64,000 nt of DNA, from contig CM037865.1 in assembly GCA_021292105.1 (NCBI GenBank), positions 70,422,356 through 70,486,355 of the forward strand, read 5' to 3'. Below are positions 1-64,000 of the stretch, piece after piece; position 1 is the first letter of the stretch, and every line of letters begins with the position of its first letter. Source of the stretch: Anadara kagoshimensis (taxonomy: Eukaryota > Mollusca > Bivalvia > Arcoida > Arcidae). A program made the position numbers and the translations under genes. A model generated the notes under the pieces. The model saw only the letters and a list, made by a program, of their open reading frames with translations, made no database searches and had not been told where the DNA came from.

Positions 1-1239
1 TCCCGGTCCCCGGCCAAACATCGAATAATAAAACAACTGTCATAACAACATGTGCTTTATATATCTCATCATGAAACAAAATCATGACGAAAATTGTTAA
101 AATTACTTTAAAAATATCATGCCATAGTTTCATTGTCGTGCCATGTGTTGATTGTTATTGTGTGTTTTTGGGTACTTACACCCCCACTGCCCTGGGGTAC
201 ATTGTTTACTACAAATTGGTATATGATATTAACTCTATTTAAATCAATACCTATTCATATATATATGTAAATATAATTTGAGTGGTGTTTAATCACATAT
301 TTGTACATAGGTAGGTTATGATGACGATATTATTTTTCTCAGTAAGTGACGTCACTACTAATATCGTGACTTAACTGGCTACACTTATTTATCAATAATA
401 TTGTGTTTTTCACATATGCCAAAAACAAGAATAATTAACCTAGAATTCTGTTATTTAGAATTAAACGTTCACAGCCAATTTATATAATCCAGTTTATTTG
501 GTGTTCAAGTTTTATGTTTGTAAAATAGTAAGATAGCGTTTCCAATGTTCAAAATTATAATATGGCACTGGTAAAACCCAGACATTAGTTTTTGAATACA
601 TTTTGTAACGCATTTGAATAAATTGAAAACTAAACCAATAATTGCATGGCTTAACCAAGAGATCAATTATACAGAATATGTACGTTGTATTTAATTGGGT
701 TCCGATTTAAACCGTTTTAGAGCCCAAAATTCTGGTCAGGATTAAAGCTCAATTTGTTAATTGTAATTTTTTTTTTGTTTCCATGGATACTTGATTAATC
801 TGATGGTATAGTTATATTTGTTTGTTTATACCTGTTTATAATTATTTTCACTTTATTTCATTAAGATCCGTAAACAAAATGCCCTGGCTGGTGCTGTCTG
901 CACTGTTAACTAAAACAATCACATCCTGTTCTAGGAAAGCGACAGGTATCAAGAGTAAACTGCTGGTAATTTTATCACAGCTTTCCAGAAATTGGGATTA
1001 TTTATTATTTCATTTCATTAATTGTATCATTATTCAATTCATTGAATATTCAATTTAGACCCAGTTGCTAAGACATTAGTTTACATGTTTTGTGACATCT
1101 AATGACCATGATGATTACAACTTGACCCTTTTGGAACAGAATGCAAGACATGTCTCAGATTAAGTGTTTATTATCTACACAACAAATCAAACACAAATAT
1201 ACCAGTAAATGTCCAAAAGCTTATCCCAAAAGCTAAATA
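1..1239. other. AT-rich non-coding stretch
   Basis: No convincing gene or repeat is seen. A palindromic TGACGTCA, the full cAMP-response-element core, lies at 347-354, but nothing gene-like follows it. The 78-codon frame at 822-1058 has no recognisable domain and looks like chance. Confidence 0.5.
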
Positions 1240-1310
1240 AAAACTGGCATATTAAGTTAAACACACAGACTTCACCCAGGGAAGTGAAGCCAGTTGGGAT
1301 GGATGTGATT
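1240..1310 (-). repeat. Family D dispersed repeat fragment
   Basis: Read on the minus strand, the segment around 'ggaagtgaagcc' and 'agacttcacccagg' matches the conserved part of the dispersed family seen better at 17745, 20745 and 21430 (CCTCACTTCCCTGGTGGAAG). It is diverged and truncated. Confidence 0.45.
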
Positions 1311-1439
1311 GCACCTGCAATTCAGCAAAAATGTCTGTTATATAATAAACCTCTCAATAAAGGTCACCTAGCTACCTTCATATAAAGACCAATAAAAGTA
1401 AAAGGTAAAGGTAACTCAAATGCTGTTCACTTCGTGTGC

Positions 1440-1720
1440 CAGTTTCTAACAGGATGGATCATAATGTTCAAACCATGGCCCAGTCTGACCAAGACTTAGA
1501 AATAGATAGTGACTGTTCTTTGGCCAAGCACTGGGCATTTAGACATGAATGTCACAGTGTCCTTCAGAAGAGACCTTAAAAACTGATGCCTCATGTCAAA
1601 GCAGGCTTGGCATGTTAAAGATTTCTTTCTGCATATTGCCCTGAGCGCACTGCAAAGGTAAAATTTTCTGTCACTTCCCCTATAGCTGGTGATGTTTCGA
1701 TAAAAGTGATCTATTTTTTA
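1440..1720 (+). mobile_element. SINE-A copy
   Basis: A diverged copy of the commonest SINE here. Recognisable blocks in order are 'gtctgaccaagacttag', 'gtagtgactgttcttt'-like sequence, 'gccaagcactgggcattta', 'gcatattgccctgagcg', 'cactgcaaagg' and 'cctatagctggtgatg'. The tRNA head is poorly preserved. The stretch near 1625-1665 is the single-copy counterpart of the 43-bp unit amplified about 100 times at 47558-51849. Confidence 0.75.
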
Positions 1721-2705
1721 CTGGAAAATAAAACTATTGAACAATCTAACAGGTTGTATGTTTTATAAAGTCATTGTATATTGACTACAATTTGAGTGGT
1801 AAAAATACACACACTGTTTTATGACATTTATATATTTTACAAACTGATAAATTAAACTTCATTTTACAAATGTTTCTGATTCACATAATTTGTCATATTT
1901 CTTTTATTTTTTGAAACATTTCCAATAATAATTATAGTCTTTTGAATGATTTTGAATAAGTTTTTTAAATATTTTTAATGTGGCTTTCAAACAGTGCTTT
2001 AACCGAAAGTAGTACAATTATATAAATTATATACAAATGACCTAAAATAGATACTACATATATCCTAAAATCATGAGTTTATTGTGAAGTAAGAAGATTC
2101 AATATTAGTACAATACACAAAATATGATTAAAAATCTATAGTTTGTTAAAACCCCCACTAAGAAATAAAAGAAACAAAAATGACCGACTGAAGATAGATA
2201 AATACCCTCTTTATAATGTACGTCAGAGTGTAAGAGAATAATTCAATAATTGAAAACCAACGTCATATTACGGATTTATACCCAGGACTTGTTATTAGTT
2301 TTTTATTTGAAATGGTTAGATGATTACCTGTGTCATTAAGTATTGACAGCCGGCTAGACTGACGTCACAGGTAATAATGTCAGGTAATAATGTACCTGAT
2401 AGGTTTTAGATGTATTTATATTGACCTCACTATCCCACCATATACTTGTTGTTAGTTGTTTTAAACTATAAGAAAATATCTTTGAGGCATCAATAATTGT
2501 ATGTCTAAGTGAAGTTTATAAACACTATATATAGATATTGTAGATCTATTATTAATATCACTATAGATCAATTTCTCCACATTTAGACTCAAGGTAACAC
2601 TCAGTAAGATTTGTGAGCTAAAGGCTACATCTGGAAAGTTAACATACTAAATTAGTTACATTAAAAAAAATTTTTCTCCTTTCCCTGACTCCAGGAATTG
2701 AATCT
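1721..2705. other. AT-rich non-coding stretch
   Basis: No gene seen. A second palindromic TGACGTCA is at 2360-2367, followed by a short direct repeat of 'caggtaataatg'. Confidence 0.5.
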
Positions 2706-3976
2706 AGATCCCTAATTTATAAGCCAAGCACTCTTCCAATTTGTATCACTTATTTGTAACTCAAGCACTCACTACTTTGTAAGCCAAGCACTCTACCAGT
2801 CCGGATCACTAATGTGTAAGCCAAACACTCTACCAGTCCGGATCACTAATTTGTAAGCCAAGCACTCTACCAATCTGGATCACTAATTTGTAAACCAAGC
2901 TCTCTACCAGTCTGGTTCACTAATTTGTAAGCCAAACAATTTACCAATCTGGTTCACTAATTTGTAAGCCAAACAATTTACCAATCTGGATCACGAATTT
3001 GTAAGCCAAGCACTCTACTAATCTGATCACTATTTGTAAGCCAAGCACTCTACCAATCTGGATCATTAATTTGTAAGCCAAGCACTCTACCAATCTGGAT
3101 CACTTATTTGTAAGCCAAACACTCTACCAATCTGAATCTGTAATTTGTAAGCCAAGCACTCTACCAATCTGGATCATTAATTTGTAAGCCAAGCACTCTA
3201 CCAATCTGGATCACTTATTTGTAAGCCAAATTCTCTACCAATCTGGATCTGTAATTTGTAAGCCAAGCACTCTACCAATCTGGATCACTAGTTTGTAAGC
3301 CAAACACCCTTCCAGTCTGGATCACTAATTTGTAACTCAAGCACTCTACCAATCTGGATCACTTATTTGTAAGCGAAGCACTCTACCAATCGGGATCACT
3401 TATTTGTAAGCCAAACACTCTTCCAGTCTGGATCACTTAATTTGTAACTCAAGCACTCTACCAATCGGGATCACTTATTTGTAAGCCAAACACTCTACCA
3501 ATCTGGATCTGTAATTTGTAAGCCAAGCACTCTACCAATCTGGATCACTTATTTGTAAGCCAAACACTCTACCAATCTGGATCTGTAATTTGTAAGCCAA
3601 GCACTCTACCAATCTGGATCTGTAATTTGTAAGCCAAACACTCTACCAATCTGGATCTGTAATTTGTAAGCCAAGCACTCTACCAATCTGGATCACTAGT
3701 TTGTAAGCCAAACACCCTTTCAGTCTGGATCACTAATTTGTAAGCCAAGCACTCTACCAATCTGGATCACTAATTTGTAAGCCAAGCACTCTACCAATCT
3801 GAATCACTTATGTGTAAGCCAAACAAACTACCAATCTGGATCACTAATTTGTAACTCAAGCACTCTACCAATCTGGATCTGTAATTTGTAAGCCAAACAC
3901 TCTTCCAGTCTGGATCACTAATTTATAACTCAAGCACTCTACCTATCTGGATCACTTATGTGTAAGCCAATCACTC
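2706..3976 (-). repeat. 37-bp minisatellite derived from a SINE tRNA head
   Basis: About 34 units of 37 bp with the core 'gtaagccaagcactctacca' followed by 'atctggatcact'. Read on the minus strand, the core is 'ttggtagagtgcttggctta', the D-arm to anticodon-arm part of a tRNA-type Pol III head. The left boundary (2690-2715) still carries a B-box-like 'attcaattcc' on the minus strand. Units vary at a few positions (aagcactc/aaacactc; atcact/atctgt). The right end does not resolve into the acceptor arm. The derivation is inferred from these boxes and from the intact SINE heads elsewhere in the window. Confidence 0.85.
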
Positions 3977-4339
3977 TATGTTTTGCCCAAAAGGTAAAAC
4001 AAAGGTGAGACAGTAGTGACATCTCAACTTTATGTACACAGTACAAGTACATACTACAAATTGTACCTTTTATATACTGCACATTCATGAAGCTTGTTTA
4101 TTTAATAAAACACCCAGTTTCCTTAGCCAAATTATACATGCATCAAGCCTGTTTGGTTATTTTGAATACTCAGTTTCCTGGGCTAAATGATACATGCTTG
4201 AAGTTTATAAGGATAAGTGCCAATATGCGTATACATAATAAAACAGGATGTAGTGGACATGGTGGAGTAATGGTGTGTTTATGCCAAAGTCAAGATTCTT
4301 TCACAATTATATCCTGTAGAGTGGATTCATTGTGTTTGA

Positions 4340-4545
4340 TATTCCAATAAAGATTCTTTCACTTGTATTGAGGCTCTCAGTTCTTTGATTGGTAAGAAAA
4401 CTGGAGTGCTAGGAGAAAACCACTAACTGTCAGCTAACAAATTCTTGACAAACCTCCTACCTTAATCTGAGTTTGAAGCTTTAGGTAGCAAGAGGAGCTG
4501 TAATCCATCACCATGCTAGCTTGTCCACAGTAGTCCCCAGTATTA
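4340..4545 (-). mobile_element. SINE-B copy
   Basis: On the minus strand it ends in the family tail ('caagtgaaagaatcttta'). It carries the middle blocks 'gtggttttctcctagcac' and 'tttgtcaagaatttg', shared in diverged form with the copies at 7918, 12758 and 32140. A second tail fragment ('gtcaagattctttcac') lies at about 4290. Confidence 0.6.
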
Positions 4546-5397
4546 TAAAGGGGTTTTACCAATAAATTGAATTAAATGAAGATTTATTGAAAGACAAGTG
4601 TTTTACAAGGACACGTTGTGCATAACAAATTGTCAAATCTAATTTTGTGACTATCAAATTTGAAAAGTCACTTGGAGTACTGGAACAGATACTTCACTTG
4701 GTGACCAAAACTCAAACAATTATTGGTGATGTGACTACAGAATTTCAAAAAACACTCTACTAAAAATAGTGAACAAACATCAGACAAACTGGTGATATTA
4801 TGACTACCAAATTTCAAAAATCACTCGGAGTACTGAAACTGAGATACTTCACTAAGTGACCAAAAATCCAATCGGCAACGTGAAGTCATTGAGTACGTTG
4901 AAATAGTGTTTTGTTTACTGTTCTGACCTTGTGTTTTCATAACTCAGTAGCGTATTATCAGTTACTGTTTATTTATAGTGGGCAGACCACCTGGTTGTCG
5001 GACATAAGTAGCAACATTTTAATCTTAACAAGCTACTAAATTATCGATAAGCAAATTCAACTGGACAAAAATTGAACCAATCAGGGAAATCCATTTCCTC
5101 CATTGAATTTCAAAAATGAATAATGAAAATGAAAATTGCAACAAAGACAGAATCATTCGTGTTAAAAAAGAAAAAGTGAGTGATTTAATAGTGGGTATAT
5201 ATATAACCATTTTATCAGTTGTGTTTGACCTTAGTTTGCCATTTATTATCAATGTTATCTGGGGGTAAACAACATATGATGTGGGGTAGAATATATAACC
5301 AGGTCATATTATTATCTAAATAGGTCAGTTTTAAAGGAAAAACACTGAAATTAAAATCTAAATACATGCACATATACACATGTATCTCCCTAAATGC

Positions 5398-5400
<3 letters not shown>
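4546..5400. other. Non-coding stretch
   Basis: AT-rich. It holds a loose duplication of 'atcaaatttgaaaagtcact'-like sequence at 4650 and 4800, about 150 bp apart. No gene is supported. Confidence 0.45.

Positions 5401-5450
<50 letters not shown>
5401..5450. repeat. (AG)n microsatellite
   Basis: About 25 AG dinucleotides with one 'aaag' interruption. Confidence 0.95.
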
Positions 5451-5621
5451 TTTCAAAGAGCTCATGGGTCAAATCTCAGTTTGGTTTGTTATCATTGTTG
5501 TATTTGGTTCAGGTTCAAGATTGGTACTAATAGGTGTAAAATAGTCTATGGAGTTCAATCATAGATCAAACAGTTTTGTATTGCTTGTTATTGGGGGCTT
5601 ATACCACAATAAGCATTAAAA

Positions 5622-5671
<50 letters not shown>

Positions 5672-5677
5672 ACACTA
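5622..5677. repeat. Compound (TC)n(AC)n microsatellite
   Basis: About nine TC units run directly into about nineteen CA units with one 'ata' interruption. Confidence 0.95.
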
Positions 5678-6785
5678 AAAAGTTATTACCTCAAGCAATT
5701 GGTTTAATTGACTTTCCACAAACGTGTAGATGAATGAAATGTTCAAGATAGTTTAAATACAATTATATAGACAGGAATGACACCTCTGATACAAGTAAGA
5801 TGGATTGTATGAACTTCGTGAGTGATTTTAACACATTGATGTATAATATCTTTATGAAACAGCTGTAATTGAGAAAATCATCAATTTGAGTTTGATTAAT
5901 GACAATTTTAGCAATTTAAATGCAGAAAAAATAAATTATAGAACAGTTTATATCATCCCTGTATTAACATGATCAAATTTGATTGAGTCGTTGATGCCAT
6001 GTGTATGTAATTGCTAATTGATCATTTTTTATGGCAGGTATATATTTTTCTGGAATCGTTTGGTGTGATTTAAATGAGATTCAGTCATGTCATTCAATGT
6101 ACTCCAAATCATGTTTTGTGAGCATTTTAATATTTTGACATTTCCAATGTACTTTATAAAGCATGAAACAGAAAATCAGAAAAATGCTCAAAAAATTTAA
6201 TTGAAAGGCGCTTACAGTCGTGTGGAACTTTTAATACACTGGATATTCAAAATGTTTTATTCTTTAACAAGAGGGAAAAATAATAGAAAAAAATTCCACT
6301 TCCTCACCAAGTACAATGGCTGAGGATTGAGCTAAGGGTGGGCATTCTACCACAAGGCTAAAAGGTCCAGACCAGAAAGTCTCACTGTCGTAAATCACTA
6401 TTATAACTTATTACATCATTATGTAAGCAGCTGAAGTTGGTTCAGTGTGTTAAATGTCATTTGTCATTTGTAATTCACTTTAATGAAGCAATATATTTAG
6501 GTAAAAATTGAGTTTTGTCAATACTAAATCTGAAAATTTGTTAATACTGATGCCAACTAAAACCTATATATATACATGCATCATGCTTGTACTTTTAAAG
6601 TTGGGACTGGGGGATTAAAAGGTTTGCTTTGTATAAATATAAATTAAATTGAAATTGATTATGTCCAGGGTTAAAAGAGAAAACATACAGTTGTTTGATC
6701 ATTTACTGAATGAGTAATATGTCAAATATATGAGACTGAAATTACTAAAATGTGGACAGTTTACTAACAATCTGTTTTAGAATAT
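5678..6785. other. Non-coding stretch
   Basis: AT-rich, no supported gene. A tRNA-like scrap on the minus strand near 6340-6375 ('cattctaccacaaggct') may be a SINE relic. Confidence 0.4.
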
Positions 6786-7023
6786 ATAGGCAAACAATAT
6801 TGACCTGTTCACTTGACCTTTAATTTTAATATTCATTATGGACAAGTATTTTTGTATAGGGAACAGAGGTGTTATTTCGTCTCCATCATGGGAACCACAT
6901 GTTATTAAAAAATGTATTATATATTAGCTGTGATTCTTAACACTACCCATGTATTGGATAGATCATCATATATGAATATTCCTAATGAAAGGTCAAGCGG
7001 ACAGGTCATTGTTGTTTGCCTAT
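6786..7023 (-). mobile_element. MITE-1 copy, inverted relative to the other two
   Basis: A 238-bp element with terminal inverted repeats. The left end is ATAGGCAAACAATATTGACC. The right end, read inverted, is ATAGGCAAACAACAATGACC. Similarity continues for about 50 bp to 'aatattcat' on both sides. Internal sequence near the right end, read inverted, matches the left interior of the copy at 35929 ('gggta.t....aggatt...gttaatata'), so this copy lies in the opposite orientation. No transposase is encoded, so it is non-autonomous. Confidence 0.85.
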
Positions 7024-7164
7024 ATCAGTAAGTACTGATAATACTGATCAGAAGTTTATTTTTAACATCATGCATGGTAGTGGTCTGTTTGATAGAAGTT
7101 AGCCGAGACAGCTGTGTAACTAATTCTGTTTGATAAAGATTTATAAACTCCCAGATGAACTTAA

Positions 7165-7905
7165 TACACGCTAGCTACTTCAGATTAAATCCAATACACA
7201 CAAGAAGTACACAAGCACTGGAAATATTTAACCCAATAGTACTTTGGTAATAAAACACAAGCGCCCTCTCATCTTATTGTTTGTAGAGGATCAGGAGAAT
7301 TGGTGACCAAGGTGAACTGAATACATTGCCAGTTACTTCAGATTAAATCCCATACACATAAGTACTGGACAATTTTACAGACTTTTATAAAAGCAAAGGT
7401 CATATGGTAAAAGTCCTCTAGTCATAAAACACAAGCACCAGTCTCCTATTGTGTGTGGAGGATCAGGGGCTCTGGTGGCCAAAGTGAACTGAGTACATGC
7501 TGGTTTCTTCAGACTAAATCCCATATATATAAGTACACAAGTACCGGAAATAAGCAATGGTCATATGGTAAAAGTCTTTTAGTTATAAAGCACAAGCACC
7601 TGTCTCAAGTTATTGTTTGTGGAAGATAAGGGGCCTTGGTGGCCACATGCTGGCTTCTCCAGATTAAATCCCATACATACAAGTACACAAGTACTGGAAA
7701 TAAGCAATGGCCAAATGGTAAAAGTCTTTTAGTTATAAAACACAAGTACCTGTCTCAAGTTATTGTTTGTGGAAGATAAGAGGCCTTGGTGGCAACATGC
7801 CGGCTACTTCAGATTATATCCTATACATACAAGTACACAAGTACTGGAAATAAGCAATGGTCATATGGTAAAAGTCTTTTAGTTATAAAGCACAAGTACC
7901 TGCCT
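7165..7905. repeat. Tandem block of about 150-160 bp units
   Basis: Five diverged units, each with 'aagtacacaagtactggaaa', 'ggtcatatggtaaaagtc', 'gttataaaacacaagcacct' and 'ccttggtggcca'. The 'ctggtggccaa' portion resembles the start of SINE-B, so the block may be amplified from such an element. No coding potential. Confidence 0.75.
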
Positions 7906-7917
7906 CATTATATTGGT

Positions 7918-8110
7918 TGTGAACATGCCTAGGTGGCCAAGTTGTCAATGAGTGTTGTTACTGATCAGTCAGAGACTCTCACCACCTAGAATTGATATTA
8001 CAGAACAGTATGAGAAAGTTTATCAGCTCGTTTTTATGAGGGTTGATGAAGGTTTTCTCCATACACTCTGGATTTCCCCACCATCCATAAGTCACCATCT
8101 AAATCAAAGG
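7918..8110 (+). mobile_element. SINE-B copy
   Basis: Begins 'cctaggtggccaagttgtc' and contains 'ctctcaccacctagaattg', a 'gaaagtttatcagctcg' block and 'ggttttctccatacactc', matching the block order of the minus-strand copy at 32140-32368. The 3' tail is missing. Confidence 0.55.
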
Positions 8111-9349
8111 ATCTTGACTGAGAGATAAAATACCATTTGTTTTAATTTAAGTTTATATGAGTGTAAAAAAAACAAACAAGGACACTTACCAAATTGGCCT
8201 ATAATGGCCAGATTCAGAAATACCTAATGGCGATGACTGTAAATTACTTCAAATTCTGGGACTTGCTCATATTAGAGCTTCAGAATTAATGGAATCCCTA
8301 AGTAGAATGGACACATGCCGTTTAGCATAAATGGTGATGAAGGCTACAGACCTTGATTTGGGACATCCAGAAAAAAGTTAGATATGAACACAATAAACCT
8401 GAATCCTAAATATTGAAGACTGCTGTTGCCAGTAAGACATTTATACAAAATGTATATATAATGTTTAATGTTATTGTAAATGTCCATTTAAACAGTTGTA
8501 TAACAATGACATTTGTATATAATATATGTATATTGATATTAGTTCTATTGTAGACTATATAACAAATCAAATGTCAAATCAATATCAGAATATTACACCT
8601 AAAACTCATGTTACTTTTTATTGATATGGGCATGCTTTTTTGTTTTTTTGTAAAGTATATGCTATATATATTTCATCTATATAGATATAATTGTTGACAA
8701 GTGTTTAACTGCTTGCTATTATGAAACGAGAAAAACTGGTTTGTAAATAAACCAGGGGTCTCTCTAACCCATTTTAATGGGGTACTGGAGGGCTTTGAAA
8801 TGTGTAAATAAGCACCAAGATGGCAAAAATTATGAAAAAGAAAATATACTGGTTTTAAAGCTGAAATTTCCAGAATTGTGAAGATTGGCAAAGTGTGTGA
8901 AAAAAATTTATAAGATTTTAAATATTGAAAAGGGCAGAACTTTGGCTCCCAAAAGGACCCAGCGAGAGCCCTGTACAGCAAATTCTTTAAAGAAAAGAAA
9001 CTGGTTCTTCCCAGCGTCCATACTTAATGGTTTGGAACAACCATTTGTTGTAAGTTATTCAGACCATACAACATCTACTGACCCTTTAGAAGCATTGTTT
9101 ATAGCTTGTTTTGCGATATTCTTGATTTTCCAACCAATGAAATATTAACTTTGACCTGGACTGCCAGCTATCTATTGTTAAATAGCCACAATAGTCTTTG
9201 TTAAATATTGTTGTTTTGGACAAGATTAACACCATTGCACAAATGTAGTCAGGCAATATATTTATGTATCACATAACTCTCCTGTTTATTGATGGAATAA
9301 AACAGTGTAATATTTTTCATACACAGGTACCCATGTAATATCACTTGAT
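8111..9349. other. Non-coding stretch
   Basis: No supported gene. Frames of 102 codons (minus, 8673-8981) and 87 codons (plus, 8885-9148) overlap on opposite strands and show no domain, so they are treated as chance. Confidence 0.45.
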
Positions 9350-9469
9350 TGTGACGTAATGAGTTCGCACGCTTCTGATTGGTTTAAAGCGTGAGAAAAT
9401 ATTCCGACCCTATTCATGTACATTGTACATGTACTTCTTTTTTTACAACTTTGACTACGTCAGGCCAAA
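9350..9469 (+). promoter_or_regulatory. CpG-rich promoter-like patch
   Basis: Within CpG-poor surroundings this stretch has a cluster of CpGs, a half CRE (TGACGTAA at about 9352), an inverted CCAAT box (GATTGGTTT at about 9377), a palindromic CATGTACATTGTACATG and a 'tacgtca' just before the ATG at 9470. CRE, CCAAT and a CpG cluster together are typical of animal housekeeping promoters, but no transcription evidence is available. It could instead be the terminal region of an unrecognised transposon. Confidence 0.4.
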
Positions 9470-9622
9470 ATGACTGCTTTTGATGTTGGGGATACCGTAA
9501 AAGTAGACGGAGAAGGAATTGGTATAGTCAAAGAAAAAATTTCCAAAGTGTTTGCTACATTCTATGATGTAATGATATATAAAACACAACAGTGGCATCA
9601 TTTACGTAGCGGTTGCGCCTAA
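9470..9622 (+). CDS. Small 50-residue open frame, function unknown
   Basis: An ATG at 9470 opens a frame ending at TAA 9620-9622. The product begins MTAFDVGDTVKVDGEG and continues IGIVKEKISKVFATFYDVMI, ending about 14 residues later. The pattern 'VGDxVKVDGEGxGxVxE...FYDVMI' resembles the first strands of a small SH3/KOW-like beta-barrel. This is a visual resemblance only, and no family is claimed. No signal peptide or membrane segment is visible. The frame is CpG-rich like the patch upstream, unlike the AT-rich neighbourhood. The codons look protein-like: mixed hydrophobic and charged residues without low complexity. It could be a single-exon small gene, a first exon whose donor is not obvious, or a remnant of a domesticated or transposon protein. 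No downstream exon was recognised. Confidence 0.4.
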   Translation: MTAFDVGDTVKVDGEGIGIVKEKISKVFATFYDVMIYKTQQWHHLRSGCA

Positions 9623-9971
9623 TGGCGTCATATGAAAACTGTATCAGTCTGTTGTTTATTTTTAGACTTTTGAAGGCTTTCCAATTCTTTGAAATGTAAT
9701 TTTGATGGATTCGAAAAACATAACATAATTTAACTTACATACTGATTTTGTCTTTATTATTTTAGGTGATTACTTTACTTTTATTATAACTAAATAGAAC
9801 TATATTCTTACTTGCGCAGTTAATTTGGAGGTGATTTGTCTGACCTAGATAGAAATCAGCTGTTTCTATATGGCATGATCAAATAACATGTACATGTCAT
9901 TGTGTCTCGGTATTTTGAGTTATGTGATATATGGAATCTTAGACTCTTGAGGGTATTTAATATGGACTCTT

Positions 9972-10085
9972 GAGGGTTTAATATGAAATTTATTAAACTT
10001 GTTCAATAAATAAATATGCCACTCGCCAAGGCTTGTGGCATATTTAATTATTAAACTTGTTTAATAAATTTCATATTAAACCCTC
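9972..10085. repeat. 114-bp foldback hairpin
   Basis: Nearly perfect inverted repeat. The left arm starts GAGGGTTTAATATGAAATTT and the right arm ends with its complement (AAATTTCATATTAAACCCTC). The arms are about 50 bp, meeting at 'atatgccac/gtggcatat' around a 13-base loop. Outside the arms 'atcttaga' (about 9937) and 'tctaagat' (about 10092) extend the symmetry. Most likely a foldback MITE. Confidence 0.85.
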
Positions 10086-10690
10086 ATTCTTCTAAGATCC
10101 TCTATATACCTTTTTGTACAAGACAGCATGGAAGCCTTACCATGTACCTGTTGCTACAGAATAACAACTTTACTTTCAGGTGCCCAAAAAGTCATGCATT
10201 GCTGGAACCTTGCTTCTCTTGTTTCAGTTGTGTTTGAATGTACAAAAAACCACACTCAACTGTGGTCTGAAAATTGGAAGTAGGAATTAAAGTTAAATAG
10301 TTCATGCATGTTTAATATTCAACCAGTTTTTAAAATAAAATTCTATACATTTTGGTCATTGCACAGAGCAGTGAATCAAACCCAGATTGGACCCCATATA
10401 CTACTGTATGTTTGGTTTTGTTACATGTTACCATATATAGTTTACTACAATATCGGTCAAGTTCATCAGAGTTTCTTGATACTTTGATAAGATTTATTTG
10501 TCAAAGTAAACAATCTATGTTTATAAACACCCAATGACACAACAGAGATAGTTCTGTAAAATAGTGCATCCTAGATACCTAACCACAGAATAATTACGTG
10601 TTATATATTTAGCCGCAGATTTTTTAGTTGACAAGTTTTCATCCATCTTAGTTACGTCATGTATTCTATACATCAAACCTTTGTTTGTAG
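10086..10690. other. Non-coding stretch
   Basis: No gene or clear repeat is recognised. Confidence 0.45.
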
Positions 10691-10694
10691 ATAC

Positions 10695-10828
10695 TGTCTG
10701 TTTGTCCATCCATCTTTCTGTCTGTCTGTATTGTCTGTCTGTCTGTCTGTATTGTCTGTCTGTCTGTCTGTATTGTCTGTCTGTCTGTATTGTCTGACTG
10801 TGTGTCTATCTGTCTGTCTGTCTGTCTT
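10695..10828. repeat. (TGTC)n-rich microsatellite
   Basis: Runs of TGTC punctuated by 'tgtatt', forming a short higher-order repeat of about 24 bp. The open frame of Cys, Leu, Ser and Val through it is a by-product. Confidence 0.9.
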
Positions 10829-10948
10829 ATCCAGCTGTCAGTTAGATTGCTGGGTGGTGGGTTGAGTACTAGTATATGATCGAGTGATAATAAATGTTCA
10901 TAATGTTTAATAGATCCACATTATCCATTGCCCTTACTACAGTATGGT

Positions 10949-11202
10949 ATAGGCAAACATTGCCTATAATTGCTTAATACATTGAGCTGTCTATTTGACC
11001 TTTCATTAGAGACATTCATATAAAAGAGTCCATACTATCCATAGGTAGTAGTAGGATTCATAGTTAATTACAAAGACACAATATTAGTGATTAGTGTTCT
11101 AATTATGTCTACAAAATAAACTATTGCGATTCCTGTATATAAATGCAGTCGTTCATAATAAATATTTAAATTAAAGGTCAAACAGACAGGTCAAAGTTGT
11201 TT
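10949..11202 (+). mobile_element. MITE-1 copy
   Basis: The left end ATAGGCAAACATTGCC is followed by 'gtctatttgacctttcatta'. Interior blocks are 'ggtagtagtaggattca', 'ttatgtctacaaaataaa' and 'tataaatgcagtcgtt'. The right end is 'aaaggtcaaacagacaggtc'. Interior order matches the copy at 35929. The left terminus holds extra bases and the last few right-terminal bases are eroded. Confidence 0.85.
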
Positions 11203-11387
11203 TACTCTTGCTAGATTTTGTTTGTGTTTGGTACAGTTTATGCACATTACATTTTAGTGGAATGATTTGTGTTCTCCTACAGTTTGTCCATCCCTGTAAT
11301 GTTCAGATTACTGAACAAGTTTAAATCATATATCAATTTATTTTGTCATTTGGTCAAACTTGTATATTTGGTTTGGTTTTGGAAGTA

Positions 11388-11805
11388 CAGTCAAACCTGT
11401 GTATAGAGACTATCCACGAGAACCAATTAAAGTGGCATTTATGGGCAGGTGGTCCTTATATACAGGTACAAATAAAATGAATAAAGCTTACTGGCCCCGG
11501 TTTCACAATCATTCCTTAGTTAAGATTTTCCTTAACTTAAATCTTGCAAATTTTAAAATCTTTAATTTATTAATTTTCAGGATATTGAGGAATTTAATGT
11601 GTCATTTTTAAGATCACTTTTAGATTAAAACATTTGCATTTAGTTTTGACAAAAATATTCACCAGTAGTTTCAAAAAGAAATTACAAAAATTTGCTAAAT
11701 TTAAGTTAAGGAAAATCTTAGCTAAGGAATGATTGTGAAACCGGGCCTGGACTTCAAAAGCAGGTGCCCCTTTAATAGAGATGACCTTTAAGGCAGAATA
11801 AACTG
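11388..11805 (+). mobile_element. MITE-3 copy interrupted by a MITE-2
   Basis: Starts CAGTCAAACCTGTGTATAGA after a TA dinucleotide. Internal 'ttatgggcaggtggtcctta' matches the copy at 34320. The element resumes after the insertion with 'aaaagcaggtgcccctttaa' and 'agatgacctttaaggcag'. TA flanks and CAGT ends suit a pogo/Tc1-mariner-type non-autonomous element; this class assignment is inference. A short frame containing 'VKPVYRDYPREPIKVAFMGR' is a translation of the repeat, not a gene. Confidence 0.8.
11493..11747. mobile_element. MITE-2 copy nested in MITE-3
   Basis: A 255-bp element with long inverted ends. The left end is GGCCCCGGTTTCACAATCAT. The right end, read inverted, is GGCCCGGTTTCACAATCATT. 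Both continue through 'ccttag.taagattttcctta'. No coding frame. It splits the MITE-3 copy, so it is the younger of the two. A longer target-site duplication is not clear; 'tgg' occurs at both edges. Confidence 0.85.
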
Positions 11806-12319
11806 CATGAAAAATAATAACTTTGACTAACTTTAAAATTTGAAAAAAGTCGTTGGAAAAATGAGTCCGACTTCATCTTGTAGAAAGTTGTTAGAATCAT
11901 TTATGTGTCAGTAATATGTGTAATTTATCAAACCTCAATACCAGGTGTTAATTAGATAGAGATAAGGTAGGTATATCAGTATTCAAAGTGTCACTTTTTT
12001 AGAGTGTCACATGTACTTTCTGATAAAAAAGAGTGTGTATCTGTCAGATGATGGCTTCTAAAACCCGTTTTATCAAGGTTAAAACTAATATTAATGATTA
12101 ATACTTTATCAGTTCATCTCGTGATCTGATGTGAAAATTGAAGATGAGTAGTTTGGGCATAGTCTATGATTGGCCTACAATGTGTCCCTCGAAAAGGGAA
12201 GAAAAATAGATAAATACATGCAAAAATCTGAATGTTCATTTGTTAAATGGAATGATTTAGTTTTACTGTACATTTTTGTCAAAGAAAAGTGAATGTGATT
12301 GTACAACAATAAGTTTTAC
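11806..12319. other. Non-coding stretch
   Basis: Nothing recognised. Confidence 0.45.
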
Positions 12320-12577
12320 TGCAGAGTTTATCACATGATTAGTGCAGATTTTGTCACATGATTAGTGCAGATTTTGTCACTGTAATGATTAGTGCAGATT
12401 TTGTCACATGATTAGTGCAGATTTTGTCACATGATTGGTGCAGATTTTGTCACTGTAATGATTAGTGCAGATTTTGTCACATGATTAGTGCAGATTTTGT
12501 CACATGATTGGTGCAGATTTTGTCACATGATTAGTGCAGAGTTTGTCACATGATTAGTGCAGATTTTGTCACATGAT
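12320..12577. repeat. 23-bp minisatellite
   Basis: About ten units with core 'gattagtgcagattttgtca', mostly 23 bp. Two units carry a 4-bp expansion ('cactgtaatg') in the same relative place, and they recur about 74 bp apart, suggesting a higher-order duplication of three units. Confidence 0.9.
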
Positions 12578-12757
12578 TATTATACCTTACATTCAATCTA
12601 TGCCCAAACAGTACAAAACAGTTTTATTTCACCATTTGGTTATATTGCTTTTATATAAAAAGTTTTTTAAACCCTACATTCCTAGGTTTGATCACTATGT
12701 GAAAAATTGCACATTACTAAAAATGTATTTTTTATGGTTTTGTTTTCCTTACTGAGA

Positions 12758-12900
12758 CCTTAGTGGCCAAGTTGTCTAAACTGTGCACCTCTTATGTTCA
12801 AATTCAATTCGGGCAGGTCCTGGTCTGAAAAAGTTTGTCAGTTCACTTGCCAAGAGTTGGTGGGTTATTCTTTGGGTACCGGTACTGTAGTTATTTCCCG
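12758..12900 (+). mobile_element. SINE-B copy, 5' part
   Basis: Runs 'ccttagtggccaagttgtct', 'aagtttgtcagttcacttgc' and 'gttggtgggttattctttgg', co-linear with the better copy at 32140-32368 read on the minus strand. The tail is absent. Confidence 0.6.
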
Positions 12901-13036
12901 TCCCAGTACTTATCATTTAGATATAACTACAGTCAATCTTAACAGTATAGTAAAACACATTATTTAACTCCACTTTCTTCCCCTCTGCTAAACTTAACTT
13001 CTATTCCCCTCCAACTCTCATTATTGTTAATATCTC

Positions 13037-13251
13037 ATCAATTGATGTATCGCCGGCCACACCCACAATGTTTCGACACTGGCCGCCATTACGATACCAA
13101 GGCAGCGTCACGGCAACTTATGACGTTCTAGTGTCAGTGACGTCATTAATGTCACAATTCAGGCCGAGCTTTCATTCTTTTTGCGTGTCATTCAAGCATG
13201 TCGACTCTTTGTTGGAACATAGTGGGCGTGGCTGGCGATCCGTCAATTGAT
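13037..13251 (+). mobile_element. CpG-rich MITE with about 40-bp inverted ends
   Basis: The left end ATCAATTGATGTATCGCCGG and the right end read inverted, ATCAATTGACGGATCGCCAG, continue into 'ccac.cccac.atgtt.c.ac'. The interior holds several CpGs and a palindromic TGACGTCA at 13138-13145. A half copy lies at 58800-58918. The 60-codon frame across it is not credited. Confidence 0.8.
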
Positions 13252-13682
13252 AGGTTTACAAATTTTAGTCTAATATCGTAGGCTAAACGGTTGACCAAAT
13301 TTATTCTAATATTGTAGGCTAAACGTTGACTTTGTTATACCTTCTCCTTTGTATTAGATAACAGGTGTACATTTACATTTTTATGTTTTCACCTTAATTA
13401 ATATTGCAATCTTGTAATATTCAAAATCATAAAGGATCTTCTAATCCATAATAAATAAATCATCTACCTGTTGATGGTAATTAAGGGACCTATTGATCAG
13501 TACATTGTCATAATGGTCATTAACATGGTAAGATTAAACATCAGTTATTTGTACTTTTATCTTCATTATATACCCCACATAATTATATCTTATCATAGAT
13601 CTTAATCACGGGATAAACTATTAATAAAACTAATGAAATATATATCAAAGTTACATAAAGGTTGAATGATGGGATTTTTTTC
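13252..13682. other. Non-coding stretch
   Basis: A short direct repeat ('gtctaatatcgtaggctaaa' and 'attctaatattgtaggctaa', about 50 bp apart) lies at the left. Otherwise nothing. Confidence 0.45.
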
Positions 13683-14095
13683 TATTAGTTAGTAGAGTGC
13701 TCGCCTCCTATGTGGGTTGAACCCCAGCTGGGTCTGACAAAAATAAGAAGGGATTGTTCCTTGTCCAAGTACTCCATTTAGGAGTGAAAGGCACTAGTAG
13801 GTCCTTCGAATAAGACCTTTTCCTTTCACATTGGCCTGAGCACAGGTTTCGTAGTAGGTTTTGAACCCTGTTTTGGTCTGACCAAGACTTAAAAAAAAGG
13901 TAGTGACTGTTTTTTTGCCAAGCATTAGGCATTTAGAAGTGAAAGTCAGGGGGTCCTTTGAAAGAGACCTATGCCCTATGTCACTGTAGGCATGGCACTT
14001 TAAAGGACCTTCCCTGCACATTGGTCTGAGCACACTGCAAAGGTCAAACTTTCTCCCACTTTACCTATAGCTGTTGACATATCATTGAGTCTGGG
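13683..14095 (+). mobile_element. Two SINE-A copies in tandem, the first truncated
   Basis: The first copy starts in a tRNA-like head ('agttagtagagtgctcgcct', then 'gttgaaccccagc') and reaches 'cattggcctgagcaca' by 13845. A second copy then restarts at 'ggttttgaaccctg' (about 13856), passes 'gtctgaccaagactta', 'ggcatggcactttaaaggac', 'ttccctgcacattggtctga' and 'gcacactgcaaagg', and ends near 'cctatagctgttgacat'. The piece at about 14005-14045 is the cleanest single-copy equivalent of the 43-bp unit amplified at 47.6 kb. Confidence 0.8.
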
Positions 14096-15009
14096 TTCAG
14101 TTTAGACAGGTAATTTTTTGTTTATGCAGGATCATTTGATATAGATCTTTGGTTTACTCAGGATTTGGTTTAGACAGGTTTTTGACTTAGTGATGGTTCA
14201 GTATAGACAGGTGGTTTGTTTATGAAGGGTTTGTTTTCACAGGTATATTTGTTCTTGAATTTTTTATCAGAATGAAGGATTTGAGGACAAATAAAATGCA
14301 ATTGTTATTGATCATTTCAATACCATAATTATACAAACAGTTAGCTACTTCATTCAGTGTGTGAAGTGCTTTAAAAACTCAGTGGCCCGCTGGCCACCAA
14401 TTTAAATTTTCAGGTGGGCAGAGGAATTCCAAGTGGCAAGACAATCTTAGGAAAATCAAGGCCTCATTTAGGTATGGAAGATAAAAGTGCTACTTTTTTA
14501 AAACTGACTTACAATCACTTACATACATCAGTGTTATTAATAACAATAATTATGATGTAAAGTGTTCATTATATTGCCCGACTTTGAAACAGTATCATGA
14601 AAATTTTGTGACACAGAAATAATATCTGTTCTCTGGTCACAAAAGCTCAAATTTAGAGTAGACAAGCTGGCCACCATTTTCAAATTTTTGGTTGCCAAAC
14701 ACAATTCCAGTTCGGTTTGGCCACCATTTTTAGTTGACAAAGTTGAGGGCTGAAGTACATAGTATTTCCCTGATAGTTATTTTTAGTTATAATTAGTCAC
14801 TGACCAGCTTTCTGGTCATTTATAGAACAGGTTGGTGTTTAAACCTAATTACTTATGGGAAAATATGTGTTATATTTTGTATGTATAAATGTCAGTTTTG
14901 AAATGTACAACAGATAAAAATCAAACAAATATAAACTGTATCAAGTTGTATATATATAGGTGGAACATTTGACATTCTAAAGATAATTAGTTCTCACACT
15001 TTTTGTAGG
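14096..15009. other. Non-coding stretch with degenerate repeats
   Basis: 14096-14250 contains several imperfect copies of 'gtttagacaggt' and 'ggtttgtttatg' spaced 40-50 bp apart, an eroded minisatellite. The rest shows nothing gene-like. Confidence 0.45.
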
Positions 15010-15250
15010 TTTTTATACCCCCTCCCCGCAAACTTAAGTTTGAGGGGAGTATATGAATCACCATGTCTGTCTGTCTGTCTGTCCATATATCTGTGTAAAA
15101 TCGTATCCGGGCCACATTTAAAAATTGCTTTGGACAACACATGAATAATCTTCATGGGTCTATAGTTGTGTCATGACCTTGAACCAAAGTCATATTGGAA
15201 AGGTCAAGGTCACAGGAAATTATTAAACCCTTGTATATGTTTGGGGCAGG
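15010..15250 (+). mobile_element. Dispersed element with TATACCCC start
   Basis: Begins 'tataccccctccccgcaaac' followed by a short hairpin ('aacttaagtttgaggggagt'), then 'gaatcaccatgtctgtctg' and 'aggtcaaggtcaca'. The copy at 25972 has the same order. The right end is not defined here. Confidence 0.6.
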
Positions 15251-15572
15251 GCTATTTGTTTGTACCTGTATTTGTTATGATGTAATCAGCAGGATTATAA
15301 GACATATTGGTGTCTGGATCTGAGTCACACATTTTACAATTAAACTTCTTCTGGAACTCATCTTGTAACTCTGTTGGTGTATTTTAGTGGGGCAGACATA
15401 TCTAAACCCCTCCCCCCTTTTAGCTACAATTTCCAAGCATCAGACATTCAGTGTGAAGGTTCTTTGACTTACATCTGCAGTCAAGTTGTGTTATTCTTAT
15501 TTGTTGTGAAATTCCTTGGTAGGTACACATACAAAATTAAGTCTTGCATGGGTTTCTGAAATTTAAATGCTA

Positions 15573-15771
15573 ATACAGCGAAACCTTGTTTCAGTGCCAC
15601 CATTTATTAGTCAGATTTTGGCATATTGCATGTATAAAGGGGATTTACAGTATTTTGAGGAAGGATTATGAAGATGAACATTAAGAAATAGCTTTTAGGA
15701 TTTCAACATACAAGAGTCACAAATGTGAAGTTGCAGTTATTGAGAAGTCTTATAATGAGGTTTTTTCTGTA
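15573..15771. mobile_element. Pogo-like MITE relic
   Basis: The left end TACAGCGAAACCTTGTTTC and the right end read inverted, TTTACAGAAAAAACCTCATT, resemble the ends of the better preserved copy at 59550. Diverged; no coding frame. It sits in what would be an intron if the candidate exons nearby are real. Confidence 0.45.
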
Positions 15772-15852
15772 AATTGATAATTGATTCATACAAACCCTTA
15801 TTGGCCTTCTTTTTAGCAAGAATATAATATTCTAGTTATGTTATTTCTTCAG

Positions 15853-15904
15853 ATGAAATAGATAGCAAGTACAGTGCAGAATTTCAGCATAAAGTTTACA
15901 AAGG
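15853..15904 (+). CDS. Candidate internal exon, gene unknown
   Basis: A pyrimidine-rich acceptor (ttatttcttcag) and a consensus donor (gtaagt) bound 52 bp. Read with one base carried in from the previous exon, it encodes EIDSKYSAEFQHKVYK plus two bases of the next codon. This frame joins without a stop to the candidate exon at 16268. The peptide is non-repetitive and protein-like. I do not recognise a family. A further upstream segment, 15424-15518, has a strong pyrimidine acceptor, a gtaggt donor and the matching phase, but its product is hydrophobic and less convincing. Short exons can arise by chance in 64 kb, so confidence is modest. Confidence 0.3.
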
Positions 15905-16267
15905 GTAAGTACAATTTGCTTTAACTTGTAATCTAAAAGTCATCAAATTTAAAATATTGTGGCAGTAAGTAATAGAAGATCACAAAAGAACAACAGTCAA
16001 ATGTCTTCAGGCAAAAAAAGTTAAAGTTGTACCATGCTAATTTTAGTGATTTTCCTGATGATACAGGGCCCTGATTTAAGTCCAATTGCCCTAATTTAAA
16101 TCCACAACCAAATGAAATAATATCATAGTGCATAATTATGTGATCTGTACAATTTATGCTAATTCAAGTTCAAATTTTAGTTGTGTTAACATTTTTATAT
16201 GCTGAAATTAATGAATTTACAAAATGGGGGAACTATGTAAAGTTGAAATTAATTATTTTGTTTTTAG

Positions 16268-16313
16268 AATCCACCTTGCATCCCAATTTAGTGCGAGACC
16301 AAAACTTGGTCGA
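16268..16313 (+). CDS. Candidate internal exon, phase-compatible with the previous one
   Basis: Acceptor 'ttgtttttag' and donor 'gtatgt' bound 46 bp. Completing the split codon from the exon ending at 15904 gives G, then IHLASQFSARPKLGR, ending on a codon boundary. The implied intron is 363 bp. A weaker third candidate, 16646-16678 (acceptor ttgaccag, donor gtaatt), would continue in phase with VAGSVNRTYSM. The Ser/Arg-rich peptide suggests a disordered tail; no family is recognised. Confidence 0.3.
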
Positions 16314-17064
16314 GTATGTAAGGAATTGTTATAATATATTAGGTTTATACACCGATATATTGATTTTGTGTATATATATAAATTAAAAAGTAATATTGTT
16401 GATGTATGTGTACATATAATTATATTGTATGACAAAATAACGGTCAAACATGTGTTACGTAACAAATAAAATTAATATATGTTGATACGAGGTGTAAATT
16501 TTTATGTGCGATTGATCTATAAACACAGTCTGTTACCAATTTAGCTAAATAACAACCAGTACAACTACGTCAAAATGTCAAGGTATTCTTTTGAATTTTT
16601 ACCATCAAAATAAGGCTCTGTTTACAAACATTTCTCATTGACCAGGTTGCAGGGAGTGTAAATCGGACTTATAGTATGGTAATTGTCAGGAGGGTTTCGG
16701 ATGGGTGGGTGGTGAAAATGGTGTTTCGGTTTTATTAAATTGAATCCTCTTATTGTTTTCAACCATGAAGCTTCACATAAAAGATGTGTACCTCACTTTA
16801 TGGAATAATTTTAGGATTATTTTCTTATTTATCCAGACTTTGGACTCAGTTTTTTAGCAATCTTTTAAACAAAGCAGCCTGGGTCTTATTTTGTGAATTC
16901 AATTCTCCTACAATTTTCTATCAAGATCATAGAAATTGTTTACAAGATGTTTGAATTCTATGTACAATATAAACATGTATATCAGAGACATGCACCTCAC
17001 TTTATGGAATTATTTGGGTATTTTTTCCATTTGTCCAGAATAGGAATTTACAATGAGTTATGTT

Positions 17065-17375
17065 TTCATTTTCAGGTTGTTATCAAAGTACATGCTTATA
17101 AAATAGTCATGTATAAATGTAACACTAGCTGATTGTAGGAAATTTTGAAATTCTCATTTTCTGAAAATTTCATTTTCATTTTCATCAGTTTGTTATCAAA
17201 GTATAATATGTGAAATAGTGATTTTTAAGAAATGTGGAAATACTCATTTACAGAAAATTTAATTTTCATTTTCTGTTTGTTATCAAAGTATAATATGCGA
17301 AATGAAATGTGAAAATACTCATTTACAGAAAATTTCATTTTCATTTTCTGTTTGGTGTCATATAACATGTGTTTA
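17065..17375. repeat. Irregular tandem repeat, 70-110 bp units
   Basis: Three to four diverged units contain 'ttgttatcaaagtataatat' and 'cagaaaatttcattttcatt'. Spacing shortens from about 111 to 70 bp. Confidence 0.7.
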
Positions 17376-17744
17376 AAGATATTACCTGTATATTAAAAAA
17401 CCTGTAACATACTGAAAATCTTAAACTTTATATATATATAAAGCTACAATCAAGTTGATTTATTTATATATAGGTATACACATTCATTGATCTGTGTGAT
17501 GGAAACTCTAACTTTCATGCTTAAGGATACCATATACTATAGCTTGGGCTTGATTGCACAACTTTTAAATCATAAGTTCAACTTAACCACTATGTCATAT
17601 TAGCATAAAAATATCATATCCTAATAGTAAACATACTTATAATTTGTCAGTTGATGTTAACCACTTGTCCATGATTACCCTGGATATATTTGATGTGCCA
17701 TAGTTCCATGTTCGTTTCAATCTCAATGTTAATTACATACATGG

Positions 17745-17860
17745 TGGGGTGTAGCTAGCTAAACAGGAGGAGTTTACTCTTCTTGAGCACCTAGCCTCAC
17801 TCTCTGGTGGAAGTTCATGTGTCAAACTTAATTTGCTTGTTGAAAAGTTTTCTTTTCTTT
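17745..17860 (+). mobile_element. Family D dispersed repeat, host of the 49-bp array
   Basis: Contains 'gtagctagctaaacaggagg', 'gagcacctagcctcactc', 'ggtggaagttcatgtgtcaa' and 'gttgaaaagttttcttttct', co-linear with the copies at 20745 and (inverted) 21430 and 54365. It runs directly into the array at its 'tttgggattgtgatttg' segment. Confidence 0.75.
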
Positions 17861-18715
17861 GGGATTGTGATTTGGACATGGATTTGTATGTTTGTTTTTA
17901 CTTTGCTTTGGGATTGTGATTTGGACATGGATTTGTATGTTTGTTTTTACTTTGCTTTGGGATTGTGATTTGGACATGGATTTGTATGTTTGTTTTTACT
18001 TTGCTTTGGGATTGTGATTTGGACATGGATTTGTATGTTTGTTTTTACTTTGCTTTGGGATTGTGATTTGGACATAGATTTGTATGTTTGTTTTTACTTT
18101 GCTTTGGGATTGTGATTTGGACATGGATTTGTATGTTTATTTTTACTTTGCTTTTGAAATGTGGTTTGGACATGAACTTGTGTGTTTGTTTTTACTTTGC
18201 TTTGGGATTGTGATTTGGACATGGATTTGTATGTTTGTTTTTACTTTGCTTTGGGATTGTGATTTGGACATAGATTTGTTTGTTTGTTTTTACTTTGCTT
18301 TGGGATTGTGATTTGGACATGGATTTGTATGTTTGCTTTTACTTTGCTTTGGGATTGTGATTTGGACATGGATTTGTATGTTTGTTTTTACTTTGCTTTG
18401 GGATTGTGATTTGGACATAGATTTGTATGTTTGTTTTTACTTTGCTTTGGGATTGTGATTTGGACATGGATTTGTATGTTTGTTTTTACTTTGCTTTTGG
18501 ATTGTGATTTGGACATGAACTTGTGTGTTTGTTTTTACTTTGCTTTGGGATTGTGATTTGGACATGGATTTGTATGTTTGTTTTTACTTTGCTTTGGGAG
18601 GTTGTGATTTGGACATGGATTTGTTTGTTTGTTTTTACTTTGCTTTGGGATTGTGATTTGGACATGGATTTGTATGTTTGTTTTTACTTTGCCTAGGGAT
18701 TGTGATTTGAACACA
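17861..18715 (+). repeat. 49-bp minisatellite grown from family D
   Basis: About 18 units of 49 bp with core 'gggattgtgatttggacatg', then 'gatttgtatgtttg' and 'tttttactttgc'. The single-copy form of the core is present in the family D copy at 21430-21560 (inverted: 'actttgctttgggattgtga'). Two units share the same alternative block ('gacatgaacttgtgtg') 343 bp (seven units) apart. Frames through it are by-products. Confidence 0.92.
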
Positions 18716-20034
18716 GACTGATATGTTTGTGTTTGATGTTTAGACCAAAACACTTTATTTTTCATACAGGGAATCTGTTGTTACATTAATATGGAGATTT
18801 CCTTCTGGTGTTTAATTATCACGCCAAAGGTATGGGTATTTTATTTTGTAGAAGTAGATCATGTTAGTCTAGACTTGAGTATTGTGGTATTTGTCGTAAT
18901 GCTACATCCAGTGTCATTTTAAAGCAATCAGATATTTTATCAACATGTGTACAATTTGACTGACATTAAGTTGAGCTCAAGGCCAAATTTGAAATTAAAA
19001 TTGTATTTATTGCTATTATTATAGATTATAATCCATTATGATATTAAAATGATAATTGTAATAACTTTGATATTTGTAGCCAGCCAGTAAACCAGCCAGT
19101 CAGTCATACAAGTTGTTATTAAAATTGGTGTTCTCATTTTCTTCACAGTCAGTTTTGACAGTATGAAAAATAAATTAAATTTTGAAATGTTTCATTTTTT
19201 TTACCATTTTATTAATAATTTCCACCTACCTGTAATACTACCGACAAATTAATCTCCCATCTGAATACAGTTAGTAGCATTTTTTGTTAGGGCAATGTAT
19301 TATAATGATTGGATACAGTCTTAAACCAAGGATGTCTATGGTTTTTGTGAGCAATCGGCCCACAGGCATATTCCTGTACTTTATTATTTAGATAGAAAGT
19401 AATTTTAACCAATATTTTATTAATGTAATTTTTGACATGCATTAAATTTTTCTATGGGTTATTTCCCTATATTTTCAGTAGACATCCCTTGTAAAAAAAT
19501 TATCTGCTTCCCACCCCAATATAAACCCCAGACCTTAATAGATGCTTCCTGAACTTTGACCTGAAGCAATATAAAACACAGTCCCTAAATTTGAAAACTA
19601 ATCATGAGGCCAGGTTTTTTTTAAAACAGCTCCAAAATTTAAGAACAACATACATGTATCAATTCTAAAGTTAAAGATGCCAAAAAATTTAAATATGTTA
19701 AACCAGTTTTGAATTCAAGCATACACTGTTTGATAAATATTATACATGTGAATTACACAGTTACTGAAATTGATAATATGTTTCTGTGATATTGTAATAT
19801 ATATCAAAAGAATGACCTTCAGTTATTCAGGGTCACCTGAAGAAGGCACATTTAGCTATTGTCTTGGGATGCCAAAAAATGATAGTGAGCAATAACCACG
19901 GTAACCACAGTAAGCACCTGACTTACCACTGTCAAAATACTTTCTTAATAAATATAAAACATCTTGCTTGTTTGTTATATTAATATAATCATTTATAGTA
20001 AATTGATTGATTGCTTGATTGATTGAATGGGGTT
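18716..20034. other. Non-coding stretch
   Basis: AT-rich, with a short 'cagccagt' direct repeat at 19080-19105. No gene recognised. Confidence 0.45.
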
Positions 20035-20328
20035 TTACATTCTACTTATTATTTCATTTATATGGAGATGTCACCAGCTATAAGTGAAGTGGCAGAATTA
20101 TTTACTTTTGCTGTGCCCTCACAATGTGCAGGGAGTGTTTTTCAATGTACCATGCCTGCCCTGACATGGGGCATTGGTTTTCAAGGTCTCTTTTGATGAC
20201 GAGTGCTTTGCTAAAGAACAGCCACAACTTTTTTCAAGTCTTGGTCAGAACCCAGCCTGGGGTTGAACATACATCCCTCCTCATACAATGTACAAGTGAG
20301 CACTCTACCAGCTGAGCTACAGAGGTGT
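20035..20328 (-). mobile_element. SINE-A copy, nearly full length
   Basis: On the minus strand: tRNA-like head 'tagctcagctggtagagtgc' (box A), then 'caaccccaggctgggttctg' with a B-box-like core, 'gaccaagacttg', the middle blocks, 'ctatagctgg'-like sequence and the tail near 20040. No acceptor-stem pairing, so it is not a functional tRNA gene. Confidence 0.8.
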
Positions 20329-20744
20329 TGTATGGTAAAGTATTTGTATTTGTTATATAAGTCAGTTCATGGTCATACAGAGTTTTACAAGTACATACTT
20401 ACACAAATTGGTTTTACATCCAGATAGAATTGTTCTTTTGTCTGCACAGACATAGTATCCGGCTAATACTGACTTGTCTGCAGTTCCTTAAATACCAGAT
20501 TATTGAGTAGAATAAATAATTTATTCTGTTACTAGGATATAGATATAAAAGAAAAATAGATATATAGATGAAGCATTTCAATTGAAATCTTGTGCCTTTG
20601 TTAAATTAAAATTGTATCAAATACAGAACAGACTGTTTGGATGACATGATTTATTTTTGACATTTTCAGAGTTTTGTTATATTTTAACTGCTTGCAAATT
20701 AATGTTGATTGTCCATTATATTTGAGGAATTATTTTGTGCTTAC

Positions 20745-20870
20745 GCCTCTGGAGCAACTGGCCTCACTTCCCTGGTGGAAGTTCATGTGCCTAACCTAAC
20801 TTGTCAGTTTTAAAGTTTTTACTTTGCTTCTGGATTGAATCAGTATGTTTGTTTTAGACTGAAACAGAAA
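20745..20870 (+). mobile_element. Family D dispersed repeat copy
   Basis: 'ctggagcaactggcctcact' and 'cctggtggaagttcatgtg' are followed by 'gtttttactttgcttctgga'. It carries only one copy of the segment that became the 49-bp unit at 17861. Confidence 0.7.
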
Positions 20871-21429
20871 ACAAGAATCTGATTTGATGAATTAATAAAA
20901 TAAGTCATGGTAAATAAAGTTACTTGATATTGGAGAGGTCATAGTACTTGTACTTGTGTGGAAGTATCTTCTTGTGGTAGTAAGTTGGTAGTTTTATTGA
21001 AGTGACTTAGATACAATTAAACTCGTTGTAGGCCATTGCTCTTGAAATGAACTGATACAGAACAACCAGGCTTGCTCAATAGCATGACCAGGTCATCTCA
21101 GACTTTTAGTAGTAGATTTTGATGTTTTGCTTTCATTTTAATTCTGCTAAGCAGCAGCATTGCTACTGTTTACAACAACCTTCATTACAATGAGAACCAC
21201 TCATGACCTATGAGCAGTCCAGGGTGATATGTTTTTTTTCTACCTAGCAGAATGCTGATTAGTACCAGCATTTCCATAGGTTTTTATATAGGCAATGCTT
21301 CTTGGTAAATGTTCAGTGCATGTATACAATCTATGATTTCTTGGTCCAGTGCACAAAACCAGAATACTGACCATTGTATGCTTGGATTAAATACATTTGT
21401 ACTAGCTTCATTTTTTGGCATTTTTTCTT

Positions 21430-21560
21430 AACAGTTGACACATATATAAAAAACCAAATTCAAATCACAATCCCAAAGCAAAGTATAAAATTGGAAACTT
21501 TGAAAATAAAGTTTAAACACATGAACTTCCACCAGGGAAGTGAGGCTTAGAGCATTATAG
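21430..21560 (-). mobile_element. Family D dispersed repeat copy, single-unit form
   Basis: Minus strand: 'aagcctcacttccctggtgg', 'aagttcatgtgtttaaactt', then 'actttgctttgggattgtga' once only. This is the pre-amplification form of the 49-bp unit. Confidence 0.8.
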
Positions 21561-21649
21561 AAGTCATTATAGTTGGCATTTTTAAACAGACTAGAAATAA
21601 GGCTTTATCATCATTTAATACATTAAACATTTTAAACAAAAAGAGTATT

Positions 21650-21915
21650 GGTCTTTAACTTTCCAGTCAAGAATATTTCACCTATATCCAGATGTCACCA
21701 GCTATAGGCGAAGGTGCAAAAATTTTGTCTGTGTTGTACTAATGCCATTATACAGCAGGGTTCTTTATTGTGCATACAGTGACAGGAGACCTTGTTTATT
21801 TTAGGTCCCATCCCAAAGAACCTTGGCTTTCATTTTGCAATTCGAGCACTTGATGAAAAAGAACATTCAGCTACCCACAACCAAGTCTTGGGTCAGACCT
21901 GATCTTTAAACAATA
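21650..21915 (-). mobile_element. SINE-A copy
   Basis: Minus strand: 'aggtctgacccaagacttgg', 'gtgctcgaattgcaaaatga', 'cctatagctggtgacatctg' and the tail 'gtgaaatattcttgactgg'. The tRNA head is missing. Confidence 0.8.
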
Positions 21916-22504
21916 AAGTCTGAAATGATGATTAAGCCTCATATTTTTTTGTTTATGTATTTTATGATGGTTCTGTATTCTAAAGTACATTTTACCATAT
22001 GGTATTCCAATTAAAAGATCTTGTTATAATGGTAAAGGAAGATTTTTATTTAGTTTGGTTAATAATATTTGATGCAAGAAGACTCACGTTGGCGAATAAT
22101 GATGTAGTTATTTTTTTTATCTAGAAAATCTATTGGCTGAGACAGTGATTCACGATTCATGCTCCTCATCATCTCAAATATCAGCTGTTTCTTTGTTTAC
22201 AAAGTATGCTTGGTTACACTTAACTATGTTATAATGATGATCTACAACCCCCATAATTTCATGCTGACCCACATTACTGACTCAGTGACCCAGTTTCTAA
22301 TGATGTATACATGTGAGATCAAACTGATAAGTTTTTAAGGTTTTTTGTGGTAAAAATGACAGTTAACTTGATGTGGATGTTGACCTCTACTTTATATAGG
22401 TCAAAGTATAAGTGATAAAACAACAAAAACATTACCAGCTTCTGTTTATGTTACATTGACTAATAGTTACAGTATTAATTGAGGCTCTAGCCTATAACTG
22501 TGTG
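21916..22504. other. Non-coding stretch
   Basis: Nothing recognised. Confidence 0.45.
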
Positions 22505-24170
22505 GTCTCTTGTTGTAACAGATTTTGGTATACATGCAACAGTATCTGGGCATATACACTGTTTGATTTCTTGGTAAAATGCAAAGTAATCTTTGTTTTG
22601 GTTCCTGGGTATAAATGCAACAGTGCATTTCCTTTGTCTCTTAGTTTACAAAAAAAAGTTTGGTTTCTTAGTTTAAATGCAACAAAGTATTTTTTTTGGT
22701 TCTGGGTATAAATCATAAATGCAACAGAGCATTTGTTTTGTGGTTCTGGGTATAAATGCAACAAAGCATTTGTTTTGTGGTTCTGGGTATAAATGCAACA
22801 AAGCATTTGTTTTGGGGTTCTGGGTATAAATGCAACAGAGCATATGTTTTGTGGTTCTGGGTATAAATGCAACAAAGCATTTGTTTTGGGGTTCTGGGTA
22901 TAAATGCAACAGAGCATTTGTTTTTGGGTTCTGAGTATAAATGCAACAGAGCATTTGTTTTGGGGTTCTGGGTATAAATGCAACAGAGCATTTGTTTTGT
23001 GGTTCTGGGTATAAATGCAACAGAACATTTGTTTTGGGGTTCTGGGTATAAATGCAACAGAGCATTTGTTTTGTGGTTCTGGATATAAATGCAACAAAGC
23101 ATTTGTTTTGGGGTTCTGGATATAAATGCAACAAAGCATTTGTTTTGTGGTTCTGGATATAAATGCAACAAAGCATTTGTTTTGGGGTTCTTGGTATAAA
23201 TGCAACAGAGCATTTGTTTTGGGGTTCTAAGTTTAAATGCATCAGAGCATTTGTTTTGGGGTTCTAAGTTTAAATGCAACAGAGCATTTGTTTTGTGGTT
23301 CTAAGTTTAAATGCAACAGAGCATTTGTTTTGTGGTTCTGGGTATAAATGCAACAGAGCATTTGTTTTGTGGTTCTGGATATAAATGCAACAAAGCATTT
23401 GTTTTGGGGTTCTGGGTATAAATGCAACAGAGCATTTGTTTTGTGGTTCTGGATATAAATGCAACAGAGCATTTGTTTTGGGGTTCTAAGTTTAAATGCA
23501 ACAGAGCATTTGTTTTGGGGTTCTTGGTATAAATGCAACAAAGCATTTGTTTTGGGGTTCTTGGTATAAATGCAACAGAGCATTTGTTTTGGGGTTCTAA
23601 GTTTAAATGCAACAGAGCATTTGTTTTGGGGTTCTGGGTATAAATGCAACAGAACATTTGTTTGGGTTTTTGGTGAAAACAACAGAACATTTGTTTGGGT
23701 TTCTGGATACATGCAACAGAACATTTTTGGGGTTCTTGGAAAATGCAACAGGGCATTTGCTTTGGGTTTGGGTATAAATGCAACAGAAACATTTGTGCAG
23801 GCTCTAGGAACTAAGAAATGCAACAGAACATTTGTTTGGCTTCTTGGTATACATGTAGTAGATCATTTATGGAGGGGTGGGGTTCTGGAAAAATGCAACA
23901 GGGCATTTGCCTGGGGTCTGGGTAGAAATGAACATAGTTTCTATTTCTTATATTGGTATAAATGCAACATTCCTTTGAGTTCTGGGAATAAATAAAACAG
24001 AGCATTGTTTTTTTTAATTCTTAGTATAAATACACCAGAGTTCGGTTTCTTGGTTTACAGGTAACAGAATAATTTTTCAGTTTCCTGGTGAAATGCAACA
24101 GAACTTTTGTTTGAGACTGGGTGTAAATGCAACAAAACTTGTTTAGGGTTTAGGTAAAGATTTAATAGAG
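22505..24170. repeat. 37-bp minisatellite with eroded margins
   Basis: About 40 units of 37 bp, core 'aaatgcaacagagcatttgt' followed by 'tttgtggttctgggtat'. The centre (about 22715-23660) is homogeneous. Units at both margins (22505-22715 and 23660-24170) are diverged and vary in length. Because 37 is not a multiple of 3 and the minus strand of the unit lacks stops, all three minus frames stay open for 160-237 codons (Pro/Lys/Cys/Leu-rich). These are artefacts of the repeat, with no conserved start or domain. Confidence 0.93.
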
Positions 24171-24839
24171 CTTTTATATTAAATCATTTTAAGTTACTTG
24201 TCTGTCTGAAGTGGATTTAAATGTGAAACAAATTGAACAACTGTTTTTAATCAAAAACACAAAAAATATTTTAGAAGATACTAAAAACTGGCATCAAATA
24301 AATGTTTTCAAACAATTTTTTTCCTTTTGTTAAGCTAAATTGATGAATAGTTTAGATAAATAATTGTATGTTTTATTTTAGTTACATTTTATCTTCCTTT
24401 TGAAGAATTTGTATGTTATCTTTTTATCTTTTAAGCTTTTAATCACATCTTATGTACAAAAGAGACAGTACCAATATAATAAGTTTAACTGGCTTCTGTA
24501 CAGAAATACACCAGTTTATCTCATGTTCATCCTCACTTAAATGTATGAGGTTCACTTGACCTTTTACCTTTATATCACATATTCACCAATAAGTCATTTT
24601 GGGGTGATTGGCTTTGAAGTTGTTACATTTCACCCTTAGATAATAAATCTTTTTGTACCAGTCATCCTCGACTATGCCAGCCAGAACAGAAATGATTGTG
24701 CTGGTTTGAAAATTATAAATGAGTTTTAAATTACACCTTACATTGACATTTTAACCACAACCTGTAATTAATCATAATCATCATTAAAATCATATACATT
24801 TTTTAAAGTTTGTTTTTTTGTGATTTCTGTTGACAGAAT
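24171..24839. other. Non-coding stretch
   Basis: Nothing recognised. Confidence 0.45.
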
Positions 24840-25345
24840 AGATTTGGTGAATGGTGATGTCTGAATTAGGACCTAGTGAATGGTGTTGTTAGATTAATCA
24901 GGAACAGTGCTTGGTGAATCAAGACATTGTTTTCAGATTGGTGTTAGGTGAATTTGAATGCTTTCTTTACATTTGATGAATTTAGATGTTTTAAAAAAAT
25001 ATGGTGTTGGGTGAATTTAGATCTTTTCATAAAAATGGTGTTGGGTGAATTTAGAGATGTTTTCATAAAAGTAATGTTGGGTGAATTTAGAGATGATTTC
25101 ATAAAAATGGTGTTGGGTGAATTTAGAGATGTTTTCATAAAAATGGTGTTTGATGCTTCTCAACATTGTGTTAAGAACAATGTTTGGTGAATCTAGACAT
25201 GGGGTGAAGAACTGTTTGGATGAATTCAGACATTGTATTTAGAATAGACTGTTTGAGGCCTCTGGACATCAAGTCAAGAATCTAGACATGAGAATTTTGA
25301 TAAATATTGGATGAATCTGGACATTTAGAATGGTGTTGGCAGAAA
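24840..25345. repeat. 36-bp minisatellite, mostly degenerate
   Basis: Four to five good units at 24990-25155 (core 'gtgaatttagagatgttttc' then 'ataaaaatggtgttgg'). Progressively worse relatives ('ttggtgaatc.agacat') lie on both sides. 36 bp is a multiple of 3, which explains the short open frames on both strands. Confidence 0.85.
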
Positions 25346-25971
25346 CCTAGCATTACTTTAAGAAAGTTTTTGGCAAGATTTTGGTTTTGGAGGCACTTTT
25401 TTGCATTTAATTTAGATTGTTTTGAAAGTGTTCTTTATAACAATAAATGGATTTTGTATTTTGTCTAGATTATACTTAAGATTGATTTTTTGGAGGCATT
25501 CATATGAAATGATTAGGAATAAAGAAATTGTCTGTACTTAGACTTAGGTCATGACCTTGGCCTTTTTATATGGTTTATCTAGTTTGTTAAAGGTCACTTG
25601 TTTATATAGATCCTTCTGCTGCTGGTACAAAACAAGACTTTAATCCTTTGCCATAAACATATTTATATATCAATAGCTTGTGACATCTTGCCATGTCAAG
25701 TGAAATATTCTTGCATGACTTTGATATTAAATTCTTGTTAAACCAATGGGTCATTATTTTTACATTGACATCCATAGCTTAATCCTATTACAATTTCTGA
25801 TTTTTCTGAACATCTGTTAAATGTACATGATGTATAACTTAAATGATAAATGGTCCAAACTTATGACTTATTTTATTGTTAATAGTTAGACATAAAAATT
25901 TTGATGGAGTTAATGCTCATTGTATATATCAATTAATTATTACTGAATGTTAAGCAGTTTTTTTCATTTAT
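25346..25971. other. Non-coding stretch
   Basis: Nothing recognised. Confidence 0.45.
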
Positions 25972-26425
25972 TATACCCCAGCAAACAACATTTTTGGGGT
26001 ATATAGGAATCACCCTGTCTGTCTCTGTCCATCTGGCTGTTTATCCCTGGTTAAAATAGCATGTCTGGTCCACATCTTCAGTGTCTATGGATGGATTTCA
26101 ATCCATGGTCCACATCTTCAATGTCTATGGATGGATTTCGATCCATGGTCCACATCTTCAATGTCTATGGATGGATTTCGATCCATGGTCAACATCTTCA
26201 ATGTCTATGGATGGATTTCGATCCATGGTCCACATCTTCAATGTCTATGGATGGATTTCGATCAAACTTAGGACAAATGTCACAAACCAACATGAGATGA
26301 TGTGTCACATACCAAATTTAGTTAGTTACATAGGTCAAGGTCAAGGTCACAAAGTTATATATTAGAAATAACAACTTGGCAGTTTTGTAGATAGGGGGTA
26401 TTTGTCTCTCAAGAGACTGCTCTAG
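25972..26425 (+). mobile_element. Dispersed TATACCCC element carrying an internal array
   Basis: The left end 'tataccccagcaaacaac' is followed by a short hairpin ('tttttggggtatata'), 'gaatcaccctgtctgtctc', the 40-bp array, 'aggtcaaggtcaaggtcaca' and the right end 'gggggtatttgtctctcaag'. It shares the block order of the copy at 15010. Confidence 0.65.
26068..26265. repeat. 40-bp minisatellite, five units, inside the TATACCCC element
   Basis: Five nearly identical 40-bp units beginning at 26069, 26109, 26149, 26189 and 26229, core 'tccacatcttcaatgtctat' then 'ggatggatttcgatcca'. One unit has 'tcaacatc'. The low divergence suggests recent growth. Confidence 0.93.
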
Positions 26426-27303
26426 TTATTCATTTGTAAATTTTTAATCACCCTTACTATGCTCTATATGCTTCTGATATGGCTCAGAGTAAAGGAGGGA
26501 ACAGATTGTTTTATCATTAATTAGAGAGTCTGGCTTTTGTTGTTTAAAAGTTCTGATAACTTAATGGAATGGTTAGTGAAAATTCAAAATTTTATATATT
26601 ATAGGTATAGCTCTGACTTAACTCAGTATTTGATGATAACACTTGTATAATTTGATTAAAATTTCAGAAACTGTACCCATTATTTAAGATTCAAAATTTC
26701 ACTAACCAGCTGGTTATTTGAGAGAGCATTATAATGAGAAACTGCATCATGAAAATTGATAAAAAAAGAACAATGATAAATAAAATGTCATTTTTTTTCT
26801 CCATAGTTCACACACAGCATCCATAAAAATTATATTTTGAAGTCAAAGTGAAGTGTATAAAAGGGAAAGAACCAGTGTCGTTTGAACAATTAATAAATGA
26901 CCCAGTTCAGATGTATGTAACACATGTAACAATAGTGGCAGGATTCACTTATATGTCCTACAAAAAGAAAACATATGTTTAAAAAAACCTTCAAAGAGAA
27001 AAGTCCTGTTTAAAATTTACTACACATAAAACATATGTCAGGTGAAAATGTGTGTAACCTACTGAAAACATATGTAATACAAATGATTTATAACTGTCGT
27101 GTTTAAAATCAATGTATATTTGAACTAGTATGTATTTAAGAAAATACTAATATTAACCATACCACTGGATAGTTAAGTATCCTGTGCTCATCCAAAGTCA
27201 GGAGTTTTAATGGTCTGAATGTGTTCTCTTGTCTTTTGTTTTTTTATTTATTTGTTTTGCTTGTTGTTTTAGGTTTGCTATAACAGGGATCAAATTTAGG
27301 CCA
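26426..27303. other. Non-coding stretch
   Basis: No gene recognised. 26930-27080 holds scattered 'acatatgt' motifs without clear periodicity. Confidence 0.4.
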
Positions 27304-27545
27304 GTCTACCTGCAACTTTTCAGTCAGACCTGTAACTTTTCAGTCAGACCTGCAACTTTTCAGTCAGACCTGCAACTTTTCAGTCAGACCTGTAACTTTT
27401 CAGTCAGACCTGCAACTTTTCAGTCAGACCTGTAACTTTTCACTGACAGGTCTTTTAACATTTCAGTCAGACCTCTAATTTTTCAGTCACACCTCTAATT
27501 TTTCAGTCACACCTGTAATTTTTCATTCACAACTGCAACTTTTCA
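27304..27545. repeat. 20-bp minisatellite
   Basis: About eleven units, core 'cctgcaacttttcagtcaga', alternating 'ctgcaac' and 'ctgtaac'. Units decay towards the right ('cacctctaatttttcagt'). Confidence 0.9.
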
Positions 27546-28302
27546 GTTGGTTCTGATTATTTGACATAACTGATGGCAACATCTGTCATGTGGTGTAAGA
27601 TTGTGGGGGAACATTTTCTAAATGTGACCCACAGGCCCCATGATACCAAAACTAGAACTATTACTAAATGTACAAGTGTCTTCATCCTCCCACCCACACC
27701 CCTAACTGTTACTTAATGTACCATTGTCCATCCCCTCCCACCCCACACCCCCATCTGTATATTTTCTGTGGCAACACCTGTCAAGGTATTATATTTAACC
27801 AACAGGTAAATAAAATTTACTTATATGTAATCTAGGGTGGTCCTCTGTCATACGTCCGCAGGACATGTAAACATTTCTACAATATACAACTGTTCAAACT
27901 TTTTGCCCTTTTTTTATTTTTAAAAAGAAATTTGTTGAATCACAACATTTCCGTATTTTTAAAATGCCTGTTCCTGGTGACACAATGTGTTATTCTAAGG
28001 CTCTGTCTCAATTTGTCCTCCCATCCGTCTGTATGTCCATCTGTCCATAAAAGCTTGTCCAGGTTATTCCTGCTACACTATTGACATTTCTTTCTCACAT
28101 TTTTTTTATACAAAACTTGGTATACATGAATACTTGGATATGACATTGTGTTTGCCACAAGAGAGGGTAACTCTGTTTTAATTTCCCTGAGTAGATTTGA
28201 ATTTTTGATGTCTTGAGACATAAAGCCAAGGTCAAATGTCAGGGTCACAACCTTATTTATGAAATAAGCTAAAATCCATTGTGATCTTTCAGGTCTCTTT
28301 TT
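27546..28302. other. Non-coding stretch
   Basis: 27980-28260 ('ccatccgtctgtatgtccat', then 'ggtcaaatgtcagggtcaca') looks like another diverged copy of the TATACCCC-type element, ends not found. No gene. Confidence 0.35.
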
Positions 28303-29140
28303 ATTCCCCTACCGGCGAAAGCTGAAGGGGACTGTAGGTTTGCGCTCTGTCCGTCTGTCCGTCTGTCCGTCCGTCCATCTGTCACATCTCAGTTTTCCAC
28401 ACCTATTTTTTAAAATCTTTTAGATAATGAACTGATTTTTGGTATGTGAGTCTACCATGATGAGTTGCAGATCAAGTTAGCGTTTCATTCTGGTCCGCAA
28501 ATTTTTACATGAGTTATGGCCCTTTGAACTTTGAAAATTCACTGAAATTTCAGTTTTCCTCTCTTTTTTTCTAAATGCTTTTAGATAATGAACTGATTTT
28601 TGGTATATGAGTCTACCATGATGAGTTACAGATCAAGTTTACGTTTCGTTTCCATCTGTTAATTTTAACCGGAGTTATGGCCCTTTGATCTTTGAAAATT
28701 CACTGAAATTTTAGTTTTCCGCACTTTTTTACTACACGCTTGCAGAAATGGAACTAATGTTTGGTATGTGACTCTACCATGATGAGTTACAGATCAAGTT
28801 TATGTTTTGTTTCCATCTGCAGATTTTTATGGGAGTTATGGCCGTTTGAACTTTGAAAATTCACTGAAACTTCAGTTTTCCACTCTTTTTTTCTACACGC
28901 TTGCAGTTAATGAATTGTTTTTTGGTATGCAGGTCAACAATGATGAGTTACAGATCAAGTTAACGTTTTGTTTCATTCTACTAGTTTTTATGGGAGTTAT
29001 GGCCCTTTGAACTTTGAGCTTTACATCTTGAACAACACATATAATTTATAACTACAAATCTTTGTACCATATAATAAGATACATTTTACCTAAAACTTTG
29101 GGATTAGTGAAATATGCAACCGGTAGGGGACTATTTATTG
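28303..29140 (+). mobile_element. Element with ATTCCCCTACCGG ends and four internal 160-bp units
   Basis: The left end 'attcccctaccggcgaaag' and the right end 'caaccggtaggggactatt' form inverted termini. After a 'tccgtctgtccgtctg' run come four diverged units of about 160 bp, each with 'cagttttcc', 'gataatgaactgatttttgg'-like sequence, 'accatgatgagttacagatc' and 'ggagttatggccctttgaac'. No long frame. The inverted ends suggest a mobile element; the class is unknown. Confidence 0.75.
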
Positions 29141-29171
29141 TTTTGCAATACTCTCAGAATGCTTGTTATTG

Positions 29172-29425
29172 ATTAAATGAAGTTTTACGTACCAGTCAAG
29201 AATATTTCACTTATATCAAGACATCACCAGCTATAACTGAAGTAGCAGAAATTGCGATATTTACAGTGCGGTCAGGGCAATGGACAGGGGGGAGGCTTCT
29301 TTAATGTGCCACTCCTGCCATGACAGGGGCATTGGTTTTTATGGTCTCATCCAAAGGACCCTTATGACTTTCATTTCTAAATGCATAGTTCTTGGTGAAA
29401 CAGTCATTACCTATTTTTAATACTT
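29172..29425 (-). mobile_element. SINE-A copy
   Basis: Minus strand: tail 'gtgaaatattcttgactgg' at the left. 'ttatagctggtgatgtcttg', 'gtggcacattaaagaagcc' and 'aatgactgtttcaccaagaa' follow. The tRNA head is missing. Confidence 0.8.
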
Positions 29426-29519
29426 TCAATGCTTGTGTCAGTTCTGAAATTAAGAATGAAAAATCTTTGTTAAAACTTTGATTGATTTAAAATGTATAAT
29501 TTTGTTACACCTTAACAGG

Positions 29520-29695
29520 AAAAAAACACCAATTAATATTAACCTTAGAAATAAATAAATTGACACGAAATAAATAACACTAATTAATATTAACTTAAGA
29601 AATAAATAACACTAATTATTATTAACCTTAGAAATACATAAATTGACAGTAAAATAAAATAACACTAATTAATTATAACCTTAGAAATAAATAAA
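29520..29695. repeat. AT-rich tandem repeat
   Basis: About four units sharing 'actaattaatattaacctta' and 'gaaataaataaattgaca', with spacing of 30-50 bp. Confidence 0.7.
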
Positions 29696-30144
29696 TTTAT
29701 GATTTTTTACAACACGTAATTGTTATAAAAATAATAAAGACAAGAAATTTAGACAAATGTTTCCTGCTATTTCGTATAATTAATGTGTTTGTGCAGTAAA
29801 TCACTGTGTCGGTAACTGTGTACAAACACAACACGTAATTACCAATAATCAAATCATCATTGACATCCAAATTGTTTAACCAAAACGGAAATATACACTT
29901 CATACCTGTTTTATGTCGTAATTTTATGAATAGGAATTTGAATTTCCGAAATAATGATATGAACGTGATTGACATTTAGTGATGACTTGTATAATGTTAG
30001 GTCTTGTGTCATGTGATCTTTTAACCGTGTAATACAGATTTTACGATCTTGTCGTAATTACTCACCAAGAATTACACAGCACTTCCTCGTTTCGTAGGTA
30101 ACAAGACATCATAGGAATGTAGTCTGGATTTTCTGGTAGGGGTA
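29696..30144. other. Non-coding stretch
   Basis: No gene recognised. The 92-codon minus frame here (29697-29975) has no domain. Confidence 0.4.
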
Positions 30145-30380
30145 AAAAACAATGCATATTGTCCAAATGCCAACAAGAAACAGAATTAGAAAAAACACAA
30201 ACACACACAGAAAATGCAAAAAATAAGAAGAAACAATGCATATTGTCCAAATGCCAACAAACAGAAATGTATATAAAAAAACACAAACACACACACACAA
30301 AACCCACAAAAATAAGAAGAAAACAATGCATATTGTTCAAATGCCAACAAAGAAACAGAAATGTATATCAGAGAACACAA

Positions 30381-30411
<31 letters not shown>

Positions 30412-30700
30412 CAAGAAAAAAACAATGCATATTGTTCAAATGTTACAAAAAGGAACAGAAATAATTATATCAGAAAACACAAACACACAGACAAACAAGA
30501 ATAAAGCAATGCTTGTTGTCCAAATGCCAACAAGAAATACATTCAGAAAAAACAAAAACACACAGAAAATACAAAAAAAAAAAGAAAAAAAAAAGAAGAA
30601 AACAATGCATACTGTCCAAATGTCAAGCAAAACAGACATGTATATAAAAACACAAACACATACACAAAAAGAGAGAAAAACAACAATAAGAAAATACAGG
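30145..30700. repeat. 84-99 bp tandem repeat, A-rich strand
   Basis: Six units, each starting 'aaacaatgcatattgtccaa' then 'atgccaacaa', followed by a variable 'acacaaacacacacac' run and 'aaaaataagaag'. Unit length differs because of the embedded CA and A tracts. Open frames on both strands are repeat by-products. Confidence 0.88.
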
Positions 30701-32139
30701 TAATACAAAATGAAATTGACCAGACTAATGATATCATCAGATGATGTATTACTGAACCATATTGTGCAAATGAATAGAAGAGAACAAAAAAATCACAAAA
30801 AACAGTATGAATACATGTACAATACAAAAAAACACTTGACAAGTAGTATTAGTAATATCACCATATCATTAGTTAATAATAATGGTCTCACAAAAGAGCT
30901 AGTATGTATGGAAATTAATAAGAAGATAAAATACACAGAGGAAACAAAAATAGAGGACAAAAAAGATAAAAATAAACAATGAATTTAAGAACTAATAAAG
31001 AACAAAGAAAACAAACATCAGAAGAAATTCTAAATAAAATATGTTGAAATCACAATCAACAGTAATAAAAAAAAGGTCGAAAAATAATCAAATGTAAACA
31101 AGAGAAATTTTACTTGCAAGAATGTCTTTAAAAAACAATAATATGAGAAAATCATAAAACAAAATTGATGGAATTACCACGGCGATAAAATGACTATCAA
31201 AAGTAAAGAAGCCAACAAACCATACAATGTATATGTTTGTAAAAACTATGTATTAATCATTTCTTAACAAAAACGAAAAGTAAAAATTCATATCAACAAA
31301 CAAACAAAAAGTTAAAAGCAGTCAAAACAGTAAATAGACATAAATTGTAAAAATAGTATGAATTTTAATAAGTTTCCATACACCAAACGGATGGTTTTAT
31401 TACTCATGATAAATGAAATATATTGTTTATATTCAAACAAAGAACAAAATAATGAAAAAAGAAAACTGATAAATTGGATAAAAATGATATAGCAGGTAAA
31501 AATGGAAATATTCTTCTTTTTAAAACAATTTTTTTTTCATCAGATGAATATTTTTGTGGATTTAATAATGTCTTTTGATAATTTAAAAAACACATATTGT
31601 TAATATGGGTTTCCAGAAGTTACGGAAAGTGACGAAAGTAAACAAAGTAGTAAATAATGATTTTGAACGAAAACAAAACAACAAAAAAATAAAAAAAATG
31701 AAGTAAAACAATAAAAATGGAAAAGAATAAAAATTTGCATACCTGATAATGAACAATAAATATTGTTTGAATTTCAAATAAATGACATAGTGTTACACAT
31801 TTTTTTTCAAAATAAGATATAAATAATTTATTTAGCCCAAAAATAATGACAAAAAATATTGCATGAACTCACAACTAACTGTATTTAGATTGTTAAAAAT
31901 CAAATAACTTTGTTTGTAGTGTACCTGCTGCACTTTACACTTCAAACATTTTCATATGTTTTTTTTTTTGATTAATCATTGGAAAAAAGGAATAAAACTA
32001 AAAAAAATCATATATATCACTTTTTAACTATTTAACCTATTTTGATGCCTTAGTTTCAAGCTATAAATGGATAATGAAAACAACAACTCTTGTGCTTGTA
32101 AGTATAAAAAGGGGAATGGAGAGAAGTAATGGGAGTTTT
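30701..32139. other. A-rich, gene-free stretch
   Basis: The plus strand stays strongly A-rich over T until about 31400 and then becomes mixed. Scattered 'aaaacaaaa' tracts suggest very eroded tandem or poly(A)-derived material. No gene is supported. Confidence 0.45.
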
Positions 32140-32368
32140 ATGCCCAGTCAAGATTCTTTCACTTATATCGAGACAGTCAATTCATGGATAGTGGAGGATA
32201 CCCAAGTGCCCAGAGGAAACCACTGACCTTTGGCATGGGAACTGACAAACTTTTTCATGGCAGGATTTGTCCAAAGTGGAATTGGAACCTTGGTGGTGAG
32301 AGGCACTGTAATCCATGTGTAAGCATGCACTTTAGAGCACTTGGCCACCAAGGTTCCCTGGTATGAAG
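32140..32368 (-). mobile_element. SINE-B copy, best preserved
   Basis: Minus strand: 'ccttggtggccaagtgctct', 'gattacagtgcctctcacca', 'aagtttgtcagttcccatgc', 'gtggtttcctctgggcactt' and the tail 'taagtgaaagaatcttgac'. The tail is close to that of SINE-A, so both may share a LINE partner (inference). Confidence 0.75.
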
Positions 32369-32436
32369 ATGGCCATGCATAAAAACATTACCTACCATAA
32401 TGCCCTACAAATCTGAAAGCTCAAATATGTTAAAAA

Positions 32437-32780
32437 ATTAGTTTTGATTAGGACATGGCTAGTTTTGATTAGGACATGGCTAGTTTTGATTAGGACGTGG
32501 CTAGTTTTGATTAGGACATGGCTAATTTGATTAGGACATGGCTAGTTTTGATTAGGACATGGCTAGTTTTGTGATTTGGACATGGCTAGTTTTGTGATTT
32601 GGACATGGCTAGTTTTGTGATTTGGACATGGCTAATTTTGATTAGGACATGGCTAGTTTTGATTAGGACATGGCTAATTTTGATTAGGACATGGCTAGTT
32701 TTGATTAGGACATGGCTAATTTTGATTAGGACATGGCTAGTTTTGATTAGGACATGGCTAGTTTTGATTTGGACATGGCT
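32437..32780. repeat. 21-bp minisatellite
   Basis: About 16 units, core 'ctagttttgattaggacatg'. Three consecutive units near 32570-32635 use a 23-bp variant with 'gtgatttggacatgg', the same wording as the core of the 49-bp array at 17861. The 61-codon 'LIRTW' frame is a by-product of a 3-divisible unit. Confidence 0.93.
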
Positions 32781-33224
32781 GTGATTTGTCAGCTTCTGAA
32801 GTGTGTAAATGTTCAGTTTATAGGCACTCTTTCACTTTATTTGTACTTTGGTTGCATTGTTGTTACCAGTTAATTAAGTGCATGTTTTCTTTAGATACAA
32901 ATTCCTTTTGCCTAGCTCAAAAATTAGATGTGACCAAAGTTCTCCTGAGGTCTTTGAAGTTAATAAAGTTATAAATGAATACTTTTATGCACATTTCTAA
33001 TTATGCAAACTGTATGATTTACACTCAGACTTATCTGAACTGCTGAACATAGTTTTATCTATCATTCAAAATGGTGGTACTTGGGGTTTAGGAAGCAGAA
33101 TGTTCATAATAATAAAACACGACTTCTAGACTGGCTTAATGTTTAGATATAAATACAACACAACATATTATTTGTTTTATATATTGCAGTAGAGTAGAAA
33201 ACTTGGCAACAGAATGCTGTGTAA
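32781..33224. other. Non-coding stretch
   Basis: Nothing recognised. Confidence 0.45.
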
Positions 33225-33345
33225 CATGAAGGAGAAACATGCAGGGCCAGATTTGGATCAAACCCTGGTCCTCTCCACACTGTAGGCAAGTGTTCTACCA
33301 ACTGAGCTACCCAGACCGCTATATTCATCCCCAGTTCCCCAAGGT
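33225..33345 (-). mobile_element. SINE-C copy with a clear tRNA-like head
   Basis: Minus strand: 'gggtagctcagttggtagaa' fits Pol III box A, and 'ccagggtttgatccaaatct' carries a B-box-like core. The spacing is tRNA-like, but no pairing acceptor stem is evident. Confidence 0.7.
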
Positions 33346-33424
33346 TCCATGTTTTTAATCTCATCCATATTCATTCAGATGGTCTTTTTTACATTGTCCG
33401 CAATTGCCAGTTAACTATATACTT

Positions 33425-33545
33425 AGGACCACACAGGCCACCAAACTGTAACATATAGGGAAAGCAAAACGGTTGGACAAAGAATTGAAACTGGGACATC
33501 CTGCACTAAAGGCAAGTGCTCTACCATCTAAGCTACCCAGACGTC
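33425..33545 (-). mobile_element. SINE-C copy
   Basis: Minus strand: 'gggtagcttagatggtagag' and 'cacttgcctttagtgcagga', then 'cccagtttcaattctttgtc'. It is a diverged sister of the copy 200 bp to the left, so the pair may be a local duplication. Confidence 0.65.
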
Positions 33546-34319
33546 TACAACCATATGGTTCAGGGACTGTTTGATTTACACAGGTTCCATTGTGTGGTCC
33601 AGGAAGTGTTCCACTGTAACTGTATTTGTTTTGTTTAGAAAGAATTAGTTGTTTGTGGTATTTTCTTGATTAGGTCTGATATGGCTCTACATCATAAGAA
33701 TTAATTCATGAGGTAGGTCTTTGTTTGTCAACATTTGTCAGGTTGGTGAATATCATTATTTAGATATTATGAATAATTAGTCAATCTATAATGTGATATT
33801 GTGATATATATTGATGTCATTCTGAGAGTAATATTATAAAACAGATATTTATTTGTTTTTGTAAAATGTGTTTTTTGAACTTGTTTGAGAAATCTGTTTT
33901 ATTGAAAACTAAAGAAAATGAATAAGGGAATGAGTATCTTTATATACTAGCTTGGCAGAAGTCATTGCAACCAGGAACAAAAACCAACAAAGGAAACAAA
34001 CATGACAGAATGAATAATATTGAGACCAGCAGACTATAAAAACTTAAATTTAGAAACAGTATCCATTGTTGTGGTTCAAGTGGTTTTGGAGGGCTTTAAC
34101 CACCCAATCTGTTTAACAAATTAAACAATACAGTTGTCCATAAAAACACATTTTAAAAAATTTAATACATGTTCACACAAAGATATTTTGAAAGATACAA
34201 ATGGATGTTTATTCACATTACCTGACCATACACTTAGTGAACTTAATTTTGTCATGTCTGTACTTATGCACATGGGTATTTGAAGAAATGAGCTGAATGC
34301 AGCAAACAATTCATACATA
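33546..34319. other. Non-coding stretch
   Basis: Nothing recognised. Confidence 0.45.
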
Positions 34320-34498
34320 CAGTCAAACCTGTCTATAAAGGCCACCCAAGGGAACCAGTAAAAGTGGCTTTTATGGGCAGGTGGCCTTTATATACAGATT
34401 CAAATAATATGAATAAAGAACAATTGGGATACAGTTCTCCTGGCATTTATAAGCAGGTGACCCTTATATAGAGGTGACCTTTAAGGCAGGTTGGACTA
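34320..34498 (+). mobile_element. MITE-3 copy, uninterrupted
   Basis: TA then CAGTCAAACCTGTCTATAAA at the left, 'ttatgggcaggtggccttta' inside, and 'taaggcaggttggact' at the right. About 179 bp. It is the intact reference for the interrupted copy at 11388 and the inverted copy at 62882. Confidence 0.88.
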
Positions 34499-34557
34499 AT
34501 CGGTATAATATTATGGGAAAGATATATTGAGGCCATTGGTATTAAATTTTCCACCTT

Positions 34558-34822
34558 TGAATGGGCACTAGAATAAATGTCCAGTGGTGTGGTTAAAGCA
34601 CTATGTTAGGGTTCTCAACCACCCCACTAATTTTATATTTATTCAGTGAATGGGCACTAGAATAAATGTCCAGTGGTGTGGTTAAAGTACTATGTGAGGG
34701 TTCTCAACCATCCCACCTTTTTTATATTTATAAAGTGAATGGGCACTAGAATAAATGTCCAGTGGTGTGGTTAAAGTACTATGTAAGTGCTCTCAACCAT
34801 CGCACCTATTTTATATTCATGA
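34558..34822. repeat. 89-bp tandem repeat, three units
   Basis: Three units of 89 bp starting at 34558, 34647 and 34736, core 'tgaatgggcactagaataaa' then 'tgtccagtggtgtggttaaa'. Only a few substitutions. Confidence 0.93.
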
Positions 34823-34849
34823 AGTACATCAACTGATATGCAGATGTTT

Positions 34850-35190
34850 CTGTGGAAATAATGTTCTAAGTTTGATGGTCACTTTATGCTTTGATGTATA
34901 ATTTATTGCGATCTGTTTTTATCAGAACTAGGATAAAAGTCTTTTATAAATACATATAAATGTATATTATAAATACATATTATAATTAATAAATTGTTAT
35001 GTCACATAAATATATGCAAGACATATTAATAAAGTTGTACAATGTATCAATACTAATCAACCAATGGTGACAAAGGCTCTGTAAAAATGATATAATAATT
35101 GGTGCAATGACCATCAAATTATTCAAAATGTTCCAAAAACTACCGAAACCACATCAAAGTATAAGGCCAGTGCTACAATAGACTTAGATA
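34850..35190. repeat. Dispersed repeat X, copy 1
   Basis: Shares with 40515-40815, in the same order, 'tttgatg..taatttattg', 'gtttttatcagaa', 'ataattaataaatt', 'aaagttgtacaatgtat' and 'accacatcaaa.gtat'. Diverged by indels. Nature unknown. Confidence 0.6.
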
Positions 35191-35322
35191 ACACCAAGTC
35201 TGACAATAGTCTATAGTTTAATGGGATAGCAAAGAAATAAATATTCTGAAAATATGTTATAGTACCATGTCCCTTAGTACTTTGTACCCCATCCAGTACT
35301 GGATATAACATTTACACACAAG

Positions 35323-35580
35323 CCACATTTTCACAATTACATTTCTGTACTAAGATTTTTCTTAACTTAGATATGGCTAATTTGAAAACTTAAAAATCTA
35401 ATTTAATTAATTACTGGTAATAAATTAAGATATTGAGGATACTAAAGTGTCATGTTGAAGAGATCACTTTAACTGAATAAATATCTGTTTTTAGTTTTGA
35501 CAAACAGGTTTATTTACAATGTGTTAAAATTTGCTAAATTTAAATTCAGGAAATTCTTAGTTAAGAAATAGCTAGGCTAG
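35323..35580. mobile_element. MITE-2 copy, eroded ends
   Basis: 'ttttcacaattacatttctg' at the left and 'aggaaattcttagttaagaa' at the right. Interior 'gatattgagga' and 'gtgtcat...gatcacttt' match the copy at 11493 in the same orientation. Confidence 0.75.
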
Positions 35581-35928
35581 TTATTGGACTGACAATATTT
35601 CATGTGTAAGTGATTTATTGCAATGATTGAGCAATTATGAGACTCTTTATGACACTAATTATAGAAATTAATGTTTGATAAATACAATAAGTTTATTGTT
35701 TTTGTTTATATTTACAATTCTGTTAATTTTATTCACTGTGGTGTGTTTGTATGGTTTTCTCGACTTTGTTGTGGATTTGTCGCAAGGAATGTTGTTGTTT
35801 GTCTGCCATGGTTGGCCTAAAAATAGTAAATATCATTAGTAAAACACATTAATTATTTATAGAAATAGATAATGAATCAAAATTGTGGTGTTTTGACAGA
35901 TCATATAGGTCATTTTGGGATATTTTTC

Positions 35929-36155
35929 ATAGGCAAACAACATTGACCTGTCTGTTTGACCTTTCATTAGTTATATTCATATAGAAGAGTAAACCCTATA
36001 TATGGGTAATAGCAGGATTTGCAGTTAATATATGGGATAAGTGTTTTCATTATGTCTACAAAATAAAGCCATGTGATTCCTATTTATAAATGCAGTTGTC
36101 TTTAATAAAGATTCAAATTAAAGGTCAAACGGACAGGTCAAAGAAGTTTGCCTAT
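35929..36155 (+). mobile_element. MITE-1 copy, best preserved
   Basis: Starts ATAGGCAAACAACATTGACC and ends with the near-complement 'ggtcaaagaagtttgcctat'. 227 bp. Inverted similarity is about 45 bp. No coding frame. Confidence 0.9.
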
Positions 36156-36334
36156 ACAGTGATGGAGATAGGCCAGGGAAGTAAACAAGTGTTTGTTTAT
36201 GTTTTGTAGCACACGTACTTCATTGAGAAATAAATCTAGTTTACTGGTTTTAAAAACTAAAAAGCTCATGTTGATCTTAAAAAACCTATATTTAATTCAA
36301 TTAACCTAGATTATTAAATGTGAAAGTGCCATAT

Positions 36335-36350
36335 GTGTATGTATAAGTAT
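36335..36350. repeat. Target-site duplication, left copy
   Basis: GTGTATGTATAAGTAT, identical to 39660-39675 across the LINE. A preceding T at both places could make it 17 bp. Confidence 0.93.
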
Positions 36351-36627
36351 TTTTTTTTTGTAATTGATATTTTTTATTGGCCAGACTTAACTAATGGATG
36401 AATGATGCCAGGGTTGGAACCTGCCCTGGGTTCATCATACTTACAAATTTTAGCCACAAAATATTTTTAACAAAAATTTACATAATATTTGTAAATATAC
36501 TAGGTATATTTAACATATACATACTTAATATATTGTCAAATTTGGTACTTTACATTTTATATAGCATTTGGCAAATAAAGCTATTTCATGCAGTCTGGTT
36601 TTTTAAATTTGTTTTGGTATGCATGCA

Positions 36628-36630
<3 letters not shown>

Positions 36631-36666
<36 letters not shown>
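36631..36666. repeat. (GT)n microsatellite in the LINE 3' region
   Basis: About 18 GT units, followed 20 bp later by a short second run. It lies inside the target-site duplications and so belongs to the inserted copy. Confidence 0.9.
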
Positions 36667-36667
<1 letters not shown>

Positions 36668-36993
36668 CATGTTAGCATATGCATGTGTGTGTGTGTGTAT
36701 ATGTAAGATAAGATAGATAAAATGGAGATTGAAAGATAGATTACCAGAAAGAATGACAGTGTAGCATAATAGCGAAAAAAAGGAGAAAATCTGGTAACAG
36801 GACTAGAAAACTAGACTAAGGAAGGAAGGAGGAAAGGAAGAAGTACTTGTCATATATTTTGTGTTTGTTTATATGCATACATTATCAATATTAAGCACAA
36901 AAGATGGACAGTTCACAGCATTAATCTTTGAGTGACAACAAAAAAAGAGAAAAAACATATCTCATAATTTAAATTCTGTTCTTACAGTTATAT

Positions 36994-38287
36994 CTAACAA
37001 AGCTTGAACCATGGGAACCACAAAGTGTAAAATTCATCATAACGACAGTTTTTAAAAAGGATATAACGTTCTATTTCCAAATTCTTTTTTATTATGTTTT
37101 GAAGAGCAAAAATATTTAACTGATGCTTTTGTATTTTAGTTCTATATATATATTGTTTAATATTTAGTATTAGCCAGTTAAGCACTTTGTTTTGTTTATC
37201 TGTATATCCTAATAAAATTACTTTTTTACTTAATTCTATTTGTTCATTTTTTGTGTTAAAGATCCATCTTTGGATAGATTCCCATAGTTCGTACACTTTA
37301 TAACAGTCATAGAACAGGTGTTCCAGTGTTTCAACTTCATTGTTACAAAATGTACACTTATCCGAGTCAACATAATTGATTTTATATAAGAATGAGTTTG
37401 TAGCTAAGATTCTATGCAGGATCCTGTACTGAAACCATTGGGAAGTTGTATTTTTTGTAATTTTGAATGGTAGAATATAATAATTTCTCCATTCTAATTC
37501 AGAGATGTTATAGTTTAAATTTGCATATTTAGTCTGAGCTTTTGGATGGATATCGGTCCGCTTCAGAACCCCATAAATCTCTTTGCAACCTTTTTCATCT
37601 TTAAGAATGGATTTTAAATTATATGACATTTTAGGTCTATTGAGATTCTGAAATGGGCAGACATCCAATCCCAAAACTTTTTTTTGGTATGATTTTACAC
37701 TACTTATTAAAGAATTATACTCTAGAAAATTAGAGTCTACATCATATCTTGCAATAAAACTTTCATACTTTAAGAATTTTCCATGAACATCCATTAGATC
37801 ATGTATCATTGTTATATTCTTTTCTATATATTTTGTATAAATAATTGGTTTAAAATCTTTCCTTATATTACTGTTATAGAAAATATTAACACTTGCCATA
37901 TCTTCAAAATTTTTTGGAATTTCTTTTTCTTGGAGAATTTTCCAACTTTGTAAAACATCATTCCAAAAGTTGTTTATGATTTTTCTCTGTTTTATATCAA
38001 TAAAATAATCTCCACAATTGTAAATTTCATCCAGATTTATATTTGTTATTACTTTGCTAAGTTTCGCCCATTTTGATTCACTATTTTTAATAATTCTTCT
38101 AATCCATGTACATTTCAAAGCTGTAAAGAATTTTGGTAAACTAATCATTTTTATGCCTCCGTAACCATAATCTTGAATAAGTATATCTCTTTTTATCTTC
38201 TCTGGCTTGTTTTCCCAAATGAAATTAAAAAATAATTTCTCTAGATCTTTTACTAGTTTCTCATTTGGATTCGGTAGGGAAATAATT
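36994..38287 (-). pseudogene. LINE ORF2 C-terminal part
   Basis: Open from about 38287 (translated SLPNPNEKLVKDLEKLFF...) through the ATG-like Met at 38148 to a stop at 36994. About 45 residues of the frame lie upstream of that Met, so the Met is not a start. It carries the zinc-knuckle CTFCNNEVETLEHLFYDC (C-x2-C-x8-H-x4-C) near 37300-37360 and a Trp/Tyr-rich end (FYTLWFPWFKL). This is the domain that follows RT in L1/Tx1 ORF2 proteins. It is out of frame with the segment upstream because of a one-base loss near 38288-38296. Confidence 0.85.
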
Positions 38288-38642
38288 AAGTGGGTAATTT
38301 TGGAATTATTAGAGTTTTTAATACAGTATTTCTTCCTAACATCGTCAATTTTCTATGTGACCAATTTTTTATAGTACTTTTAATTTCTTTTATTTTTAAG
38401 TCATAATTTTGATCTGTGATCTGATCTAAATTTACTGAAAAATTTATGCCTAGTAATTTAAAGTTTGTAACTCCCCACTCTAGTTTCCATTTATCTCGGT
38501 GAAAAACTTCGGATGAAAATTTTTTACTCCCAATCCATATAACTTTGGTTTTTGTATAATTAATTTTAAGTCCAGAAACTCCTGCATAGTAATCTAAAAC
38601 TCTTAGAGTATTGTCTAGGGAACTGGGAGACCCATCTAACAA
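38286..38642 (-). pseudogene. LINE ORF2 thumb/connection segment
   Basis: Encodes LDGSPSSLDNTLRVLDYYAG, then GLKINYTKTKVIWIGSKKF and FKLLGINFS, the region directly after the YADD motif in non-LTR reverse transcriptases. The first Met is not a genuine start: the frame is the continuation of the RT after a one-base slip in a T run at about 38640-38645. It ends with a premature stop after IIPKLPT, where the next frame takes over. Confidence 0.85.
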
Positions 38643-39364
38643 AAACTAGTATCGTCTGCATACTGGGATATTAAATATTCTTCCCCTTCAATTTCTATTC
38701 CTTTTATTTCAGGATTTGATTTTATCAGAATTGCTAGTATCTCTGCACACAATATAAAAATATATGGTGATAAGGGATCACCTTGCCTGCAACCTCTTTC
38801 TAATTTAAATCTTTCCGATATGAAACCGTTTTGTGTAACTGCAGATTCTGCATTATTATATAGAGTTTGAATCCAACACTTAATAGAATCCTTGAAATTA
38901 AAAATAGATAAAACTTTTTGTATAAATTCCCATGAAACTGAATCGAATGCTTTTTCAAAATCAACAAGTAATAATAAGCCTGGCATATTGTTAATATCAG
39001 TATATTGCATTATATCATATATTAACCTAATATTTTCTCCTATAAAGCGACCTTTTATAAATCCTGTCTGATCTTTTGAAATAAGTGTATCAAGTGTTTT
39101 TTTAATTCTGTTTGCTATGCAGCCTGATGCAATTTTGTAGACACAATTTAATAAACTTATTGGTCTCCAGTTTTTTAAGTATTCTTTTTGTTTATCCGGT
39201 TTTGGTATACAAGTAATTATGCCTAGTTTCTGTGTATTGGACATTTCTTTTATGCTGTAACTATAATTTATTGATCTTACTATAAAGTAACCAATGTCTA
39301 TCCAAAAAAATTTAAAAAATTCGGTGGTAAAACCATCCGAGCCAGGACTTTTGTCATTTTTCAT
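38636..39364 (-). pseudogene. LINE ORF2 reverse transcriptase domain
   Basis: 242 residues open. Motifs in order: SPGSDGFTTEFF (residues 6-17), IPKPDKQKEYLKNWRPISLL (53-72), DQTGFIKGR (98-106), the motif A aspartates in LLVDFEKAFDSVSWE (D135), RGCRQGDPLSPYIF (190-203), and catalytic YADD (235-238, at 38651-38662). All three catalytic aspartates are present, so the domain decayed little before the frame is lost just after YADDTSF. Similar sequence in frame continues upstream (LSDDEAKLIEGEITYSEAKY) to about 39560, so the Met is not the start. Another frame break near 39570 separates it from the linker. It would act in the nucleus to copy its own RNA at the nicked target, but this copy cannot make an intact protein. 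Confidence 0.9.
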
Positions 39365-39659
39365 ATTCTTTAAAAAATATTTTGCTTCAGAATAGGTTAT
39401 CTCCCCTTCAATCAGTTTTGCTTCATCATCTGAAAGTATGTTGAAATTTAAATATTTTAATTTTTCTATAATACAGTCCTCATTTATTTTCCTAGGTTTT
39501 GAATAAAGTGTCTGATAAAAATTTTTTGTTTCCCTTAATATTTCTTTTTGGTCTGTTATAATTTCTCCATTTCTTTTTCAATTTTTGCAATTAATTTACT
39601 GTAGTAATTTCTTGACTCCATATTACAGAAGTAATTTGTGGGTTTTTCGCCTTCTTCTT

Positions 39660-39675
39660 GTGTATGTATAAGTAT
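39660..39675. repeat. Target-site duplication, right copy
   Basis: GTGTATGTATAAGTAT, identical to the left copy at 36335-36350. Confidence 0.93.
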
Positions 39676-40514
39676 GTGTGATAATTTGATTTGATTCAAT
39701 ATTGTGCTGATTTAGACATGGTCTGATTTCTATAGAAGCTCATGCAATTCATTGAGGTTAATGCAGATGTTTCGATTTTATAAAATAAGACTTATACATT
39801 CATAAAATTTGATATTTTTAAAAAAAATTTTATTGAGTAATATGTAAAATATATCTTTGTCTAGTATTCCGAAAACATCGGAAGTTGACAACTGCAGATT
39901 TTGTTTTTTTGATGAAGTGCAGTCCGTAACAAGTGCCATTAATCATAAAACATTGGCACATGTCTTATATAATGATGATAGAAGTAGGTTAATACTGGAT
40001 AATGGGATGTAAAATTTTAAAAATTCTTAAAAATTGAAAAATTCAGTAAGAACAATTAATTTTGAAGCAAATCTGTGACATATTATTGATTGATGTGTTA
40101 GATATTATTATTGCACTGGCTGCTGTGTCTAGGATTTTACGATGGTTTTATAAATTCTAATGATCAATTTTAACACGAGTACATAAAGTGCATGAATCTG
40201 CATGAACCTGTTAGAAACAATGTTCTTAGTAATGGTGGGAAATGGTACAGTTTTCTGAAGAAAAAAATTGCCTTAAAATTCTTGGCAAACAATAATAGTC
40301 ATAAACTTTATATATGTGGACTATATGAAATTGAATTTTTCGGGATGTTCAGGACAATACCTCTCCATAGACTCCAAGCTAAATCCTTCAGACGGCCAAA
40401 CATGTCTGTAAAACAGCTGACATATCAGAATTCCTCTTTTTAGTGTGTTGGAATAAAAAAAATGAATTTATTGAAAATATATGAAAGTGATTTGGAGGAC
40501 AATGCAGTTAATGT
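39676..40514. other. Non-coding stretch
   Basis: AT-rich. The 83-codon frame at 40192-40443 has no recognisable domain. Confidence 0.45.
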
Positions 40515-40815
40515 TGTAATTCATTGTTTGATGCGTAATTTATTGAGTTCCGTTTTTATCAGAATTGGAACAAACTGATTTTATAAAATGCATATTATTA
40601 TAATTAATAAATTATTTCGTCATAAATAAATATGCATTTACAATTCACAAGGCCATTTAGCAACATTAATTCTATAAAGTTGTACAATGTATTAAATACT
40701 AATCAAGCAATGGCGTCACTACAAGTTTTATCAGATGACCATGCATCAAATAATTTGAAAAAGATGTTCCTTAAAACCACATCAAAAGTATCCATGCCAG
40801 TTTTGTATAAAACAC
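40515..40815. repeat. Dispersed repeat X, copy 2
   Basis: Co-linear with 34850-35190. A third fragment at about 41505-41580 carries only 'gtgaccatcaagttatgtaa' and 'aaaccacatcaaagtatcct'. Confidence 0.6.
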
Positions 40816-42654
40816 TGATTTGCACATTCTTTAGAAGTTTGGACAGCTGCAAAATTTTAGAAAAATGTTAAATTTTGCTGACTATATACTATTGGTAATC
40901 GTATGATCTGAAAACAGTTCTTTGTTCGGAAGGCTATTCTCAATTTTGAAAAACGAAAAAAATGGACTCATCAGCCCTGTTTTTATTTTTTAAAGTAATT
41001 AAATGAACACTACAAGAACAATAAAGGAGTTCAGATACAATAAAAGATAATGTGGATAAAACTATTACAAACACTGAAAAATGGTCCTGAATTATTAAAA
41101 AATATTGAAATTACCCCAAAAGGGAATTATACAGGGACGACACATAGGACAAACCTGTGGGTTAATTACTTACTGAAAAAACAGAATGATATTGATGTGT
41201 GTGATGTGTGTAATCTAGCCACCCTACCAAAGTAGCTAAATCTGACTCTTAAAATTCGGTCAACCTTAAAGGTCACTGTCCCCTGTGTAACATATGTAGT
41301 TGGAAATTTGAGACATTGTTGTGAGATATTTCTGAATTCCTAATATTTGAAGGCAACGTACTGGAAAGTAGTTCTCATCAGAACTACAATGAAAGGTTAA
41401 CAATGAAATATATTTAAAAAAATCATTTCAAGTTCATTTATTTTACACAACATTTCATTGAATAAATACTAAGTGAGAAATTCTGAATCTGCAAAATTTA
41501 AGAAGTCATTATAATATTGTGACCATCAAGTTATGTAAAATACATACTAAACCACATCAAAGTATCCTTTATGATTTGAACATATAATTTTTAAAAAATA
41601 TTTTACAGTCTTTGTACAAAAACAAAATGTGTTAATATTTTGATGACTTGTCAGATTTCATATACATGTAATTGATTTTATTCAGAATTTTTCTTTGAGA
41701 AATGGTACATTATTAATAATTAGAAAACCAGACAACTACCTAGCAAATGTATTCTATATGGACACTAGCAGTATATTTTCCACAAGGACCCTCAGGTTTT
41801 TTTGGGCAGCTAAGGGATCCACTTTATCTGTTACCATGGTAACAGTTTTGATTAGACAATTAGCTTTGCATGCATTTTATCTCTGGATTTTGAAGTAGAA
41901 TTTTATTTTTTTGTGATAGAGCTTCAATAAGTGTCATAGACTGTCATTTGGCTTACTTTGTTAAACTGCAGCTCCATGAGACAGTGCACTAACTAATGTA
42001 GTTAAGATATTCCATCCCCCCCCCATTTCCTATAACCATGGTCATCCCTAAGATGACTTATCCATTAATAAAACTGTAAAATGTTTAATTTATATCAGAA
42101 GCCATTGTTGAAACTCAAAGGATTTGGCTTAATTGTTCTAGAGTCCCAGGGCCAGTCATTTGAGGACTTAATTTAGATGAAAATGAAACAAAATATGTCA
42201 TTTTGAGATTTATTTGTGACTGCAATGATTCGATTAATTTATTATTTATGAAATTTCAAAAAATCTGTCATACAAAATACTCATAATTAATGTATTAACA
42301 AGATAAACCAATAACTATAAATTTTCTTACAAACATTCTGATAAATAGAATAGGTCAAAATTAACCTATAATGTTCTCTTGTTTTAATGACAATTCTAAT
42401 GTTTTATTTCCGTGATGGTTTGTATAATACTATGATTTTATCCACAAAAAGTACAGATTACAGCAATTAAAAATGTAAATATGATCATAAATGGCTGAAT
42501 GACGTGTATTGATTTCCATGTAGACAAATGTTTGTCAGTTCAGTGTATGATTTATTGTATCAGTGGTAAAGTTAATATCTTTGAATTTTGTATTTAATTA
42601 TTTAATGCTTCATGCTTTCATAACTTTATGACAACTGTCATTATCATTAGGTAT
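40816..42654. other. Non-coding stretch
   Basis: Apart from the repeat X fragment at 41505-41580 nothing is recognised. A palindromic 'gttaccatggtaac' lies at about 41830. Confidence 0.4.
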
Positions 42655-43500
42655 GACATGTAGTTACACCTATCTTGATGACCATCCCCTTTATATAGGT
42701 TATCTCCCTTGATATTAACAATCTTTCCTTATAAAGAGCCATCCCCTATACAGAAGATACCTTCCTTGGTAACCATCATCTATAGGGATAACCTGCATAG
42801 ATGACTATACCCTATATAGAGGTTACCTGCCTTAACAACCATGCCCTATATAGAGGCCAACTCCCTTTACAACTATCCCCTATGTATAGGTCACATACCT
42901 TGATGACCTTTCCATAAATGGAGGTCACCTGCCTTGACAATCCCTATATACAGGTTAAGGTCACCTGCATAGATTGCCATCCCTTATATAGAGGTCACAT
43001 ATCTAGATGGCCATCTCCAATATAGAGATCACCTGCCTTGTTGACCATCCCGTAAACAGGGCCACAAACATACATATATATACATCCTGTAATATAGAGG
43101 TCAACTACTTTGGCGGTCTTCCCCTTTGAAGAGGTTAACTGCCTTGACAACCAACCTCTATAAAAGTAATATGGCCTCAGTTTCACAATCATTTCTTTGC
43201 AAAGATTGTCCTTAACTGAAATTAAACAAATTTTAGTGACTTTTATTTGAAACTACTGATAAATATTTTATTGTCAAAATTAAATACAAATATTGTAAAT
43301 TTGAAATAATCTTTAAAATGACACCTTAAAGTCCTGAATGTCTAAAAAAAATAACAAATTTATTTAAGATTTGAAATTTTGCCAGATTTAAGTGAAAGAA
43401 AATTTTAGTTAAGGAAATATTGTGTAAATAGGGCCAGTCTTGAGAGTCTTTCCCTATGAAGAGGTTACTACTTGATGGCTACACTTTTATATAGGTGGCC
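42655..43500. repeat. Degenerate tandem block of 35-45 bp units, split by a MITE-2
   Basis: A dozen or more diverged units of the type 'cctatatagaggtcacctgc' plus 'cttgatgaccatcc'. The wording is close to the inverted right end of MITE-3 ('cctgccttaaaggtcacctc', 'tatataagggtcacctgc'), so the block may have grown from a MITE-3. The units continue after the inserted MITE-2 (43436-43500). Confidence 0.7.
43173..43435. mobile_element. MITE-2 copy nested in the tandem block
   Basis: 'ggcctcagtttcacaatcat' at the left and 'gttaaggaaatattgtgtaa' then 'atagggcc' at the right. 263 bp. The interior (gacactttaa-type block near 43320) lies in inverted order relative to 11493. It interrupts the array, so it is younger than the array. 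Confidence 0.8.
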
Positions 43501-43519
43501 TACCTCCTTTCCATTGTTT

Positions 43520-43945
43520 AAGAAATGACATTCTGATCATGGTATTTCAAGGGGTAATGAAAGATAATGTGGCGCATGCCAAATCCAATGAAGGGCAAAG
43601 CCCTTCATCTTGAATTTGGCACGCACCACACTATCTTTCATTACCCCTTGAAATACCATGAACAGAAATGTCATTTCTTATATTTACAATTCTTTCTTTT
43701 AATAAATATTTTGTACCTGGTGCTAATTTGTTTTCCATATCTGGTTGTGTGATATAGGGTTTTTCGCCATGCAACATCGGGGTACCTCACATGATCATGT
43801 GACCCCCTGTGCAGCACATGACATAATATTGCGAGAAAATTGATACACATCAAGGGTCATGACCCCTATTGTCTTTCAATGGGAATTGCAATACAATTGC
43901 TTCTGTATGTTTCATCAAAGAGAGATACAGTCATATTGTAAACAT
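43520..43945 (+). mobile_element. Foldback-headed repeat, copy 1, uninterrupted
   Basis: 43520-43680 is a long hairpin: AAGAAATGACATTCTGATCA at the left, the complement 'gaaatgtcatttctta' at the right, arms of about 75 bp, with 'gaagggcaaagcccttc' at the tip. A shared non-palindromic body follows ('tttcttttaataaatatttt', 'cacatgatcatgtgaccccc', 'gacataatattgcgagaaaa', 'gggtcatgacccc', 'gcaatacaattgcttctg'). The copy at 56078 is the same but interrupted. No coding frame; class unknown. Confidence 0.8.
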
Positions 43946-44414
43946 TTGGTTTTAAAGTTTAGGTTAAAGATTTGTGATGGACTAGATGTGAAGGTAATGC
44001 TTTTAGTCTGAGTCGATATATCAATGCAGCCTAACAGCCATAATTTTCTTTTTATAGACACCATGGACTATATTTTTAGAATTACCACTGATGTGCATGA
44101 TCTTTTGCAGCCTCACCACAAGCAATTTTTTCAGAACTTGACTTGCATCTGTCTTTGATAGATATGATGTTTTACTGATGTTTTCTATGTTGTCTACTAA
44201 CTAGTAGAGATGACTTAATATTGTTCAACAAACCAACATTTATTGTGTAGCAGTATTCATTGTTGTTGTGTATCTGTATGTTTCTTGCTTATGTCATTGG
44301 AGGTCCATGGATCAGCTCCCAATTCCAACCTTGTATTTTTCTGTTTTCTGTTGCACTTTGAATTGTAGTTGTCTGGCTGTCATATTAATATTATAATACC
44401 AGGTAATCTCAACA

Positions 44415-44452
<38 letters not shown>

Positions 44453-44999
44453 CTGTACAGTGATATTTGCCTAAAATTACTACCAAATAAAGATAGTTCC
44501 CCCTGGTGAAAAATGACTTAATTTTTCCAATTTAATCATTAAACTTCCCAAAACAACAGTGATATCCTAGCAAATTAAATCTAGTTGTTTTTTCCACAAA
44601 ATGTTAGATGCTGTAACAATTTAACGTCTGTGCAATGAGAATCCTAAGCTATTCAAGAGGCATAAAAGAGTTTGCTGTTTTTCAGAACACTGCTGTGTTT
44701 AATTAATTTGTTTGTTAAGCTTGACCTATACAACCTTGAAGGAACAAGTGTGACAAAAGGTGATATTTGATACCGGTATTGTTAATCTGTTATTGTACAT
44801 AGACATGGCTTGCTTACTCAAAAAGTATGTTTGTTTTGGATACCACGAAAAAATGTTGTTTGATTGATGTTGTAACACCTTCATTTCATTAAGCAGTTTG
44901 ACAGACTGACTGAGATACTGTTTGTTTATGTTAATGATTGTGTATTACTCCTTTATGAATGACTTCTAAGGCAGACTGTCATTCATCTTCTTACTACAC
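43946..44999. other. Non-coding stretch with a (TA)n microsatellite
   Basis: (TA)n of about 16 units at 44419-44451. Otherwise nothing recognised. Confidence 0.5.
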
Positions 45000-45205
45000 A
45001 GAAGAGTTCTAGTCTGCTGTGGACAAGCGGTTAAGGCATTAGCCTTCAAACCCTGGAGGAGTCTTACCTATGACCTGATCCACCACATTTTAGAATATAA
45101 GAATCCATTATGAGTATCCATGTAGGGTAGGGAAATCTCACCTGAGGGGTTGAACATTTCAGTCAGGAGACCCGAGGCTTGCAGAGAAAGGGTTTGCCCT
45201 TGCCA
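45000..45205 (+). mobile_element. Possible tRNA-derived SINE
   Basis: 'ctgtggacaagcggttaagg' and 'cattagccttcaaaccctgg' resemble a class II tRNA head. Downstream wording ('gatccaccacatttt', 'gaatccattatgagtatcc') is not repeated elsewhere in the window, so this rests on the head alone. Confidence 0.4.
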
Positions 45206-45847
45206 AGTTGACCTTTATATCAGTTAAATTGATTTAATTAGTAGTACTGAGTGGAGTGAAGAGCAGTAAAATTTTGTGTTTTATGCCAGGCTAGCTTAGC
45301 TGGTAAAGATTCTTCGGTTTTTGTAGTCATCAATTTGTAATTGTAATTTTGTAATTGTAGGTGAAACTGGATTACACAGAAATAACCATTAAGTTTGACA
45401 AGTGAACAGTTAAACTTTCTCACTCAAGAATCTCTGCGATTCAATCCTAGGGATTATACTTAGTATATTATGGTAAATCTGTGACATTGCAGCCCAGCAA
45501 AAGTCATCAGCATCATAAAGTATGTATTGTTGAAAGCATACCAGTAGATACTTTCACACTCACAGACCAGTTGACGTTGTGCATACTGATTTTCTATTTC
45601 ATTGAACCACAGCACAACATACACATGACATAATTTGTTTGTGAAAATATGTGTATCTACAAACCAATAAGTTTTCTGCACTCATGATAAGAGATTTTCT
45701 ACACTTATGGTTGTTACAAGTTTAAATTTTAATAATATCAATATTTTAAGGACTCACAGTTGGTAACTAGATATACAAATTAAAGTTGAAGTGTTTCAGG
45801 AAAGCCATTTAAACACATATCTTTACCAACTTCTCTTCTCTCCTAAC
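45206..45847. other. Non-coding stretch
   Basis: Contains 'tttgtaattgtaattttgta' short repeats at 45330. Nothing else. Confidence 0.45.
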
Positions 45848-46185
45848 CACTGTGGTAGCTCAGTTGGTAGAGTGATTGCTTCGTAAGTGGGAGGTCATGG
45901 TTTCAAACCCTTACCGGGTCTGACCAAAGACTTAAAAGTGGGTAGTAACTGTTCTTTTGCCAAGCATTTAGCATTACGAAATGAAAGTCACTGTTCATTT
46001 GGTTTGGAACTTAAAATAAATAAGGTCCCTTGTCAGGCATGGCACGGTAAAGAACCCTGCTATATAATATGCCATCAGCACAACGCACAGGCAAAATTTG
46101 TGCACCTTGGCTATAGCTGGCAATAAGCTGGCAACAGTTTGATATAAGTGAAATATTCTTGACTGGGATGTTAAACACCATTATT
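45848..46185 (+). mobile_element. SINE-A copy, full length reference
   Basis: Box A 'gtggtagctcagttggtaga', a B-box-like 'ggtttcaaacc', then 'gtctgaccaaagacttaaaa', 'tgccaagcatttagcattac', 'gcatggcacggtaaagaacc', 'gcacaacgcacaggcaaaat', 'ctatagctggcaataagctg', and the tail 'tgatataagtgaaatattct' with 'gactgggatgttaaaca'. The head is tRNA-like (CGT at the anticodon position), but the acceptor ends do not pair, so it is a SINE and not a tRNA gene. Confidence 0.88.
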
Positions 46186-47337
46186 CAACTCTCCTCCTCC
46201 TTCTTTATGTTAAATGCAAAACATTGAAAAAATTTAACCTGTTAAAATTAGTGTACCTACTTGACCTTGGAAAGTTTTACTACCAGTATTACTTGACCTT
46301 GAAGTGATTACATAGTTCAAGTACTTTTTAAGTGCATACTTATATCATGTAAGTGCATATTAACCTATAAAACCCTTAGTACAACTTTTTTCATTGTTGA
46401 TGAAATCAGACAAAAAGAATACAATAGACCCTTGATGACTTTGTGGTCCCAGCATGTGTTTGTTTTTCTTTGTATTTGCATAAAATTGCCTTGTTTGACT
46501 GTTTTTATCATTAACTTGTATTGTATCTTGGATGCACTGCCAAGTACATTTTTAAAAAAAATGCAAATTTCCCTCTTTTATTTTAAAAGAAAGGTTTTTT
46601 TACTTTATACAGTTTAAATGGAAGTAATTACATTGTTAAAAAACTGCGCTTTTTCATTCAGATTTAATAAACAGGTAGAGTAATCAAACTGAGGTTTGAG
46701 CCCAGGACTGAGATAGTCTAACTGCCTGATATCTGTCACTGTACACCATAGGTTGGTCATACATCCTGGTAACTAAGCTCATTGGTGACAACTGATGTCA
46801 ACCTGCAGGTAAATGAAGGTGTCTTTTCGATATAATTGCATACTTTTGTTTTTCGCATTGTCCGGTTGTACAATTTTGTACCCAGAGTAACTGTATATGA
46901 ATTAGATCTAAATAAAATGTTCACTTAACTTTTATTTTCGTTTGTTGTTGCTGTTGCAAATTTATGCAAAAATAAAAAAAATTAACACAAAAATTTAACA
47001 ATTTACAGTAGCTATTATACTATGAAAACATTACTTTTTATATACCAGTAGCTATTATACAATGGACACATCTGTCCTTTATGTACATATATTACATTGT
47101 AAACTATTAAGGTACTGTATTGTACTGGTTTTATTAACTTATTGACATCTTTGTTTTTGCTAATAAAAAGCAATTTAACTTATTATAAACTGATTAGAAA
47201 CATCTGGTATATTGTATTGAGTTCATGCTCCAGGTTTTTTTTCCTTCCTATGACCATTTTCCATTTTGTATCTTATCAGGAACTACTACGGTACTTGTAA
47301 TTCATCAATAGAGATTTAAGTGACAGTAACCAAATAA
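46186..47337. other. Non-coding stretch
   Basis: 46980-47080 contains two copies of 'agtagctattatac' about 60 bp apart. No gene. Confidence 0.45.
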
Positions 47338-50300
47338 CCCACTACAGTAGTTCAGTTGGTAGACTGCTTGCTTTGTATTTGGGAGGTTGTAGGTTCGACC
47401 CTGGCTGGGGTCTTTCCAAAACTTGAAAATAGGTAGTGACTGATCTTTTCTCAATCATTTGGCATTTAGAAATGATAGTCATAGAGTCCTTTGGTAGAGA
47501 CTAAAAAAACTGATGCCCCATGTTACGGCCGGTGTGGCACGTTTAAGAACAGTAAGCTGACCCTCCCTGCACATTGTCATGACCACACTACAAAGTTTGC
47601 TGACCTTCCCTGCACATTGTCATGACCACATTACAAAGTTTGCTGACATTCCCTGCACATTGTCATGACCACACTACAAAGTTTGCTGACCCTCCCTGCA
47701 CATTGTCATGACCACATTACAAAGTTTGCTGACCTTCCCTGCACATTGCCATGACCACACTACAAAGTTTGCTGACCCTCCCTGCACATTGTCATGACCA
47801 CACTACAAAGTTTGCTGACCCTCCCTGCACATTGTCATGACCACATTACAAAGTTTGCTGACCTTCCCTGCACATTGTCATGACCACACTACAAAGTTTG
47901 CTGACCTTCCCTGCACATTGTCATGACCACACTACAAAGTTTGCTGACCCTCCCTGCACATTGTCATGACCACACTACAAAGTTTGCTGACCCTCCCTGC
48001 ACATTGTCATGACCACACTACAAAGTTTGCTGACCTTCCCTGCACATTGTCATGACCACATTACAAAGTTTGCTGACCTTCCCTGCACTGCATGACCACA
48101 CTACAAAGTTTGCTGACCCTCCCTGCACATTGTCATGACCACATTACAAAGTTTGCTGACCCTCCCTGCACATTGTCATGACCACATTACAAAGTTTGCT
48201 GACCTTCCCTGCACATTGTCATGACCACATTACAAAGTTTGCTGACCCTCCCTGCACATTGTCATGACCACATTACAAAGTTTGCTGACCTTCCCTGCAC
48301 ATTGTCATGACCACACTACAAAGTTTGCTGAACCTCCCTGCACATTGTCATGACCACATTACAAAGTTTGCTGACCTTCCCTGCACATTGTCATGACCAC
48401 ACTACAAAGTTTGCTGACCCTCCCTGCACATTGTCATGACCACACTACAAAGTTTGCTGACCCTCCCTGCACATTGTCATGACCACACTACAAAGTTTGC
48501 TGACCTTCCCTGCACATTGTCATGACCACATTACAAAGTTTGCTGACATTCCCTGCACATTGTCATGACCACACTACAAAGTTTGCTGACCCTCCCTGCA
48601 CATTGTCATGACCACATTACAAAGTTTGCTGACCCTCCCTGCACATTGTCATGACCACATTACAAAGTTTGCTGACATTCCCTGCACATTGTCATGACCA
48701 CACTACAAAGTTTGCTGACCCTCCCTGCACATTGTCATGACCACACTACAAAGTTTGCTGACATTCCCTGCACATTGTCATGACCACACTACAAAGTTTG
48801 CTGACCCTCCCTGCACATTGTCATGACCACACTACAAAGTTTGCTGACCTTCCCTGCACATTGTCATGACCACACTACAAAGTTTGCTGACCTTCCCTGC
48901 ACATTGTCATGACCACACTACAAAGTTTGCTGACCCTCCCTGCACATTGTCATGACCACATTACAAAGTTTGCTGACCCTCCCTGCACATTGTCATGACC
49001 ACATTACAAAGTTTGCTGACATTCCCTGCACATTGTCATGACCACACTACAAAGTTTGCTGACCCTCCCTGCACATTGTCATGACCACATTACAAAGTTT
49101 GCTGACATTCCCTGCACATTGTCATGACCACACTACAAAGTTTGCTGACCCTCCCTGCACATTGTCATGACCACACTACAAAGTTTGCTGACCTTCCCTG
49201 CACATTGTCATGACCACACTACAAAGTTTGCTGACCTTCCCTGCACATTGTCATGACCACACTACAAAGTTTGCTGACCCTCCCTGCACATTGTCATGAC
49301 CACACTACAAAGTTTGCTGACCCTCCCTGCACATTGTCATGACCACACTACAAAGTTTGCTGACCTTCCCTGCACATTGTCATGACCACATTAAAAAGTT
49401 TGCTGACCTTCCCTGCACATTGTCATGACCACATTACAAAGTTTGCTGACCTTCCCTGCACATTGTCATGACCACACTACAAAGTTTGCTGACCCTCCCT
49501 GCACATTGTCATGACCACACTACAAAGTTTGCTGACCCTCCCTGCACATTGTCATGACCACACTACAAAGTTTGCTGACCCTCCCTGCACATTGTCATGA
49601 CCACACTACAAAGTTTGCTGAACCTCCCTGCACATTGTCATGACCACACTACAAAGTTTGCTGACCCTCCTGCACATTGTCATGACCACACTACAAAGTT
49701 TGCTGACCCTCCCTGCACATTGTCATGACCACACTACAAAGTTTGCTGACCTTCCCTGCACATTGTCATGACCACACTACAAAGTTTGCTGACATTCCCT
49801 GCACATTGTCATGACCACATTACAAAGTTTGCTGACATTCCCTGCACATTGTCATGACCACACTACAAAGTTTGCTGACCCTCCCTGCACATTGTCATGA
49901 CCACATTACAAAGTTTGCTGACATTCCCTGCACATTGTCATGACCACACTACAAAGTTTGCTGACCCTCCCTGCACATTGTCATGACCACACTACAAAGT
50001 TTGCTGACCCTCCCTGCACATTGTCATGACCACATTACAAAGTTTGCTGACCTTCCCTGCACATTGTCATGACCACACTACAAAGTTTGCTGACCTTCCC
50101 TGCACATTGTCATGACCACACTACAAAGTTTGCTGACCTTCCCTGCACATTGTCATGACCACATTACAAAGTTTGCTGACCTTCCCTGCACATTGTCATG
50201 ACCACACTACAAAGTTTGCTGACCCTCCCTGCACATTGTCATGACCACATTACAAAGTTTGCTGACCCTCCCTGCACATTGTCATGACCACACTACAAAG

Positions 50301-51942
50301 TTTGCTGACCCTCCCTGCACATTGTCATGACCACATTACAAAGTTTGCTGACCTTCCCTGCACATTGTCATGACCACACTACAAAGTTTGCTGACCCTCC
50401 CTGCACATTGTCATGACCACATTACAAAGTTTGCTGACCTTCCCTGCACATTGTCATGACCACATTACAAAGTTTGCTGACCTTCCCTGCACATTGTCAT
50501 GACCACACTACAAAGTTTGCTGACCTTCCCTGCACATTGTCATGACCACACTACAAAGTTTGCTGACCCTCCCTGCACATTGTCATGACCACACTACAAA
50601 GTTTGCTGACCCTCCCTGCACATTGTCATGACCACATTACAAAGTTTGCTGACCTTCCCTGCACATTGTCATGACCACACTACAAAGTTTGCTGACCCTC
50701 TCTGCACATTGTCATGACCACATTACAAAGTTTGCTGACCTTCCCTGCACATTGTCATGACCACACTACAAAGTTTGCTGACCTTCCCTGCACATTGTCA
50801 TGACCACATTACAAAGTTTGCTGACCCTCCCTGCACATTGTCATGACCACACTACAAAGTTTGCTGACCCTCCCTGCACATTGTCATGACCACACTACAA
50901 AGTTTGCTGACCCTCCCTGCACATTGTCATGACCACATTACAAAGTTTGCTGACCCTCCCTGCACATTGTCATGACCACACTACAAAGTTTGCTGACCCT
51001 CCCTGCACATTGTCATAACCACACTACAAAGTTTGCTGACCTTCCCTGCACATTGTCATGACCACACTACAAAGTTTGCTGACCCTCCCTGCACATTGTC
51101 ATGACCACACTACAAAGTTTGCTGACCCTCCCTGCACATTGTCATGACCACACTACAAAGTTTGCTGACCCTCCCTGCACATTGTCATGACCACACTACA
51201 AAGTTTGCTGACCCTCCCTGCACATTGTCATGACCACACTACAAAGTTTGCTGACCCTCCCTGCACATTGTCATGACCACACTACAAAGTTTGCTGACAT
51301 TCCCTGCACATTGTCATGACCACACTACAAAGTTTGCTGACCTTCCCTGCACATTGTCATGACCACACTACAAAGTTTGCTGACCCTCCCTGCACATTGT
51401 CATGACCACACTACAAAGTTTGCTGACCCTCCCTGCACATTGTCATGACCACACTACAAAGTTTGCTGACCCTCCCTGCACATTGTCATGACCACACTAC
51501 AAAGTTTGCTGACCTTCCCTGCACATTGTCATGACCACACTACAAAGTTTGCTGACCCTCCCTGCACATTGTCATGACCACACTACAAAGTTTGCTGACC
51601 TTCCCTGCACATTGTCATGACCACACTACAAAGTTTGCTGACCTTCCCTGCACATTGTCATGACCACACTACAAAGTTTGCTGACCTTCCCTGCACTGCA
51701 TGACCACACTACAAAGTTTGCTGACCCTCCCTGCACATTGTCATGACCACACTACAAAGTTTGCTGACCTTCCCTGCACATTGTCATGACCACACTACAA
51801 AGTTTGCTGACCCTCCCTGCACATTGTCATGACCACACTACAAAGTTTGAAAATGTCTGTCACTTCGCCTATAGCTGGTGCTGACATTGTGATCAAAGTG
51901 ATCCAAATGTTTTTGACTGACTTGACATAAAACCCCTTTCCA
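47338..51942 (+). mobile_element. SINE-A copy expanded by an internal array
   Basis: 47338-47557 is the 5' half of SINE-A: box A 'tagttcagttggtagactgc', B box 'aggttcgaccctg', 'gaaaataggtagtgactgat', 'catttggcatttagaaatga', 'ggtgtggcacgtttaagaac'. 51850-51942 is the 3' half: 'aaaatgtctgtcacttcgcc', 'tatagctggtgctgacattg', 'tgatcaaagtgatccaa'. Both halves align in order with single SINE-A copies. The 4.3 kb between them is a 43-bp tandem array that replaces one 43-bp segment of the element. Confidence 0.9.
47558..51849 (+). repeat. 43-bp minisatellite of about 100 units
   Basis: 4,292 bp of head-to-tail 43-bp units, core 'tgaccctccctgcacattgt', 'catgaccacactacaaag', 'tttgc'. About 100 copies by length. 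Most differ only at two sites: 'gaccctcc'/'gaccttcc'/'gacattcc', and 'cacactac'/'cacattac'. Rare private changes include 'ttaaaaag' (49392), 'cataacc' (51016), 'ctctctgc' (50698) and two identical 40-bp short units. No frame is open, since 43 is not a multiple of 3 and stops occur. No spacers, so it is not a CRISPR array. Confidence 0.97.
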
Positions 51943-51967
51943 GTTCCTGACATTTCATTCATACTGT

Positions 51968-52168
51968 TTTAGTCTATATTTTCTGTTTTATTGTTGACTT
52001 TGTTAGTCTATATTTTCTGTTTTATTGTTGACTTTGTTAGTCTATATTTTCTGTTTTATTGTTGACTTTGTTAGTCTATATTTTCTGTTTTATTGTTGAC
52101 TTTGTTAGTCTATATTTTCTGTTTTATTGTTGACTTTGTTAGTCTATATTTTCTGTTTTATTGTTGAC
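51968..52168. repeat. 34-bp minisatellite, six units
   Basis: Six identical or nearly identical units, core 'ttagtctatattttctgttt' then 'tattgttgactttg'. It starts 25 bp after the end of the expanded SINE. Confidence 0.95.
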
Positions 52169-52927
52169 CTTATCCTGATTCTAAATTTACTTGCTGTTAC
52201 ACACAAAATAAAGAACAGGTTGTTTTTTTTTTAATTCTTGTGTATTAGTGTAATGGATAGCCAGTAAAATATTCCACTTCGTAATTTGGCATGACCATCC
52301 CTTCTGTATCCAATAATTAGCAGAGATAGTTGGCAATTGCTTGTACTAATATTTGTTCATTGCTATATGCTCAAGCAATAAAGATTTTAAAGTGGAGTTT
52401 GTATTACAAACAGTATAGACAGAAAACAGAAACAAAGCAGTGTGTTAAGTACACCAGCTGTTGTGTGTATGTTCATATATTTTATATGTGAAAAAGCAGA
52501 AAAGTGACAATACTGTCAAACACAATCAGAGTCTAAATCTTAAAATGACAAAAAACTAAATGCTTATAGATAAAATATAAACTTAAGTTGGTTTTAAATA
52601 GTAAATTTTATTTACACCATATGTAGAGACTGCAGCCACACTGAAATGCTTTAGATTTCTGAAATTTTTGTCATGATAATTTATTACCTAACACCAATTT
52701 GTGATATCTGTAGTACGATAATATTCTGGTATATTAGAAATCATGTATTGGATGGACTAAACAGGACTGGACTAATTGTTATTCATTTAGTTAGTTTTCA
52801 CTAAGCCTCCAGTCCTTGTCCCATTTTTACTGGTGTGATGTGACTTCTCATAAATCGGAAATTCATTGCAACAACCCCTCCCTACAGTTGTGCTGGAGCC
52901 AATTAATTTAGCAGCTGAATGAATGTT
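52169..52927. other. Non-coding stretch
   Basis: Nothing recognised. Confidence 0.45.
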
Positions 52928-53218
52928 AAAGTTAAAGTCTGTCCCGAGCCATTAGGCCCATCAGGCCAGAGCTTATCCCGGTTTCCGTGGCGTTAAGCAA
53001 CTGAGAGTACAAGACTCGCCCCTGAATGGGATGCCGGTCCATCGCAGGGTTAACCCCCAGCATTTTGCTGGTACTCATTTATTTTTCAGCTGAGTGAACT
53101 GGAACAACGTGAAATTAAGTGTCTTGCTCAAGGACACAACACATCGCCCGGTCCAGGGATCGAACCCACGACCTTCGAATCATGAGTCCAACGCCTTAAC
53201 CACTAGGCCACGCGCTTC
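52928..53218 (-). mobile_element. tRNA-derived SINE with a GC-rich core
   Basis: Minus strand: tRNA-like head 'gtggcctagtggttaaggcg' (box A) and 'gtgggttcgatccctgg' (box B, near-perfect), then 'gtcttgtactctcagttgct', 'taacgccacggaaaccggga', and the self-complementary 'ctggcctgatgggcc'. Clearly less decayed and richer in CpG than other SINEs here. The core wording is of a type I associate with widespread invertebrate SINE core domains; no name is assigned. Confidence 0.8.
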
Positions 53219-54364
53219 CACATGAATGAATGAAAGTGATGTAAAAATAAATGTCAGACCTGACTTACTATAAAGCGCAGGGTCTGTCACCCTAGCCACT
53301 ATATCTGCCACTGTGCATACCAACACATTGTTTCTTTGACTTTAATGTGTTAACCTTCTTTTACAGAGAGGGTATAAGCTAATGCTGTAGAAATCTACAA
53401 TTTAAGTCAAACTCAACCATACCAGTCCATATCCAAATTCAAGTCCAGAATACAGTCTAGACCTTCAAATCTATACCAAAACATTTCCCAGGAGGAAAAA
53501 TGATTTTTTCTTCCTCCTTTTCCTTTTAATTTTTTGGTAAAACTATATTATTACATAATAATTATGTGTATGTATATAGTGAGCGAGAGAGGGGTACAGA
53601 GGAATGATATATTACTGCATCTTGACATTACACAATTCTCTGACAGTGATGCTGAATGACAACTGTTATGAGTTTTATAAACAGTTTCTTGAGAGAGTAT
53701 CTCAGACTAAAATTATGAGTTTAAAATCAATATTTATAAGATAAGGAAATGTTAGACATCAAGTTTGTACAAAAACAAACAAAATATATACAGTAAATAT
53801 CTGAATGGAGTCCCCACTATTCCACGCTTCGTTTGTATGGAACAATTTTTTCCATTGGATATGTAATCATTTTAGTTCACATTTTCCAATAAAAATGACA
53901 TTATGCAGGGAATTTGCAGCATAACATTTTTCAAAACAACCCACAGAATTATTAAGGGTTGTTGACCAGTGTTTACAGCGGCAACCCCTATTTGAGCGGC
54001 TTCTTCTGTACTCTTTGAAAACTCTGTTGTATGAAACCAGTTTTCTGTTTTTGTCAAATTATACAATCTTGTCCTAGAAAAAACATTAACTAGTCTACTT
54101 TTCGTAACATATAATTACCATCAGTTTGTCAGCTGTTAAGGAAATAGCACGGGTTATTGCCAGGTGCGGATCCAGATGGGGGCACACCCGGCCTGTGCTT
54201 CCCCCCCCTAAAATAAACTAAAGTTTCTTGTATTCTAAATAAGAATTCGTAAACATCCATAAATTGCATGGTGTAAAATATAAATAGAATGAGAACACGG
54301 CTATTATAGGAGAATGGATCATCTAGCCAACTTGCAGACACCAAAAATTTTAAAGCTGGCAAAC
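53219..54364. other. Non-coding stretch
   Basis: 54140-54215 ('ccaggtgcggatccagatgg', then a C run) looks like one end of a further transposon, partner end not found. No gene. Confidence 0.4.
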
Positions 54365-54450
54365 TAGGTTAGACAAGTGAACACCAAAGAAGTGAGGCTT
54401 GGTGCTCCAAAGGGGTAAGCACCTCCAGTTTAGCTAGCTACACCTGCCAT
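54365..54450 (-). mobile_element. Family D fragment
   Basis: Minus strand: 'gtgtagctagctaaactgga', 'ggtgcttacccctttggagc' and 'aagcctcacttctttggtgt'. Matches 17745-17860. Confidence 0.6.
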
Positions 54451-54480
54451 ATATGTAATTAAAATTGGGAATAAAAGGAG

Positions 54481-54792
54481 CATGGAAATATCTGACCTTA
54501 AACATATCCAGGGTAAGACATCATACTTATCAACAATATTGTTATGATGGCCATGGGACATGGAAATATCTGACCTTAAACATATCCAGGGTAAGACATC
54601 ATACTTATCAACAATATTGTTATGATGGCCATGGGACATGGAAATATCTGACCTTAAACATATCCAGGGTAAGACATCATACTTATCAACAATATTGTTA
54701 TGATGGCCATGGGACATGGAAATATCTGACCTTAAACATATCCAGGGTAAGACATCATACTTATCAACAATATTGTTATGATGGCCATGGGA
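54481..54792. repeat. 78-bp tandem repeat, four identical units
   Basis: Units start at 54481, 54559, 54637 and 54715, core 'catggaaatatctgacctta', 'aacatatccagggtaagaca', 'atattgttatgatggccatg'. No differences were seen between units. 78 is a multiple of 3, so stop-free frames of 95 and 111 codons run on opposite strands; these are not credited as genes. Confidence 0.96.
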
Positions 54793-56077
54793 CTTTTTGA
54801 GGGCTTTGATATTTAAGCCTAGGCCTTCAATAATCTTGCATCAAAAATTTATTTGGAAGAAATTTGCTTTATTGTATAAAGTTCCTGTAGTGGGAACAAG
54901 CTTTACCACAATTATCTGATAACTGCATGAATGTTGAAAGCTGTTCACAAACTATATATGATAATATTATTATCCCTTTTTGTACTCAAGGATATTTATA
55001 TCACATAATCTTGTGAAAATTAAAATTATTTCCTTGTTAAGAAGTTAATTATTTATTACTGTATATTCAGAGGACAGTATATTAATTTTCATTGATATAT
55101 ATATGAGGTAAGTAAATGATTAATTTATAGTCAGCTGGCAGTAAAATAACTCAAAAACAGTTACACGTCCAACACCAATAAAATTGTGTCATTAGAATCT
55201 AATTCCTTTCACATAAATGATTGGGCACTACCGAACATTACCAAACTGACGGGTGCAATAATTGCATTTATAGTACACTATTGTTATTAAATACCTGAGC
55301 ATTTTCAAAAAATAATATTCAATGAATATTTCAAGACTGGTATATTATCTAATTAGATTATTATGCACATCCTTAACCTTAAAACATTGATTAAAAAGAT
55401 ATTAATGTCTCTTTTTCTTTCTTTACTTCATTTTTTTGAGTCCTAAAAACAAAAAAAGCATAACATGCATTTAGTTTAGATATGAATTTTGAATTTTTAA
55501 GTTTTAAAATAAAATATTCAATTAATTGACTGTCTGGAAGTTTTAAAAAAGCAATATGAAGTTATTTTGCTTATTAAAATATAGACAAAAGAAAATGAGA
55601 TATTCCCACATACGTTTGTAATCAGAATTTTAAGTTTGTAATACTGAAAAAAAAAAATGGGTTAATTTATTTGATTTATTTTTAAATCTTAAGTTTTCAT
55701 TCACATATTGTTCATTTAATTGCATCGAATGGTTTATTTTAATACAGTTATTTTTGTGTGAAGTTACATTTTGACAGTTTTCATTGTTTTTGTGTGTCGG
55801 CTGTCACATTACTTAACAAGTTTTTGTTGTGAGAATTCAGAGAAAACTTAATTTTCAATATCTTATTTAATTTGTTCATAAAAATTGTTTAAATGTTCTT
55901 TGAATATTGACAATTACAAAACCAGCTCACTCTCTGTACCAGTGTGTTTGTGACAGTTAATTTTGTTAAAAGAAAATTAATAAACTTAAATGAATTTGAT
56001 TTCCAATCACTGTTTTGTCTTAAGTCTGAACTGAAAATCCTAGCAACTGATAATAATCTGTTAATGAGAATAATCTT
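54793..56077. other. AT-rich non-coding stretch
   Basis: Nothing recognised. Confidence 0.45.
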
Positions 56078-56945
56078 TTAAGAAATGACATTCTGATCAT
56101 GGTATTTCAAGGGGTAATGCAAGATAGTGTGGCACATGCCAAATTTGAATTTGGCACGCGCCACACTATCTTGCATTACCCCTTGAAATACCATTAGCAG
56201 AATGTCATTTCTTATATTTACAATTCTTTCTTTTAATAAATATTTTGTACCCTTATTTGTTTCAACCTTTAACGCTATTTCTTTCATGCCAGCTTGTGTA
56301 CGATAGGAATTTAGCCTTTCTAGATTGGCGTATCTCACATGACCACATGACCCCCTGTGTAGGACATGACATAATATTGCGCAGGGTTCGTACAGGCCTG
56401 GAAAAGTCCTTAAACTTTAAGGTTTGTCCTAAAAAGACCCTAAAAACAAGTCTGACCCTAAAAAGCCCTTGAATTTATCCTGAAGGCCCTAAAAAGCCCT
56501 TGAATTTGGTCAGTTGGGTGTCTGTATTTTGATATTAAGAGGTTGCAAATAGACTGATATATATATAATTAAGTAAATAAATAAATTAATAAGTTTAATT
56601 GAAATGAGCAATTTAAAGGTACCTGGTCCCCTCTGAATTCCTAACTTAAACCTCTACTTCAAGTGTCGTTACTATGGACACGTAAATAATTGTTTTATTG
56701 ATTTAATTGCCTTTGCACTAATACTTTTTTGCTAAATTTTCCCTCTGATAAGCCTTAAATTTGCAAATAAGACCCTGAAAAGACCCTAAAAAGTCCTTAA
56801 ATTTGGAGTCTAAATGTCTGTACAAACCCTGTTGCGGGAAAATTGATACACATTAAGGGTCATGACCCAAATTGTCTCAACAGGAATTGCAATACAATTG
56901 CTTCTGCATGGTTCATTGAAGAGAGATACAGTAAATATTGTAGCA
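56078..56945 (+). mobile_element. Foldback-headed repeat, copy 2, interrupted
   Basis: Same hairpin head as at 43520 (AAGAAATGACATTCTGATCA to 'aatgtcatttctta', shorter tip) and the same body. The body is split by a 450-bp insertion between 'gacataatattgcg' and 'ggaaaattgatacacattaa', which are contiguous in copy 1. Confidence 0.85.
56382..56831. mobile_element. hAT-like non-autonomous element with 5-bp duplication
   Basis: 450 bp with inverted ends: the left is CAGGGTTCGTACAGGCCTGG and the right, read inverted, is CAGGGTTTGTACAGACATTT. Inner sequence is rich in 'aaaagaccctaaaaa' and 'aaaagcccttgaattt'. TTGCG is present once at the same place in copy 1 and on both sides here (56377-56381 and 56832-56836). 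CAGGG termini suggest the hAT superfamily. Its usual duplication is 8 bp, so a 5-bp duplication would fit a variant group; this class call is inference. Confidence 0.85.
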
Positions 56946-56949
56946 AAAA

Positions 56950-57135
56950 GTTTCTTTTGGAGGTACTACATGTAACTATATATACATGTACCAATAAACC
57001 CAGTTTTACCATTTCAATGGGATTCTGATCAATTACGGTTTCTTTTAGAGGTATTACATGTTGTAACGATATACATGTACCAATATACCCAGTTTTACCA
57101 TTTCAATGGATCGGACGTCTGATCAATTACAACGA
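56950..57135. repeat. Tandem duplication of about 90 bp
   Basis: 'acatgtaccaataaacccag' plus 'ttttaccatttcaatgg' appears twice about 90 bp apart, each preceded by 'gtttcttttggaggta' or 'gtttcttttagaggta' and followed by 'ctgatcaattac'. Confidence 0.85.
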
Positions 57136-57379
57136 TTCAGGGTTCAAATATTGTAATGTAACTGTTAAAAACATTTGTGTGGTATAGGAACAAGTTCTTT
57201 TGTAAATTTTCATATTTTTACTATTTCAGAGAAGTCATGGTCAACCATAGTCTCAAAATTTTAACTTAGGACCCTTTTTGCATATGGATGGTCAATTAAT
57301 GTAAAGTACCAATAAAGTACCAATACAGATACATCACTTGTTGATCAAAGGCTAGGCTAAAGTAAAGTGGAGTGATGGT

Positions 57380-57668
57380 GTTTAAAGTCCCAGTCAAGAA
57401 TATTTCACTTATATTGAGACGTTGCCAGCTATAGGCGAAGGTGCAGAAATTTTGCCTGCACTTTGTACTGATGGCATTATACAACAGGGTTCTTTAGCGT
57501 GCCAAGCCCATTGTGACACAGGACCTCATTTATTGTAAGTTCCCATCCAAAAGTGCCTGGAGAAAGAACAGTCACTACCCACTTCAAGTCTTGGGTCAGA
57601 CCTGGCTTGGGATCAAACCCACGACCTCCCACTTACGTAGCGAGCAGTCTACCAACTAAGCTACCACT
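57380..57668 (-). mobile_element. SINE-A copy, full length
   Basis: Minus strand: 'tagcttagttggtagactgc', 'gtcgtgggtttgatcccaag', 'ggtctgacccaagacttgaa', 'gcctatagctggcaacgtct' and the tail 'taagtgaaatattcttgac'. Close to the reference at 45848. Confidence 0.88.
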
Positions 57669-58464
57669 AGACTTAAGTAGGTGAATCATACCAAAGTCTA
57701 TTCAAGTTAAATATTTGATTTTCTATGTAAAATTTGAAAAATTTATTGTAACAAACGTAGGGTAGAGACAGCAAGTCTTATTGGTTTGTGTTTAGTGATA
57801 TATTATAATGTATTTATATTTAATATAAGCTATATAAATTACGGAGCTATAACATCCACCTGCCCATGCAGATATGTCGAGTAAGATCTTAAATGTCATT
57901 AAAGTGCATGTCTTTATGTTTTGAGATTTATCAAGTGTGTTGTGTTAACTCATCACGTCATATACAATATTGTCTTGTACATAACCTATGTGAACTTTGT
58001 AATGTTTTATTATTCTTAATTTTTATATCCTATATGTTGATTTTTAATTTTTATATAATGCTTATACTTTTTATTGCAATTTATAGACTGGTAATAATTT
58101 TTATTTGATTTTTGTCTGTGGATAACTATCAATTTTTACTTAATTTCCTGTTCTAGTTTATTGGCCAAAAGTTGCAGACCTGTTTTCATTATATAGGACA
58201 TTTAAAGTGTTCAGTGTTAATGACCTTACAGCCCCTTCTAGAATGAACACTGCATTTAGTGTTTTGTTTTGTTGAGGGGCATAGAAAATAAAAACATTTC
58301 TTAAAAAACAAAATCACAGTAAAGATTCTCCTAAGTTGGAAAGGATTAATTAAAATGAAACAAAGTTATTTGTACCTTGTCAATAAAAGCGTTGTGTTGC
58401 ATTTAAGCCAGAACAAGAAAGATCAGAAAATGAATTCAAAGATAAACACACATACATTGATTGA
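57669..58464. other. Non-coding stretch
   Basis: Nothing recognised. Confidence 0.45.
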
Positions 58465-58725
58465 ATGAACTGGGTTTTATGTCTTGGTCAACAATATTTC
58501 ACTTTATAGTGGAAAGTCACCAGCTATAGGTGAGATGGTAGAAATTTTTATTTTTGAAGTGTGCTCTGAGGACAGTTCTTTAGTGTGCCATGACATGGGG
58601 TATCAGTTTTTAAGGTCTATTTCAAAAGACCAATAACTTTAATTTCTAAATTCTGAGGACTTGGCAAAAGATTACAGTCTGACTACCTATTTTAAATAGG
58701 TAAAATTCAACCTTGGACTGATTCT
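58465..58725 (-). mobile_element. SINE-A copy without a clear tRNA head
   Basis: Minus strand: 'gtagtcagactgtaatcttt', 'ggcacactaaagaactgtcc', 'cctatagctggtgactttcc', 'gtgaaatattgttgacca'. The order matches the reference. Confidence 0.75.
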
Positions 58726-58799
58726 TGTTTGACAAAGTTTGACAATCTGTTGCCAATAGTTGATTTTCTGTGTACTCTATTTTTCTCCATTATTTTCAA

Positions 58800-58918
58800 A
58801 ACTAATTGCCTTGATATAATTAAGTATGTCATTAGTTGCGGTGACACAGTATTGGTACTGTGATGGTGGCCAGTGTTGGAACATAAAAAGCATGGCCGGC
58901 GGTACGTCAATTGAAATC
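58800..58918 (-). mobile_element. Half copy of the CpG-rich MITE
   Basis: Minus strand: 'tcaattgacgtaccgccggc', 'gttccaacactggccacc', 'cagtaccaatactgtgtcac', 'aactaatgacat'. Co-linear with 13037-13160. The other inverted end is missing. Confidence 0.7.
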
Positions 58919-59547
58919 ATTTTGACCATTCTAAGTAATCATCTCAGTGTATAATAAAGAATTTAAATTCGTGACTTTACTATTCTCGTAACTATAAATT
59001 TAGCTTTCTAGAAACAAATCACAAGAAATATTTATAAATAAACTTTGTTTAAAACGTTTAGTTGATTTAACTTTTATATATAGAAAATCTTTGATGTTAA
59101 AAGACTTTTAATTGGATTGTTTTATGTAACAAGCAAAAAATTAATCATAAACTAAGTTTTATCGAGTTAGTTTGTACAAGGAATTAGAATTTCTTTCCTT
59201 TCTCCACCCACTCGTTTTATGAAACAACTAACTGAGTAATGTTTTACCGACTGAACTAAAACAAAAGCTTGTACAAAAACTCTGGACATGATGTGAATTC
59301 ACATATATACACCTGTGTGTTATTTGATCAATGCTATTGTATTAGTCAACTGGCTTTAACTGAGCAAACAGAATAACATGCTAGCAACTTAATTCCAAAG
59401 ATGTATGATATGTATTAGATGATATTAAAATTAAGGACACACACTATTGAAGGTGACATATGGTTGCAAAAAGCTTTAAAAAATTATCTTCTCCAACAAC
59501 AATGATGGGAGAAAAAACACTGATATGATATTGGGCTAAAAAGCATA
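58919..59547. other. Non-coding stretch
   Basis: Nothing recognised. Confidence 0.45.
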
Positions 59548-59549
59548 TA

Positions 59550-59736
59550 CAGTAAAACCTCATTATAATGCCCCTTGATAACTTTGCCACCTCGCTTATC
59601 ACCACACTATTTTGAAGTCCAAAAATCTTTTTTGTTTATGTTTTTCTTTATCCCTCTCCCCCAATTTATCGCCAAACCCCTTTATAACACCAAAATTTGA
59701 CAGACAAAATGGTGGTGATGAATGATGGTTTTACTG
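59550..59736. mobile_element. Pogo/Tc1-like MITE with TA duplication
   Basis: 187 bp with CAGTAAAACCTCATTATAAT at the left and 'gatggttttactg' at the right, flanked by TA on both sides. Short inverted termini and a TA target are the signature of Tc1/mariner-pogo elements. No coding frame. Confidence 0.8.
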
Positions 59737-61095
59737 TATTGTTCTTGTTACAATTCCAATTGACCTGTAGAAATACTGACAAGGGAAGAGGGTAATATTG
59801 TATAGGAATGAAATTTTAATAAAATATCCCTTCTATCTTTCATTGATGTGTTGGTATTGTTAAAAATGATTTAAATATTTATTCTACATTGATTGTATTG
59901 TGTAAGTTTGTGAATAATATAGTGCAAGTGGAAATAGTTGATGAATTGAAATAGGATCTATAATCCCTTGAAGATGTTAATCACATCACAAAATATGCAG
60001 TATTTGTTTTATATTAAAGCATTTGTTTCATTTATTATTTATTTTACTATCAGGTTTATTTTTAATCAACAAATATAATCTTTAAAGGTCAACATCACAT
60101 ATACATGCAATATTATTGTATGTGCTAAGAGATGTCCTAATGGTGCTCCAATGCAAATATCAGTGCCTGGATCTGTTTTAGTAAAATTACAATTTTTGCA
60201 TTTTCTCTCTTGAGTAAGAAGCTGATGAGTCAATTTTATTTCTGTGGAAAGTTGAACATGATTCATGCCACAACCATGCAATACTTGACATTGAAGTGTG
60301 TATTTACAATCCCTAGTAGAAAGTTTTTATATGCAGCAGCCAATCCAGTACTGGAACTCGGACCGATCTCATACTGGTGAGATATCCCATTGATAATAAG
60401 CTAATACCCATCCACCTATAGAGACCAGTCTGACACATTCCTCCCTTCTATTGATTTGAGATTAAACTACCTTAAATTGAAACCACCAGGTTTCCTTAGA
60501 ACAACCCATATGAATATTTTTATATTTATATAATATTCCTTGCATTAAGCTTCTATTTTGAATGTTAAAGACAGAATATTTGATTGTTCAATATACCTTC
60601 ATACTTAAATAATGCATATCAATTGTATCTAACTGTCACTAGTTTCATCAACATGGTGTAAATATTTAAAACTTACAATTTCTAAGCAATAAGGTATGAA
60701 TACAGATATAGAGCTCTAAGTAAACATTAAACACCCACTCGTTGTAACATGCATAATACATTGAACAATACAATTCTGACGCAGACATACCATATGTAGT
60801 TAAAGATCATGTTATTTCTATTTTTTATCAACTTTCATTTCTTTTCAATATTGAATTCTTAAGTTGATGTGAAAACTGAAAATTTGAATATTTGCTGGTG
60901 TATTGTGATGTTCATGTTACATTCTGTCATCTATTTGATATTGAAGCTTTTAAGAGCAGACTCTGTAGTAGACAGAAGATATGTTGTTTTAATATAAAAA
61001 AAACAGAATGTAGCAATAATTCTGATCTCTTATGTCACAGCATTTTAGCTTAAAGTCACTGATGAGCCAGCAATGTTTAACCAACAGTGTTTGAA
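59737..61095. other. Non-coding stretch
   Basis: A weak tRNA-like scrap on the minus strand at about 60340-60425 ('gatcggtccgagttccag') may be a SINE relic. No gene. Confidence 0.4.
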
Positions 61096-61620
61096 TTAGT
61101 AATTGGATCAACACTCTGTTTGGCTGAAATGGTAAGCCCTATTGTTTGGCTGAAATGGTAGGCCCTAGTGTTTGGCCAAATAATTGGATCAACAGTGTTT
61201 GGCTGAAATGGTAGGCCCTAATGTTGGCTGAAATGGTAGGCCCAAAATGTTTGGCTGAAATGGTAACCACTCAGTGTTTGTCTGAAATGATGTGCCATCA
61301 ATTGTATATATGGCTGAAATGGTGGGTCATCCATGCTTGGCTGAAATGTTGGCCCAGCAATGTTTGACTGAAATGATGACCCGGGAATGATTGGCTGAAG
61401 TGTAGGATTAGCAGTGTTTGGTTTGATTGTTACGGTAGCTGGCATTTGGTTGAAATGTTGGACCAGTAATGTTTTGCTGAAATGTTGGGTTAGTAATGTT
61501 TGGCTCATATGGTAGCTGGCATTTGGCTGAAATGTTGGGTCAGTAATGTTTTTCTTATATGGTAGCTGGCATTTCATTGAAATGTTGGGTTAGTAATGTT
61601 TGGGTGAAATGTTTGACAAG
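61096..61620. repeat. Irregular minisatellite, 22-35 bp and about 60-bp units
   Basis: Units of 'tgtttggctgaaatggtagg' plus 'cccta' give way rightwards to longer units with 'atgttgggttagtaatgttt' and 'ggtagctggcatttggctga'. The minus frame of 119 codons is a by-product. Confidence 0.8.
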
Positions 61621-62881
61621 CTGAAATGCTGAGCCTTATGATTTATGATGTCTGGCATTGTTTATATTATAGAGTAGACAAGATTCTTTTCATAACACAT
61701 TTCACATAGTAGTTCCAATCACAAATTGTAAATGGCTGCCTTGTTATTTGAAATCATGTCATTTTAAGTGTGTGTTAATCATCCTTCTGAAAAAATAATG
61801 TTGGTAGCATAATCATCAAAGTGTGCAAAATTCTGTGTTTATTTTCATTTTGTTGAAAAACAATTTTTTGCTCTAGATTTGAGAACATATTGTTTTCAAT
61901 GCACTCAGATATTTATGATTGCCAATATCGATTCTGTCCTGAATGTTCATTTCTTTACAAAGAGAACAGTATTTTGTCATGGTTGGTCCACATGACATCA
62001 TTTGTCCTAATATCTTCTTCATGTTGTGTGTACTTAAAAGTCATCATTCAAACATGCATTGTTCAAACGTATATGTGACTCTGTAAGTTTCTTGTTCTTG
62101 TATTTCCTTATTGTTTTTTATACACCATTTCCTTTCTAGTATCAATATAAAACCACTTTGTGAATTTTTATGCCTAACATACATGCACATTCATTCTGGA
62201 AATTTTCAACTTAAAGTTTTTTTATGAAGTGATTTTGTGTATTAGTTCTGGTTTTTTACCACATTTTATGTACAGATATATTCTCTTTTTATCAATTACA
62301 TACAAGAATTGATCAACTAAAACACATCAATCACTTCGTACTTAGATGGATAAATTAGTCCTTTGGCTCCATAATTTACATACACAATGAACGATCAATC
62401 ACATCTTAATCTTTCTAGCTTAAAAAAATTAACCACAATTTTAGAAAAACCCATTCATACATCTGTAGTTACGTAATAGCTAATCGACATATCTATCGAT
62501 TGACTGACACATCGTTTGACAATGGCCTTCTGGGATTAATGTCATTAAAGTTACTTGTAAAATGCAGTATTCCTTTAGGAATCATTCATTGTTCTGTGTA
62601 TAATAATGAATCAACTTATGCGTTACATTTTGATAGAAAATTGACGATTTGGTAATCATAATTGAAATGATAAAAAACTAGACACTGTAGTGTTTTTGTT
62701 AATGGTGTTAATTTTGTCTGAGATAAAAGTACATTCTGATTAACAATCTGACAAAACTGATTGTTTTTCTTGGCTCAATTAGACCTTATTGTAATCCAAA
62801 CTCTTCTGGAAAAATGAAGCTATTTCTTTGTCATTCTCTGATTACTGTTGTGTATGGGATTTGATATTTTATTAAGGTGTA
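61621..62881. other. Non-coding stretch
   Basis: Nothing recognised. Confidence 0.45.
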
Positions 62882-63060
62882 CAGTCCAACCTGCCTCAAA
62901 GGCTACCTTCATATAATGGCCACCTGCTTATAAAAGCCAGTAGAATTGTGTCCCAATTGTTCTTTATTCATATTATTTGAACCTGTATATAAAGGCCATC
63001 TGCACATAAAGGCCACTTTTACTGGTATCTTTTGGTGGTCTTTATAGACAGGTTTGACTG
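62882..63060 (-). mobile_element. MITE-3 copy, inverted, with intact TA flanks
   Basis: 179 bp, TA on both sides. Minus strand: CAGTCAAACCTGTCTATAAA at one end and CAGTCCAACCTGCCTCAAAG at the other (plus strand). Internal 'taaaagtggcctttatgtgc' and 'gaataaagaacaattgggac' match 34320. Confidence 0.9.
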
Positions 63061-63158
63061 TATGTGTATGTTTTGGGTACATGTATTTAAAACAAATAAA
63101 ATCGAATGCCATTGGCAAAGTACATTCTAGCATTACGAAGCTGAAAAACTAAAATAAG

Positions 63159-64000
63159 ATACTTCCAACACAATGTGACAGAGTCTGTGTATGCTCAGTG
63201 TATACTTCCAACACAATGTGACAGAGTCTGTGCATGCTCAGTGTATACTTCCAACACAATGTGACAGAGTCTGTGTATGCTCAGTGTATACTTCCAACAC
63301 AATGTGACAGAGTCTGTGTATGCTCAGTGTATACTTCCAACACAATGTGACAGAGTCTGTGCATGCTCAGTGTATACTTCCAACACAATGTGACAGAGTC
63401 TGTGTATGCTCAGTGTGTACTTCCAACACAATGTGACAGAGTCTGTGTATGCTCAGTGTATACTTCCAACACAATGTGACAGAGTCTGTGTATGCTCAGT
63501 GTATACTTCCAACACAATGTGACAGAGTCTGTGCATGCTTAGTGTATACTTCCAATACAATGTGACAGAGTCTGTGTATGCTCAGTGTATACTGACAGAG
63601 TCTGTGTATGCTCAGTGTATACTTCCAACACAATGTGACAGAGTCTGTGTATGCTCAGTGTATACTTCCAATACAATGTGACAGAGTCTGTGTATGCTCA
63701 GTGTATACTTCCAACACAATGTGACAGAGTCTGTGTATGCTCAGTGTATACTTCCAACACAATGTGACAGAGTCTGTGCATGCTCAGTGTATACTTCCAA
63801 CACAATGTGACAGAGTCTGTGTATGCTCAGTGTATACATGTACTTCCAATACAATGTGACAGAGTCTGTGCATGCTCAGTGTATACTTCCAACACAATGT
63901 GACAGAGTCTGTGTATGCTCAGTGCATACTTCCAACACAATGTGACATAGATTGTGTATGCTCAGTGTATACTTCCAACACAATGTGACAGAGATTGTGT
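63159..64000. repeat. 43-bp minisatellite running off the window
   Basis: About 19-20 units of 43 bp, core 'acttccaacacaatgtgaca', 'gagtctgtgtatgctcagtg', 'tat'. Variation is nearly confined to 'tgtgtatg'/'tgtgcatg' and 'aacaca'/'aataca'. One unit lacks the 'acttccaacacaatg' part (63590) and one has a 4-bp 'catg' insertion (63837). The array is still running at base 64000. Confidence 0.96.

What the first reader, a model, noticed from the sequence alone, without database searches (positions are those of the whole stretch)
47338..51942. A SINE turned into a 4.3-kb satellite: about 100 copies of one 43-bp internal segment
The array is bounded on the left by the tRNA-head half and on the right by the tail half of the same SINE family, in the right order and strand. 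In other copies (for example 13856-14095, 1440-1720, 45848-46185) the equivalent of the 43-bp unit occurs once. The simplest reading is that the array grew after insertion from a part of a single SINE, which catches the birth of a satellite with its parent still attached.
Basis: partly seen in the sequence, partly recalled or inferred. Interest (0 to 1): 0.8.

Follow-up and report, generated by a model that had tools for sequence, protein, structure and literature searches.

The report
SINE piece expanded into tandem array
A small jumping element in an animal genome has had one short inner piece copied about 100 times in place, with both halves of the parent element still attached; it is a clear snapshot of how a tandem repeat is born, but the same thing has happened at several other copies in this genome and is known from other animals.

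Summary
47556-51849 is a 43-bp unit x 100, flanked in order and strand by the 5' part (tRNA-like head) and 3' part of one SINE. Reduced to one unit, the copy aligns across the unit to 29 of 39 fetched relatives. A unit-junction 35-mer (up to 3 mismatches) has 98 places in the 1.1-Gb genome, all in this array: it grew in place. The SINE is as diverged as its relatives; the units are far more uniform.

New: this is not a lone event. Ten further independent loci hold arrays of the same SINE segment, eight with SINE on both sides by BLAST; others expanded the SINE tail. Five of the ten share a register that fits a TGCCC direct repeat 50 bp apart in the SINE. By rough arithmetic the number fits this genome's general minisatellite density, so the SINE looks like a frequent bystander rather than a special nursery. 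SINE-derived satellites are known (reptiles, mouse B1). Solid, moderately interesting, a new member of a known kind.

The parts
47338..47555 (+). 5' part of the parent SINE
   Evidence: aligns to the SINE consensus from position 2 up to the unit; 12.3% substitutions from the consensus over 47338-47550
47341..47412 (+). tRNA-like head of the SINE
   Evidence: Rfam tRNA model positions 1-71, 20.0 bits, E 0.052, below the gathering score of 29
47550..47560 (+). 11-bp stretch private to this copy among those examined; its last 5 bp open the repeat unit
   Evidence: gap in the consensus alignment of 37 other copies; the exact 22-mer across it occurs once in the genome, 7 other places at 3 mismatches against 4 in the control
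47556..51848 (+). tandem array of about 100 units of 43 bp; unit = SINE consensus 212-247 plus 7-8 bp
   Evidence: TRF; unit split; unit matches SINE 212-247 at 86%
51849..51940 (+). 3' part of the parent SINE (end approximate)
   Evidence: right flank matches SINE up to consensus 331; 15.5% substitutions over 51850-51945
51969..52168 (+). neighbouring 34-bp array just beyond the SINE end (not part of the SINE)
   Evidence: TRF 5.9 copies, 100% match; no SINE match to its unit

Best explanation
An old tRNA-type SINE copy suffered one tandem duplication of an inner segment (family positions about 212-247 plus a few junction bases). That duplication then grew to about 100 head-to-tail units at the same place by repeated unequal exchange, slippage or conversion, leaving both outer parts of the SINE as flanks. 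Shown: parts of one SINE on both sides, one unit-equivalent in relatives, a single-locus array, an old parent and far more uniform units. Inferred: the order of events; the founding step (the array ends share only 1 bp of homology, so template switching or end joining with little homology is most likely); and the growth mechanism. No function is proposed: it is most likely neutral, unstable DNA.
For: Array and flanks. The collapsed copy aligns across the unit as one SINE to 29 of 39 fetched copies; consensus from 37 of the 39. Junction unique to the locus: 98 of 98 places. SINE nature: tRNA-like head; CAAT tail in the consensus; target-site duplications above chance in the 28 of 39 copies with both ends (near-identical pairs included), longest shared word mean 5.9 against 4.9 +/- 0.2 for shuffled partners, two copies with 12 bp. 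The parent's divergence of 12.3% (left) and 15.5% (right) sits with the 39 copies' 9.9-16.7%, median 13.5%. Units differ at sites 7, 8 and 33; 9 of 100 units carry a rarer change. The same process is visible at other loci with 3 to about 98 copies between SINE parts, and segmentally duplicated pairs differ in copy number, 9.9 against 26.0 and 8.1 against 13.5, which shows change in length in place.
Against: No shared word of 6 bp or more was found between the two flanks of this copy, so its own insertion is inferred from homology. In 10 of 39 fetched copies the match to the collapsed copy stops before or inside the unit; by eye the segment is diverged or partly deleted there. The 11 private bases at the left edge mean that the pre-expansion SINE is not fully known; they may be an insertion or a decayed extra unit. 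The order of unit variants is random (lag-1 p 0.35; longest repeated run 4 against 4.9 in shuffles; sites 8 and 33 unlinked, p 0.19), without the blocks that unequal crossing-over leaves in the C7:11.7 and C5 arrays. Mis-polishing of the assembly, or very efficient short-tract conversion, could cause that.
Confidence: 0.92

Rival explanations
1. The array formed in a mobile source SINE and was carried here by retrotransposition, as the VNTR of primate SVA elements is (recalled).
For: Composite retroelements with an inner VNTR exist (SVA, recalled, not from a call).
Against: The unit junction was found nowhere else in the genome at up to 3 mismatches. The 5 array pairs found elsewhere share flanks outside the SINE at 93-98% identity, so they spread by segmental duplication.
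Confidence: 0.03
2. A SINE inserted into, or was cut by, a satellite that existed before.
For: None found; other dispersed tandem repeats do exist in this genome.
Against: The unit is the missing SINE segment itself and stands exactly where the SINE needs it; no second locus of the 43-bp array at up to 3 mismatches.
Confidence: 0.02
3. The SINE carries a special recombination hotspot that makes its segment 177-250 a satellite nursery.
For: Ten further independent loci expanded this segment; five of them use one register flanked by a TGCCC direct repeat at consensus 177 and 227 (the motif is varied in two of them). A motif further upstream, GCATTTAGAAAT (17 of 37 copies, against 14 of 37 for the core motif), gave 11 matches: 3 two-copy SINE cases, one array counted 7 times and one that looks unrelated, with 3 in the control.
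Against: The tail motif TAAGTGAAATAT (13 of 37) gave 124 matches (43 + 81; control 2) with many SINE-tail arrays (3 fetched, 2 confirmed with SINE attached). Rough arithmetic of mine gives about 8 loci expected from background minisatellite density against 9 seen with units of 32-62 bp besides the focal one (inputs). DNA folding showed no unusual structure in the segment (lowest z -1.2).
Confidence: 0.15
4. The array, or its length and variant order, is an assembly or polishing artefact.
For: One assembly only; the variant order is random.
Against: The same kind of array exists at many loci, and two of the five sister arrays tested keep strong block structure; the flanks are clean.
Confidence: 0.04

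Closest known systems
SINE-derived satellites (sSat) of scaled reptiles, Vassetzky et al. 2023, PMC10702118 (abstract, Background, opening of Results and whole Discussion read; passages elsewhere)
   Same: Tandem arrays of part of a SINE, from a few to hundreds of units, mostly of independent origin, parent SINE sequence at an array end
   Different: Reptile units are about 70-290 nt and mostly keep a SINE terminus at one end, both ends being a minor variant; here units of 21-62 bp, with SINE on both sides at 8 of 10 other loci and at the focal one; different SINE family
[quoted passage not shown] 1998 (seen only as reference 78 and a table row of the review PMC9659126; further details recalled)
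   Same: Expansion of a short piece within SINE copies into a tandem repeat
   Different: The mouse unit is a hexamer, (GGCAGA)n; here 43 bp
PcH-Sat of the limpet Patella caerulea, from a Nin-SINE, PMC11121367 (abstract and passages)
   Same: Tandem repeat derived from part of a SINE in a mollusc
   Different: 179-bp unit, about 10% of the genome by dot blot, mainly pericentromeric; there the origin is inferred by similarity, here the parent is attached at a single locus
Human minisatellites within Alu and other transposable elements (passages of review PMC9659126)
   Same: Minisatellites born inside abundant retroelements
   Different: Other SINE family and host

Membership tests
tRNA-derived SINE (the parent) | tRNA-like head | tested here: met
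   Full-length match to the Rfam tRNA model, 20 bits, below the gathering score; in 1 of 16 other sources a copy's head passes the gathering score (L016); ARAGORN found no tRNA gene in the window
tRNA-derived SINE (the parent) | simple-repeat tail | tested here: met
   CAAT tail in the consensus of 37 copies; decayed in the focal copy
tRNA-derived SINE (the parent) | target-site duplications | tested here: met
   Family level: 28 of 39 copies usable, observed mean above all 300 shuffles; none found for the focal copy
tRNA-derived SINE (the parent) | many dispersed copies | tested here: met
   18-mer AACCCTCCCTGCACATTG: 1576 exact places, some of them inside arrays; control 0
tRNA-derived SINE (the parent) | 3' end shared with a partner LINE | not tested
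   No partner LINE was sought
RUDI / V-SINE superfamily of molluscs (recalled) | sequence identity to the RUDI consensus | not testable with these tools
   No reference consensus was at hand; the resemblance is from memory
SINE-derived satellite (sSat) | tandem units homologous to part of a SINE | tested here: met
SINE-derived satellite (sSat) | SINE sequence extending from the array towards a SINE end | tested here: met
   both ends
SINE-derived satellite (sSat) | at least four middle units (working threshold of PMC10702118) | tested here: met
   100 units
Satellite DNA in the strict sense | long arrays at many loci, tied to heterochromatin | tested here: not met
   Single 4.3-kb locus at up to 3 mismatches, 5.2 Mb from the end of contig C9; heterochromatin not testable

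The most novel reading that the evidence does not exclude
This SINE carries in its own sequence short direct repeats (TGCCC 50 bp apart) that set the register of founding duplications, so that its roughly ten thousand copies act as a standing library of satellite seeds. The genome then holds a graded series, from 3 copies to about 100, of parent-attached tandem arrays of independent origin.
Probability: 0.25. Interest if true: 0.6.

Novelty: new member of a known kind. Interest (0 to 1): 0.42.

Why it matters
How satellites begin is usually inferred long after the parent sequence has gone. Here the parent element, its single-copy relatives and a series of independent expansions of different length stand in one genome, with a known ancestral state, boundaries and register. 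That makes the founding step (does a short direct repeat set the unit?) and the growth step (block exchange or short-tract conversion?) directly measurable. The focal array by itself is a fine example of a known process.

Tried and rejected
Hotspot idea: after I thought that segment 177-250 was uniquely prone. contradicts this (the tail also expands often) and the background arithmetic explains the number, so it is kept only as a rival. Hairpin idea: DNA folding of sliding windows gave no significant structure in the segment. Higher-order repeats in the focal array: none. Target-site duplication of the focal copy: no shared word of 6 bp or more. Origin of the 11 private bases: not resolved; they weakly resemble the end of a unit (CAGTAAG against CAAAGTTTG, by eye). 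Gene content: of 33 open frames of 90 aa or more five were scanned; two hold reverse-transcriptase domains. A third, 54430-54837, passes one Pfam cut-off (DUF4287) by repetition of a 20-residue match in a tandem array and is taken as spurious. Host species was not determined; that it is a mollusc is only a guess from the recalled look of the SINE. Planned but not done: the control motif GACTTGAAAATA and a second listing of the core-motif pairs, both unanswered and not repeated.

Full report
Observation. Tandem Repeats Finder reports 47556-51849 as a 43-bp unit repeated 100.0 times at 96%. Splitting at the unit boundary gives 100 units: 97 of 43 bp, two of 40 and one of 42, in 14 types; the five commonest types make 90 of 100. 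Variation sits at site 8 (53 C, 44 T), site 33 (68 C, 29 T) and site 7 (87 C, 10 A) among the 97 full-length units. Nine of 100 units carry a rarer change; among them two share a substitution at site 6 and two share a 3-bp deletion.

Flanks. In the window, blastn places the left flank (47339-47551 in pieces) and the right flank (from 51850) on other copies of the same repeat in the right order and strand. A MAFFT alignment of the focal copy, with the array cut to one unit, against eight other stretches shows at most one unit-equivalent in each of seven; the eighth looks like a different element. From the whole genome (G000, 1.115 Gb, 36 contigs, window = C9:70422356-70486355) I fetched all 39 non-focal places listed; that list held only the best-scored of 3802 first-look candidates. 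The collapsed focal copy aligns across the unit to 29 of the 39, for example 3-349 at 74% (L024), 2-352 at 73.5% (L026, L027) and 2-357 at 73% (L017); in the other 10 the match ends by query position 239, where by eye the segment is diverged or partly deleted. A consensus of 37 (two near-identical duplicates dropped) places the unit at consensus 212-247 and shows an 11-bp stretch at 47550-47560 that the focal copy alone has. Across the genome that stretch has one exact place; 7 others fit at 3 mismatches, control 4. At the array's two ends 1 bp (G) is shared, so the founding duplication had almost no homology to use (sequence).

The parent is a SINE. Its head matches the tRNA model over its full length at 20 bits, below the gathering score of 29; one of 16 related loci has a head that passes it. 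The family has a CAAT tail. In the 28 of 39 copies with both ends, near-identical pairs included, the flanks share longer words than shuffled partners do (5.9 against 4.9 +/- 0.2), with two 12-bp target-site duplications. It is dispersed: an 18-mer of it occurs 1576 times, some of them inside arrays, control 0. Since 5 of 37 copies hold that 18-mer, the family has on the order of 10,000 copies (my arithmetic; the 37 are a biased sample). It resembles the molluscan V-SINE RUDI from memory only.

Grown in place. A 35-mer across the unit junction, up to 3 mismatches, gives 98 places, all in this array, none on the other strand and none in the control. The SINE flanks are 12.3% and 15.5% from the consensus by substitutions, like the 39 copies (9.9-16.7%, median 13.5%), while the units are 96% alike. 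So an old SINE holds a younger, or strongly homogenised, array.

Not alone. Two copies of CCCTGCACATTG 20-50 bp apart occur 152 + 111 times in the genome, control 0. Only 100 of the 263 rows are listed, up to contig C7; 91 of the 163 unlisted belong to the focal array, and the rest I saw only in part through a second pattern, which lists all its 61 places. The loci below are therefore a lower bound. I fetched 15 array loci (L061-L075). Five pairs share 93-98% identical flanks outside the SINE and are segmental duplicates, which leaves 10 independent loci: C1:21.3/21.98 Mb (43 bp, x9.9 and x26), C1:35.9 (50 bp x4), C1:46.4 (34 bp x3), C3 pair (21 bp x2.4 and x3.4), C4:47.8 (46 bp x18), C5 pair (50 bp, at least x33, and x98), C7:4.1/4.3 (36 bp, x8.6 and x9.6), C7:11.7 (50 bp x61), C11:31.3 (43 bp x62-63) and C17 pair (50 bp, x13.5 and x8). 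Eight of the ten have SINE on both sides by BLAST. C7:4.1/4.3 has it clearly on the right only. C11 has it on the right by BLAST, with a tRNA-like head on the left by eye. Five of the ten (C1:35.9, C4, C5, C7:11.7, C17) use the same register by eye (C4 with 4 bp missing). It fits the only direct repeat of 5 bp or more at exactly 50-bp spacing in the consensus, TGCCC at 177 and 227, although the motif itself reads TGTCC at C7:11.7 and TGCCT at C17. In the C4 and C7:11.7 copies the edges share 10 bp. The focal array uses another register.

Against a special hotspot. An upstream motif, GCATTTAGAAAT (17 of 37 copies, against 14 of 37 for the core motif), with the same spacing gave 11 matches: three SINE cases of two copies, one array counted 7 times and one that looks unrelated; control 3. 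But the tail motif TAAGTGAAATAT (13 of 37) gave 43 + 81 with many arrays, control 2 (list cut). Of three fetched, two show a SINE running into an array of its own tail (54 bp x13 after SINE 1-330; 62 bp x7), and the third is a 34-bp array without a recognised SINE flank in the 1.2 kb taken. Background: in 126.8 kb of the 39 fetched SINE loci there are 19 arrays of at least 3.5 copies with units of 15-200 bp (1.5 per 10 kb), 8 of them with units of 32-62 bp; the window has 16 in 64 kb. From this, about 8 arrays would be expected to include the core motif in the about 3,800 copies that hold it, against 9 seen with such units besides the focal one (8 of them with at least 3.5 copies). This arithmetic is mine and rough: the list is incomplete and both copy number and density come from small or biased samples. 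On this evidence the SINE is expanded about as often as other DNA of this genome.

How it grew. Variant order in the focal array is random: adjacent units are no more alike than shuffled ones (p 0.35), the longest repeated run of units is 4 (shuffles 4.9), and sites 8 and 33 are not linked (p 0.19). Of five sister arrays tested the same way, C7:11.7 (60 units) and C5 (49 of about 98 units kept by the anchor) show strong block repeats (0 of 300 shuffles reach them); C11 (49 units) shows none, C4 is borderline (p 0.03 and 0.13) and C1:21.98 (11 units) is not significant. Unequal exchange in blocks fits C7 and C5. For the focal array, short-tract conversion that has mixed the variants, or polishing artefacts, must be considered. 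Segmentally duplicated pairs differ in copy number (9.9 against 26.0; 8.1 against 13.5), which shows that such arrays change length where they stand.

Known work. SINE-derived satellites were described from 56 squamate genomes (PMC10702118; abstract, Background, opening of Results and Discussion read; passages). The mouse B1-derived VNTR family and Alu minisatellites are listed in a review (PMC9659126; passages). A limpet satellite from a Nin-SINE is in PMC11121367 (abstract and passages). The listings of my eight paper searches showed no title on this particular array or on a series like it in a mollusc-type SINE; I opened only those three papers, and most subscription journals are not held. 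Verdict: real, well explained, a new member of a known kind, with added value as part of a graded series.

Noticed in passing
51969-52168: A second array (34 bp x 5.9, 100% identical) starts about 30 bp beyond the SINE end; two unrelated arrays stand side by side.
   Followed up: no
47556-51848: The order of unit variants is statistically random, unlike the C7:11.7 and C5 sister arrays, which show block repeats; not explained.
   Followed up: partly
1-64000: 16 tandem arrays of at least 3.5 copies (unit 15-200 bp) cover 18% of the window; the genome is rich in minisatellites.
   Followed up: partly
28389-29017 and L061:3224-3797: 161-bp tandem units at the two places share sequence by eye (TRF units), so a dispersed satellite family may exist; 145-bp arrays occur in L013, L045 and L046.
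   Followed up: no
63159-64000 and L052:29-534: A 43-bp array at the window's edge runs on into the next stretch; its unit gave no match to the SINE.
   Followed up: no
36994-39577, - strand: Fragments with reverse-transcriptase domains (RVT_1, zf-RVT), probably a decayed LINE.
   Followed up: no
33470-33542 and 53149-53212, - strand: tRNA-model matches just above the gathering score, probably heads of other SINEs.
   Followed up: no
L025, about 1325-1416: Another SINE copy is followed by a second copy of part of its 3' region, perhaps an even earlier stage.
   Followed up: partly
genome contig C7:34077698-34078102 (outside the window): A 56-bp array begins with a SINE-like word but its unit is mostly other sequence by eye.
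   Followed up: no
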